Positions 1 to 64,000 of a stretch of 64,000 nucleotides of DNA are shown in pieces. Under the pieces are notes generated by a model. That model ran no database searches. It was not told where the DNA came from and saw only the letters and a list, made by a program, of their open reading frames with translations. The first letter of the stretch is position 1; every line of letters begins with the position of its first letter. The DNA lies in NCBI GenBank assembly GCA_000697475.1, contig JNEU01001076.1, positions 62,001 through 126,000 on the forward strand. Direction: 5' to 3'. The position numbers and the translations under genes were made by a program. Source of the DNA: Lichtheimia corymbifera B2541. Taxonomy: Eukaryota > Mucoromycota > Mucoromycetes > Mucorales > Lichtheimiaceae.

Positions 1-1414
1 TGTTAATATGGATATGAGTGCTGCTGCTGTGGATAATAGAAAAGTGCGGCCGGTAATACAGATGTTGATAAAACGAAAACGAGTACTGCTGCTTCTGATA
101 AAAATCTTGACCTTTCCATAATCCATCGTCTAATTCTTCCATCTTGATTTGGCCACCATAAACATGACGATGATGTAGATGCTGCCAATACAAGTGTTGT
201 TGACCAGGGTACGGGTACTGACAAATATTCCACCATTGAAGGTACTGTGTGCATTGAAAAGACCACTTTTATTCCAGTCGAGAGACAGACACTGGAGAGC
301 ATATGCGCGCATTGCGATTAGCAGCGATTTAATAAGACGCACGCCATCCATAAGACAAACCTTATAATCCTATCTATCACATCACGTACGTGAACGGCCT
401 CTTGCTCATCCTGAAATATGTAACCAATCAGTAAAGTCGCTGTATCATCACCTCAACCATGTAACTGACCTCATTGACTTGAAGCATCATTGTCCTTTGA
501 ATGCTTGTCCTTCTTGATAAAACGCAAGTCATAATCATCATCCCATTCCAATAACCGCATTCTACATATTATCCTTGTCAGTTACATATCCATTACCATG
601 CTCATCACCGAGGACTCTACCTGTCACCAGTGTAAAAAGAAAGGATCCTTGTGCGTACCATGGATGTGTGAGTCGCCAGCTTCAAGTCTACAGCCTTCTC
701 CACCTTGTTTGAGCACGCTTTGACATGTATCACTTGTTGCTTGTGCTATTCACTTCCTTTGGTGGTTGTCATTGCCGGCTTCAGTCGTACAGTGGGTTGT
801 CCAACTTGTGTGTCTTGTAGACTGTCGCGTTTGTGAAAGAAAGGATAAAAGCAACCGCTCGTTTGTAAGGGTCTTTGGCACCATTCACATCGTGGCCATC
901 ATGCTGTTCATATTCCTTTGGTCCAATCAGTCATTCAAATCCAAGAGGGCGTTGGTCGTGTCATGGTGTGGGATGGAGTGGAGCAAGAAGCGGGGGTTGA
1001 TGTGTTAGGTGGAATCTCTTTGTGAACAACGGGACTCATGCATAATGCTCTTTCAGGAAACTGTAAACAAAGCTGTATCACCTGCAATTTTCTTCTTGTT
1101 GAGGATGCGACCACAATAATGGATTTGTCTTTCCTTGAAAGTGAGTAACATGTGTTCTCATGTTCATAACATAGTGCCACAAGGAACCATCTCGTAGAGA
1201 GGTGGTGAGAGCGCGCTGTCGGGAAAATGACAGTTTTTCATGCATCAAAATGGGCCCATTGTTTACACTCGGTCCTCGTTATGGACAGCACAAAAGCATA
1301 TTGCCATCATCCTTTAAAGCGCATATCAACACAACAACAGCACCCACAACTTTTTCTCTTTCTCTTTCCTCCCGGTTGTGCTTGCTCGTATCCTGTAATT
1401 CGAAACGTACTATC
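1..1414. other. Left-edge region, no confident gene
   Basis: No open frame here looks like an intact gene. Between about 598 and 860 there are cysteine-rich traces, described as a separate low-confidence entry. The last 80 bases before 1415 are pyrimidine-rich (runs of TTTCTC), the usual leader of fungal genes, and probably belong to the promoter of the small CaaX protein that follows. Confidence 0.5.
598..860 (+). pseudogene. Possible decayed zf-4CXXC_R1 (CDCA7-type) zinc-finger fragment
   Basis: An ATG at 598 opens a short frame reading MLITEDSTCHQCKKK, which resembles the CHQC-(R/K)xK start of the CDCA7-type 4CXXC zinc finger. It stops after about 40 codons. Some 80 bases further on, a second stretch reads CPTC in one frame and DCRVCERKDK in the next frame, again similar to the CPxC...C-x-C-x2-C-x-K-R-D end of that domain. 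The two pieces need a frameshift and the middle of the domain is missing, so if this is homology it is a broken copy. It may equally be chance in a cysteine-rich stretch. I am not sure of it. Confidence 0.22.
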
Positions 1415-1933
1415 ATGACAGACCGCGATTTCTATTATCGTATCGATGATGAACAAGAGCTTCTGCCACCAGATGGACCACCACCGCCTTATAGGTCCGG
1501 GAATATGAGAAGCACCAAGACCCTGCATGCACGTCCCACGTTTTGGAGCCCAAGGCAACCTCCCAATAGAGATTGGAAAACCATGGCCATGCGTGGCAAA
1601 CGGCTAGTCAACACATTACGACAGCCATCACCTACTTCAGCTGACCAACATCAGCATCGACCTGTTTCTACCTTGTTTGATTCACCACCTGCCTATGAAG
1701 ACATCACAGATAATAGGGGTTTCAATGGCCATCCAATGGACCCTAGAGCCATCCGTGAGTCTCTTACCAATTCAGCTCAACACCATCATCATAGGCAGTC
1801 ATCAGCACTGCAGCAGCATTTCACCACACGTCCAAGACGAACATCATCAGCATCACCAGCAATGACAATCCCCTCGGTAACCTCTTCTATCACTCGAACC
1901 CGCCATCATAATGATAAATGCACGATCATGTAA
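1415..1933 (+). CDS. Small PPxY protein with C-terminal CaaX box
   Basis: This single-exon ORF gives 172 residues from the ATG at 1415. That start follows a pyrimidine-rich leader; the open frame extends further upstream, but the upstream part is low-quality. The sequence shows two PY motifs, PPPPY at residues 22-26 and SPPAYE at 90-95, a basic middle, and a Ser/His-rich C-terminal half. The last four residues are CTIM, a CaaX box whose final Met favours farnesylation. PPxY motifs bind WW domains, most often those of Rsp5/Nedd4 ubiquitin ligases. My inference is a prenylated, membrane-anchored adaptor for a WW-domain protein. No named family is recognised. The window also encodes Ste14, which would methylate such a CaaX protein. 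The ORF is solid; the function is a guess. Confidence 0.7.
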   Translation: MTDRDFYYRIDDEQELLPPDGPPPPYRSGNMRSTKTLHARPTFWSPRQPPNRDWKTMAMRGKRLVNTLRQPSPTSADQHQHRPVSTLFDSPPAYEDITDNRGFNGHPMDPRAIRESLTNSAQHHHHRQSSALQQHFTTRPRRTSSASPAMTIPSVTSSITRTRHHNDKCTIM

Positions 1934-3405
1934 TAAACATCCCTTCTTCCTCTGCTGTCACACAACAAGTCTACTGTTCAATGGGGTCCTTGTTGCCTTG
2001 TATAATCTTATTTATCCCTCATTCATATAGCTAAATGATGATTAAACGTGGTCATTGGAGGGGGAGAAGGTGTATATGGGAGAAGCTCACATCATCATAC
2101 TACAATGCTGGTTGCCATCATTCTTTGCGCACGCACATCCCCTTTATTGAAGGGATCCGATGAAAAGAGAACAAAGGGTCCAGCCATTTGATTAATTTTG
2201 TGGGTGACAGCAGCAGTCTCGCAGGATACACTATCATATCTACTTTTATTGTAGCCATGTGCACAACCGCTTGACTGAATAAACGATATCCAATAGCATT
2301 CATGTATACCGTTGTTGGTCAGATTGCATCATATTTTATACGCAGACGACAACGGTGTCGTTACGGCTCTAGTAATCTTTTTGAAAACACCTTATGAAGC
2401 AACACTGCAATTTGGAAGCTTGCTTATTTGTGGTGGTGTAATATATGCGAATACCTCTATATGCATTACTTGCATGCGTGCAGCATCAAGAAGCATCACT
2501 ACCCCTCAATTGGATGTAAACGGCTATAACAACGTAGAATGGATTGATGCCGCTACTTGGCCTTAGGAGACTCTATGTTATGCTACCATAGCTGTTCTAG
2601 CGGGAAAAGAAAACGTGATGGCATGTGAATAGTGGAAGGATATGGCCAGATAGAAAAATAAGGAGCGTTGATTACAAAAAAGTTGGAGCGGGAGATTTAC
2701 TAGCACCCCACGTTAGTAACGGATGGTCCAAGGACATGGAGCGTGCGTGCGCGTCTATGTGTGTGTGTGCGTATGAGTGGTTATTCATACGTTTATTTGA
2801 CCAAAGTGAGCTGACCATTCCAGTGAACTACTGAAAAGGGGATGTCCCCCCCTTTTTATCAATGCTTGCTCTCTCTCTCTCTCTCTCTATAAGCCCACCA
2901 CTTAATAACTCCCATATATGGGGTTTTCATCTTTCTGACAGATCCCTGATAGCACTCATAGGACACAAACAGCAAAATAGACAAGATGTATACAGTCAAT
3001 TAAGATTTTTAATCACACAGGAGTTTTCATGGTATTTGCGCGTGTGTTTACTACACGAATGAGAAAGCAAACTACATGTATTTTTGCGCACTTTGGCAAG
3101 TATCGATGAGAGTTTTCATTTATCCTCTCTGAATTACAGTTCCATCCATAACGGCCCAGCATGTACGCAACACCCAACAGGCTCATCCTTTCAACAACAT
3201 ATATAAATATGCGACTATCCAAACTTGACCCACCATTCCCATCCATTTCACAACACTTTCCCAACCCATTTGAATACACACAACACCCATTCATTCCACC
3301 TTTCTTCTTCCTTTTTTCCACATACCATCATGTACGAGCAAGGTAAAATCAAAACCTCAACAATCGCACTTTAAGCATACTCACGCGTGTTTAACAGCAT
3401 CATCC
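1934..3405. other. Intergenic, about 1.5 kb, includes (CT)n tract
   Basis: No supported gene. A (CT)n microsatellite covers about 2869-2889. A pyrimidine-rich leader (TTTCTTCTTCCTTTTTTCC) near 3301-3320 probably belongs to the promoter or 5' UTR of the RING/RRM gene starting at 3406. Short open frames lack codon structure and splice signals. Confidence 0.55.
2869..2889. repeat. (CT)n microsatellite
   Basis: An uninterrupted CT run of about ten units in the intergenic region before the RING/RRM gene. Confidence 0.9.
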
Positions 3406-5411
3406 ATGTCGTCTTTGACAGCAGATCTAATCCATCCTACATCGACAGCCGTGGACAACGGCAGAGACAACACTAGCAGTAGCAATTCAAATACCAATGT
3501 CCGATTCCCAAAGAGACATCAACCACAACAGCAACAACAGCAGCAGTCTCCTATCCAACCACCCACCACGCCATTAACAGCATCTTCTTCTTTTACCACT
3601 CAGCATAGCAACAGCAGCAGCACAACAACAACAACACCCATTCACGAGTATTCATTATTTGATCAACACCCAGCTGCTTGGGAATGGTTTGGAAACAATG
3701 ACAATAATAATGTTTGGCGTAAACATTCGGTGGCAGCAGATGGAGCTGATTTTGGTCCATGCCAACAACAACGACGTGGTAGTGTTGCCTATCAAAGTGG
3801 TGCTACGACAGCAGCAGATTGGCGCCGTGGATCGGCAGCAGCAGCAGCAGCAGCAGCCGCATCAGCCTCAAGTGGTCTGTGCTGTGCTTTGTGCTCCTCA
3901 CCACAAGCTGGTTCCCAACTATGCGGCCACACCATCTGCCAAGTATGCCTCTCATCCCTTGGTACATCCTCATGCCCCCTTTGTTGCACTCAGGTACGCT
4001 CATCAATCACATTTCCTTAATTCCTAATTAGTTAACATGACAATGTATATAGACTGCAGCAGTTTGGGAACAGCTATCAGCACAATATGATGCAATTCAA
4101 CAATCCACCACCATTCCTGCACATCACCAGCACCCGTTTCCTGCAAGCATGATGCAACAACAGCAACAACAACAATTGTTGACACCTCCTCCTTATTATC
4201 CATGTGTCAAATTAGCTAATGTAAGTGCGGGTCGACGTGGCATGAGAAAAGCAATAACAACAAACACTAATGCATCCATCATGCAGATCCCTTGGGACGT
4301 TTCACAAAACGATGTACGCCAGTTTTTCAGTCACTGCCGATTGCCAAACATATCTGTGCATGCTCAAGCAATTCATATTATGATGGATCGTACCACCGGC
4401 AAAACGCTTTCAGATGCCTATGTTGAGTTTGCTACCTATGCTGATTTGCGTCGTGCCATGGAAACCCGTGATCGTAAACCACTCAAGGGCCGTATTGTCA
4501 CGGTCAACGAATGCACACAAGAAGAATTACTCAAAGTGGTGTTCCCCAAATGGCGTGGCCAGTTTTGTGGCATGTCAGCTATCCCACCTGCTTCGGATGT
4601 TGTTAAAAACATGTCGACTGCTGCTGGTGGTGGTGGCTCTGGATGCCCACCTTTTGTCACTCGTGAAGAAATCAATTCCTTGTTGGTTGTATGCAAGAAT
4701 TACAAGCTGCATTTCTCTCGTAAATGCGCAGAGCGGCCATTTGAAAACATTATCAGCGTAATTGCAAAGTATCCATGGCATCAAGCCCATCTTATTTCGG
4801 CCATTCATCGTGATCATATCTATGAGATGCTCAAATTGTCTATTGGTAAGTAGCATTGCACAGAGGATGATTTCATACAAATGAAGACTAAATCGGTGTT
4901 ATTAGAATCACTCAAAGTACACTTATCCAAGGATTATGTACAGATCGACGGCACCTTGTTGGAACGCCTCGTACGTGTCGGTATCATGTGTCCAGCATTC
5001 ACCGAACGTCAAAAAACAACCTTATTACAAACCGCACGTATCGGATGCCCACCCGATTTGATGCACTATTTGTTACCATTGCCACCTCCTATGCCATCTA
5101 CTGCCGGTCTTTATACTACACCACGTGTAATGCCTTCCTCTTTGCCCTTCATTTCTCAACCACCACCAAAGCAGCAATACAAGCTTGACCAACTCCAATC
5201 CCAACAGCGTATCAAGCAGCAGTATCAGCAAGGTGCCAATGATCTCGCCACATGCTTTCCTGATCCCACCAAAGATGTGCTTGAGCAGCTGAACGCATTG
5301 TCGATCCATGGCAACGGCAGTGGCAATGATTACTTTTTTGGTAATTCCAAGTCTCCAAGCTCAGCATCATCATCATCCCTTTCGCTGCGTGATCCAGTGT
5401 TGACTGTTTAA
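3406..5411 (+). CDS. RING finger plus RRM protein (RNA-binding, unnamed)
   Basis: The model is join(3406..3993, 4053..4220, 4287..4845, 4906..5411), all phases consistent, about 606 residues. The N-terminus is Q/S/T/A-rich. A C3HC4-type RING finger lies at about residues 160-195 (CCALC, CGHTICQVC, CPLC). An RRM follows, beginning ANIPWDVSQNDVRQFF once the second intron is removed, with RNP1-like DAYVEF. The C-terminal third is unrecognised, and the tail is P/Q/S-rich. A RING with an RRM suggests an RNA-bound ubiquitin ligase of the Not4 kind, but the order and sequence do not match Not4, so I leave it unnamed. The second intron (66 nt, GTAAGT...CTAAT...CAG) has no stop and is a multiple of three, so retention would insert 22 residues into the start of the RRM. 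Confidence 0.8.
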
Positions 5412-5588
5412 AGCTATTATCTATCTAAATCCACATAATACTACCGTAGAACACTCCTCACACAAACACACAGCCCCTTTAATCTATGCACACAACGATA
5501 TCTAATGTTACTTCTTCCCTTTATACAAAGCATATAATGAATACAAGTGCACATATTACAAAGAGAAAGAGAGAGGATCAACCGTGGT

Positions 5589-6540
5589 CTAATAATAGCC
5601 AGGCAAAATGTAATCGAGCTTCTTGACGGTTTCAGGGTTACGCTTTTCTTGAGCAGTCATGCCAGCGAACTTCATGGATCCCTTGAGGTCAGGCTTGAGG
5701 GTGTTGTTACGAACGGCATCATCGAGATGGGGAAGGACAGCCATGAGCAAAGTCTTTGCATTAGTGGAGTTGTTGACCATGTTTTGCATTACAGTTTCGA
5801 CTGTAACCGAGCCTTCTTCCTCCTCGCGCCAGCAATCATAATCGGTGGACATGCAGACCATTTGATATGCGATTTCAGCTTCACGAGCGAGTTTGGCTTC
5901 AGGGAGAGCACTCATGTTGATGATATCGGCACCCCAGCTGCGATACATGTGAGATTCAGCCTTGGTAGAGAATTGAGGGCCTTCCATACAGACAGCGGTC
6001 TTGTTGCGATGAAGGGTGCTGTTGAATTCAAGCACATGGCGTTGTTCATAGACCAAATCAGCGATGCCCTTGTGGAAAGGCTCAGCAAACAAAGCATGGG
6101 CCACCACACCGTTACCAAAGAAAGTGGAGGGTCTCAAACCACGCGTACGATCAATCAATTGGTCAGGAAGCACGAAATCACAGGGAGGAATTTCTTCACG
6201 CAAGGAACCAACAGCACTGAAGGCAAGGATGGCTTCAACGCCCAAGTGCTTAAGGGCAGCAATATTGGCTCGGACAGGCACTTCAGTAGGTGTCAAATAA
6301 TGGCCTCGACCATGACGTGCAAGGAATGCAATCTTGGTACCACTGGGAAGCTTGGCGATCGTGATCTTGTCACTAGGGAAACCCCAAGGCTATCAATCGA
6401 GTATGAGTTGACCCTTTTCCTCTTTGTAAACCCCCTCCATTGACATTTACAGTTTCAGGGTGCACTTCTTCGACAATTTCAAGGTTGTCCAAATGGTACA
6501 AACCCGAGCCACCTATGACAGCAATCTTGACGTCGTGCAT
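5589..6540 (-). CDS. MEU1: S-methyl-5'-thioadenosine phosphorylase
   Basis: Complement(join(5589..6389, 6451..6540)) gives 296 residues, close to the usual 280-340 for this family. The enzyme splits methylthioadenosine, the by-product of polyamine synthesis, into adenine and methylthioribose-1-phosphate, the first step of methionine salvage in the cytosol. Seen in the sequence are the N-terminal IAVIGGSGLY phosphate loop, the ARHGRGH motif, a TPTEVPVRANI segment and the EGPQFSTKAES and MSALPEAKLA stretches typical of PNP/MTAP phosphorylases. The single intron (61 nt) splits ET|PW near the N-terminus. The ORF opposite (5547-6443, plus) is an antisense shadow. MEU1 is the yeast name. Confidence 0.93.
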
Positions 6541-7231
6541 TATGGAAAGAAAAGAGCAATATTTTACTATCACGCGGAGACCAGTGCCTGAGATAATTGC
6601 GCCATTCGCAGCCTCAGTTTGGAAATCTCACCATCTTGTGTAAGTATCCATGGCAACCATCACCAAGATAACAGCCCATCTCTCTCTATACATGTAAAAA
6701 ATAATCCTTTCATTGACAAGTTGTAATCACCATTGTTGTTCTTTGAGATGTAATAGATGAGATACCAAGGTCACACTGATGATAAGCATTGGGCTGGTCA
6801 CTAGCATAGCCATGACTCGTAGATGCCATAATAAAACAGTAGTGCATTCTGCATGTATCTGCAAGATCCAAGAAGAGCCCATTATGTGGAAAAGTGACAC
6901 CCTGAGCGCACAATGGAAAGAACCCCTTCCCTTCAACGCATGTATATCAAACAATCATCCCTCCTCCTTTTCCATCTTCCATCCAGACACCACAATGACC
7001 CAGTAGTAATTTGAATGAACCCACTGATTTTTTATCATTGATGGAAATATATCTAAGCGTGGTTCACCAGATAAAAGCTATGTACGTGTGTTTGCGTGTG
7101 CGAGAAAAGGGTGGCGGTAGCGATGGTGGTTTACAGGTGATTTAGATGTAGAGGTGTGTGTGTGTTGCGTGCGTGTTATAATAGTATATGCAAATGGATG
7201 TCATTTTCAAAAGCTGTGAGCAGCCGATCGT
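6541..7231. other. Intergenic between MTAP (5' side) and uS14m (3' side)
   Basis: Nearly 700 bases with no supported gene. It should hold the promoter of the MTA phosphorylase at its left end and the 3' UTR of the mitoribosomal gene at its right end. A GT-rich stretch lies at about 7081-7175. Confidence 0.5.
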
Positions 7232-7531
7232 CTACCAAGAAGCCTTCTTGACACCAGGAAGCTCACCGTTCAATGCCTTCAAGCGGAATTGGTAACGACA
7301 GAGTTTAAATTCTCGAAGGATACCTTGACCATGGCCTGTTGCGACGCAACGGTTGCTAATGTAAGCCTGGGATGATTGCTTGGGCATATTGTTGAGTGCA
7401 AGCTGAGCCTGATGGCGGACACGAGCTGGCAAAGTCTCGTTGCGTGTAATGTAGCGATAAGCTTGACGAGTCAATTCGTTATCGGCGACCAACTGGCGTG
7501 CCTTAATGTCACGGAGTATACGGCTTCTCAT
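7232..7531 (-). CDS. MRP2: Mitochondrial small-subunit ribosomal protein uS14m
   Basis: A single-exon 99-residue protein beginning MRSRILRDIKARQL. It carries the uS14 hallmark NRCVATGHGQGILREFKLCR and ends GVKKASW, the near-invariant C-terminus of uS14. It lacks the zinc-binding CxxC pairs, as bacterial C-minus and mitochondrial forms often do. The protein belongs to the head of the mitoribosomal small subunit near the decoding site. The start at 7531 is chosen because family members begin close to this Met; an upstream in-frame extension to 7657 would add 42 residues without similarity. The gene is divergent from ATP11, 137 bases away, so the two mitochondrial genes may share a promoter region. 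Confidence 0.9.
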   Translation of the reverse strand: MRSRILRDIKARQLVADNELTRQAYRYITRNETLPARVRHQAQLALNNMPKQSSQAYISNRCVATGHGQGILREFKLCRYQFRLKALNGELPGVKKASW

Positions 7532-7668
7532 TGTTGTGAAGGGTGGTGGGTAAGAAAGAAAGGAACAACAAATAGCGACCGCGGGGTAAAACCAAAGCCA
7601 CTGTGCACGGGTTGACACTTTGTGTCTTAATCTCATATCCGACGACTGCTCACTCACTCACTCACACC

Positions 7669-8881
7669 ATGTTCTTGCCACTCTTGTCCAAGCGATGCGC
7701 ATCCGCCGCACGATCAGCATACATTAACCGCAATGTTATCTTTCGACAAACCCGTCAAGCTGAAGTAGTCAGTGTCCCTTCCTCTGTCTTTTTCGGTCAC
7801 GGTCGTCTTGGTACTACTACCCCACAACCTCTCCTCCAATTCAAAAGAGTCGACGTGCTCATCACTTTAGCATAGCTCGCGTTCGCCAAATCGCAACTGA
7901 GGCTAACCGCGTCAAGGTTGACTATGATGCTAAATATGCTGAGAAACTGAAAAAGATCGCTGAAGCGTATGTATTCAATGTCACGTGGTTTCAATCTGTT
8001 TAATTTACATTGCATGATATATAGCAAGGGTGTCTCTGTTGAGGAACTCAAGGCCAAGGCAAAGGAAAACTTGAAACAAGCCCAAAATGCTGTCAAGTCA
8101 TCGGCTGAAGCACCCAAGGCTAAGCCTACTGCTACCACTTCTACCACCACCACCACTACTGCTAAGCCCAAAGCTGCCGCTTCTCCTGAAGCTGTTGCTG
8201 CCCGCTCCAAGATGCCTTACGAGTCATCAGCCCCTGTAAGATCATTTTTTATTGTTGCATGAGAAAAAAGGACGGTGATGCTTATACTTATGTGGTATAG
8301 ACTTTGGATAAGGTCGTCAAGTTGGATCTTTTGGAAAAGGAGGATGCTGAGACAGTGGCCAAGATTTGGACCGAGTACCACGCTGACAAGGATTGTATCA
8401 CTGCTGTCATCCCCAAGGAAACATACGATACTATTCAAAAGCGAAGCCAACAGTACCCATTGGTAAGGATATATATCCATGCAGGAGTGGACAATGGCTA
8501 ATGGATGGAATGGTTTAGTTTGTGGTGCCCATGCCTCGCGAAAGCGGTGTGGAATTCTTTTTCATGCAGTTCAACTTTACTCAAGTCTATTTCACTTCCC
8601 TTCTCGAATACAAGGCTAAGGGTGCTGAAGCAAGACCTTTCCTTACAATCACTCATTACCCTGAATTGGCTGACTCCAAGGGCATTGTCTTGATGAAGGG
8701 CGAGATCTCTGATAACCCACGCATGATTGATACACAAAACGCCCAATTCCTCGCATTTGTATTGCAACAATTCTACGCCACTGGTGGTGAGAGCAAGTTC
8801 AAGCTCGTCGAAAAGTTCCACAAGGAGCCCCAAAACTTTGATTACCAAGAACTCATCAATGAGGTTGAGCGCGTTGTTTAG
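7669..8881 (+). CDS. ATP11: Mitochondrial F1-ATP synthase assembly factor Atp11
   Basis: The model is join(7669..7764, 7848..7966, 8025..8235, 8301..8462, 8519..8881), about 316 residues. Atp11 is a matrix chaperone that binds free F1 beta subunit until the alpha3beta3 hexamer forms. The N-terminus is Arg/Ala/Ser-rich with no acidic residues, as expected for a mitochondrial presequence. A coiled, Lys-rich segment is followed by an A/T-rich linker. The conserved domain has the stretches LDKVVKLDLL, IWTEYHADKD, FVVPMPRESGVEFFFMQF and ITHYPELADSKGIVLMKGE. Introns 2-4 are clear GT-AG. Intron 1 (7765-7847) is the least certain because its donor (GTAGTC) is weak, although it keeps phase and avoids the stop at 7873. 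It is divergent from uS14m. Confidence 0.9.
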
Positions 8882-9084
8882 ACCATAGAACATATCTTCT
8901 CGCACCCCTCCCATCCCATCCACACCCACATAATAAATCATCTCCCTCTTTCCTTCCTCCTGCTGCTGAACAATTCAATTGATATCATGGTGAGGTCGAC
9001 TTGTGTAAGAGAATATCTTAATTCGATAATCACGAATATACAATCAACTCTAACAATAAAATGGGGGGTATCCAGATTCGGTCT

Positions 9085-10221
9085 TCATTTGCGTTTGAGA
9101 GCTTCAAGTCGCTTTGCAAGAGCATCAAAATCATCATCTTTTGGTTTGGGTGTGGTAGGTTGAGATACATTGTTGTTCTTTTTGGGAGCCGGTGGCATGT
9201 TGGATGGGATTTCTGGTAGGTCAAAGGTTGTCTCGCTTTCATCAACGTTGGTCGCCTACGATGTCAACATTAGCATATACTATTATTACCACCCATATAT
9301 AATCCTTACCGGCTGTGGAGAGGATGTGTCGTTCTCATTTGATGCGAGCAAGGGCGCCTCTGTTTGTGCAGGATATACCTAATCAACAAGTTGAGGATGC
9401 TTTCATATAGCGTAGGAAATGATTGTTGTTGTTGTTGTACCTCTTCTGCCAATCCACCTCCTCCGCCACTTGATGTATCATCGTTATCGTCATCAGCAGC
9501 CAAGACACTGGACACCCACATGATATCGTACGACTTTGCAATTTCTTCCAGGTAACGCTCGACTAGGAATGGATCGGGTGCGCTTACTTGTAGCTTGCAG
9601 ACAATCTATATCTCTCCACGTCAATCTTTGAAAAGTAACCACTCCCACACACACCCACTCCAACTTACTCGTTCATTCACCACGTTGTCCACATTATCGA
9701 GAGCATTGTATACAAACTCCTTTCCATACTTGGCAGCAAATAGATCTCTGACCTGAATGAATGATGCATATGTTAAAGCGAATATTGACCATGATGGATA
9801 GTCGCTTACATTGAGCAATTCCTTGATCTCATCCGTGCGTGGTGCTGCCCAAATGATAGTATTGACAGCCTCGGCAATACCAGGATCACATGTCCTATCA
9901 AGTGGTCTCTTTTAAGTGACACCTTGAAGGGGAGGAATCTATACTGTAATGCAAAGCTTACTTGTATTGTTCAATAAGTCCAAAACGCGCCAGCAACAAG
10001 TCGCAATACAACTCCAATATCTCCATAGCTTCAATAAATAGATCCTCACGAATAACATGCTCGACACGCACACGTGCGCTTTCTTCTTTGCCCTTATCCA
10101 AAAGAGTTGCGATTTCACGACGCTGATGTTGACAGAGCGATGTCTTTTTGGCTTGCAGCATCTTGAGTCGATTGATGGCCAGTTTCAGTTGTACTTTGAG
10201 TTTGTTGGGTTGGAATAGCAT
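9085..10221 (-). CDS. IST1: ESCRT-III-associated protein Ist1
   Basis: Complement(join(9085..9255, 9310..9378, 9441..9605, 9669..9752, 9810..9894, 9962..10221)), 277 residues, all phases closed. Ist1 regulates Vps4 recruitment and endosomal membrane scission. The N-terminal ESCRT-III-like helical core reads KLKVQLKLAINRLKML ... AMEILELYCDLLLARFGLI, then DPGIAEAVNTIIWAAPRTDEI, and VERYLEEIAKSYDI, all matching the Ist1/KIAA0174 family. An acidic Gly-rich linker and a Pro-rich stretch lead to the extreme C-terminus DALAKRLEALKRK, a type-1 MIT-interacting motif (L-x2-R-L-x2-L-K) for Vps4. A (GT)n tract of about 22 bases lies immediately upstream at 10232-10253. Confidence 0.93.
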
Positions 10222-10231
10222 AGTTTGTGTA

Positions 10232-10253
10232 TGTGTGTGTGTGTGTGTGTGTG
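10232..10253. repeat. (GT)n microsatellite
   Basis: An uninterrupted GT run within 11 bases of the IST1 start codon, on the 5' side of that minus-strand gene. It would lie in the 5' UTR or core promoter. Length variation here could affect expression, but that is inference. Confidence 0.9.
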
Positions 10254-10549
10254 CGTCGTCGAAAAGAGAAGTGGGTTGGCAAGAAAGAAAGAGAGCGCTA
10301 CAACTACTCGGAGATGCAACTGGCCTTTGAGGTTATCAACACAATAATCCACCCCCAATCCACTCTATTTTGCTCAACATTATATTACAAACAATCAATA
10401 TGGAATGTATATTGTGGATAGTGTTGAAAAGGGTCTTATATGCTTAAGGCATAAAATCTTCTTGTAAACTAGCACCTTGTGTTCTACCGAGCATCGTCCT
10501 CACGGCTTGGATCTCCGTTTGACTTGCAGCTTATTCTTGATCCTTGTGC

Positions 10550-11596
10550 ATGGTGAAAGACGGTGTGGAGGCCATGGATAGCGATAGTAGCAGCACTGAT
10601 ACAGAAGAATTCGAGGCACAACGACGTATTGATCAACGTATCACTTTTCGACCTCGGCCTCAAAGCAATGGTCGTATTCAAATCTCATCTCGCCCATCGA
10701 GCATTGATTCAAGAGCAACAGCTTCCTTGTTACGGCAACAGCAACAACAGCCTGTTTTGTTTGACGGAACACATACACCACGTAATATTGCGGCTATCAG
10801 TTTTCTGCTCGGTTTTGGAGGTGGCATAGGCGTTGCTGCAGCATGGCTATCAAGCACTCCCCAAATGGGTCTCTTTTTATTGGCTGTAGCCCTGTTCCAC
10901 TTTGCAGACTATCTTGCCACATCCATTTACCAGGTGCATAAATTGGATCTCCAAGGTACCCCACTGGAACCTCTTTTCTGGATCATATATGACATTACTA
11001 AGCTACGGTCAATAGCCTATCTTTTCATGAACAACCAACACTGCTATGAAGGATATCACGCAATTGCATGGCTGGAATTCGCTATTGAATATTATCATTT
11101 CCCATCGTTAAAACGAATTGGATTATTGAATTATATGGGTAAGATCATCAGCAAGCAATGGATTGGAGCACGTCCACTGATTCACATTGGCTGTTCTAGG
11201 CTTTGGATTGGTAGTAATAAGCCTATTATGCAGAGTCTTTGCAATCATGTCACCAAGATATCAAAATCCTAAAGGCGCACAAAGGCCCCTGGTCACCAAT
11301 GGCATATACAGGTACAATAGCAGTGATATGCATCCCATTCATTGCTATTCTTCAATAATGACACGTCATATTTTAGGATGATGCGACATCCTTATTTCTT
11401 TGGGCTATACTGGTGGGCGATTGGGGTTCAAATCACGCTACTAAATCCAGTAGGCTTGGCAATCTTTGTGTTTATGCTCCATGACACGCTCTCTCAACGC
11501 ATCAAATTAGAAGATGAAAGCTTACAAAGGCTATATCATGATGTTTGGAACAATTATAAAAAAACAACACCCACGTGGTTACCATTTATTCCTTGA
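10550..11596 (+). CDS. STE14: Protein-S-isoprenylcysteine O-methyltransferase
   Basis: The model is join(10550..10955, 11016..11138, 11200..11311, 11377..11596), 286 residues. The enzyme is an ER-membrane methyltransferase that caps the C-terminal prenylcysteine of CaaX proteins such as Ras after prenylation and proteolysis. An acidic and Q-rich cytosolic N-terminus of about 75 residues precedes several hydrophobic helices. The family core is plain: LFHFADYLATSIYQ, HAIAWLEFAIEYY, TNGIYRMMRHPYFFGLYWWAIG (SAM-binding RHPxYxG region), LSQRIKLEDESL and TPTWLPFIP at the end. A second Met at 10574 could be the real start. Introns are 60, 61 and 65 nt. Confidence 0.93.
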
Positions 11597-14644
<3,048 letters not shown>

Positions 14645-15084
14645 ACAACAATCCTATCTTCTCTCTTTTACAATTATTTAACATTATACACCGTGATTCT
14701 GCAACCCCATCTGCATGATATCTCGCCATCAAATCGCATTTCTTTTTCGCTTATTACCACATGATGTGTAAATAAAGGTACAACTTAGATATCCTGCATG
14801 CGTCTCAAGCTTGTTATAGAGAATCCTCCCCCATTACTTGAATGCATAAATCAATCCAATGATACCTGATTAGATCCTCAGAATACGACCGTGACCATCG
14901 TCAGGTACTATCTTTTGCCCTATCGGTCTTAGAACACCGTTAAATTTTGTGTGACATGCCCAAAAGTGATCGTCCAATAACTCAAAAAAAGTGTTTGATT
15001 CAGGGGAATATACGAGGCATACAATGTTGCCACGTGATGCAGTGTTTATTAGAAAACGTAAAATGTAGCGTGTGTGTAAAGAAA
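14645..15084. other. Convergent 3' intergenic
   Basis: 3' flanks of the epimerase gene (plus) and the LysM gene (minus) meet here. No gene is seen. An AATAAA (AAATAAAG at about 14770) could serve polyadenylation of the epimerase transcript. Confidence 0.5.
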
Positions 15085-15764
15085 TTACAAGCCAACGCAG
15101 TAGGTCTTGCCAGTGTCAAGGTTGTCACAGGTGTTGGGGGCCTTGCTGTGGAGGTTCTTGTTCAACTTGAAAAGGGTAGCTTGGTCAATGTTGTTCTTTG
15201 CAGAAACATCTTCACAGGCAACATCATCGGGGGTGATGGTGTAGAACCACTTGCAGTTGGGGTTGATCTTGTTGACCAACTTCAAGCCTTGGGACTCAAC
15301 TTGCTCCTTGGAAAGAGCATATTCAGAAGGAGCACCAGAGTTGGAGGCAGGCTTGGAGTCAGCTTCAGTGGAAGCGGCATCAGCAGCGGGAGCAGCTTCT
15401 TCATCAGAAGAGGAGGAGGAGGAGGAGGCGGAACCCTTCTTTTCAGCGAGACAACGCTTAGCCTTGGTCTTGGGAGCTTCAACGCAGACCTTGTCACCAG
15501 CGTTGATAGTGCAGGCTTGGTTAAGGTCGACAATCTTGTTGACGGTAGCAAAGACTTCAGGGGCAATACCTTGAGCCTTAGCGAAAGCATCACAGGTGGT
15601 GGTTTGAACAGCTATTGAAACAATGAATGTTGGTTAACAAAACTTGGTGGTGTATCTATTATATACTACATACCAGTGACGGTCTTGCTGCAGTTGATGG
15701 CAGGAGCAGCAGAAGCCATACCGGCGAGAGCAAGGGAAGCAACAGCGACAAGAGAGAACTTCAT
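15085..15764 (-). CDS. Secreted protein with two LysM domains
   Basis: Complement(join(15085..15611, 15674..15764)), 205 residues. A clear signal peptide, MKFSLVAVASLALAGMASA, would be cleaved after ASA. LysM-like domain 1 covers about residues 25-70 (TCDAFAKAQGI ... ACTINAGDKVCV) and domain 2 about 155-205 (FYTITPDDVACEDVSAKN ... NTCDNLDTGKTYCV), each with the paired cysteines typical of fungal LysM modules. A Ser/Glu/Ala-rich linker joins them. There is no chitinase or other catalytic domain. LysM modules bind chitin or related glycans. Secreted two-LysM proteins in other fungi shield cell-wall chitin or mask fragments from hosts; here only the binding role is a fair inference. A TATA box lies about 100 bases upstream. 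Confidence 0.85.
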
Positions 15765-15865
15765 TATGAAAGGAATAGGAATGGGTTTGTGTTGTATAAA
15801 AGAATGGAATGTGTGGGGAGGATTGGTTGTAGTGAAGAATTGCCACAGCAGCTTTAAAAGCATCC

Positions 15866-15873
15866 CTTTTATA
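15866..15873 (-). promoter_or_regulatory. TATA box of the LysM gene
   Basis: On the minus strand TATAAAAG lies about 100 bases upstream of the LysM start codon at 15764. It is a strong consensus match, suggesting a TATA-driven, possibly inducible gene. Confidence 0.55.
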
Positions 15874-17532
15874 AGCATCGCGAGCCCATTTTGCTGCTGA
15901 CGCTTTGATCTCACGAAGATTTTCCTTGTGCTCGATTTAGGTAACGAAGCATGATGTGCAATTGAAGCATCGCAAGCCCGCCATAAAACATGTGGCACGA
16001 ACAACGGGAAATCAGCTATCTTTGGCATAATTCATATTGCTTTGCGACACCTTGATGCCTTTCATGGTCAAGTTTTTCCACATTTGACTAAAAATCATCC
16101 TTGCCATAATGGAACAATTTGTGCAATCTTGGCCATCAACTTGTTTTCCATCGTCTTGATTTGGGTACATACCATGTTGTTGATGCTCCTGCTGCCAATT
16201 GCACATCAATTCCGCTCCGTGCTTTCCGGAGTTCAAGTAAGGCTGGCTCTATATCACAGGTAGAAGCGTTCTTCCATGCCCACCAGCTATATATATTCCA
16301 TGGCAATTTAAAGGAGCAGGTGTTTTAATCTCTTGAATGCGAGACGCTATTACTATCATGGAAAGGCACAAAGATATTAAACTTTTGGCTGTCTATACCT
16401 GGTTCATTCATTCACACCAACCAATATGACTAGTGGATGTATGGTCATTGATCATGTGTTACAGGCACCACTTGTGGGAGAGGATAATGAAATATCACGC
16501 TATCATTAGTTTAGACAAGCGCAAACGAGATGTGATGGAAAGGTGCATATACCAGTAAGAGCAGTGTGTTACGTAGCGGAACGCAAAATGCTAAACATAA
16601 TGGATCAACATGATGTTGTGCGCGCATTAATTAGTGGGGAAAAAGAGATAGGCCCATGGCGGAGCAAAAAGCGTTCACTGCAGCAAACGATATACACACG
16701 TGCAATACAAGTTGCCTGATGATACAAGAATAGACCACGGGCACAACCGATCTCGACCAACATGCAACGCCAAGAAGATTACATTATATATCAAGGGATT
16801 ACAACAGTGGAAGGTGAACATGGGCATAGCTGAAGAACAAAAGCACAATATCGAGGGAGATCAACAAAACAGTAATTACGTGCTATGGTGTCACGGCGAC
16901 AAAATGACGTGCATTTGTCACCTGCTCAATTTGATTTTCTTTGTCTTTTTGAAACGACTATTTTTGTGCTGCAACCAGTGATAATGAAAGTAGGGAGAGC
17001 AATAAGTGTGGTTGTATTGGTCCGTCATCAGGTTTAGAAGAAGGGGTAAGCATTATCCGATTGTGTGCTACAACGCCTTTAAACGCTCAAGATTATTTCC
17101 TTTTACCTTTGAGGCAGCAGCAGCATTTGTTGTTGCACCAGAGAGTAATACATTCAATGTATGTATGTATGCGCACAGACTTCCTTCATTTGAAGGGTGC
17201 ACGACTTGTCTTTTTTTTTTATTACTACTACTCATGTAGATAGAGTGCTTTGCATTTTGATGATAGATCACTGGATAGTGTGTCCCATCATTCCCAACAG
17301 CAGCTACGTGTCCAATTTGAGATAATGATTACATGTCTTTTATAAAAGTTGATAATATAAAGGGAATGGATGTATGCGTGGTACTATAGCTCTGATTCAT
17401 CATCGATACGTGGGCATGCTCTTTGGTCTCCTCCTCCCATTGACTCCATTTCGAGGTCAGCTGTCGGCTGATTTTTTCTTGTGCGGGTGTGTGCAAAGCA
17501 GCTTCGATCCCTTTCTTTATTAAATCCAACAG
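15874..17532. other. Intergenic, about 1.7 kb, upstream of EF-1alpha
   Basis: No gene is supported; open frames on both strands lack splice structure and similarity. The right-hand end is the EF-1alpha promoter, with TATAAAAG at 17341-17348. Confidence 0.5.
17341..17348 (+). promoter_or_regulatory. TATA box of the EF-1alpha gene
   Basis: TATAAAAG sits 270 bases before the start codon. The distance is explained by a 5'-UTR intron (17533-17605), so the transcript probably starts around 17370-17400. Confidence 0.55.
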
Positions 17533-17610
17533 GTGAGTAAATCCATCCATCCACTGAAATGGGATTCATCCATCATAAACAGCATCTAATATGCTTCATC
17601 TCTAGTCACC

Positions 17611-19187
17611 ATGGGTAAGGAGAAGACTCACGTTAACGTTGTCGTCATTGGTCACGTCGATTCCGTAAGTACAATTGTTGACAATGGACATTGGGGTTAG
17701 CAGGAAATTGACACCTTTTGCAATAGGGCAAGTCTACCACTACTGGTCACTTGATCTACAAGTGCGGTGGTATTGACAAGCGTACCATTGAGAAGTTCGA
17801 GAAGGAAGCCGCTGAACTCGGTAAGGGTTCCTTCAAGTACGCCTGGGTTTTGGACAAGCTTAAGGCTGAACGTGAGCGTGGTATCACCATCGATATCGCT
17901 CTCTGGAAGTTCGAGACTCCCAAGTACCACGTTACCGTCATTGATGCCCCTGGCCATCGTGATTTCATCAAGAACATGATTACTGGTACTTCCCAAGCTG
18001 ACTGCGGTATCTTGATTATTGCTGCTGGTACTGGTGAATTCGAAGCTGGTATCTCCAAGGATGGTCAAACCCGTGAACACGCTTTGCTTGCTTTCACCCT
18101 TGGTGTCCGTCAATTGATTGTCGCTATCAACAAGATGGATTCCACCAAGTACTCTGAGGCCCGTTACAACGAAATTGTCAAGGAAGTCTCCACCTTCATC
18201 AAGAAGATTGGTTTCAACCCCAAGTCTGTTCCTTTCGTCCCTATCTCTGGCTGGAACGGTGACAACATGTTGGAGGAGTCCACCAACATGCCTTGGTTCA
18301 AGGGATGGAACAAGGAGACTAAGGCTGGTGCCAAGACCGGCAAGACCCTTCTTGAGGCCATTGACAACATTGATCCCCCTGTTCGTCCTTCTGACAAGCC
18401 CCTTCGTCTTCCCCTTCAAGATGTCTACAAGATCGGTGGTATTGGTACAGTCCCTGTTGGTCGTGTTGAGACTGGTGTTATCAAGCCTGGTATGGTTGTC
18501 ACCTTCGCTCCTGCCAACGTCACCACTGAAGTCAAGTCCGTTGAAATGCACCACGAGCAACTTGCTGAAGGTGTTCCCGGTGACAACGTCGGTTTCAACG
18601 TCAAGAACGTTTCCGTCAAGGATATCCGCCGTGGTAACGTCTGCTCTGACTCCAAGAACGATCCCGCCAAGGAATCTGCTTCCTTCACTGCTCAAGTTAT
18701 CGTCTTGAACCACCCTGGTCAAATTGGTGCTGGTTACTCTCCTGTCTTGGATTGCCACACTGCTCACATTGCATGCAAGTTCTCTGAGCTCCTTGAGAAG
18801 ATCGATCGTCGTTCCGGTAAGTAAATCTTTTGGTTGGGATAGGAGTATTGGGCTTAATATCTTGATTTTGCCTCAAATTGCTTCTTTCTTGATCTTTCTC
18901 GATTACTTTTTGATCATTTGCTAATCCAAACACTCTCCATTTCATTGAAAACAGGTAAGAAGTTGGAAGACTCCCCTAAGTTTGTGAAGTCTGGTGACTC
19001 TGCCATCGTCAAGATGGTTCCTTCCAAGCCCATGTGCGTTGAAGCCTACACTGAATATCCTCCTCTTGGTCGTTTCGCTGTCCGTGATATGCGTCAAACC
19101 GTCGCTGTCGGTGTCATCAAGGCCGTTGAGAAGGTTGACAAGGCTGGCAAGGTTACCAAGGCTGCCCAAAAGGCTGGCAAGAAATAA
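17611..19187 (+). CDS. TEF1: Translation elongation factor EF-1alpha
   Basis: The model is join(17611..17664, 17727..18816, 18955..19187), 458 residues, full length. It delivers aminoacyl-tRNA to the ribosomal A site as a GTP complex. Motifs seen: P-loop GHVDSGKST (split by intron 1), switch-region [14 protein letters not shown] and NKMD, then the beta-barrel domains and a Lys/Ala-rich C-terminus. A 5'-UTR intron is likely at 17533-17605 (GTGAGT...TCTAG), ending six bases before the ATG, as in many highly expressed fungal and animal EF-1alpha genes. Codon use is strongly biased to C-ending codons, the mark of very high expression. That bias also creates a 356-codon antisense open frame (17697-18767), which is not a gene. 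AATAAAA at about 19246 is a likely polyadenylation signal. Confidence 0.98.
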
Positions 19188-19682
19188 GTTATTTCACCCT
19201 TATGACTGTCGCATGATTAAAAAGGCTGATTTGTCTTTTGTACAATAATAAAATGACTCCTTTCATGGAGGAAAAAGTACATACTATTCAATTCGTCTCA
19301 TTCTATTGTAATCGTGGATGGGAAGTAATTATGAGTTGCCCACTTTCAATGACTACTGTGTACCCCAAAGGCCATTCTATATATACTACAACTTTGCGTA
19401 GGCATAATATGTAGACATCGCAGGCTACTAAATAAAGTGTATCCATGTTACAAAGTCTCGGCTTGAGACTGTGTAGGGCACACAGTTGCAGCAATTCATC
19501 CTCAGCCCTTCCTCGCTGAATTCTCATTAACTTGCCCAATACACCCATAAATGATCCATAGTATTGACATCGATTCCCCCATAAAGCCAAATGACCAGTT
19601 AATTGTTCCAAGATAAAGACTCGAATAGTGTGTGCTCTTTTGTACATGTTCATTGTTTTTATTATTCATTTGGTGATGCTGC
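19188..19682. other. Convergent 3' intergenic between TEF1 and uL14
   Basis: 3' flanks of two highly expressed genes on opposite strands. A 116-codon minus-strand open frame (19303-19653) has no similarity that I recognise and lies where the uL14 3' UTR is expected. Confidence 0.5.
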
Positions 19683-20285
<603 letters not shown>

Positions 20286-20985
20286 GATTGACTAGGGAAT
20301 AAGGAGGGAGCAATCTTCCGGTTGTGGATGGTACTTTGATTGTGGCAGCAACAACTCCCCTCCTCCCCCCAATTTCCTCCCAATGCTGCTGCGGAGCAAG
20401 AATATCGAGACCATCATCTTTACTATCACTTTCTGCAACAAGACCCTATATCAATCACTCTCCCTCGAATACCTAGCTTTAGAAACCACTCTATGCTATA
20501 AACCATTACCAGCTATACCTTGTCCAACAATGATGCTTTGTTCCTTCTTTTGTCTTTGTAGCTAGGTGAAGATGACACTGTAATACTACTCTGTGAGCAG
20601 CTTGCTGGTGTGTATAATGTCGTCTATCTTATCCCAATGTCACACTTTTTCTAATCAAGGAGGTGATTGTCTATGATTCTATGCCTTTTTTATTACTTCT
20701 GGGTTGATGAAATTGGAGAAATGTTGGATTATGTCCTGTGGAATGGGATGAATGGGGCCATAGATATATTGTAGCAGCTAGGTGGAACCTTGGGATGATG
20801 CCTTTAGCGATCACGGAGTACGCATAGTTAGCTAGGAATACCTTGGCTGCAAAAAGCACTTCATGCACAAAAGACAAATCACATGAGCATAAGATTTCTT
20901 ATTGGTTGCTCCACCGCTCTTGAAACAAACAGCCTCGCTTTCAACGCCAAGCTTCAACACAGCTTTCTTGTTCTCAATCCACACA
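20286..20985. other. Divergent promoter region, RPL23 / small TM gene
   Basis: About 700 bases between two divergent genes. No gene is supported. It must contain the RPL23 promoter at the left and that of the small acidic membrane protein at the right. Confidence 0.5.
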
Positions 20986-21377
20986 ATGTCCGATGATCGC
21001 TATGGTCCCATTGCACTGAGGGAAGATGCAGTATCGAATACCCAAGTCCCAGCGAATGACGATGACGATGAAGAAGAAGCCCACGAATTTGCAACCTACG
21101 TTGAGAGTGACGACGATGACGAAGACCCTTATTTTATGCCTGAGCATAACCGAAAGTCGAGCACATTGTCATTTAGCCGGTAAGCATGGCTTTGCATGAA
21201 GGATAATGATGATGTATGGATAATAACATGGGATGGGACCATAGGTTAACATGCTCACCAGTACAACTCTTCCGGTTCTTTGTTCCAACCTTTTGCATAT
21301 TGATCATCTTTGTATATACCATCGTCATTGCCGTCCTTACCCATCAACGAAAAGCACCCACTCCACCCACTCTGTAG
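20986..21377 (+). CDS. Small acidic single-pass membrane protein, unknown
   Basis: The model is join(20986..21179, 21245..21377), 108 residues. The first two thirds are hydrophilic and very acidic (runs DDDDEEE and DDDDED). Then a single hydrophobic helix of about 21 residues, FFVPTFCILIIFVYTIVIAVL, is followed by a short tail THQRKAPTPPTL. With no signal peptide and the helix near the C-terminus, an N-in single-pass or tail-anchored protein is likely. The intron is GT-AG (65 nt) and phases close. No family is recognised. Coding status rests on the clean splice junction and the sensible membrane segment. Confidence 0.65.
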
Positions 21378-21926
21378 AAACAACAACAACAGCATTCCAT
21401 AGCAACATTCAACACAACCCTTGATCATGTGATTATTCCCCTTTGTCCTCCTATCAACGTACATTACAATTGCTTAATACCCAAGGTTATATATCTTCCT
21501 TATGATTGGACCGTGTATGGGTTACGATGCTTGGCAGTAGCAACAGTGAAGGGTTACTACGAGTTTGGAATTGGGATGTGGATGGTGTTTCCATTAAGTT
21601 TGGGTTGTGGCGTACATCATTTTTGACACATGCATGCTTGTAAACAGGTAAACAAGTAATTGTGCCTTGTTTGGTGGTGGACACGTGCGGCATTTTCCCA
21701 CATGCATTAAAATTAAGCTTTAGTGTACTTTATCATCCCAAATGCTCTGGATGGAAGAAATGAATGAAATAGGATGCTGGTATCGTCGTCGTGGCAACGA
21801 GACCGTAAAGAGCAATAACAATAGGTGTCGGTGGCGGAAGTTAAATAAGTCGGTGGTCATAATGTTATATCAAGCGAAAGTTGAGCAACTGATACACTTC
21901 CTCTTTTTCAGCCGATATAATCAGAA
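21378..21926. other. Intergenic, eL8 promoter
   Basis: No gene is seen. The last 60 bases before 21927 include a TTCCTCTTTTTC tract, likely the initiator region of the ribosomal protein gene. Confidence 0.5.
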
Positions 21927-22928
21927 ATGGTATGTGTACAACCAATTGATCCACCCAAATACCAAGGCAATGGATGAGATGGATGGGTTAAATCAAGATG
22001 GATGAATCAAAAGATGAATGGATGGATGTGATAAATCAAGGATGAAAGAATGGATGGGTGGTGCCAAATATTATCTCTCTGTGTGTGTGTGACAAAATAA
22101 GCTTATTGTGTATATACTTTTTGTACATAGGCTCCTGCTAAGAAGTCCACTGGCAAGAAGGTCGCTCCCGCTCCTTACCCTCTCAAGGGCAAGCAGACTT
22201 CCAAGACTGCTTCCAACCCTCTTCTTGAGAAGACTCCCAAGAACTTTGGTATTGGTCAAGATGTTCAACCCAAGCGTGATGTTTCCCGCTTCGTCAAGTG
22301 GCCCGCTTATGTTCGTCTTCAGCGCCAAAAGAAGATCATCTACCAACGTTTGAAGGTCCCTCCTGCAATCAACCAATTCACCCAAACCTTGGACCAAAAC
22401 ACTGCTGCTCAGCTCTTGAAGCTCGCTAACAAGTACCGCCCTGAGAGCAAGGTTGAGAAGCGCCAACGTCTTCGTGAGGCTGCCGCTGCTAAGGCTGAAG
22501 GCAAGGAGCCCATCAAGACTGACAAGCCTATCGTTGTCAAGTACGGTTTGAACCACATCACCTCTCTTATTGAGAACAAGAAGGTTCAACTTGTTGCTAT
22601 TGCTGACGATGTTGACCCTATTGAGTTGGTCATCTTCTTGCCTGCTTTGTGCCGCAAGATGGGTATCCCCTACTGCATTGTCAAGGGCAAGGCTCGTCTT
22701 GGTCAAGTTGTCCACAAGAAGACCGCCACTGCTATCGCTTTCACTGATGTCGCTGAGGCTGATAAGGCTGAGCTCGCTTCTTTGGTCTCTGCTGTCAAGG
22801 CTAACTACAACGACAAGTGGGAGGAAACCCGCCGTCACTGGGGTGGTGGTATCAACGGTCCCAAGTCTCAAGCTCGTCTTGCCAAGCGTGCCGCTGCCGC
22901 TGCCAAGGAAATTGCTGCTCGTCAGTAA
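21927..22928 (+). CDS. RPL8: Cytosolic large-subunit ribosomal protein eL8 (L7Ae-type)
   Basis: The model is join(21927..21929, 22131..22928), 266 residues. The start codon forms the whole first coding exon: ATG is followed at once by GTATGT. After a 201-nt intron, exon 2 begins [20 protein letters not shown]. Family stretches seen: [50 protein letters not shown] and the L7Ae RNA-binding fold [41 protein letters not shown]. eL8 lies near the exit-tunnel side of the 60S subunit. Codons are strongly biased. The 266-codon antisense frame (22071-22871) is an artefact of that bias. AATAAA at about 22974 fits polyadenylation. Confidence 0.96.
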
Positions 22929-23285
22929 ACAAGATAGACTATTGTGCTTGCGATCTCATTGCATCACGCTTAATAAAGAATGCATTTTCTTGTACCAAAT
23001 ATTCACAACATTTGCAGGAATAGCCAGTGTAACATGGATCATGTGGTCTGCATGCTTTATTATCATTGTGTGTGTGTGCGCTTAAAGTAAATACTAGCTC
23101 ATCATGCAGCAGGACATCTAGTAAAATGGTCATGGGTGGGTTGCTATGACACGATATCGTAGTAGCATGGATACCATTGTTGAATGAGTAGGTAGGAGAT
23201 AATATTATTATAATGTCGCGTGAGCCTCGGAGATTCCTTCAAGGGAACTGCATCTCTTTCTTGTTGCATACTCTTTATTCCCCAT
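22929..23285. other. Intergenic between eL8 and the Vps68-like gene
   Basis: About 360 bases with no gene; contains the eL8 3' UTR and the leader of the next gene. Confidence 0.5.
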
Positions 23286-24167
23286 ATGCCTCGACTCTAC
23301 GACGAAGAACCACGATCGATATTCATCATTCCCAATCCCTTTCGGGCACTCTCCCACAAGGCACGACAAATTGGTGTCTATTCAGCAGGTGTCTTGGTAT
23401 GTGACCTCATGGCACACAAGTTGGCAATGGCCATCGGCCCCCCACACACACACTCCCCACTTACGGAGAGATTGCATTGATAGTTTGCACTTGGCTGGTG
23501 GGTGTTTATTGATGCACTAGTAATGTCAGCAAGAGCTGAAGGTGACGTCAAGGCACATATGGGATTCGAAGACTGGGTATCTGGTATCCTTTCTACCTTG
23601 GGTATGGTGATGTAAGTTAAAAACGGGCCTTTTTATGGATAACGAGGCTTATTGATTGTGTTAGTATCAACCTGATTGACAAATCTCGACTCCATGGTGA
23701 AGAATATGCGTATGCTGGCAGTAGTCTGGTGTTCAAGGCACGACTTTTCTTGTTTCTTGGCTTTGCATTGATAGCGGGAGGATTTGCTGGTTCATTCGTG
23801 AGTAGTGTTACAACATTTGGCGAAGCGAAGCGTGGGATGTTATCATTTGTGCTTATGATCATGTGATTTAGTGCGTGTTGATTATCAAGTATATCGTGTA
23901 CTATGAATCAGCACAACCGTATACCTATTATGGAGCAGCAATCGTGATTCAATGTGGTTTAATTATGGCTAGGTATGTTATATATATATATGTATATATG
24001 ATGATGGATGTATACTAACCTTCATGAATGGAACATCATAGCACGATTGTACTCTGGGTTGCCCAAAACACTCAGGGGGTAAGTGATAGAATGGCCACCC
24101 ATCATGACGAATTCTGGTTCTTACATTGAATGATTAGGAATACGAGTACGGTGGAATAGGATTATAG
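23286..24167 (+). CDS. VPS68: Vps68 / TMEM50 family membrane protein
   Basis: The model is join(23286..23396, 23484..23611, 23665..23797, 23872..23972, 24042..24078, 24138..24167), 179 residues, all phases closed. Four hydrophobic segments are visible: GVYSAGVLFALGWWVFIDAL, WVSGILSTLGMVIINLI, ARLFLFLGFALIAGGFAGSF and the C-terminal YYGAAIVIQCGLIMASTIVLWVA. The GILST...INLI and RLFLFLGF stretches identify the UPF0220/TMEM50 family. In yeast Vps68 works with Vps55 in late-endosome to vacuole sorting. Together with Ist1 it is the second endosomal gene in the window. Two of the exons are only 37 and 30 nt. Confidence 0.88.
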
Positions 24168-24498
24168 TGTGTACGATTATAGAAGAAGATAGTTTAAAAG
24201 TGGATCATATATAAAATGACCATGTGTTCGAGACATGTGCCTTGAGATTGGAAGCATCAAGCGAAATACCTGGATCAGTGATCGGCATGTCATTTCAGTT
24301 GCCTTTTCGGCAGACAACCCTGTCTGTGTGTGACATGAACGTAAAGGCTGCTTTTCAGTTGTACTCCCTTTTTTCGCTTCTAGTATAGTAACTACTTTTT
24401 CTCTCTTTCTCTCTCTCTCTCTTTCTTTCTCTTTCTTGGCTCATTCCCTCATCTTTGTTCATTCATTACCTTTTGTTGCTCTTTCATACACGCAACTC
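24168..24498. other. Intergenic with long pyrimidine tract
   Basis: No gene. A nearly pure pyrimidine tract (TTTTTCTCTCTTTCTCTCTCTCTC...) at about 24395-24435 precedes the RasGAP start and probably belongs to its promoter or 5' UTR. Confidence 0.6.
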
Positions 24499-27400
24499 AT
24501 GTCCACTCATACTTCAGTAATGACCGATCGACGTAGTGGCATGATCCCTTCACTCAGTTATCGGCAAACCACCAGCACTATTGTCAGTCGAGCAGTAGCT
24601 GCTGCTGCTGCCAACAATCATCATCATTCAATCCGACGTGGTGGCGGTACTGGACGTGGCTCCAAGCGTTATTCAGTCTCTGCATTCTATTCTATGGCGG
24701 CTGAACAGGATGTTGAAGTGCATGATGAGCTGGCCAAGGGTGAGAAGAAAGGAGGATGAGGGGCATCCATAGTGTTGTTTATCTTGAATGGGTAACCATG
24801 GATATCTGATCATTTGCTTTTAATTACAACAGCTCAATGCACTCTACGCGAATTGAAATCAAACATCTCAGCTCAATCCAAGCAAAACTTTGTCCTGGAA
24901 CGCGACGTACGTTTCCTTGATTCGCGTATCGCGTTACTTATCAATCGAGCATTGGATGTATGTATCTATCATTACTATTTATATGCTATTGATTTTGACA
25001 TTTGTATCTGATTTATATGTATATATATATAGCAAAATGAAGTAGCTTCCCACCTTGATGATGCAGATGACGACGCGAGTGGCCATTATCTCGAAGAAAG
25101 GCGCATGCAACAATACGGCAACTTGTTCTTTTTATTGCAGAGCGAACCTCGTCACATTGCAAGTTTATGTCGACTCGTCAATCTTGCCGAAATTGATACG
25201 TTGCTTCAAACCGTCATGTTCACGCTGTATGGAAACCAATATGAGAGTCGTGAAGAGCATTTACTGCTCAGCATGTTTCAGGTACAGAGAATGAGCGCGA
25301 TACAAAATTATGCATCGGGGATTATCATACGATTAAAACCAACCACACATCACTTATTAGAATGTTCTGGCTGCCCAATTCGAGACCACCACTGAATTCA
25401 CTTCTCTACTACGTGCAAACACACCCGTATCACGCATGCTCACCACTTATACACGTCGTGGTCCTGGTCAATCCTATCTCAAATCAGTATTATCAGAACG
25501 GATCAATCAAGTATTGGAAAACAAGAATGAGAATTTGCAAATCAACCCTTTAAAGGTATACGTGTCATCTCTCGAATGGCTGGCGGATTTACTTATATGG
25601 ATGATAGGTGCAAGAAGAGATTTTGGATCAATTGGAACAAGAGCATGGTGAATTACCCGAAGGTGTGAAGAAGAGTACGTCAGCAGAGGAAGCAGCCACT
25701 GATCCAATGGTCAAGGCTATGGTTGAACCTCGTCTCAAACGTTTGATGGAGATTGCAGACTCGTTCCTGGACACAATCATTGCATCCTTGGACAGCGTTC
25801 CATATGGAATCAGGTGGATCTGCAAACAAATCCGATCTCTCACCAAGCGCAAATATCCTGATGCCAGCGAATACGCCATTTGCTCACTCATTGGTGGTTT
25901 CTTCTTTTTGCGTTTTCTCAATCCTGCCATTGTTACACCACAGGCTTATATGCTTATTGATGGTAATCCAAGTAGTCATCCAAGGACGACGTTGACTATG
26001 GTAATTTCTTTTGCTGTTGGGAGAACACGAACGGACACGCAATGTTAAAGGAATATCTTTTATGTAGGTCGCCAAGATGTTACAGAATCTCGCCAACAAG
26101 CCATCTTACGCCAAGGAGTCATACATGATCCCGACCAATGCATTTGTGGAGAGCAATAAGCAACGCATCAACAAGTTCCTGAATGATCTTTGTGAAGTGG
26201 GTGACTTTTATGAGACATTGGAAATGGACCAATACATGGCGCTTTCAAAGAAGGATATTGTCATCAGCATTACACCCAACGAGATTTACAACACACATTC
26301 ACTGCTTCAACAACATATGGATGTATTGGCACCCAACAAGGAGGATCATCTTCGTATATTGTTGTCAGAGGTTGGCCCTGCACCACAACAAGTACCACGT
26401 AAACAAAACAAGGCATTTGAGCTGCCACTCTTTAGTCGCTGGGAAATGCCAATTCAAGGTAAAGAAGGAGGATGGAGGGTGAAAGAAGCAAGAGGTCTAA
26501 ATAACCCAATGTAGACTTGACTACGACGCTGATGTCTGAAAACAACATTACGCAGAATGATATCCTGTACATGGAAGCCAAAGCGATCTTTGTCCAACTA
26601 CTACGTTCATTACCCCACCTTGCTCGACAACCTCTAAGATTGGAGCGCATCGCAGAAGCGGCTGGTACCGCCAATGATGCTACGCTTGTGCACAAGGGTA
26701 TCAAGGTTAAGGAAATGCTGGTAGAATTGGAACAAGCAGGCGTGGTAGAAAAGAGTGATGGCTACAGCGTTCTTGTGGAGGAAATCATGCAGGAGCTGGC
26801 TCATTTGGGTGATCTCAAAGTCAAGGTCATGGAAGAGATGCGATCACTGCAAAGCGTCTACAAGACTATCCAAGATCACAATAACTACCTCACAAGCCAA
26901 TTGGAGACATACAAGGCGTATTTACAGAATGTGCGTATCCAAAGTGGTGGTGGTGACAAGTCCAACAAGAACCAAGTTGGCATTGGTGTCCAAGTGGTGG
27001 ATGGCAAAGTCAAGCAAAAGGCAAACAAATCACATACTCAGGGTCCTGTCAAGTTTTCCCATCAGCAGCTTGAAAGAGAAGGTATCATTGTTGAGACCGA
27101 AGTGCCAGAATATAGGTAAGTTATAGAAAAGATGTAAAGAATGACCCATTGCTTACATAGACTTGTAGGAGGAATAATATCTTTTTGAGCATTTCATCAC
27201 CCATCCCTGGTACTTTTATTATCTCGATCCATTACAAAGGTAGGCCATCCCCCACATCAGCCGTTGAATTCTTCTGAATACTTATATATACACTTTTCTA
27301 GGACGTGACAAGCCTATCCTGGAAATTGATCTCAAGTTGGATGATTTGTTGGAGAAACAGCAAGATCATGCACAGGTGCTGGACCTTGAATACATCAAAT

Positions 27401-27537
27401 TGGACATACCAAAAACGCTCAATCTCCTCACCAAGACCTTTTTGTCCAAGAACAAGTAAGTATCCTTCCTTCCAAAATTAGAGGACGAGTATTCATTGTT
27501 AATGATGCATCATTGTAGGGTCGGTTTCTTTTCATAA
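24499..27537 (+). CDS. Ras GTPase-activating protein with RasGAP C-terminal domain
   Basis: Ten exons: join(24499..24739, 24833..24957, 25033..25281, 25361..25555, 25608..26000, 26068..26458, 26515..27115, 27169..27239, 27302..27455, 27519..27537), 812 residues, all phases closed. A His/Ala-rich N-terminus and a coiled coil (about 80-130) precede the RasGAP domain (about 150-440). This shows [12 protein letters not shown] and, in the finger loop, [13 protein letters not shown], so the catalytic arginine is present. IQGAPs have lost it. A RasGAP_C/RGC domain follows (about 560-740), then a C2-like segment ending LSKNKVGFFS. The layout matches fission yeast Gap1/Sar1-type negative regulators of Ras. 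No calponin-homology or IQ repeats are seen. The last exon codes only six residues. Confidence 0.9.
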
Positions 27538-27825
27538 ACAACATGTCTCCTTATTTAGTATATCACTTTATTGCTACTACCACCACCACCAATTATTGTT
27601 ACTTTTCTTCTTCCCCATGCTGCCTCATGCTCTATGTTAGTTAAGACTCTTTTTTGTTCTAGCACAGTATTACATATGTTTGTTTTGGTAATCAGTAAAG
27701 ATAAAAAAAAGCGCTCGGGATCCTGAGCACCAAATTCACTGCTGGCTACAATTTGATCACCAGCTGCTTGCTGCTCCTTTGAATTTGACATTTTCTTTCT
27801 TCCTTCCCCCTCCCCACACCCCGTC

Positions 27826-28915
27826 ATGGAACAACAGCAGGAGCTGCCGTCAAAGCGATCGCGTGAATCTGACGAGACAACAGCAACAACACAACAGCAA
27901 AACAAGAAACCCAAATCAGCTCCTCCTACGATCCCCATTTCACGTGGCAAATTCAAGCAACGATGGCTTGCAAAGCATTCAAGTTTATTGAAACGAAGCG
28001 ACAGTGCAAGTGGTGTCATGGTCAGCTGCAATATTCACGCCGAGACACGTGCATTGGTAAGGGAGGGAAAGGCAAGAGGTGATATCGTCTTTAATAATAC
28101 TTGATGTTATAGGGACAAATACAAAACATGTTGGAAGGCACTATTACACCATTGTTTCCTGGGCATGAGATAACATGGGAACGCTTTGAAGGCGACTTTG
28201 AGGTGGAAGAAAACAACAACAACAACAAGGAGGAGGAATCATCATCATCCAAAGCTGTTGAAGGACGCAAAGACAAACGATTCCAGGCTGTGGATGCTGC
28301 TTGTGGAGGATTGATCTTTTATCGATTTCGCGTCAATGTTAAACCTACCGATTATGTTACACGACTCATGGATCACCTACGCGCATTACCTGAACAAGAA
28401 CAAAAACAAGAACTGCACAAGATACGCCATTGCTCGGTAAGATTCATTTGGATTAAAAAGAAGAATGAGCTGACATGGGATGGGATGGGATAGCGATGGC
28501 TGCCTTTGGATTATCTGTGCCCAGCGACAGACGATCGAATGACCCGGTGTTTCCAAGATCGCGTCTTTAAGGAACATTTGGAAGGACTTGAAAAGGATAC
28601 ATCCATTGCCATTGTCACTGAGATCCGCAACAATGAAACATTCAAAAAGGATACCATCATCAAAATTCTTGATCCCCTCATTCCAAAGGACAAGTTCAAG
28701 TAAGTTGGAAAACGTATATCATTCGACTCGCACGTGAGACTGATTGAGGATGATATAGAGTGGATCTCAAGAACCCAGACTTGGTTATTTTCGTCACAGT
28801 GTTCAAAAGCGTATGCGGTATGAGCATTTTGAAGGACTATTACGCAAGGAAAAAGTACAACATCTTGTCCTATGTGGAAGCTGCATCCAAAGAAGACAAC
28901 GACCAAAAGCAATAA
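27826..28915 (+). CDS. TAN1: tRNA acetylation adaptor Tan1 (THUMP domain)
   Basis: The model is join(27826..28056, 28113..28436, 28494..28699, 28759..28915), 305 residues. Tan1/THUMPD1 binds tRNA through its THUMP domain and brings the Kre33/NAT10 acetyltransferase to C12 of tRNA-Leu and tRNA-Ser (ac4C). Seen: a basic Q/T/K-rich N-terminus, GVMVSCNIHAETRAL (family start), an acidic insertion with VEENNNNNKEEESSSS, and the THUMP core LGLEKDTSIAIVTEIRNN-like ... VDLKNPDLVIFVTVFKSVCGMSIL ... YNILSYVEA. The C-terminus lacks any catalytic domain, as expected for the adaptor. It is convergent with the DUF3712 gene. Confidence 0.92.
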
Positions 28916-29089
28916 TTAGAATGAATAGATAAATGTATTATTTGTCCATGTTTAGAATTCAAACATAATAGTAAAAAGGAAGGAATATTGGATAAGACTA
29001 TGTAAACTACATCACTAAGAACAAAGGGGGAGAAAAAAAAAGTACTCATATCAAACTTTTTTGTTTAAAGACGAGATATGGAATGCCAC

Positions 29090-32000
29090 TTAAGCCAGCT
29101 TGAAGGGGAAGAGCCATCCAATGCCATCATGCTTGTCACTGCTGCTGTTGTCATCCGATGATTGAGAAGAAGGTTCTTCAGTGGTGGTAGCATCTGATGA
29201 AGAGGAAGCCTTGTCATCCGTAGAGCTTGGTTCGGGCTTTTCAGATTCCTTGGTGGTATCAGCAGAAGAAGAATCATCGCTTGAGGAAGAAGAAGAAGAG
29301 GATGTGGCATCATCAGTATTGTCGGAGGTAGGCGTTGGTGTAGGCTGAGAATCACTGCCTGATGCATTGCCATCGCCACTGCTAGAAGGTGCTTCTGAAG
29401 AAACAGGGGTGGATGATGCTGCCTCACTTGCAGGTAGAGATGAAGTTGAATTATCAGCATTACCACCTGGACCACCTGGGATGGTAAAGCCAAGAAGCTG
29501 GAAGTCAAGGGTCATAGGAACTTGGTTCTGGTAATAATACAAGACGGCATTGAAGCCATCGCCCACGGTGATAGTAGCATTCTGGGTCAAGTCAATGGTC
29601 AAACCATCCTTGCCAATAAGACTAAGCATGTCCAGTGGGCTAGCATCGAGAGTCACGGGCCAATCATCCGTTGTCACTTGACCACCAGCAGGAACCGTTA
29701 ATGCACTTGGCAACGAATAATCGATATGACCAATTTGCTGATACTTGTCCTTGAGGTTCATGAACACAGCAGCTTCCACCTTTCGGAGAGAGAATTCAGT
29801 GTCGAGAGGATTGTGGAGCACAATGGAAGTCTTGGCCTTTCCTGCAAGAGCCTCGATGGCCTTGGCCTTGACAGTGGCGGATTGAATCAACTTTTCAGTT
29901 TGTCCGGTCATGCTTGTATCCAACTTTACGGTAGACATGGCATCCTTGAGCGAAGCAATTTCAGTTGACTTGTCAGAGCCTGTCACAGTCAATGGCACGT
30001 GAGCGCCGGTCATGTAATTGCTCAACAACTGCAACAAGGCCTGTGCATTCGATCCACCCATATGCATCTCACAGCTCAAGGTATTGTTGCCAGGCTTCAA
30101 TGTAAGATCCTTGAGGATAGTTTGACCCACGAGTGCGTTGAATTCGTTCATGTTGACATCCAAGGTGATATCACCCAAGTTGATGGTGATCTGTGATGGG
30201 TTGTCCAAAGAAATCTCGAGGCCAACCTTGATATAATCCGAGGTAGCGCCAATGACCTTTGTGCTCAATATTTGGGTCTTGCCGTTAAAGTTGTTGAAGC
30301 CTATATATAAAAGAAATCGAGTGAGTGATATAGTACCAATAAAAGAAAAGTAACTTACCAGCCAAAGAAGTATCAACGTCAAAGGTGATGTTGTCCAAGC
30401 TGAGAGCACCAATAGCAGTATCTGCAATGGCATTGCTGGAACCAGCCAACTCAAAAGTGACGTTGGTTTGAGAAGTGATCATCTTGACAAAGGTATCAAA
30501 TTCCTTGTGAGCATTGTCGAACACCTTGAAGGGCACATCGCTGAATTGAGTAGTGACGAGACCCGTTTCGCTGGTGGTAGCCTTCTCATCGGGAATCTTG
30601 AGCGTAGCGATATCATGGCCTTGCATACCAGCAGTGACATCCATATTGAGTTGACTGACACCAAGAGGGAAACCAAATGGATTCTTCAATTGCGCCTCTA
30701 CTTGGGTTGATCCGGCAGGAGTGGCATAAGGATCCTTTGTAAAATCGATCTGCATGTTCTTCATGGTGATAGCAGGAATCAATTCAGGTGGCGACTCAGG
30801 ACCAGGCATAATGACATTCTCAATCTTGATGGTCTTGAAACCAGCAGTGAGCCAAGAGACTTCTCCGTTAGGTCCAGAACCAGATTCACCAGTGATGGTC
30901 AATGGCGTATCCTTGGCAGCCAAATAATTCTTGAAGACTTCAGTCACTGCATCAATGCCTTCCTTGGAATCTTGCTTGATAAGACGACCCTTCATCTTGA
31001 GATCAGCTGTACCCTTTGGAGGGAAGTTTGCTGCACCATCCGAAGCCAATGGACCAAGAGCGATATCCTTGTAGATGGCATTGAATCCAGCACCCGATAA
31101 TTGGAAACCAACTTGACTAGGATTGATGATGGATGTGTTGGCAGTCAAGGTAATACCACCAGCAGGATCATTGGATGGCAAATCGAACGAATGAATAGTA
31201 ACAGCATCCTTGAAACCATTGGCACCATCCAAAGTAACAAACTTGTTCATCTTGATGCCCGTGAATTGGTAACCAAGTGCATTGACAGCAACTGAATCAG
31301 TGTAAATGTTCCACTGGAAGTCGGCATTGTTGATCATGTAGCCTGCAAAGTCACCCATAGCACCTTGATCGGTCACTGTGAATTCGCCTTCGACATCAAA
31401 TTGAGCACCCTTATCGGCAACGGTCTGAATAGTTGGCATGCCAACAGTGCCCAAAACACGGCCCTCCCATGCAATGGTCAATGAACCAGGGAACGAGATC
31501 TGCGCAGCCATGGGACCTGCATTGGTGATGCTGCCCTTCATTTGGACCTTGAAGCTCGAATCGGTGGGCGATGACAAGGTAATGGTCTCGAATCCAAGAA
31601 TGGCACCATCCACGATTTGTTGCACAATAGGCTGACCAACAATGGGGATCAAGCGTGTAACAGTGGCATCGGTCTCAATGGCAACAGCGTTTTGGGAGAA
31701 CTCCAACGAGTTGACATATTCGCCAATGGTCAATCCAGATTTAAGTTGCAAGTCAGCCTTGAGTGCCTTCATAGCATCCATCACATAGGTGGAAATGTTG
31801 AAGCCATCAAACAAGTTGGCACTGGGATCGATATCCTTTTGGCCGCTCACTGATAAACCACCCATGGAGAAGAGCGCATCCAAGGCATTGGTATCAAGAT
31901 TGGCATCCACAGCAAGCGTACGGAGCAACAAGGCAACTGCAGCAGGCTCAATATTCATGGACATTTGCAATGGATCAGATTGTACAGTTGAGTGACCACC

Positions 32001-34404
32001 AATAACGATAGGATTGCTGCTGACATCCTGATCAATGTTACCCACAGGCATGCCATGATAGCTAGCAGAGGACTTGACTGAAGTAATAGTGAGACCCGCA
32101 GTAAATGGATTGGCAATTGACACCTGAACACCAACAATGCCATTGGATGGAGAATCTTCGTTCACCGTGAGCTTGCCACCTTGGATCAATTGTGAAGAAA
32201 GACCCGGGAGCGTAGTACCAATGTTGATAGCACCAAGACCACCAGCAAGTGATGCAATGTTTGTAGATCCATCAAAGCCAGAAATAGAAACATCATTGTT
32301 CTTGCCCATCACAAATGAACTCAATAAATTCTGACCCACAGGAGACTTTTTGGGATCAAAGGTAGAGACAGCCGATTTGCTATTGGATCCACGTGCAAGC
32401 GTCAAATTCGAAAGCTGCACGTTGCCAAGTTGCTCACCACTTGCAAGGAAAGCAAAGTTGACATCGCCAGTGGAAATGGTAAAATCGGATGGATTATCCA
32501 TGGTAACATTGATGGCCAATTGTAAAGCGTCTGAGGTACCTCCAACAACATCCACAGAGTTCACAGTCGTTGGGGTGCTGTTGAGGAATTGTAAGCCATG
32601 CAAGGATGTTGGCACCTTGAAGGTGATGCCTGAAAGAGTAATGTTGCCAATAGGTGTGCTAGTCTTGGTACTCGCTTGGCCTCCCACTTGGAATGTGTAG
32701 AGATCAGATGCCGTCAATGCATAAGTGAAGTCATTGAATTGAGGCTCCTTGCTTTCCAAGGCACTAATAGCCACTTGGTTCATAGCGAATTGTAACTTGC
32801 CAGCAGCTTGATCACTCTGAGCAGGCACAAACGGCACTGAAATGCTTGCAAAGTCACCTGATTCATTCGTACCAAGCTTGAGCTCTTGTGAGACTTCGGT
32901 AATGTTGAGCGAGAAACCAAATGGAATTGAATAATCAGCCACCACAGCAGGTGCGGTTGTCACAGGTGCATAAGGCGCATCAGCATTGAAAGCAAGATCA
33001 AGATAACCCATATTGACTGCCTTGATAATGCTCAAGGGCTCATCAAGACCAAGACCAACATTGAGACGCACCGATTGGAAGCCTTCGGATAACCAACCAA
33101 TGGCATTGGTACCATCAGGAGCGCATGAAACACCCGTTGCCGACGTTGTTGACATTTTGCCGGAAACGTAGTTTGAGAACAAGGCACCAATCTTGTCAAG
33201 GTTGGCAGGATCCGATTGTGGTACAATAGTACCCTTGAGATTAAGATCATTGGCACCTTGTTTCAAGTTGACGCCATCAGTGGTCACTTGACCTAGTACA
33301 ACGCCTTCATAACCGATTTGTAAAGCAATGGTACCCAATTGGACACCAATAGGCGAAGGACTGACGAGTTGAGTACCAAGCTCTACTTGAATACCACCCT
33401 CAGGTGCATCGGCTGGCAAATTGAAAGACGTGATCTTGACTTCAGGAAAACCATTCATGCCTATAATAAAGGAAACATCATGTTAGCATTGAATGCAAGT
33501 AACATACGCAATGGACCTTCCCAAACATTGGGACATGTGATGCAATGGCACTTGCCTTTTAGGACAATGTCCTTATCGAGATCTACAGTGGCAGTTCTGC
33601 AAAGCGGATGAGTATACATGTCATTTGAAATGAGGAGGAGGGGTATGTATATGCTTACCTTGACAATGCTGAAATATCAAGCTTGCCTTTCATCTTCCAA
33701 ACGAATTCTTCCTTGGCCAACATTTCTTTGGCGAATTCAGCAAATACATCAGCGTCTTGAATCATGAACGGTGTCACAGCCTGAAGTTTTCCAGAACCAC
33801 CAGAGACGTGTGTATCAGGTAAAGTCACCGTGCCCAGCAAAATGCTTTCGTTGTAGTACACGTTGATGGGATTGTGGAACTTGATGTCTGCAGAAAATGG
33901 GCCTGTGTTGTGCAATGTGCTCTCCATGTCCATGTAAAAGGTCGTGTTCATGTTGAAGTCTTGACGCTTGGCTAGGTCATCCTTGGGTGGCTCGAATGTG
34001 ATGCCAGCACTATCCACACCGATGCTAGCCTTGTTCATGATCGATTGCGCAATCATTGGGAAGAATACGAAAATAATCAACAACACCACGACAACCACAA
34101 TGATCACGGTCAAGATGGAGCAAATAATCCAGTACTTTTTCTGCTTGTAGAATCGTCGTCGTGGAGGTGGTGGTGGCTTTTCAGAATATTCTTCCATAAC
34201 ACCTTCTTCGACGCTGTTGTTGACACTGTTGGCCCCATTATGTCGTGCATAGTACTCGGAGTCGTCAGCAACGCGTGGTACATCTTGTTGAAGCTGTGGG
34301 GCATAGTGCTGTTGCTCAGTGGTGGTCACGTGTTGTTCGTATTGATACGATTGCTGCTGCTGCTGTGGCACTTGCTGCTCCATTGAATGGAGGTGCGTGG
34401 CCAT
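29090..34404 (-). CDS. Giant DUF3712 (LEA-like repeat) membrane protein
   Basis: Complement(join(29090..30300, 30359..33460, 33556..33596, 33659..34404)), 1,699 residues, phases closed. A Q/H-rich cytosolic N-terminus (1-85) ends with PPPPPRRRFYKQKK. Then comes one strong membrane helix (about 88-118, WIICSILTVIIVVVVVLLIIFVFF), then about 1,400 residues of repeated beta-rich units of the DUF3712 type, recognised by recurring G-F-x-x-V and L-x-N-P-s-x-f-x-i-x-x-G-x-v patterns. The last 130 residues are Ser/Thr/Asp/Pro-rich and end GIGWLFPFKLA. A type II protein with a very large extracytoplasmic part at the cell surface or vacuole is likely; the function is unknown. Intron 2 (33461-33555) needs a GC donor (AAAAG|GCAAGT). 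Promoter: TATATAAAAG at 34502-34511. Confidence 0.87.
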
Positions 34405-34425
34405 TGTTGATATAAATGTGTAGTT

Positions 34426-34453
34426 GTAGTAGTAGTAGTAGTAGTAGTAGTAG
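34426..34453. repeat. (TAG)n trinucleotide repeat
   Basis: About nine TAG units immediately upstream of the DUF3712 start codon, so probably in its 5' UTR (read as CTA on the transcript strand). Confidence 0.85.
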
Positions 34454-34501
34454 GCTGTTGAGTAAAAGAGCGGAGAGGCGAATTATATGGTAGAGGGGCT
34501 A

Positions 34502-34511
34502 CTTTTATATA
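34502..34511 (-). promoter_or_regulatory. TATA box of the DUF3712 gene
   Basis: On the minus strand TATATAAAAG stands about 100 bases upstream of the start codon at 34404, the same spacing as in front of the LysM and epimerase genes. Confidence 0.55.
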
Positions 34512-35474
34512 GTGCTAGGCCTTTGCGTGTTGTAAGGCAGATTGTGTATCCCCAGAACCAATAGAGTAAAAAGAATGGAGCAAGAAGAAAAAGAGCGATG
34601 TAGGTCCGAGCAACGACAATGAGTACAACGCTTTATACCGCTCTGTGTACGCACCGAAATGTGGATAGAGCAGCGATGATGGCACACCAATCTTATTCGA
34701 CACACCTTACAATTTACCAGAAATAGGCCACAAACCCTTTTCGGTGGCATACAATGGTGTACAAGCTGAACAACCATTGGAAAGACTTTATCCATGATCC
34801 ATGTGAATTACCCACAGCAAATGACTTGGCAACAGCAGACTTGGACATGGTGTATCGTTTTTGTACCCACCAACACCCATTTACTGGTTACTTTTGCACA
34901 CATTGTACCATGCGAAAAATATGTCAAGTCGATCTGCTTGGTGCTATGGTAGAATAGAAAGGATCAATAAAGGGGTATGGGTAGTCTGCTATTCAATATC
35001 CACATCCACCGCCAAACTACATTTTGATGCCGCACAAGCAATAGCTAGTCTCACAGATTTTATGATGGAGGTTACACAATGCAAGAGGCAAACGTGGTTT
35101 TCCCTGGCAATGGCCAAGCCTTTTAAGACTAGAGCTGCTTCAATGTTTGTCCTTAACAATGATATTTAGCTATAAGTAAGCCTGCTCCCACGCCGCTTTG
35201 CTGTCAAAGCATCGGCTTATTCCCGATGGAAGAGGATTTTATACGAGTGCAACAGGATATTGAATAGTAACTCTTATGGAAAATGTCGGCGCTTCAACAT
35301 CAGAGCAAAATGTACCTGCACTAGAAATGTGGGGATGAGCCCGCACACATACAACGGCTGATAGAAGAAAAGAAATACGAGAACAGGCATGAGTGCCCGA
35401 AACGATGGGACACAACCTGTCATTAACAGGTGGCAACATGTGCCTTTCCGATGACCCATTTTATTCCCATGGTG

Positions 35475-35591
35475 TTATTCTGTGTTTGCATTGGTCGCTT
35501 TTTTCCATGTTGATGTCCAGCCTTTAGCAAAGGCCCGCTTGAAGGTGACAGCAATGGTCTCTAACGTTCCATCCTTGTTCTGAGTTTCCAT
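35475..35591 (-). CDS. Possible 38-residue small ORF
   Basis: From the ATG at 35591 a 38-codon frame starts METQNKDGTLETIAVTFKRA, continues with a basic, amphipathic stretch (GWTSTWKKATNAN) and stops with TAA. It stands alone in a gene-poor stretch and its composition looks more protein-like than its surroundings, but there is no known family and no flanking exon. It may be chance. Confidence 0.18.
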   Translation of the reverse strand: METQNKDGTLETIAVTFKRAFAKGWTSTWKKATNANTE

Positions 35592-37293
35592 TGTACTATC
35601 CCAACAAACCTTGAGCACAAATCAGAAGAAATAATATGACGCTCGATAACTCTACCAAACAGGCAATCACCTTTTTTTTCTGGTTTGCTAGATATTACAC
35701 GTAGTATCATCGTGGCATGACATATAACATGACATTGCTAGGATGACAGCTATATACATATCCTGTGAACCTCGGCAATAGCGTGTATTTCTTACGCGCA
35801 CTAACAAGGCGGACATGGACACAATGGGGCGAAAGATATGGATCCGATAATGAGCTATGGAAGGATAACACGGTGGTCAACTACCATTTCAGGGATAGAC
35901 CCATGCTGATCTGCTACTGTGCTGTGTTTGTGTTTCCCACACAATGAGCAAATGGCCATTGAAGGTTCATTGCTGGGAGTCCATTGGTGACCCTCTCCGC
36001 ATTTACGTGCAAGGGCCACTAACATTGTTGTCAATGGCTATCGAGAAAGTCAGGATTCATGCATGAAAGGTGTATATATAGATAGCGCGCGTATATGAAA
36101 ATGGGGTATTATAAAGGATACGTAGATCCGGGGAGATGCAATAATTTAATTAAGATAATGTGGTAGGAGCTGATAATGACTCGCGGAATCATATCTATTG
36201 TTTTCGCAGCTCGGCATCAGCCCAGCATCATAGCAATTTTCCCATCGAGCTATTTTCATCCATTATACCCTGTGCCACAATGAGCGGGCGGAATTCTGAT
36301 TACAAAAGGACGTCGGCTTGGTTTCACCACGCTGATCACCACTGTACACGACAGCCCTTTTTTTTTTCTCGCTCAGCTCAAAGATGCATACGTATGCAAT
36401 GCATTTGCATATACAATGTACACGGGTAAATGATTCCACTCAAGAAATGGCATTCCACAAATGGATGAATGCACGTTTTATTCTTCAATGTTGCATGATC
36501 ACCCTCGTCGTCGACTTTTGAAAACATTTCCGACATCTCTCTCGCTCCTCCATTAATGCATAAAGAAATCGTGCATCGCTTTTGACTTATCTTTAACCAT
36601 CAACTACACTCTCCCTGATCCACTGCTTCGTTTTTAAGTAGAACAACAACTCCAATTACTCTATAATAATAAGGGGTCATTATCCAATAATAATATTGCC
36701 GTGGTTATTGTCCCATCATGCGATATGCTCAACTTGGTTCGAGCAGGTGTTTAGATCAGCCGATAAGTACGTACGTCTGATGACCCTGAACTTTGGGAAA
36801 AAAAATCGATATACAATTATATTGTGCGTCGTTTGACGATGTGTTCATTTCTTTGTTGGCATGAGACGCAATGCATATATGAAATTCTTAATGATATGAT
36901 TACAGTGGTCAGTCATCTCCCCTTAGTGTCAGCTTCTTTAAGCATATGTATTAAGCCATTACAATTTACGGCCATTGAAGGATATTAAGCTTGACCCATC
37001 ACTATAAGAGCCATATACTGATGTACAGCTATTAAGTGTGCGTTATCATGTGCTTGCCGTAGGCCCGTATCCAAGCACCAAAATACAGAAATGCAGCCCA
37101 TTGTCACATTTAATCATGTATAGTAAAGATGCTATCTCTGCATATAACAATGGCAACGGCCCTTGTGTGTCGTTGTCCGAAACATTTTGGGTCATGCATC
37201 ACCGCTATTTCATTTCCTTTCTTGTATTTCCTTTGCTTTTGACTCCAACGCGCAATCGAGATCCCAATCCGACTTCTTCACCAAGCAATCGAG

Positions 37294-37312
37294 ATGGCTT
37301 CGAAGGTCAAAG
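37294..37312 (+). pseudogene. Orphan first exon resembling ribosomal eL35
   Basis: A pyrimidine-rich leader (TTTCCTTTCTTGTATTTCC) is followed by ATGGCTTCGAAGGTCAAAG and then GTAAGG. This would encode MASKVK plus one base, the usual first exon of eL35 genes (next residue Ala, from G|CN). No convincing continuation (AYELR...) was found downstream; an AG at about 37457 leads into AIHDLRR, a poor match that soon stops. If not chance, it is a 5' fragment left by deletion or a decayed duplicate. Confidence 0.2.
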
Positions 37313-38491
37313 GTAAGGGAGCGAGTACACAGTTGCTATGGAAGCATTTCAACCTGACATTGAGGAGCTCATCAGCAGCCTCTTTATTCCCAAGTTCAAG
37401 GGTCCTTTTCTCATAACAATATAACACCTCATATCATTATGCTGGTGCTTGTTCAGCTATCCACGACTTGAGAAGGTCATCATGGAAGTGTAGAGATATC
37501 TGTTGGGCGTCTGGAATGCAAACAGGACATGAACGGGATGTGCCTTTTCCCGAATCAGGTACGTTGATCAGGGAGATGATGGGTTATCATACGAAGGATA
37601 TAACGACATGGCAATTGACGCCGTTATTGTATACTTAGGATTAACGCTAGGATCCTCGTGATTAGAACCAATTTCTCTTGCACTCTTTGGGTTTATCCTA
37701 TATTCACACAACCACAAACTCAATATATTTAAAGCAGCAGCAGTGTATCAATCATCTCTCGAAAAACATCAGCAAATCCTCTACAGCACTTGCTACATTG
37801 TACTCTCCACATATCATGATGATATCCACAATGTGATGTTCGGCTACAGCAGCATCATTCTCCATATATAACACCACAACTTACCATACATGGATCATTC
37901 AATTACAATACTGCAAATCATCAACTTATCGACGTACATACCACACTGCTGGTATTGACTGCAACTCGATCGAACATGCATCACGCCTTGTGTAATCCAG
38001 GTGCCGCCATTGCATATGCTACGCACAATGTTATCGAATGAAGGGCAGAAGGAATATCCCAAGCAGTATAGATTTCATTACAAAAAGACTCTTTGATGTT
38101 GTATAAAGACCAGCAATGCTCCAGTGCTTGTATATCCTATCCTATTGTCAAATGTATAGCATTCAAATACATAAAGATGCAAGAGATATAAGGCTGATGA
38201 CCTATCTACATGATCGTATGCGAACATATGTGAAGGTGGTTAATATGCGAAACTCGTGTAGTAGTATGCTTGGATTGTTGTGAAGGATAATGCTCAGCGT
38301 GGCGTATTATACGCACGCATCACAAAAGATAGTAGCAGCAGTGGATTCGTTACGTAGCGTAGTAACATTGAGAAATAAAGCGTAAAAGTCAATGATCTCC
38401 ATGATGAAGTCGTCGGCTCAAATCACGTGACCTCTGGAAATTTTCCAAAAATCGAAAAATGAATCCAACAACCTGATTCAGGCTGTCAACG

Positions 38492-38513
38492 TTCCCCCAC
38501 CGGGAATTGAACC
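38492..38513. repeat. Target-site duplication, downstream copy (tRNA-Glu 3' end)
   Basis: A 22-bp perfect copy of the last 22 bases of the tRNA-Glu gene at 44459-44480. Read on the minus strand it runs from the first base of the B box (GGTTCAATTCC) to the discriminator base. It directly follows the last base of the retroelement. Since tRNA sequence on its other side is absent, this is the duplicated target, not a second tRNA gene. It leaves an isolated B box in the 3' flank. Confidence 0.9.
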
Positions 38514-38800
38514 TTATAATACTTTATTTTGATGTGGGGGGATTGATATCCAATATGAGGCATATAGTGATAAAAAGAAAAACCCACAAAGGGGAAAAGA
38601 AAAACGTGCTATACGTTACGGGGAGTGTAGCCTATGGAACACATCCTAACATCTGGCGATGACTGGATGGCATACAAAGAGAGAGAGAGGTGACAATGTA
38701 AAGTATGGAAAGTTACAAGTAAGGGGAAATAAACAAAGGGGGTGAAAGAGCTACATATTGAATGTGTGTAAAGTGGGTAATGAAATCAATGGACACCTGG

Positions 38801-41800
38801 TCAGTGCGCTTGTGACCTTGTGTCACCATTTCGACAGGACCTGCCAAGAGGCACAGCATTGGCTGCAGTTGCTTGTCTTGATGCTGATCTTGATGAACGT
38901 TGAGGATGAGATCTTGAAACTGGAACCGTATTGCTACCCGTGGCTGGCGGTGATTGATGGGTACGACGATTGTTATGGTGACCTTGAATGTGAGAATGGC
39001 GTTCATTTGATGGACGTGTAGGAGAATTACGATGATTGCGAGAGCTGGAGTGAACATTTGTAGTCGATGAGGAGGAATTTGTAACTCGATTGCTAAGGTG
39101 CTCACATCTGCGTATCCACATTCGATGACCAAAACGCAGCACATCACAAATAAGCCATCCATGGACTCGATCAGCATGTGAGCGACTACGAATGAGTTGT
39201 CGAAGCTGTCGAGTGTTTTCACCATCCGTGCCACCAACATCACCGAGTACAAAAGCTGTCAAGTCAACGCTGTATCCCATCTCTTCATAACGCCGTTTGA
39301 TATCAGCATAGCGATCCACCTTTCTTTGTCGTGCATGATCAATACAGGTGCCACCGTTTCGTGCTTGTTGGTTGTTGGATGTAGATTGCGCTGTAACAGT
39401 GACATCTGCAATAAACACCTTGCGTTGCGCTTCATCAAGTATAACCAAATCAGGGCGTTGAAGAGTGTTGTCAATGAGAGGAGGCACCTGGTTGGTTGTG
39501 ATTCGTGCGTCTGGGTGGTTGTATCGTGCAGCTTTGACAAGGCGATTGAGAAGCTGATTGTGGCGTTCGGATTGTAATACCTTGGAAGGCTGTGATGTAC
39601 AGAAACAAAGCACATGGTGTATATCCTCGCGTTGTCGACAATGAGTACAATTTTCAGAATCACCTAATCGCCATCGGTACTTGTTTGCATGAGTTGGAAG
39701 CATATCAAATCGAGCTTTGAGTGCAAAACGATAGGCAGCAGCATGTAAGGCATCATTGCGGATCCAGCGGTTGCTCATGTAATGTTGTAGAGTGGATGCT
39801 GATTGTCCTTGCAGTGGTTGTGCTTTCCATTTTTCAAGAAGTTTGGCTTGGCAAACACGTTTCAACCGACCAATAGCAGTAATACGACGGCGTTGGTTAC
39901 CACCAGATGCATTGGTACTAGGATCTTGACGTAGGCTGAAGGTGTATCCATCCTCTGCTTGTTCCAAAATAACCTCACATCCAACATGTTGTATGCATCG
40001 CGGCATGTTAGCTGAGGGATCGGCAGTATCCTTGTATCGACGTTTCTTAAGATTTTCATAACGACCTTGTAGGTAGCTGAGAATGTGCTGATCTGTGCAT
40101 TCGTCATGGCTGGCTGGAAAGTCGATGTTGGAATTGTTCTCGGGTTGATGATATCGCTGTTGTAAAAGAGTGCTGATCTCTTCCCGTATCATGTGTTGTA
40201 CTGCTGGATCTCTGGAGTTGAGTAAGCCCAAAATATGCACCACTTGTGTACTACTGGCCCAATCCATAGGCTCATAGAATCCAAGACCACCGTTATCAAT
40301 AGGCAAATGGTAGATGGCTAAGCTGGTCGATGATGGCAATTGAAGATACTTTCGTATGCATGTCCTGATGGTGCGTCCCAATCGGTTAGCCTGCCATGGT
40401 CCAAGCCCATTCAACCGAATATAATATTCAAGTTGGGGTAAGATGAAGGTCTTAAGAGCGTGGTGCTTTTGGAAAATGCGAAGACCTGAGCTACCAATGA
40501 TGTTGAGTTGCCGCTTGATGTGATTATGTAATCGATGAAAATCCGCCCAAATCGCATTGCGTTGCTGCCCCACACTGTTGCCCAAGTACTTCCAAGAATC
40601 TTTCAAGTCAATGCGTGGTATTCGTTCATTGTGATAACGTAGCTCCATACGTGGATCCGTGCGACGTTGCTGGTTGCTGTGTGCGATTGTTGCTGAGAAA
40701 CACGTTTTGGATGCATTGACGTTGAGCTTATGCTCATCCATGAATTCCACCACGATACGATGTAGACGCCTGAAGAGTTCTGGATCATGTGATATGATGG
40801 TGAGGTCGTCAGCAAGCAAGAGATGGTTGTGATAAAGTTGTTGTGGACGTGGTTGGACTTGATTGAGTCGATGAGAAAGCTCTAGCATGCATAAGGTGAA
40901 TATGAACGGTGATGCTGGATCGCCTTGCTTCGTGCCTTTGCTGAGATTGATGATATTTGTTGGCCCATCATCCGTGTGCACATAACAACTGATGTTGTCG
41001 TACATACTCATCACACGTGTTGCTGACATGTCGTCCAAACCGGCATACTCTAATGCTGCACGAATCTGAGTGTGTGATACACTTCCAAATGCATCTCGTA
41101 AATCATAGGAGCAAACGTATAAAGGCAAGTTGCGTCGTCGAGCTTTGCGAATTGCAGCATGGATATAGAAATCGTGCTCAATGCAACCTGGCGTTGGCAT
41201 GAACCCCTTTTGATTGTGTGGAATTCGATCGGTCAACGTCCTGCGTAACATGCGATCAATGATAGCTGAGTATATTTTGGATGTCGAGTTTTGCAGTGCG
41301 ATGGGACGCCAATTGCCAGGATCATTGGGATCACCTTTTTTGGATAAGAGTATGGTACGAGACATCTTCCAATGATCAGGCATCCACGCAAGTTGATAAC
41401 AACGACGATATATACATGTAAGCCATCGATGCAGCCCCTTGAACATATTCCAGACTTTATATGGAATTCCATCAAACCCAGGTGATGAGTTTTTGTTGAA
41501 TCGTTTGAGCACATCTTCCACATCATCATCCATAAAATCGCCGAGTGAGCGAGTGGTGTGAGTTGTTGGCCGTGGTATGGATGGAGGAGTGAAAGTGTCA
41601 GAATCGGATCCATATTGCGTATCAAAGTGGGTGTACAAGCGATCTGGTGATATGGGGCATGTTTGTCGAACATCGTTAGGATTGATCATTGAATCAAACG
41701 TCTGCTTGGCACGATGTCTATAGCGATGGAATAAAGATGTAGCTGCTCTGCCTTCACGAATTGCTGTCCTTTGGCGGAGAAGTCGTCGTCGTTCACCAGC

Positions 41801-44062
41801 TGACAGGCTATTACGTTCATTGTTGAGGCGATCTGTAATAGCAGCTTCATCATCCATTGTGCGCATGCCATTGTCTTCAGTGCGTCCTTGATGGTTGTTG
41901 CGTGGCTGTGGTCGAGTATATTCAGCAATCAAGGCGTACAGTGCATCATGGAATACATTATTCTTGGTGGCAATGGTATCACAATCATCGTCATCCTGAA
42001 CAAGATGTCGTTCCACAAGTTCATCGATAGCAGCCTGAAAACATAGTCGAGAATGTTTGTCTTTGAAGAGAGGCACTCGTAAATAGCGTCGTGATTGGCG
42101 TGTGCGCATCAAAGTATCAATGGATATATATTCTCGAGGTTGCTGTGTTGGTCTCCAAGGCGTGATTGGCTCGTCTATTTCCATTGCAGTATTATTCTCA
42201 TCGATTGGTGGTGGATTGTGTGTATGATGGTCACCCAATGATGGTGATGGAATACTGATAACCGGTGAGACAGAGCGAGTACGATGATGGGAACGTGTCG
42301 ATACAGGAGATCTGTGAACATCCATATCCATGAGTGCTTGGTCGAATGTGGCATCAAAAGATGCTGAGCGTTGTCGATTGAGTGGCTGACGAGGTGGTGA
42401 TGAGAACGATTTTGATGATGAGCCATTGTCGAGTGGTTGCTCAGGTGAAAGGGGATCTTCAAATAGCTGGTCCCATTCACGATTAACCTGCTCATGGATG
42501 CGTGATGCTTGTTCTGTAGCCAAAGTGTTCACAGGTCTATCGGAAAGGAGCCATGAATCCACACTAGCACTATCGTTGTTATTGTTGCCATGATCCTGTG
42601 ATTCCTGCTGCTGTTGTTCAATGCTGCTCGTTGTCGTAGCTGGTGCTGGTGCTGTGCTGGTGCCGTTGCTGTTGATCTGTGTGCTGTCATCATCGTTTGC
42701 TGGTGCGCCGGTGCTGACATCAGTTACCTCCAATACATGCTCATGATCACATGACTCATCCACAGTAGATGGCGGATTGGTAGACCTATTCTCCTCATGA
42801 TTAAGCGTAAGGGGAGATATACGGCCTGACGGTGGTGGTGGCAAGTCCAAATCACGTAGAAAGCGTACAGCGTCTGATGCAGCGGTAGATGAGATTGGTG
42901 GTGAATGAGAAGAATCATCATCTGTATTTGCATGAACGTGACGAGAGCATTGACGTGACTGAACAGAGGTACGATGTTGTGCTGATGTTGCTGGTGCTGT
43001 CGAAGTCGAAGAGCTGCCATGATGATCCACAAGAGCTCGGCGAGATCTACCTTGATGATCTGGTTGAGGTGATCGATCAGCCATAGATCGTTTGTGGCCA
43101 ATGATTTGCTGTGATGGTGATGGTGGTCTTTGCAAATCACGGAATGGCTCCAAACGAGGCGTGTTGTATGGCGTGCTATTGGTAGAGTGGGCGTCGGAAG
43201 TGTCATTGGTAGTGTCATTGGTAGTGGGAGTGGGTGATAACGAATGCTGCTGTTGTTGTTGACGTGTGCGTAGAGTGGAAATAGTGGTGTGAATGATGTT
43301 GTTGTGCTTCCAAACTTGGCGTTGTCGTAGTTGCTGCTTAATGTCGTTCACATCCCATCCTACAGTACCAATAATCTCCTTGATAATTTCCAAATCACGT
43401 CCAGCAAAAGGCAGTTTCCAAGAGTTGCTTGCCATAGCATCCACAAGGCCTGGATGTTGTTTGAGGTGTGTAGTCATCTCGCTGGATGATAGTAATCGAT
43501 CACATCCTTGACAAAACTCCTGGGCAAAGTCGTGCTCAATATCCTCATCCTCATTACAAGCATACTTCAAATGCTCTGTGATTGCACGTTTTTCAATGTC
43601 GCGATATCCACATTGCCGAGGACAACTCCAAACAGGACGCAGGTGTTGATAGTGTTGTTTGACGTGATGATCTTGCAAATGTGTAATATCAGTGAATCGT
43701 GCAGTGACACAACGAGGGCAAACAAAGGACTTGGTGTTAGAAATCACAGCAAAGTCGATGATCTGTGTGCCACTAGGAGCTGAGTCGATAAGAGGTGGTA
43801 TGCGTGCTTGTTCATCAGGCATAAATTCCTTGATGCATGAATGTGATAAAAGAGCCGGGCGAGACTTAAAAGTGGCATCACAATCATAGCATTCAAAGAT
43901 CACTGTGGTCGGTTGTTTGTGAACTTTGGTGCTATGTTGAGCAAGAGCACGACTCGTGTAGTAGAATTTGATGTCATCTTCTTCAGGGTCACAGAGACGA
44001 CAGGAGAAGATGGCAGTATCCACCTTGGCTCGGAAGATGATGCCGAGGTTTGGCGGTGTCAT
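38801..44062 (-). CDS. Retrotransposon polyprotein: zinc fingers, reverse transcriptase, CCHC, restriction-like endonuclease
   Basis: 1,753 residues, intact. N-terminus: C2H2/C2HC-type fingers at about 21-48 (CRLC...H...H), 58-76, 115-133, 147-169 and 184-203. A Myb-like segment follows at about 215-262 (conserved Trp, LRQRQVWK). R2 proteins bind their target with such ZF and Myb modules. A low-complexity Ser/His/Pro/Gln linker of about 450 residues follows. The reverse transcriptase (about 870-1130) shows SSPGFDGIPYKVW, GFMPTPGCIEHDF, YDLRDAFGSVSH (motif A Asp), KGTKQGDPASPF and LLADDLTIISHD (catalytic Asp pair). Near 1470 is the zinc knuckle CTHCRQREDIHHVLCFC. Near 1535-1555 is the PD...D nuclease signature (RPDLVILDE ... 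FIADVTV), followed by KVDRYADIKRRYEEMGY. All catalytic residues I would look for are present. Confidence 0.95.
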   Translation of the reverse strand: MTPPNLGIIFRAKVDTAIFSCRLCDPEEDDIKFYYTSRALAQHSTKVHKQPTTVIFECYDCDATFKSRPALLSHSCIKEFMPDEQARIPPLIDSAPSGTQIIDFAVISNTKSFVCPRCVTARFTDITHLQDHHVKQHYQHLRPVWSCPRQCGYRDIEKRAITEHLKYACNEDEDIEHDFAQEFCQGCDRLLSSSEMTTHLKQHPGLVDAMASNSWKLPFAGRDLEIIKEIIGTVGWDVNDIKQQLRQRQVWKHNNIIHTTISTLRTRQQQQQHSLSPTPTTNDTTNDTSDAHSTNSTPYNTPRLEPFRDLQRPPSPSQQIIGHKRSMADRSPQPDHQGRSRRALVDHHGSSSTSTAPATSAQHRTSVQSRQCSRHVHANTDDDSSHSPPISSTAASDAVRFLRDLDLPPPPSGRISPLTLNHEENRSTNPPSTVDESCDHEHVLEVTDVSTGAPANDDDSTQINSNGTSTAPAPATTTSSIEQQQQESQDHGNNNNDSASVDSWLLSDRPVNTLATEQASRIHEQVNREWDQLFEDPLSPEQPLDNGSSSKSFSSPPRQPLNRQRSASFDATFDQALMDMDVHRSPVSTRSHHRTRSVSPVISIPSPSLGDHHTHNPPPIDENNTAMEIDEPITPWRPTQQPREYISIDTLMRTRQSRRYLRVPLFKDKHSRLCFQAAIDELVERHLVQDDDDCDTIATKNNVFHDALYALIAEYTRPQPRNNHQGRTEDNGMRTMDDEAAITDRLNNERNSLSAGERRRLLRQRTAIREGRAATSLFHRYRHRAKQTFDSMINPNDVRQTCPISPDRLYTHFDTQYGSDSDTFTPPSIPRPTTHTTRSLGDFMDDDVEDVLKRFNKNSSPGFDGIPYKVWNMFKGLHRWLTCIYRRCYQLAWMPDHWKMSRTILLSKKGDPNDPGNWRPIALQNSTSKIYSAIIDRMLRRTLTDRIPHNQKGFMPTPGCIEHDFYIHAAIRKARRRNLPLYVCSYDLRDAFGSVSHTQIRAALEYAGLDDMSATRVMSMYDNISCYVHTDDGPTNIINLSKGTKQGDPASPFIFTLCMLELSHRLNQVQPRPQQLYHNHLLLADDLTIISHDPELFRRLHRIVVEFMDEHKLNVNASKTCFSATIAHSNQQRRTDPRMELRYHNERIPRIDLKDSWKYLGNSVGQQRNAIWADFHRLHNHIKRQLNIIGSSGLRIFQKHHALKTFILPQLEYYIRLNGLGPWQANRLGRTIRTCIRKYLQLPSSTSLAIYHLPIDNGGLGFYEPMDWASSTQVVHILGLLNSRDPAVQHMIREEISTLLQQRYHQPENNSNIDFPASHDECTDQHILSYLQGRYENLKKRRYKDTADPSANMPRCIQHVGCEVILEQAEDGYTFSLRQDPSTNASGGNQRRRITAIGRLKRVCQAKLLEKWKAQPLQGQSASTLQHYMSNRWIRNDALHAAAYRFALKARFDMLPTHANKYRWRLGDSENCTHCRQREDIHHVLCFCTSQPSKVLQSERHNQLLNRLVKAARYNHPDARITTNQVPPLIDNTLQRPDLVILDEAQRKVFIADVTVTAQSTSNNQQARNGGTCIDHARQRKVDRYADIKRRYEEMGYSVDLTAFVLGDVGGTDGENTRQLRQLIRSRSHADRVHGWLICDVLRFGHRMWIRRCEHLSNRVTNSSSSTTNVHSSSRNHRNSPTRPSNERHSHIQGHHNNRRTHQSPPATGSNTVPVSRSHPQRSSRSASRQATAANAVPLGRSCRNGDTRSQAH

Positions 44063-44452
44063 GTGCGTGAAATAAGGTTGGTGTTACTGTGCGAAGACTA
44101 TATATATATATGTGTACGTTGGATGCTTGGCGTAGTCGTTCACAATGTCGAAATGGAGGTGACAAAAGGTGTGTCAATCGCGGTGTAAAAAGAGCAGGTG
44201 AGAGAGGCGGAGAGGCTGATTATTATGCAACTGATCGAAGGTACTGTTCCTTAGGCACAAGGCAAGAGATGAGTGCTTGAAAGATTCCAAGGTTGTGCAA
44301 AAAAAGCTTGCGTTGCAATGAATTCGTTGGCGAATGTCGAAGACTCGTTCGTTCACCACAAGACTAGTATCGATCGGTTCGTCTCAATAAGCTCTTTCGA
44401 AGGTACTTAATGCAAAAAGTACGTTGTGATAGCAGATTGACTCAAAAAATGC

Positions 44453-44457
44453 AAAAA
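44453..44457 (-). terminator. Pol III terminator for tRNA-Glu, supplied by the retroelement
   Basis: Reading down from the tRNA, the sequence after the discriminator base is A then TTTTT (44457-44453), GCA and TTTTTT (44449-44444). Runs of five and six T are efficient Pol III terminators. They belong to the retroelement's first 15 bases, not to the tRNA's original flank, which now lies beyond the element and has its first T5 only about 32 bases past the tRNA end (38455-38459). Confidence 0.7.
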
Positions 44458-44458
44458 T

Positions 44459-44480
44459 TTCCCCCACCGGGAATTGAACC
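44459..44480. repeat. Target-site duplication, tRNA-side copy
   Basis: The 22 bases that form the 3' end of the tRNA-Glu gene (T arm from the B box, acceptor 3' strand and discriminator base), repeated exactly at 38492-38513 on the other side of the retroelement. The identity stops on both sides: preceding bases are CCCG here and ATAA there, following bases are A here and C there. Confidence 0.92.
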
Positions 44481-44530
44481 CGGGCCACCGGTGTGAGAGA
44501 CCGGGATCCTAGCCACTAGACCATAGAGGA
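44459..44530 (-). tRNA. tRNA-Glu (anticodon CUC)
   Basis: 72 nt, no intron. On the minus strand it starts TCCTCTATGGTCTAGTGG (A box GTCTAGTGGCTAGG). The anticodon arm is CCGGT-CTCTCAC-ACCGG with CTC at positions 34-36. The T arm contains the B box GGTTCAATTCC, and the gene ends GGGGGA plus discriminator A. The acceptor stem pairs TCCTCTA with TGGGGGA using two G-U pairs. The closeness to eukaryotic tRNA-Glu(CTC) is strong. The gene is intact despite the insertion, because the element entered at its 3' boundary and duplicated the 3' end behind itself. Confidence 0.96.
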
Positions 44531-45715
44531 CGTTTTCTTGTCTTCTTATTTGACACGTCCGTGGTGAGATGGTCAACCTCGAGTTGCCATTTTCGTCAGC
44601 TGGATTTTGTTTTTCTGAAACTTCTTTATTATTATCCACTCGATTGTTCTGAGGATCATTATTTGTTCTAGCGTATGGATGTTTGAATAAACCCGGGTCT
44701 TTCGTCTTGTATTTCTATTTGTGAGCCGTTTTGTTGAAGCAGTTGTGATTGCTTATTGATTGACGTGGAAGACTCCTTGTGATTACTCGATTTGGATATT
44801 TGAACACTCTCGCTACAAGCCTTACTGCCCTACGTCTCATATTTGACACGGCGCGTGGTGATATATATACTGGTGGCCTGCCTGGTTTGGAAGGTCGTTG
44901 TATGTTGATGAAAGAAGTACCATGGTGTAGCGGAGTAGCCAAGGATATCGATATTGAAGACGCCATCTTATTTGGGAGGATCGTTGTGGAACAATTTGGA
45001 ATAGAAGTAGTCTGGTGGTTCATTGGTCGGAGTGAAGTGGCAGCCTGCAGCCCACAAGCGGCTCCCTTCCTCCTTATTATACATGGCCAATGTTTTTGCA
45101 TGAATGTGAAACCTTTTCTGTGGCTGATCCCTTGCCAGTAAAAGGGACATCAAAATAAACTTTTTAGAATCATCGTTTTCTTTCTCTAATTTTGTGGTTG
45201 CCTGGTATCAGAACGACGTGGTCAGAACGGTACAGGAACGCATTATTATACCTTTAATTGTCTACATCTGTCAAAGGACTACCGAGTTATAAGAATCCCC
45301 CTTTCCTCACTTTACATTGTTATTACACCACGTCTGGCACATCACACGTATCATATTTTTTATACCGCTCGCTACTACATAAACCTCAAAACTTCCATAT
45401 AAGGAAGGTAGTACAATGGCGTTGTGGCTCGTTTCATCATCAGCATCCAATGAAAACGCTGAAAAATTTCGGACCGAGAACCGTGCCACTATTGCGCCCA
45501 AACGCCACAAAAGGCATTTTATTCATCCGCTCTGATCCCACTTGCATATTGCATGTTTTCCATACACCTTTTTTATTTATAACACACAGCCGTTTAAAAC
45601 ACATATAAGCATTTCCCACCAATCTGCATGCGATACATTTGTAAATTCCTTCCTTTTAATTATATAACATGCTACAAACACGAAAAAAGATTTACATATA
45701 CAATGTTTTATCCTA
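44531..45715. other. tRNA 5' flank and intergenic, possible LTR remnant
   Basis: About 1.2 kb upstream of tRNA-Glu and beyond the 3' end of EMC10. No gene is supported. The motif TGGTATCAGAACGA at 45203-45216 resembles a primer-binding site of LTR retroelements primed by initiator tRNA-Met. Upstream of it is an AATAAA (45153-45158). Many LTR elements integrate upstream of Pol III genes, so a degraded solo LTR is possible but not demonstrated. Confidence 0.35.
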
Positions 45716-46640
45716 TCATCGACGCTGTGCATTCTCTGGAGGAGGGGCAGCCATGGAGTTGACCAACATTAAACCACCAGCAAGAATCAAATACCTATAA
45801 CGATGACCAGTCAATCATACGTGTGATTCTTCATGTGTATATTATAAACCTACCAATACTTTTGAAAGAACGTCTTTTCCTCTTCCACAGGCAGCTCTTC
45901 CATTTCACCTGCCTTGCCCGAAGGTCGTGGTTGCTGCTGTGCTGGTGCTTGCTGTGATGCTCCCTTGCCACCAAATTGACCGAGCATAGGTCTTGAATAT
46001 GCAATTAGAATAATGACACCTTAAGTTTCCATGCATCAACAACTTACTTTGCACCAATGGTGTGTCGTTCAACCTTGACTACAGTTGCGGGCTCACGAGG
46101 TGTCTTGACAGGAAGCTGTACAATGACTTGGTATCAATGCAAAACACGTTCCATACACACACACACGCACACATCCACATACCTCAATATCGGCGCATGC
46201 ATTGCTTTGTGCGTCGTAGTCAATATGATAAACTTGGTTTTGGTCATCGAAATGGATACGGAATTCATCGGCCCAGTTGCTTGCGACGAGTTGGCACTGG
46301 TGCATCGAATGTCAAGATAAGAGTGCCTTCCATGAGCCATTGCACTTACTGTTTTTGCAGAGGATAATATGATCTGGTCGGTTGCTTCATTGCGAACTTT
46401 TACTTGGTATAATGCGCTGGAAACGTCAATGCCGTCATCCTGAATAGTGGAAGTGTAAACCAGAGACGATGGCGAGCCTGTAATTTCTCCACGCTTCTTG
46501 TAAGTGCCGTCGTGATTATGGTAAACGAGTAGCTTAATCTTGTCAGCAGCTGAATTCGACGCGTTATTGTCGTCTTGTGTTGATGCCTGAACCAATGCAA
46601 GGAGAGCAGCAAAGGCGACTATCGCAAATAGGCGAATCAT
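45716..46640 (-). CDS. EMC10: ER membrane protein complex subunit 10
   Basis: Complement(join(45716..45794, 45854..45991, 46048..46115, 46183..46296, 46350..46640)), 229 residues, phases closed. A signal peptide, MIRLFAIVAFAALLALVQAS, is followed by a lumenal beta-sandwich: IKLLVYHNHDGTYKKRGEI, GIDVSSALYQVKVRNE, a conserved RCTSAN/CQLVASNW segment with FRIHFDDQNQVYHIDY, and VKVERHTIGAKPM. A Gln/Pro-rich linker leads to FFQKYW and one C-terminal membrane helix (YLILAGGLMLVNSMA). This is the layout of Emc10, a lumenal subunit of the EMC membrane insertase. Alternative exon-2 entry is possible: the sequence between HGRHSYLDIRCTSAN and CQL is open, so the short intron at 46297-46349 is chosen because it has GTAAGT and a pyrimidine-poor AG. 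Confidence 0.85.
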
Positions 46641-47115
46641 GGTGGCTCGAAGGAAAGGAAAGGTGGAGAGCGGATTCGGTGGATGGTTGCTTGGAAATTG
46701 TCGCCCAGTAAAGTAGACATAATTGATCGGTGACCACCAACCAAGCAAGCAGCGCCTCTTAACGTGCCAGTGTCCTATGAGGCAAAACCATCAGTCATCC
46801 GTTTATGGCGATATGGACAAGCAAGGGGTGAGGAGGAGATATATTAACAGCGAATATATATATATATCCACTTTTTCCCCATTATCATGATGTAATAAAA
46901 AGAGTAGCTTTATTGCTGATGGGTTGTTTGGATAATCAAAGCATTGTGAGATTGGCAAATGACAAGAATGAGTGAATCAGTTTCATAATGTTTGAACGGT
47001 GAGATCTCCGTCTACAGAATCCCTGGGCATTTTGAGCATAATGCATGTTTGTTGATTGATTTCTCCATACATACTTCTCCTTTTTGCTTTTCTTTCAATT
47101 ACATTTCTTTCGTTT
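46641..47115. other. Divergent promoter region EMC10 / four-TM gene
   Basis: About 475 bases with no gene. An (AT)n run lies at about 46853-46867. It should hold both promoters. Confidence 0.5.
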
Positions 47116-48194
47116 ATGCGAGCCATTGTCTTTTTGAACATTGTTCGATGTACAGTGTTTGTTGTAAGCGCACTTGCATTTGCCAGCCATGCATCGCAGT
47201 GTATCTTGTTTAACGTGTACCAAAACCAGGTAACCAACATGGCACTCCGCTTTATATAATCAATATTAACACAATGCTATGTAGACTAATATACCAGATT
47301 GGTTCAAAGGAGGACATTGGCAGGTAAACAAAAAGCTGTTACCACACGATTTACTCTGTTACCTAAAACGATGACACATTTTATAGTATCTGCTATGGTA
47401 TATTGCTCTTGGTCTCTCACTGACCAGCTCTACAGCAGTGTGCATTCATGCAGGTTGTTGTCGACGAGGGCAACATGTACGTGGCGATAGGATTCTGAGC
47501 ACCATCAACATTATCGTGTTATCATCCACCATTTTACTCATCACGTTTCTCGGTGGTCAAGAGCCATGGACAAACGATCTCGTCACATTTTCACAGCCTG
47601 CCAAAGGTTTCATACCCTACTGCAATCTGCTCGACCAAGAACGCGACGCCTTGTATCCCTTACTATACCACAGGTATGTTATCCACTTTTTGAATAATTG
47701 CATTCCTAAAAGAACATCGTAGGTGTATTTTGGTGAATACCACTTGGGTATGTGGCTCACTCAATTGTGTCATGTGGATATTCTTACTGCTCTCTGTATG
47801 GGTTGCTCGACCTGCAAAGCGGCCGTCATCCATTGCTCAACTGCCGACTGAACCAAAATGGGGTCGATACATCCCAGAGCCAACCATCCCTCGAGTATCT
47901 TATCCAGCAACATCACATTATCCTTCCGCTTACTCTAATGCAACGACAGCCACTCATCTCTCGGAACCTGTTCCTCCTCCTATACAAACCAATATGGATA
48001 GCAACTACCACCACGGCAATCAATATTATTCCTCAGGTCATTCTGACACCAGTGACGGTTACTATTATAATGCCTATCAGCAGCAGCCTATGACTGCTAC
48101 AACTACATCGAGCAACAAGTATTATTATGAGGATGATGGCTATCGAGATTCGTCAGCTGTTGATAACTATTGCTATTACCCACATTACAGATAG
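47116..48194 (+). CDS. Four-transmembrane protein with Tyr-rich tail, unknown
   Basis: The model is join(47116..47229, 47285..47323, 47387..47673, 47723..48194), 303 residues, phases closed. Helices: residues about 2-32 (IVRCTVFVVSALAFASHASQCIL), about 52-72 (YLLWYIALGLSLTSSTAVCIH), about 85-105 (STINIIVLSSTILLITFLGG) and about 150-172 (TWVCGSLNCVMWIFLLLSVWVA). A CCRRGQ loop lies between helices 2 and 3. The C-terminal 125 residues are cytosolic and rich in Pro, Thr, Tyr and Asn, ending YCYYPHYR. The tetraspan layout recalls MARVEL-type proteins, but I see no firm match. Exon 2 is 39 nt. Confidence 0.7.
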
Positions 48195-48385
48195 CAATAG
48201 TTTTTGTTAATAGATGCCCAGTAAAACATATCTAGAAATCCTGTATGCTTCAATCCACTGCAAAAGTCACATTGGATGTTTATTCTGAAAAACATACAAC
48301 GACTCGCTAGAAAGGGTGGGGGTATGGTTGCGTGTGTTATGATGATCGATATGCCAGGTATAGTGTAAGGTGGGGTTGAGTTGAA

Positions 48386-49820
48386 ATGATGGACGTTAAG
48401 CACTCACAGCGGCGAGTAAAAAAAGCAATTTATTTCATGCATCTTTTCGGCAACCTGGATTTCTTTGTCCTTTACAACTTTTCAACGTGTCTCGCTTTCT
48501 TTATTCTTGACAGCTTGCACATTCGAGCTACATTCCTAATCGACAACTTGAAAATGGCCCCGACGCCCCCATAGACGATCTTGTGCAGGTCGAAACACAG
48601 CTGTTCGTAACGCGATCCCAAGGATGCCCATGTCGACGTAAAGGTTTGCTCTCCGGACAAGACTCTCAATTCATAACGACTAACTTGTTACTATACTCAA
48701 AGGTGAACGAACATTCAAGGAGATACAACATGTGATACGATTATGCGGGTGCCTCAACAAGACGTGTATGAACGTATACGATTGGAGACAACAGCTGCTG
48801 ATTATCCGCTATCCCTGGTCGTTTTTGTATACAGCATCCCTATAATCCAGTGACACCATCCTGTATTGTCATGGCAACAAGAGTCATCGTCCGCTGATAC
48901 AGTAACAGCCATAGACTTTTTCCAAAAGCACCACTTCACCACCAACATACCAGCACTTAATCAGCAAACGGCCATCAATAAGCTATCCTGGTCAGAAGGA
49001 TGTGGATCCATTTGTCTAATAGTGCCATTGAAGCAGCATTCTGCAGTCATGTGGACTTTGATTCGAACACCGGATGATAGTTGTCGGCTGATACAGAGTT
49101 CAGATTTGTGGAAGGAAAACGGTACAAGTGTCAACAGCAACCAATCATGAGTAGGTAATCAATAGGAGGGAAGTCCATTAATGATCTTGAGCGTTAATTC
49201 TATGATCATCAAGATACGTTGTGCAGCCTGGAGACACATCACGCTTGAACAACCGTCATTGCTTGATGACCAGCAAATCGACCAGAATCCCCATGACAAC
49301 ACCTTAGGATATAGCCATATGCGAGCTGAATCTGGATGATGGGTACATACGAACTCCTCCACCACCACCGTCAAACGGCATTCAAGTACACGATCATAGC
49401 AACGACATATACATTCGCCATGTTGGAACACTGAATAGTACAGCTATAAATTCGAGATATTCGTGGATAGACAGGCGGCCTTGTTGGGATGCTGTATAGC
49501 ACACTGCAACAAGTGGATCCAGAGATCTTCAACAATGGCAGCATTTTACTACATTTATCGTATCAAGGCGGTGGCACTGATGAATGTGAGATACAAAAGG
49601 ACAAATCAACATTGCTTTCGTTGGTGTGGAGAACTTGCTCAACACACAATATGGCGATCGTTTTGCTTTGAATCAACCATACTCGGTACAAATCGAATGT
49701 CTGGGACGATATCAATCACGCTTCTTTGGGATGTTATTGAGGTGCGTATATGGCAAATGTGCTGCTATGTGATGATACTCAATGTGGGATTTATTTATTA
49801 GAGAAGAGCAAGAAAACTAA
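48386..49820 (+). CDS. Unrecognised intron-rich gene, model incomplete
   Basis: Open, protein-like pieces change frame several times with splice-like joins. A start MMDVKHSQRR (48386) can join at AG 48497 to LAHSSYIPNRQLENGPDAPI. An intron with GTAAAG...CTAAC...AAAG (about 48639-48703) joins GCPCR to RERTFKEIQHVIRLCGC. A long piece (about 48912-49120) reads TAIDFFQKHHFTTNIPAL ... VMWTLIRTPDDSCRLIQ. Others follow at 49200-49310, 49320-49485 and 49630-49741 (QPYSVQIECLGRYQSRFFG). A final GT-AG intron (49742-49801) gives the end LLREEQEN and stop at 49820. Some middle junctions could not be closed in phase. It may be a real gene with introns I cannot place or a recently broken one. No family is recognised. 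Confidence 0.42.
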
Positions 49821-49959
49821 GATTGGATTCCAACTAGGATGAGCAACAATTTGATGGGTACCCGCGATTATTCATAGACACGACAAAGAGACGCATAGAC
49901 AGTAACATTATCAACAAGCCTTACAGCCATGAATAGTAGGATCGGTCAAACAGCGAGGA

Positions 49960-50350
49960 TCATTGAAGGCCGACAAGCTTTTGGAAACGTTGCATAGTCA
50001 AAGGTCGACTCGTGCTGTTGGTGGTTATACCATCCTTATCCTCATTGATGAAGAGATCACTATTTGCTCTGTATTACATACACCCATATTAAATAAAAAT
50101 ACACGACTTCCCATCATAACATGCCTCTTTGATGGATGACACTGCCAAAGGCCTAAGCTTGTGTGCCTATCAAGGTGAGGAGTCTGTTTTTTTGCTGGCC
50201 TGTGAATGAGAGCGGGTCTTCGTGTTCATTCATATCATAGGTTTCATTGTTACCTGCCTATCCTCACTTTTGTTATCATGGTCGTCATTGTGTATTTGAT
50301 CCTTGTCAGGAGGTAAATTGTCAACAAAGGTGGTTAAGCCGACCTAAGCA
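49960..50350 (-). CDS. Possible small gene, minus strand, two or more exons
   Basis: A terminal exon-like piece (49960-50059) reads SDLFINEDKDGITTNSTSRP ... MQRFQKLVGLQ and stops; it is preceded by an AG. About 200 bases upstream another open piece (about 50250-50345) reads VGLTTFVDNLPPDKDQIHND and ends at CAG|GTAACA. They look like exons of one acidic protein but the middle and the start codon are not found. Low confidence. Confidence 0.28.
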
Positions 50351-50638
50351 TAGAAAACGTCAAATGATTCAAGAGAAAAAGGGAGGAGTATATAGGATAT
50401 AGATGCCAACCCTACCACATCTTTACTATCACCCAATCCTACAATGTCATTACCCATTATTAAATGTAAATATTCGAGCCTTTTATTATTATCCAACTAA
50501 TGATGCTATGTATAATCGTCAATGGGCGGGCTGTTCATGTCAAAGCCAATCAAATCACTGTGACTACCTGGGATGGGATTTCATGTAAACACCAGCCAAA
50601 CTTGGTCCCGCCTTTCTTTCTTGTCCGAAAAAACAAAT

Positions 50639-51075
50639 ATGTTCTTGCAGTTGGCACGACCTTTGGGCATCGTACGACGAGTCGCTCCACGGATACAATG
50701 CAACTTTCACTATGCAGCTGTCATTCGAAATGCTGAGGCTACTTCTGAAAAAGGTAAAAACGAGACCACCATGGACGACGATCTGTCATTGTGCTCAATG
50801 AATACATATGGTTGATAGAATCGGTCAAACCAGCCTCTTCTCGACCTGCATCGTCCGTTCCTAAAGGCACCGTGCTCAAGGGCATCAATTATTTGAAGGA
50901 CGGCAAGGATCCAGTGGCCTTGGACGACAGCGAATACCCTGACTGGCTTTGGGATTTGTTGGATGAAAAGAAGCAAAAGCAAAAGACCACCAGACCCAGC
51001 AACCGACAGTATCACAGAAAGAAGAATCGGGAAGCTATCAAGGCCATGAACTTTATGAAGGATAAAAAGACTTAA
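50639..51075 (+). CDS. MRPL37: Mitochondrial large-subunit ribosomal protein mL54
   Basis: The model is join(50639..50753, 50819..51075), 123 residues. An Arg-rich presequence, MFLQLARPLGIVRRVAPRIQ, precedes the mL54 signature KGTVLKGINYLKDGKDPVALDDSEYPDWLWDLLDEK. A basic C-terminus (RQYHRKKNREAIKAMNFMK) completes it. mL54 belongs to the mitoribosomal large subunit; MRPL37 is the yeast gene name. The intron is 65 nt with a GTAAAA donor. Confidence 0.9.
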
Positions 51076-52055
51076 GTGATGATGAAGGCGACCTATTCCA
51101 CGATCTCTTTTGCTCCTTGTATTGTAGATATACACACATACATCCATCCACGCAACATATCATACAACGCGTATACACATATATACACACACACACTCAC
51201 TCTTACACGCCCACCAATGATTCACTACATCAATGCGACCGATTAAAATGGCATTTCTCATCTATAGACGCCACCGTATGTCTTTATTCGGATTAGCGGC
51301 TCGGGCATTATTCAATACCGTGAGCGATATGTGCCCATGTGATGTGCGGGTGTGCCTGGAAACTATGTCACGTGTGGGATGGGGGGAATGTGAATTGCTT
51401 ATTACCATTGTGCAACTGGATCAAAATGATTCGTAGATCAACAGCATGATTCATTATCACTTGAAGAATAAAATGTGAGAAAAAAAAAGGATACTGAGTG
51501 TGCTTATTAAGGTGAAAACTTGAAGCGGCCAAAAGAATGGGTTGCACATACAATAGAGAGTGGGAAAATACGGATGCATGGGATGAGTGGATCTTTAACT
51601 TTGGTTTCTAGAATCCACTACGGAGCTCATGGATGGTGGGATACATTGTGAGATTTTGCACAAAAAGTTCCACGATGTTTCCATGGGAACAGGCTACACT
51701 TTTGTGATTAGCCATAGATCCATCGTTTTGTGTCATTTGAAGCTGAAACAATAGCAAAGGGACGATGTTGATGAGAAGAATAGCACACTTTTTACTCATA
51801 GAAAGAGGATGATATCAAAGTGGAATGTTGTGATTTCTGCCATATCTTCCGGAGACACACATCTTTGTACTACCTTCTTGGAAAGTTGTGGACAACATTG
51901 AACCTTAAAATCGATTGACAAGTGACTGGGATGCAACATGAATAAAAACTCCCAGCTCTACTGCTACAACCCACCCCACCCAACACCTTCCGACTTTTCT
52001 CTCTCTCTCTCGTTCCCTTCAGTGCCGCTTGCTTGATTCTCCCACTTGAATAACC
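51076..52055. other. Intergenic with one doubtful small ORF
   Basis: No firm gene. A minus-strand frame at 51608-51799 encodes a 63-residue peptide with a possible signal sequence (MSKKCAILLINIVPLLLFQL), one N-glycosylation-like NLT and two later cysteine-flanked residues; it has no known family and could be chance. The right end is the promoter of the inositol transporter, with a TTTTCTCTCTCTCTC leader at about 52000. Confidence 0.4.
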
Positions 52056-54275
52056 ATGGCAACCACCAACGCCGAGATTGATCAAGGCGACAATGAAAAG
52101 CGCAAAGGCAATGACATTGTAACCACCGTACTGAAATCCGAGTCGATCGATTTCCACCAGACGGAAGAAGAAGAGCAGTATCTCGGCAACGCGTCCCTCT
52201 TTACATATATGCTTGTCTTTTGTGTTGCGATTGGAGGCTTTCTCTTTGGTTATGACACTGGAGGTATGTCTTTTTAGGGTCACATGGGTGGATTATCATT
52301 TGCTGACCATTTGAGGAAACCGGCAGTTATATCCGGTGCATTACAGCCGATGCAAGAGGTTTTCCATATGAGTACGGTACGACAAGAAGTCGTTGTCAGT
52401 GGAAGTATGTATCAATCTTAATCAATCACTTGTCTATAACTTTGAACACTCATTTTTTGTTACCTGCAGCAACCATTGGTGCCATTGTAGGAGGTGCTGC
52501 TGCTGGTGTGGTAAGTTCTGGAAAAGAGAGAGGGGATCCTCGGATATTACCAGTAGCTGACATTGGAGATGCATGTATAGTTATCCGACCGATTTGGACG
52601 AAAGGTAAAAGAGAATGGGGATATCCATACCATAAGAGCCATGTATCAACGAATGCCATCATAGCCATTGATTATCTTTTCCGATTTGGTATTCATTGCT
52701 GGTGCTCTTTTACAAGCCCTGGCCAAGTCATATGCAGTATTACTCCTTGGTCGTTTGGTGGTTGGCATTGGTGTCGGTATGGCTTCCATGTTGGTACCCG
52801 TTTATATCAGTAAGTGGCGAGATCATGTCATAGTGATGCATGATAACTAACGAGGGGAATAGGTGAGCTATCTCCACGCCATATCCGTGGTCGCTTGACT
52901 ACGCTCAACACACTTGTGGTTACCTTTGGACAAGTCATTGCTTATGTGATCAACATTGCATTCTCCAACGTGGATGAAGGATGGCGATACATGTTCGGTC
53001 TTGCTGGTATCCCAGCATTGTTCCAATTGGTTGGTACGTATTACTGGCAAGGATATATATAAAAAAGTGGAATAATGGCTTACAATAGCGCTATTAGTGA
53101 TGCCGTTCCTTCCCGAGTCACCTCGACGATCAGTGATTGTTAATCAACCTGACAAGGCCAAAGCATCCTTGCGTAAAATCTATGGCGAATCAGTATCGGA
53201 GTCCTTTTTGGATAAAGAAGTGGCAAACATTGCACACGACGTTGAAATTACACGATCATCGACTTACAAGGACTTTTTGCTTCGTGAAAACTACTGGCCA
53301 CTTATCATTGGTAATATTATATGAGGGGAAAAAGAGAGAAAAAGATATACTTATATTCTCTTTTTTATAGCATGCATGTTACAAGCTGCACAACAATTTT
53401 CGGGATTCAACACTGCCATGTATTATGCAGCTACTATTTTACGCATGGCTGGTTTCCGTAGCCATCAAGATTCGACCACTGTTGCCATTATTGTTTCTGC
53501 CACCAACATGGTGTTTACCATTGTCGCTGTGATTGTGATTGATCGTGCAGGAAGACGACGCATGCTGATCATCACCATGTTGATCATGGCAGCTGGCTTA
53601 CTAGCATTGGGTGCGACATTTGCAGCTCAACAAGGCTTTATTACTGCTCAGGACGACTGCACAGCCTATACCACGCATTGTGCACGCTGCGTGATGGATG
53701 ACAAGTGCGGATGGTCAATATCTCAAGATAAATGTATGCTATTGGAGGGACTCGGTAGCGATCTTTATGAAAGCAAGACTGGATGTCCTCCTCGTGGCAA
53801 CGATACTGCTATTACCGCCATGTTGATCTTGTTCTTGATTATCTACGTTGCTGGATATGCTCTTGGTCTCGGTTATGCTCCGTAAGTAGTGAATGGGTAA
53901 ACGTCATGTCACGTGCTCAGCCAGCTTATTGTTGCTTTTTACACCACATCACAGATGGGTCATTCAGAGTGAAGTCTTCCCTATTGCATTGCGTGGAAAA
54001 GGCAATGGCGTTGCAACTGCTGTCAATTGGATATGTAACCTTGTAGTATCAATTACCTATCTTTCAATGATCAACACCATGACTACGGCAGGCACGTTTT
54101 GGTTCTATGCAGGATTATCGCTCATCTTTTGGCTGCTCGTTTTCTTTTTCGTTCCAGAGGTAAGAAAGATATGGCACGCATCATGGATGAAACGTTTGGC
54201 TTACATGAGTTTTGTATATAGACCTCGCGTCATTCTTTGGAAGAGATGAAGGTCATTTTCCAAAAGAAAAAATAA
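52056..54275 (+). CDS. Inositol-type MFS sugar transporter with extracellular PSI loop
   Basis: Ten exons: join(52056..52263, 52327..52404, 52470..52510, 52581..52604, 52665..52809, 52863..53033, 53089..53310, 53371..53881, 53955..54159, 54222..54275), 552 residues, phases closed; one exon is 24 nt. Sugar-porter motifs are seen: GFLFGYDTGVISGAL, LSDRFGRKPL, GRLVVGIGVGMASMLVPVYISE, RGRL, PESPR, QQFSGFNTAMYYA, DRAGRRRM and PEVF-type ends (VIQSEVFP). Between helices 9 and 10 is a Cys-rich loop of about 60 residues (DDCTAYTTHCARCVMDDKCGWSISQDKCM...GCPPRG) with the PSI/EGF-like spacing seen in plant INT2-type and animal HMIT proton/myo-inositol symporters. Proton-coupled myo-inositol uptake is the likely role. 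Confidence 0.88.
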
Positions 54276-54531
54276 GGGGCGCCTTTCCTCCTCCTCCAAC
54301 AAGTGATATTTTGGTTACCATGTAGTTTATTCCTTTATTCCTATTGTTCTTTTTTTATATTCATCCTAATCTTACACTGTAATATAATCCGCTACTGATA
54401 ACGAAAAGCATTGCATCGGGTCGAAGTGGGGAACAAATCAAATTTAGGTGATACAATCAATGACAATGGCCGGATTTTCCCGCAAGTCAGCGATATTCTC
54501 TTCCCTTCTTTCACTCTTTTTTTTCACTTGG

Positions 54532-55317
54532 ATGGATAACCCCTTTGTCTCCAACGAAACCAGCAGCTGGCTACTCTATATCTTGACCGATTCAGCATTA
54601 CCAACCGGTGGATTCGTGGCGTCGTCAGGTCTTGAGGCGATGCACCAAGCTGGATTGCTTAATGGTGACAACCTGGCTGATTTCGTAATCAGTGCCAACA
54701 TGTCGTATGCTTCCAACTCGACTTGTTTTGTACGTGCTGGATATGAAGCCATGGATGACAAGGACCCTTTATCACGGCTCAAGGAATGTGATTCTGTATG
54801 CGAGGCTGTCATGGTAGCGAATGCAGTGGGACGGCGTGCATCATTGGCTCAGGGCGTTGCTATGATTATCCTCTATCTCAAATGTTTCGCTGAGACGACC
54901 AATGATCTTGATATCAATGTCATGAAGCGGTGGAAGGCTCTAATTCGTGCAGAAGAAGTGGAGGGTCATTTTCCGGTATGCTTTGGTCTCGTGTGCCGTT
55001 ATCTCAAAGTGGATCTGGGTAAGTAAAACAGCGACATTCATTGTTCGAATTTTTTCTAATATTGTGTAATGACAGAAAATACATTGCATTTATGGTTGTA
55101 CCTGTTTACTCGGACGTTGTATTCATCTGCCGTACGCATGAACATTGTGGGCCCATACGAAGCTCAGCGATTACTGCTACGTTCCCGCCAACCAATTGAA
55201 CGGATCATCAAAGAAACAAAGGATATCAGCATGGACGACTGTTGTCAAACCAATCCACTACTCGACGTGTGTCAAGGCATGCATGATCGCTTGTATACCC
55301 GATTATTCAATAGCTAG
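54532..55317 (+). CDS. Urease accessory protein UreF
   Basis: The model is join(54532..55018, 55076..55317), 242 residues. UreF works with UreG and UreD/H to load nickel into urease. Seen: SSWLLYILTDSALPTGGFVASSGLEAMHQAGLL, the family signature, then an all-helical body with YEAMDDKDPLSRLKECD, NAVGRRASLAQG, HFPVCFGLVCRYLKVDL and SAVRMNIVGPYEAQRLL. The Met at 54532 is chosen since homologues start close to the LLxxLxDSALPTGGF motif and the upstream bases are a pyrimidine-rich leader; an earlier Met at 54460 is possible. The product indicates that the organism has a nickel urease. Confidence 0.9.
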
Positions 55318-56441
55318 ACTTGGAAGAATGGTCAACAACTTGTAGAAGACGCAACATATCACTGTAAATAGAACTAGATTTTGCATCACAAATATATACC
55401 TCCTTTGATTGACATCATACCTAAATATCGTATCACTTGCTGCAGCATTTTGTATCATGGTTTCTGCTGTCAACAATAAGCAAGCTTTGACTCTGTGTAC
55501 AAGTCGTGCCTCTTTCAGACCAATCAGGTACAAAAAGATTGCTGAGCATTGTTGGGGGAAGAACCAAAACTATGAATAACGCATAGAACGTATTCCGCCA
55601 CCACGAACAATAAAAAGAAATCATGCTGCGCTATTTCTATATGCGAAGGAGACACAATCTTGGAAAGAGTCTAGTAGGAGCGGAGGAGTAAGGGATTGAA
55701 TCACACGACAGCAGGATAGCATATTATTATCCTTTTCGTTAACCCATGGAAACCGCACATGATTCCCAGCGGAGATGAAGTAAAGAAATGGTTCAGATGA
55801 GACTTTTTTCCCTTCCATCGTCGTCATCATCCATTACGTATGCCATGGAAAGGTACATAGTGTATTTGTATATTTGTATGCATGATAATGCACAATCTAC
55901 ATCCACTAATGGTAGTATCGGCGGGTTATGCAAACAATCAATCTTTCAGTGTTGCACGCTTTACTTGTGTGCACAGACAATCAAAAAAGATACTGCAACG
56001 GACCACGCTTGTGACCCCGATTAACAACCTTTGTTGGATCGAGAGCCGTAAAAAGAGTCGTTAAAGATATCAAACGAATCGATGAAAAGGCTGAGTGTGT
56101 GTGTAAAAACTCCTTGAATGTATCAAGAATAAAGGTGCTGTTCTCCCGGTCAAGGGCGGATGGCATTCATTCATCCGGAACGGAGGGGAGTAAGATAGAG
56201 GGTGGGTTTGGAAAAAAGGGCAAGGTGTACAAGGGGGCGCGTGGCTTCTGTGGGGGGTGACCAATATTCTTTGTGTAACTAGGGCCAACATTTTTTTGGA
56301 GATGCTCTTTGGCATTTCTCACCCAACATTTTCTCTTTCTCTTCCTCTTCTTTATCCCTTTCCCGTCATTTTCTTGCTTTTTTTGACGTGCTGGTTCACG
56401 CATTAACCTATTCACGCCCACGCCTTTCGTTATAACTCAAA
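55318..56441. other. Intergenic, about 1.1 kb, homeobox gene promoter
   Basis: No gene is supported. A long pyrimidine-rich tract (TTTTCTCTTTCTCTTCCTCTTC, about 56328-56350) precedes the homeodomain gene. Confidence 0.5.
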
Positions 56442-57817
56442 ATGATTACAAAGAACACAACCAAGACTTCTGCACCCACACGCAAACGCACTCACCTCAA
56501 GCCTCACCAGTTGACAGTGCTTCAAAATTCATTTACTATCAACCCATTGCCAGATGGTACTGTACGTAGTCAGCTGGCTCACGACTTGGGTGTAAGTGAA
56601 CGCACGATTCAAATCTGGTTCCAAAATCGCCGTGCCAAGGCTCGCAAGATGGAAGCTTTATCAAACGCTTTGGCTATGGGTGGTGCTCTTTCTCATGGCA
56701 GCAACAATACAACCACCACTGTCAATGGCAACGGTTGTCATCCATTGTTGCCTCGTTGGACAGAACGCGCTCCTCCCCGATATCAACCTACTTTCCGCAC
56801 CATGATGACACCTAAACGTTTTGAAGAGTTGAGACAGCAAAGTGATACCCGCCGTCCTACAACTACCACACGTGCTGCTAGTTCCAAGCCTGATGAAAAC
56901 AAGGATCATCATGATGTAGCACCTCGTGCCATGTCTGAAGGCATGTTGATTGCACCACCCTCTATTGTTGCCTCCTCAACAACATCCTCCTCTTCTTCCT
57001 CCTGTCATCATCATCATCATCATCATCCACCAGCAACAACAAAGGTAAGGAGATAATAGGAGATGAATATATCTTTGTTCTAAAACCGTACGATGGTATA
57101 GGTCCTGTCGTGTCACTCAAAGCCCACAATCTCCGCATCGGCACATGGACCCGCTTTGCTCAAGGCCATGAATGGGATTTGATATGTGAAGCCGACCCTA
57201 CTTTACGCCAAATGATTTGGCAGATTCAGGCTCAGGGTCATCTGTTTCGTATTCAAGTGCCGTTTGATGCCATTCAACAACTCACCTTTTTGGATGATCA
57301 GCTTGATCAGTGTCAGCTTCAAGTGAATGTTATTGACCCCCAGATGCTTGTGTTTTCAATGCAACGTTTGAACATTGACAAGGAATGGATCCGTTGTGGT
57401 GACTTTTCTGAAGGTCAGCAAGCTAGTATCGAATACACACATGTCTTACAAGGTGCAGCTGCTGATCTACAACAAGCCATGGTTGATCTGACTGCCCTGG
57501 TACCTGATCTTGCTACCAAAATCGTATACACACCAACTCTTGTTTCTGCTGCTGCTGCTGCTCCCGCAGGTATGGCAATGCCTCCTCCCATGCTTGACGA
57601 ATGCCGCGAATTTACCTTGTCGCCCTCAGCGACTCCCGAGCCATACAACCTTTACGAAATGACAACAACAGACTCACTCTTTATGGATAAATGGTCGGCT
57701 GCTGCTCTCGATCCTACAGCTGCCGTTTATACATCCATGGCACCACAGCCCAACATGGTTGCACCACCACCACCACCGGCCATGGATTTGCAACAATATC
57801 CATATGGTTTCTGTTAG
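56442..57817 (+). CDS. Homeodomain transcription factor (Phx1-like), splice junction unresolved
   Basis: Exon 1 (56442-57044) carries a homeodomain at residues about 13-70: RKRTHLKPHQLTVLQNSF, then LGVSERTIQIWFQNRRAKARK, with the classical WFQNRR recognition helix. It ends in a His run. Exon 2 (from 57102) holds the conserved PVVSLKAHNLRIGTWTRFAQGHEWDL domain found C-terminal to the homeodomain in fungal homeobox proteins, followed by an Ala/Pro/Met-rich tail ending QQYPYGFC. The obvious donor (AAAG|GTAAGG at 57045) and acceptor (GTATAG at 57096-57101) do not keep phase: exon 1 ends in phase 0, exon 2 needs phase 1. A one-base assembly error or a non-canonical site is likely. Confidence 0.78.
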
Positions 57818-58337
57818 TTCACTTGTTGTTATATCTCCTTTTTCTTTTTCTCTCTTTTTTTTCTCGTATGGCCATTGGGCTGGTTCCCGTGTGCTTGGAG
57901 AAAAGGGAAAAATCTTCCCCTTTGTATCTTTGGAACATAAAATCGATACCAGCAGCTTGGCATGTACAAACTTTTTCACACACACAAAAACACGATTGCA
58001 TTCATTCATATCTTGATGAGAACTTTTGCGGAAGACTAATAATCCTAACACCGAGAAACATGTACTAACCTTTGATTCTTGCACACATCCGCAAACGATC
58101 GGCAGTCCAGGACCATTTATCTATATGCGGATCAATATGTTGCAGATCCTATCCCTTTATCATTTGCGCTGCATAATGAATATATATCCTTAACCCGTCG
58201 TTTCTTCTCCTTAATGCAAGTTGCTGTGTATAGTATATAGCGCGTAATGTATATCCACGCTCTGCCATTCGGCTACTTTATATATGAATACAACAAATGA
58301 ACAAGGGGGAAAAAGAGAGAGAGAGAAAACAATAAAC
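57818..58337. other. Convergent 3' intergenic
   Basis: 3' flanks of the homeobox gene (plus) and alanyl-tRNA synthetase (minus). No gene seen; short frames are in pyrimidine-rich DNA. Confidence 0.5.
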
Positions 58338-61584
<3,247 letters not shown>

Positions 61585-62645
61585 GTTGTAAAGAAGAAAA
61601 AAGGATCGCGATCAGCAACCTGAGAGGAGATATAAAAACATTTGCCACAGGACCACACATATAGCGAGGTTGGGTCATTGTGAGTAAGTCCGCCTATGTG
61701 TGTGCCTTCAACTTTGCCACAATGACCCACGCGCCGCAGCATATTGTTAGTATACATCGGACAATCACTTCATTTTGGATCCTCTACATACACAATCATC
61801 GAACTACAAGACTCTTCCATTCGTCGATATAATGTACTCCTTGCCCTGGAGAGAGTGAGCGTGTGAGCAAAGATGGCTGAGGTTTCCTTCCCTCTCCTCC
61901 CCCTAATATCCCTAGTATTTCTCTGTGCAATGATATCAAATCATCTAAACAATGTTCAAAGGAGTTCATGCATCTACAATGACGATACAAGATGGAAAAA
62001 AAGAATCAATTGTTGTCTGAACGTACGGCAAAAGGCAAGGAGACGATGAAAAGGAAATGAGCCTTTTTGAAGGAGTGGTTGCATTAAAGCAAGGAACCCC
62101 GATATCACTTGCATGTACTTGCTTGTCAGGTTAGGATTCAACTTGCAGTAGTAGTCGTAGAGTAGTAAAGGTTGGCAGTGAATATATCTACCATGGCTAT
62201 ACTACGGATTTAGGGAAAGAGGCATCCGCCATGGCCACACTCTAGGGGCGACAAGATGCAATGAGGAGAACGTGTAGGAGCTGTTTAAATGTGGGGGAGA
62301 GGCAAAATAGTGGGGGACACGATTGAGAAGACGAGATAATACAAAGAGCTATTTTTTACACTATCATTGAACGATAGCATATACACACATGTTCAATTGG
62401 TATTATAATAAGACTAGGTTCAATGTTTGTGTTTTCAACAAAACTAAATCGCGCGGGTAGCATTGCTGCTGCCGCCGCTGCTGCTGCTGCTGCCTGCTTG
62501 TGCTGCAGTGCCTGCATTGCGTCAGGTTAAAACTATCGACCCGCCAAACCACCCTGGATAACATATATATATAACATGGCCTTGGTCTGTATACGGCCCA
62601 CTCCTCTCTTTATCTTTTCATTACCATTTTATCATAATCACAAAC
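61585..62645. other. Divergent promoter region, about 1.06 kb
   Basis: Lies between ALA1 (minus) and the next gene (plus). No gene is supported. A GCT/GCC-rich tract (about 62463-62507) and an AT-repeat (about 62561-62573) lie in the right half. The TCTCTTTATC leader just before 62646 fits the next gene. Confidence 0.5.
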
Positions 62646-64000
62646 ATGGGCAGAAACAAAAACAACAACAATAATGGACCTGAAGCTGCACGTATGGCAT
62701 CGTGGGCAGGCTCCCAGTTTTCGTTAATGTCCCCCACCCCTGTTGAGCCCAATCACAATAACAAGAAACTTCTTGGATTCGGTGGTTCCTCTACCAAGGT
62801 CCTTACCATGATGGAATCTGGCTTGGAGACAATTGAGCACGATGATCTTAAGCAAGGTTCACTCTATATCGTCAAGATTAGAAACGTATCCGTGGCTCTC
62901 TTTGAAGGTAATATAAGCTATAACCTTGTAAATCATTGTGTCTCACCTCTTGTACTCTTCTAGGCTGGGATGACGACATGTGCTGCTTTGCTGTGCTTCG
63001 TAAGTTGTCTTTTTCTTTTCAATGCCTCAATTACTCATTATCATTCTAGGATCGGATTCAACACCGATGCGTTGGTCAGAAGCAAGGCAAGTGTTTCTCA
63101 CCCTGGGATCAAGGGATAGTGCTAATATAACTGGTTATAGATATATTCCCGGGGACTTTGATGCTTATGATGCATTTGATGAAGCTGGCAACCCACCTGT
63201 GCACCTATGGACTCGCCATCTCCGTGTCAATGTGCCCATCAATTGGTTTTCCATTTTTGAGGAAGCACGTCGTAAACAAAGAAATTGGATGAATGAACAA
63301 AATGAAGAAGAATATCATTATTATCCCGTGGAAGAGGATCAAGCCCCTGCTAACAATAAGCGTCGCAACAAGAAAAAGCAAGATGCTGCTGCCGCTGCTG
63401 CTGCCATGAATACACCTCCAGAAACTGACAAGTCTAGTAGCCGATCTGGATCAGGCGATGAAGATGCTGGCGAAGAGAATGCATCAGAAGATGAACAAGA
63501 TCACCATACGGAAAATGAAGATGAGGGTGATCAAGAAGATGCAGCATCTACTACCTCTGATACTCCAAAAGTAGCCACTCCTGCTGAATCACCAAAAACT
63601 CAAAAAGCCAACGCCACCACAACCACAGCTCCTATCAAGAACAACCGTGACCATACACCCAAAAAGGAGCAACATGTTGCCGCTGCTGCCACCCCTACTC
63701 CTCAACCGTATCAACAGCAGCAGCAGCAGGCTTTGGCACAACCACCACCACCACAACAACAACAGCAAGTCGTTAACAAGCCCATCAACAAGAGTGAGAT
63801 CCCAGTTCCATCTAGTCCCAAATATTTAAACACCCCACCAGCATCGCCTATCAATGCTTTGCCTTCTAATGCAACTGCTGCTGCTATCCAAGCAACACGC
63901 CAACAACAACAACAATCCTTTGAAAAGAATAATAACCTCTTTGGATCAACCGACTTTGCATTTCCTCACAATGAGACCCAATTCTCTATCCAAAGCAGTG
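62646..64000 (+). CDS. Unknown protein with low-complexity tail, cut by window end
   Basis: Exons so far: 62646..62907, 62964..62999, 63050..63086, 63141..>64000, phases closed. A short N-rich start is followed by a structured region of about 170 residues: LLGFGGSSTKVLTMMESGLE, LKQGSLYIVKIRNVSVALFEGWDDDMCCFAVLR, RWSEARYIPGDFDAYDAFDEAGNPP, VHLWTRHLRVNVPINWFSIFEEARRKQRNW. The rest is disordered: Asp/Glu/Ser-rich, then Pro/Gln-rich with AAA and QQQ runs, with SPKYLNTPPASP-type proline sites. No family recognised. Intron 3 (63087-63140) requires a GC donor (GCAAG|GCAAGT). The gene continues past 64000. Confidence 0.7.

What the first reader, a model, noticed from the sequence alone, without database searches (positions are those of the whole stretch)
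38492..44530. Intact R2-like retrotransposon inserted precisely at the 3' end of a tRNA-Glu gene
The sequence shows an intact 1,753-codon ORF with zinc fingers, RT and restriction-like endonuclease, flanked by a perfect 22-bp duplication that is exactly the last 22 bases of tRNA-Glu(CUC). Known RLE-type elements favour 28S/18S rDNA, spliced-leader or snRNA genes. tRNA-proximal non-LTR elements that I know of (Dictyostelium TRE) use an AP endonuclease and insert at a distance. An RLE element landing exactly at a mature tRNA 3' end would be a distinct target choice and may be an undescribed family.
Basis: partly seen in the sequence, partly recalled or inferred. Interest (0 to 1): 0.95.

Follow-up and report, generated by a model that had tools for sequence, protein, structure and literature searches.

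The report
Fungal retrotransposon targeting tRNA-Glu genes
This is an apparently intact jumping gene of the fungus Lichtheimia that inserts itself exactly behind glutamate tRNA genes and leaves the tRNA gene whole; related elements were already reported to target tRNA genes elsewhere, but this fungal family looks undescribed.

Summary
A 5,945-bp element (38514-44458, minus strand) with one 1,753-codon ORF lies between two perfect 22-bp repeats; the upstream one is nucleotides 52-73 of tRNA-Glu(CUC). In the host genome a second copy with an open ORF (74-77% identical) and two older copies stand in tandem behind a tRNA-Glu(UUC), with perfect 22-bp spacers carrying the UUC-type base; a remnant stands behind a third tRNA-Glu. 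Four unoccupied tRNA-Glu genes have a single 22-mer, and two of them have a 3' flank like that beyond the window's second repeat. So the repeat is a target-site duplication. A restriction-like endonuclease is supported by motifs and a model matching R2 structures. 'R2-like' fits the architecture, not the clade: the fungal family is a separate deep lineage of unresolved placement. The novelty claim is weakened: Kojima and Jurka 2015 report NeSL-related families specific for tRNA-Pro, tRNA-Arg and tRNA-Glu (PMC4640811). New here: a fungal family, cut positions that restore the tRNA, and a Pol III-terminator-like 5' end.

The parts
44459..44530 (-). tRNA-Glu(CUC), intact, the target gene
   Evidence: ARAGORN; Rfam RF00005 57.5 bits
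44459..44480 (-). upstream copy of the 22-bp target-site duplication = tRNA positions 52-73 (5' edge of the B box to the discriminator base)
   Evidence: standard numbering and B-box definition recalled
38492..38513 (-). downstream copy of the 22-bp target-site duplication
   Evidence: 22/22 identical to the upstream copy
38514..44458 (-). the retrotransposon, 5,945 bp
   Evidence: boundaries set by the duplication and by homologous boundaries of C374 copies A and B
44444..44457 (-). T5 and T6 runs at the element's 5' end (ATTTTTGCATTTTTT), Pol III terminator-like, with homologous T runs in C374 copies A, B and C
   Evidence: function inferred
44063..44458 (-). 5' UTR
   Evidence: 83% (283 bp) to copy A and 73% (376 bp) to copy B; homologous remnant behind tRNA-Glu on C277
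38801..44062 (-). single ORF, 1,753 aa
   Evidence: dN/dS 0.089 against copy A, dS saturated
43433..44062 (-). N-terminal region with zinc-finger-like Cys/His patterns, probable DNA binding
   Evidence: read by eye; weak sub-cut-off zf-TRAF match; low-confidence model
40580..41341 (-). reverse transcriptase domain (residues 908-1161)
   Evidence: Pfam RVT_1 E 6e-28
39599..39649 (-). CCHC motif (residues 1472-1488) before the endonuclease
   Evidence: C238, H249 and C254 of alignment A3 invariant, C241 nearly invariant, in 20 sequences
39308..39457 (-). restriction-like endonuclease core RPD..D..K...Y (residues 1536-1585)
   Evidence: P303, D304, D319 of A3 invariant, R302, K347, Y351 nearly invariant; model pLDDT 85.6 matches R2 structures
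38514..38800 (-). 3' UTR; last ~155 nt conserved, with AATAAA shortly before the end; probable RT start signal
   Evidence: four copies compared; no significant common RNA fold
38400..38491 (-). original 3' flank of the tRNA-Glu gene, with TCACGTGA at 38423-38430 as in unoccupied tRNA-Glu(CUC) genes

Best explanation
It is an RLE-type non-LTR retrotransposon specific for tRNA-Glu genes, moving by target-primed reverse transcription. Proposed course (inferred from junctions unless marked): the protein recognises the 3' part of the tRNA-Glu gene; the endonuclease nicks the bottom strand at the 5' edge of the B box (between tRNA positions 51 and 52); the freed 3' end primes copying of the element RNA from its conserved 3' end; the top strand is cut after the discriminator base (position 73). 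The 22-base stagger is filled in, giving the 22-bp duplication (shown), so the upstream tRNA gene stays complete (shown). The element's first bases bring T5 and T6 runs (shown) that can stop Pol III (inferred). Because the site is rebuilt, further copies can enter next to the tRNA and build tandem arrays (array shown; order of entry inferred).
For: 5' junctions: 5 of 5 recognised element 5' ends directly follow the 22-mer: window, C374 A, B, C, and the C277 remnant; three of these follow a complete tRNA-Glu (two isoacceptors), B and C follow the spacer after the preceding copy. 3' junctions: 4 of 4 recognised 3' ends (window, C374 A and B, C78) directly precede GGTTCRATTC, 3 of them the whole 22-mer. 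The variable base follows the local tRNA: A at the CUC site, G at the UUC site. The 3' flank beyond the window's second repeat resembles those of two unoccupied tRNA-Glu(CUC) genes, with GAGGTCACGTGA at about 50-60 nt. C374 A and B are diverged from each other (75% protein identity over 977 columns), so the array is not a simple tandem duplication. RT and RLE. Selection on the ORF: dN/dS 0.089, RT-RLE part 0.042.
Against: Few insertions: two copies with open ORFs, one with a frame break and a stop, two remnants, one 3'-end fragment. The C78 fragment is followed by only 10 bases of the target and no tRNA was found. The empty sites are paralogous genes, not the same locus in another strain. No biochemistry. 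dS against copy A is saturated, so the dN/dS values are rough. Copy A carries a 211-bp insert in its 5' UTR. Copy B is a mosaic of two lineages, so not every copy records one clean insertion.
Confidence: 0.9

Rival explanations
1. The 22-bp repeat is part of the element (an element that carries a tRNA-Glu piece), and its place beside tRNA-Glu reflects recombination rather than target choice.
For: The three complete 3' junctions end in the 22-mer; recombination between family members did occur (copy B).
Against: The variable base follows the local isoacceptor, A at the CUC site and G at the UUC site; the tRNA bodies differ; the flank beyond the second repeat is that of a tRNA-Glu gene; the C78 fragment has only the first 10 bases.
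Confidence: 0.04
2. It is a true R2-clade element that has moved from 28S rDNA to tRNA-Glu, as R8 and R9 moved within the rDNA.
For: Same domain order; the best solved-structure matches are R2 proteins, though no other RLE lineage appears among the solved-structure matches at all; an R2-plus-fungal clade is not rejected, AU p 0.213.
Against: R2 rows form their own clade without the fungal rows, 99 SH-aLRT (together with Leptotrombidium) and 100/100; protein hits outside fungi include several with RNase H or Ulp1 domains as described for Utopia/NeSL, though those searches reach only proteins sharing short words and of similar length; no HDV-like ribozyme found; PMC5035012 states that R2 had not been found outside animals (passages).
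Confidence: 0.1
3. It is a fungal branch of the Utopia/NeSL group that changed its target from U2 snRNA genes to tRNA-Glu.
For: Trees join it with oomycete-type RNase H-bearing proteins, which fit the published description of oomycete Utopia (84 SH-aLRT; 71/23); reptile Utopia make 20-bp duplications and a wasp Utopia can sit in tandem (PMC4640811 section 6).
Against: That support is weak; a clade with the animal NeSL/Utopia-type rows has AU p 0.087; no RNase H or Ulp1 domain found.
Confidence: 0.4
4. The C374 array and the window copy arose by segmental duplication or unequal exchange of one old insertion, not by repeated targeted insertion.
For: Copies stand head to tail with identical 22-bp spacers; copy B is a mosaic, which shows exchange between lineages.
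Against: C374 A and B are only 75% identical; in both halves B is nearer to other lineages than to its neighbour A: its RT half is nearest to the window copy, its RLE half to L. ornata P0002.
Confidence: 0.05

Closest known systems
LIN25_SM (and LIN15_SM), R5/LIN lineage, planarian (PMC4640811)
   Same: NeSL-related (RLE-clade) non-LTR retrotransposons reported as specific for tRNA-Glu (LIN25_SM) and tRNA-Arg (LIN15_SM) genes (section 10).
   Different: Animal host; exact position in the tRNA and target alteration are in a supplement I could not read; sequence relation to the fungal family not testable here.
NeSL-1_TV (PMC4640811)
   Same: NeSL-related family specific for tRNA-Pro genes.
   Different: Other host and tRNA; its phylogenetic place is unresolved in the paper.
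Utopia (NeSL clade; U2 snRNA genes)
   Same: RLE element in a low-copy small-RNA gene; 20-bp duplications in reptiles, tandem insertion in a wasp, several families kept in one genome.
   Different: Target is the U2 gene; oomycete families carry RNase H; the paper counts disrupted U2 genes, whereas here the tRNA gene is left complete.
R2 (28S rDNA)
   Same: Single ORF, RT, CCHC and RLE; C-terminal fold match.
   Different: Target 28S rDNA; HDV-like ribozyme at the 5' end (PMC12203849, passages), none found here; separate clade in the trees.
Dada DNA transposons; Dictyostelium TRE retrotransposons (TRE recalled)
   Same: Target tRNA genes.
   Different: Dada are DNA transposons inserting within tRNA genes, mostly at nucleotides 8-13 or around the anticodon (PMC8869645, passages); TRE use an AP endonuclease and insert at a distance (recalled).

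Membership tests
RLE-type non-LTR retrotransposon | Non-LTR reverse transcriptase, no terminal repeats of its own | tested here: met
   RVT_1 6e-28; phmmer to an R2 protein 1.7e-39; repeat search of 38300-44700 finds, at the ends, only the 22-bp duplication, one internal 51-nt direct pair at 71%, and no inverted pair
RLE-type non-LTR retrotransposon | C-terminal CCHC plus PD..D restriction-like endonuclease | tested here: met
   AF2 model pLDDT 85.6, Foldseek best 7 all R2, E 4.9e-15 to 6.8e-9
Target-specific element | Several copies at the same site of different target genes, with target duplication | tested here: met
   C356 and C374 sites plus C277 remnant; exception C78
R2 clade | RT falls inside R2 | tested here: not met
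   R2 rows separate, 100/100, with three R2 rows only; sister position not rejected
R2 clade | 28S rDNA target | tested here: not met
   tRNA-Glu target
R2 clade | HDV-like ribozyme at the 5' end | tested here: inconclusive
   no Rfam match other than the tRNA at E up to 1 in 38000-44700; diverged ribozymes may be missed
Utopia / NeSL clade | RT phylogeny with Utopia or NeSL | tested here: inconclusive
   71/23 with oomycete-type RNase H proteins; p-AU 0.087 with the animal set; no named reference sequence
Utopia | U2 snRNA gene target | tested here: not met
   tRNA-Glu target
R5/LIN lineage (LIN25_SM) | RT phylogeny with R5/LIN | not testable with these tools
   no sequence named LIN or R5 in the listings (120 of 461 listed)
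CRE, R4, HERO | RT phylogeny | not testable with these tools
   no labelled references retrieved

The most novel reading that the evidence does not exclude
A new deep fungal lineage of RLE retrotransposons that treats a tRNA gene as a self-restoring attachment site: the cuts span exactly B-box edge to mature 3' end, the element brings its own Pol III terminator, and its RNA 5' end is made by tRNase Z cutting a tRNA-element read-through transcript directly after the discriminator base, the job that a self-cleaving ribozyme does for R2.
Probability: 0.17. Interest if true: 0.85.

Novelty: new variant of a known kind. Interest (0 to 1): 0.6.

Why it matters
It extends tRNA-specific RLE elements to fungi and shows an insertion geometry that leaves the host tRNA gene complete. 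At least two copies with open ORFs, far apart in synonymous sites, persist in a genome in which I found only seven tRNA-Glu genes, so a harmless, rebuilt site may explain survival on a low-copy target. If the protein is active, its specificity for the end of a tRNA gene could be of use for RNA-templated insertion at tRNA loci, and the tRNase Z idea is directly testable.

Tried and rejected
Considered and rejected: element-borne 22-mer and simple duplication (see rivals). The other 21 of the 27 ORF matches in the genome, at 23-37% identity, were not counted as copies: ARAGORN found a tRNA in none of the 21 loci; of three whose ORFs I put to Pfam, two match an AP-type endonuclease domain just under Pfam's cut-off (24.2 and 24.4 bits against 24.5) and one shows only RT and zf-RVT. 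Relatives in viral and prokaryote contig collections: none. Conserved RNA fold of the 3' end: weak, z-scores -1.6, 0.6 and 0.1. N-terminal model: pLDDT 49.5, not interpreted. Rfam ribozyme search: only the tRNA. The bacterial-type promoter/terminator scan was not used. In one search the C277 row was cut from wrong coordinates and one row is a one-base placeholder; both rows are ignored. Trees: 46 of the 211 database proteins on hand, plus the window, C374 A, C374 B and three R2 chains, were prepared (52 rows). Dropped: P0001 (99% identical to the window), P0012, P0020, P0177 (48 rows used). Dropped: further long-branch and near-duplicate rows (33 of 52 used). C374 B proved to be a mosaic after the trees were built, so its place inside the fungal clade, and the window-A pairing against it (99/99), should not be leaned on; the deep branches were not rerun without it.
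Full report
What is there. On the minus strand, tRNA-Glu(CUC) (44530-44459) is followed directly by a 5,945-bp element (44458-38514) with one ORF of 1,753 codons (44062-38801), and then by a second copy of the last 22 bases of the tRNA gene (38513-38492). The 22-mer occurs nowhere else in the window with up to 5 mismatches, and exactly at only 9 places in the 35-Mb genome: six tRNA-Glu 3' ends and three element 3' junctions. A protein of Lichtheimia corymbifera JMRC:FSU:9682 (P0001) is 99% identical, so the host is that species or very near it.

Other copies. Searching the host genome with the ORF gave 27 matches; 5 of them at 71-100%, plus an 81-residue piece at 52%, are this family, on C356 (window) and C374. 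On C374 a tRNA-Glu(UUC) is followed by copy A (ORF open over 1,721 codons, 74-77% identical), 22 bp, copy B (one in-frame stop and a frame break; 83-86%), 22 bp, and copy C, a remnant. The three 22-mers on C374 are identical and carry GGTTCG, the UUC form, while both in the window carry GGTTCA, the CUC form. On C277 a third tRNA-Glu (UUC) is followed by ATTTTTGCATTTTT and then by a 69%-identical remnant of the element's 5' UTR. A 5'-truncated 3'-end fragment on C78 is followed by GGTTCGATTC and then by other sequence, with no tRNA found. Of seven tRNA-Glu genes found with the tRNA as probe (such counts are lower bounds), three are occupied or bear a remnant and four are not (C350, C225, C322, C199).

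Empty sites. Two unoccupied tRNA-Glu(CUC) genes (C350, C225) have GAGGTCACGTGA about 50-60 nt downstream. The sequence beyond the window's second 22-mer has the same motif: TCACGTGA at offset 61 against 55 and 55. C322, also CUC, has TCACGTGA at offset 30 and two mismatches in the 22-mer; C199 (UUC) has none. So the window's second 22-mer with what follows is most simply the old 3' flank of the tRNA gene, and the duplication a product of insertion. This comparison uses paralogous genes; a same-locus empty site was not available.

The protein. RVT_1 matches residues 908-1161. The CCHC motif C1472..C1488 and the endonuclease core R1536-P-D, D1553, K1581, Y1585 are invariant or nearly invariant among 20 aligned relatives. 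A model of residues 1235-1660 (pLDDT 85.6) has R2 structures as its seven best Foldseek matches, E 4.9e-15 to 6.8e-9; the next match is at 0.033. N-terminal Cys/His patterns look like several zinc fingers but reach no Pfam cut-off, and the N-terminal model is poor. Against copy A the ORF shows dN/dS 0.089 (0.042 in RT-RLE), with saturated dS: protein function was kept over a long time.

Clade. The fungal family (two Lichtheimia species, Umbelopsis) with two metagenome proteins is a clade at 100/100. R2 (three rows) forms its own clade (100/100). Deep order is unresolved: trees join the fungal family to oomycete-type RNase H-bearing proteins at 84 SH-aLRT and 71/23; a clade with R2 (AU p 0.213) or with the animal NeSL/Utopia-type set (p 0.087) is not rejected. 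Labels such as Utopia or NeSL rest on hallmark domains (RNase H, Ulp1) and host groups named in PMC4640811, not on named reference sequences.

Copy B is a mosaic. Found while checking this report: at sites where the window and L. ornata P0002 differ, the open 3' piece of C374 B follows the window in its RT half (97 against 4 sites) and P0002 in its endonuclease half (0 against 99), with a break near its residue 584. Its RT half is 92-99% identical to the window past the first block, its RLE half 97-100% to P0002 until the divergent tail (87%). Either elements of two lineages recombined or switched templates, or the assembly is chimeric there. It means that an ornata-like lineage has been in this genome, and that B's tree position is unreliable. 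In no half is B nearest to its neighbour A (A-B 75% overall).

How it most likely works. Element 3' ends abut the 5' edge of the B box (position 52) and element 5' ends abut the discriminator base (position 73). Under target-primed reverse transcription this means a bottom-strand nick at 51/52 and a top-strand cut after 73, with a 22-base stagger. The tRNA gene upstream remains complete. The first bases of the element, shared by the window copy and C374 A, B and C, are T5-6 and T6 runs, which can serve as a Pol III terminator; unoccupied CUC genes C350 and C225 have TTTTGCACTTTTTG about 30 nt downstream. In the C374 array the copy next to the tRNA has an open ORF, the next is broken and the farthest is a remnant, which fits repeated entry beside the tRNA, newest first. 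Steps not shown: nicking, priming, recognition, transcription.

An idea to test. The element starts exactly where tRNase Z cuts pre-tRNA (recalled knowledge). If part of the element RNA comes from read-through of the tRNA gene, tRNase Z would make its exact 5' end, as the ribozyme does for R2 (PMC12203849, passages). Against it: the T runs at the element's start, and a T7 run in its 5' UTR, should stop Pol III, so a Pol II read-through would be needed, and no transcript data were available. One paper search on tRNase Z and retrotransposons (10 of 15 listed) showed nothing on this in titles or abstract starts.

What is known. PMC4640811 (sections 6 and 10 and passages seen) reports NeSL-1_TV as tRNA-Pro-specific, LIN15_SM as tRNA-Arg-specific and LIN25_SM as tRNA-Glu-specific, treated there as families related to NeSL, a clade it lists among RLE-encoding ones. 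PMC5035012 (passages) lists tRNA genes among non-LTR targets and states that R2 had not been found outside animals. Hence 'RLE element at tRNA' is not new. I saw no paper on this fungal family in the listings of searches. The L. corymbifera genome paper (PMC4133162, passages) mentions non-LTR retrotransposons in the passages seen only in general, and counts 174 tRNAs. PMC10886601 (passages) concerns LTR-type elements with tRNA-like sequences and does not bear on this family.

Verdict. A real, probably recently active (inferred from the open ORF, the perfect duplication and the 99% identical protein in FSU:9682), tRNA-Glu-specific RLE retrotransposon family in Mucoromycota: a new variant of a known kind, with a tRNA-restoring geometry.

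Noticed in passing
C374 copy B, G000:C374:3593-6502 (L003): Mosaic: RT half follows the window copy (97 against 4 diagnostic sites), endonuclease half follows Lichtheimia ornata P0002 (99 against 0), break near residue 584 of the open 3' piece. Recombination, template switching or a chimeric assembly.
   Followed up: partly
G000 contigs C364, C303, C373, C169, C98, C247, C195, C258, C15, C348, C415: 11 of the 63 scored tRNA genes lie within 1.5 kb of a contig start (binomial P about 2e-8 under even spread, noticed first and tested afterwards): the assembly breaks beside tRNA genes, which suggests unassembled repeats there. Only 63 of 1109 candidates were scored.
   Followed up: partly
L068 (C195, tRNA-Ile) 39-399; L064 (C199, tRNA-Glu) 9190-9531; C374 near 3214-3255: A repeat of about 360 bp, 94% identical, LTR-like (TGTCGCAGCAACA at one end), lies 3' of two different tRNA genes, in opposite orientations relative to them; a 45-bp piece of it lies inside C374 copy C near its 5' end. 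Possibly an LTR element that settles near tRNA genes.
   Followed up: partly
C374 copies A (5' UTR 46-256) and B (5' UTR 37-247): A 211-bp insert, 99% identical, sits at nearly the same place in opposite orientation in two copies whose neighbouring 5' UTR is only 70% identical; it looks like a small DNA transposon or a converted segment.
   Followed up: partly
window 38423-38430; L031, L032, L034: A palindrome TCACGTGA lies 30-61 nt 3' of the tRNA in 4 of 4 tRNA-Glu(CUC) 3' flanks examined, and not in the one UUC flank examined; role unknown.
   Followed up: no
L012, L013, L015 (contigs C1, C406, C93, each at 1900-2562); L011, L014: Identically placed RT matches near contig ends; the ORF in L011 matches an AP-type endonuclease domain just under Pfam's cut-off: possibly a subtelomeric LINE.
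   Followed up: partly
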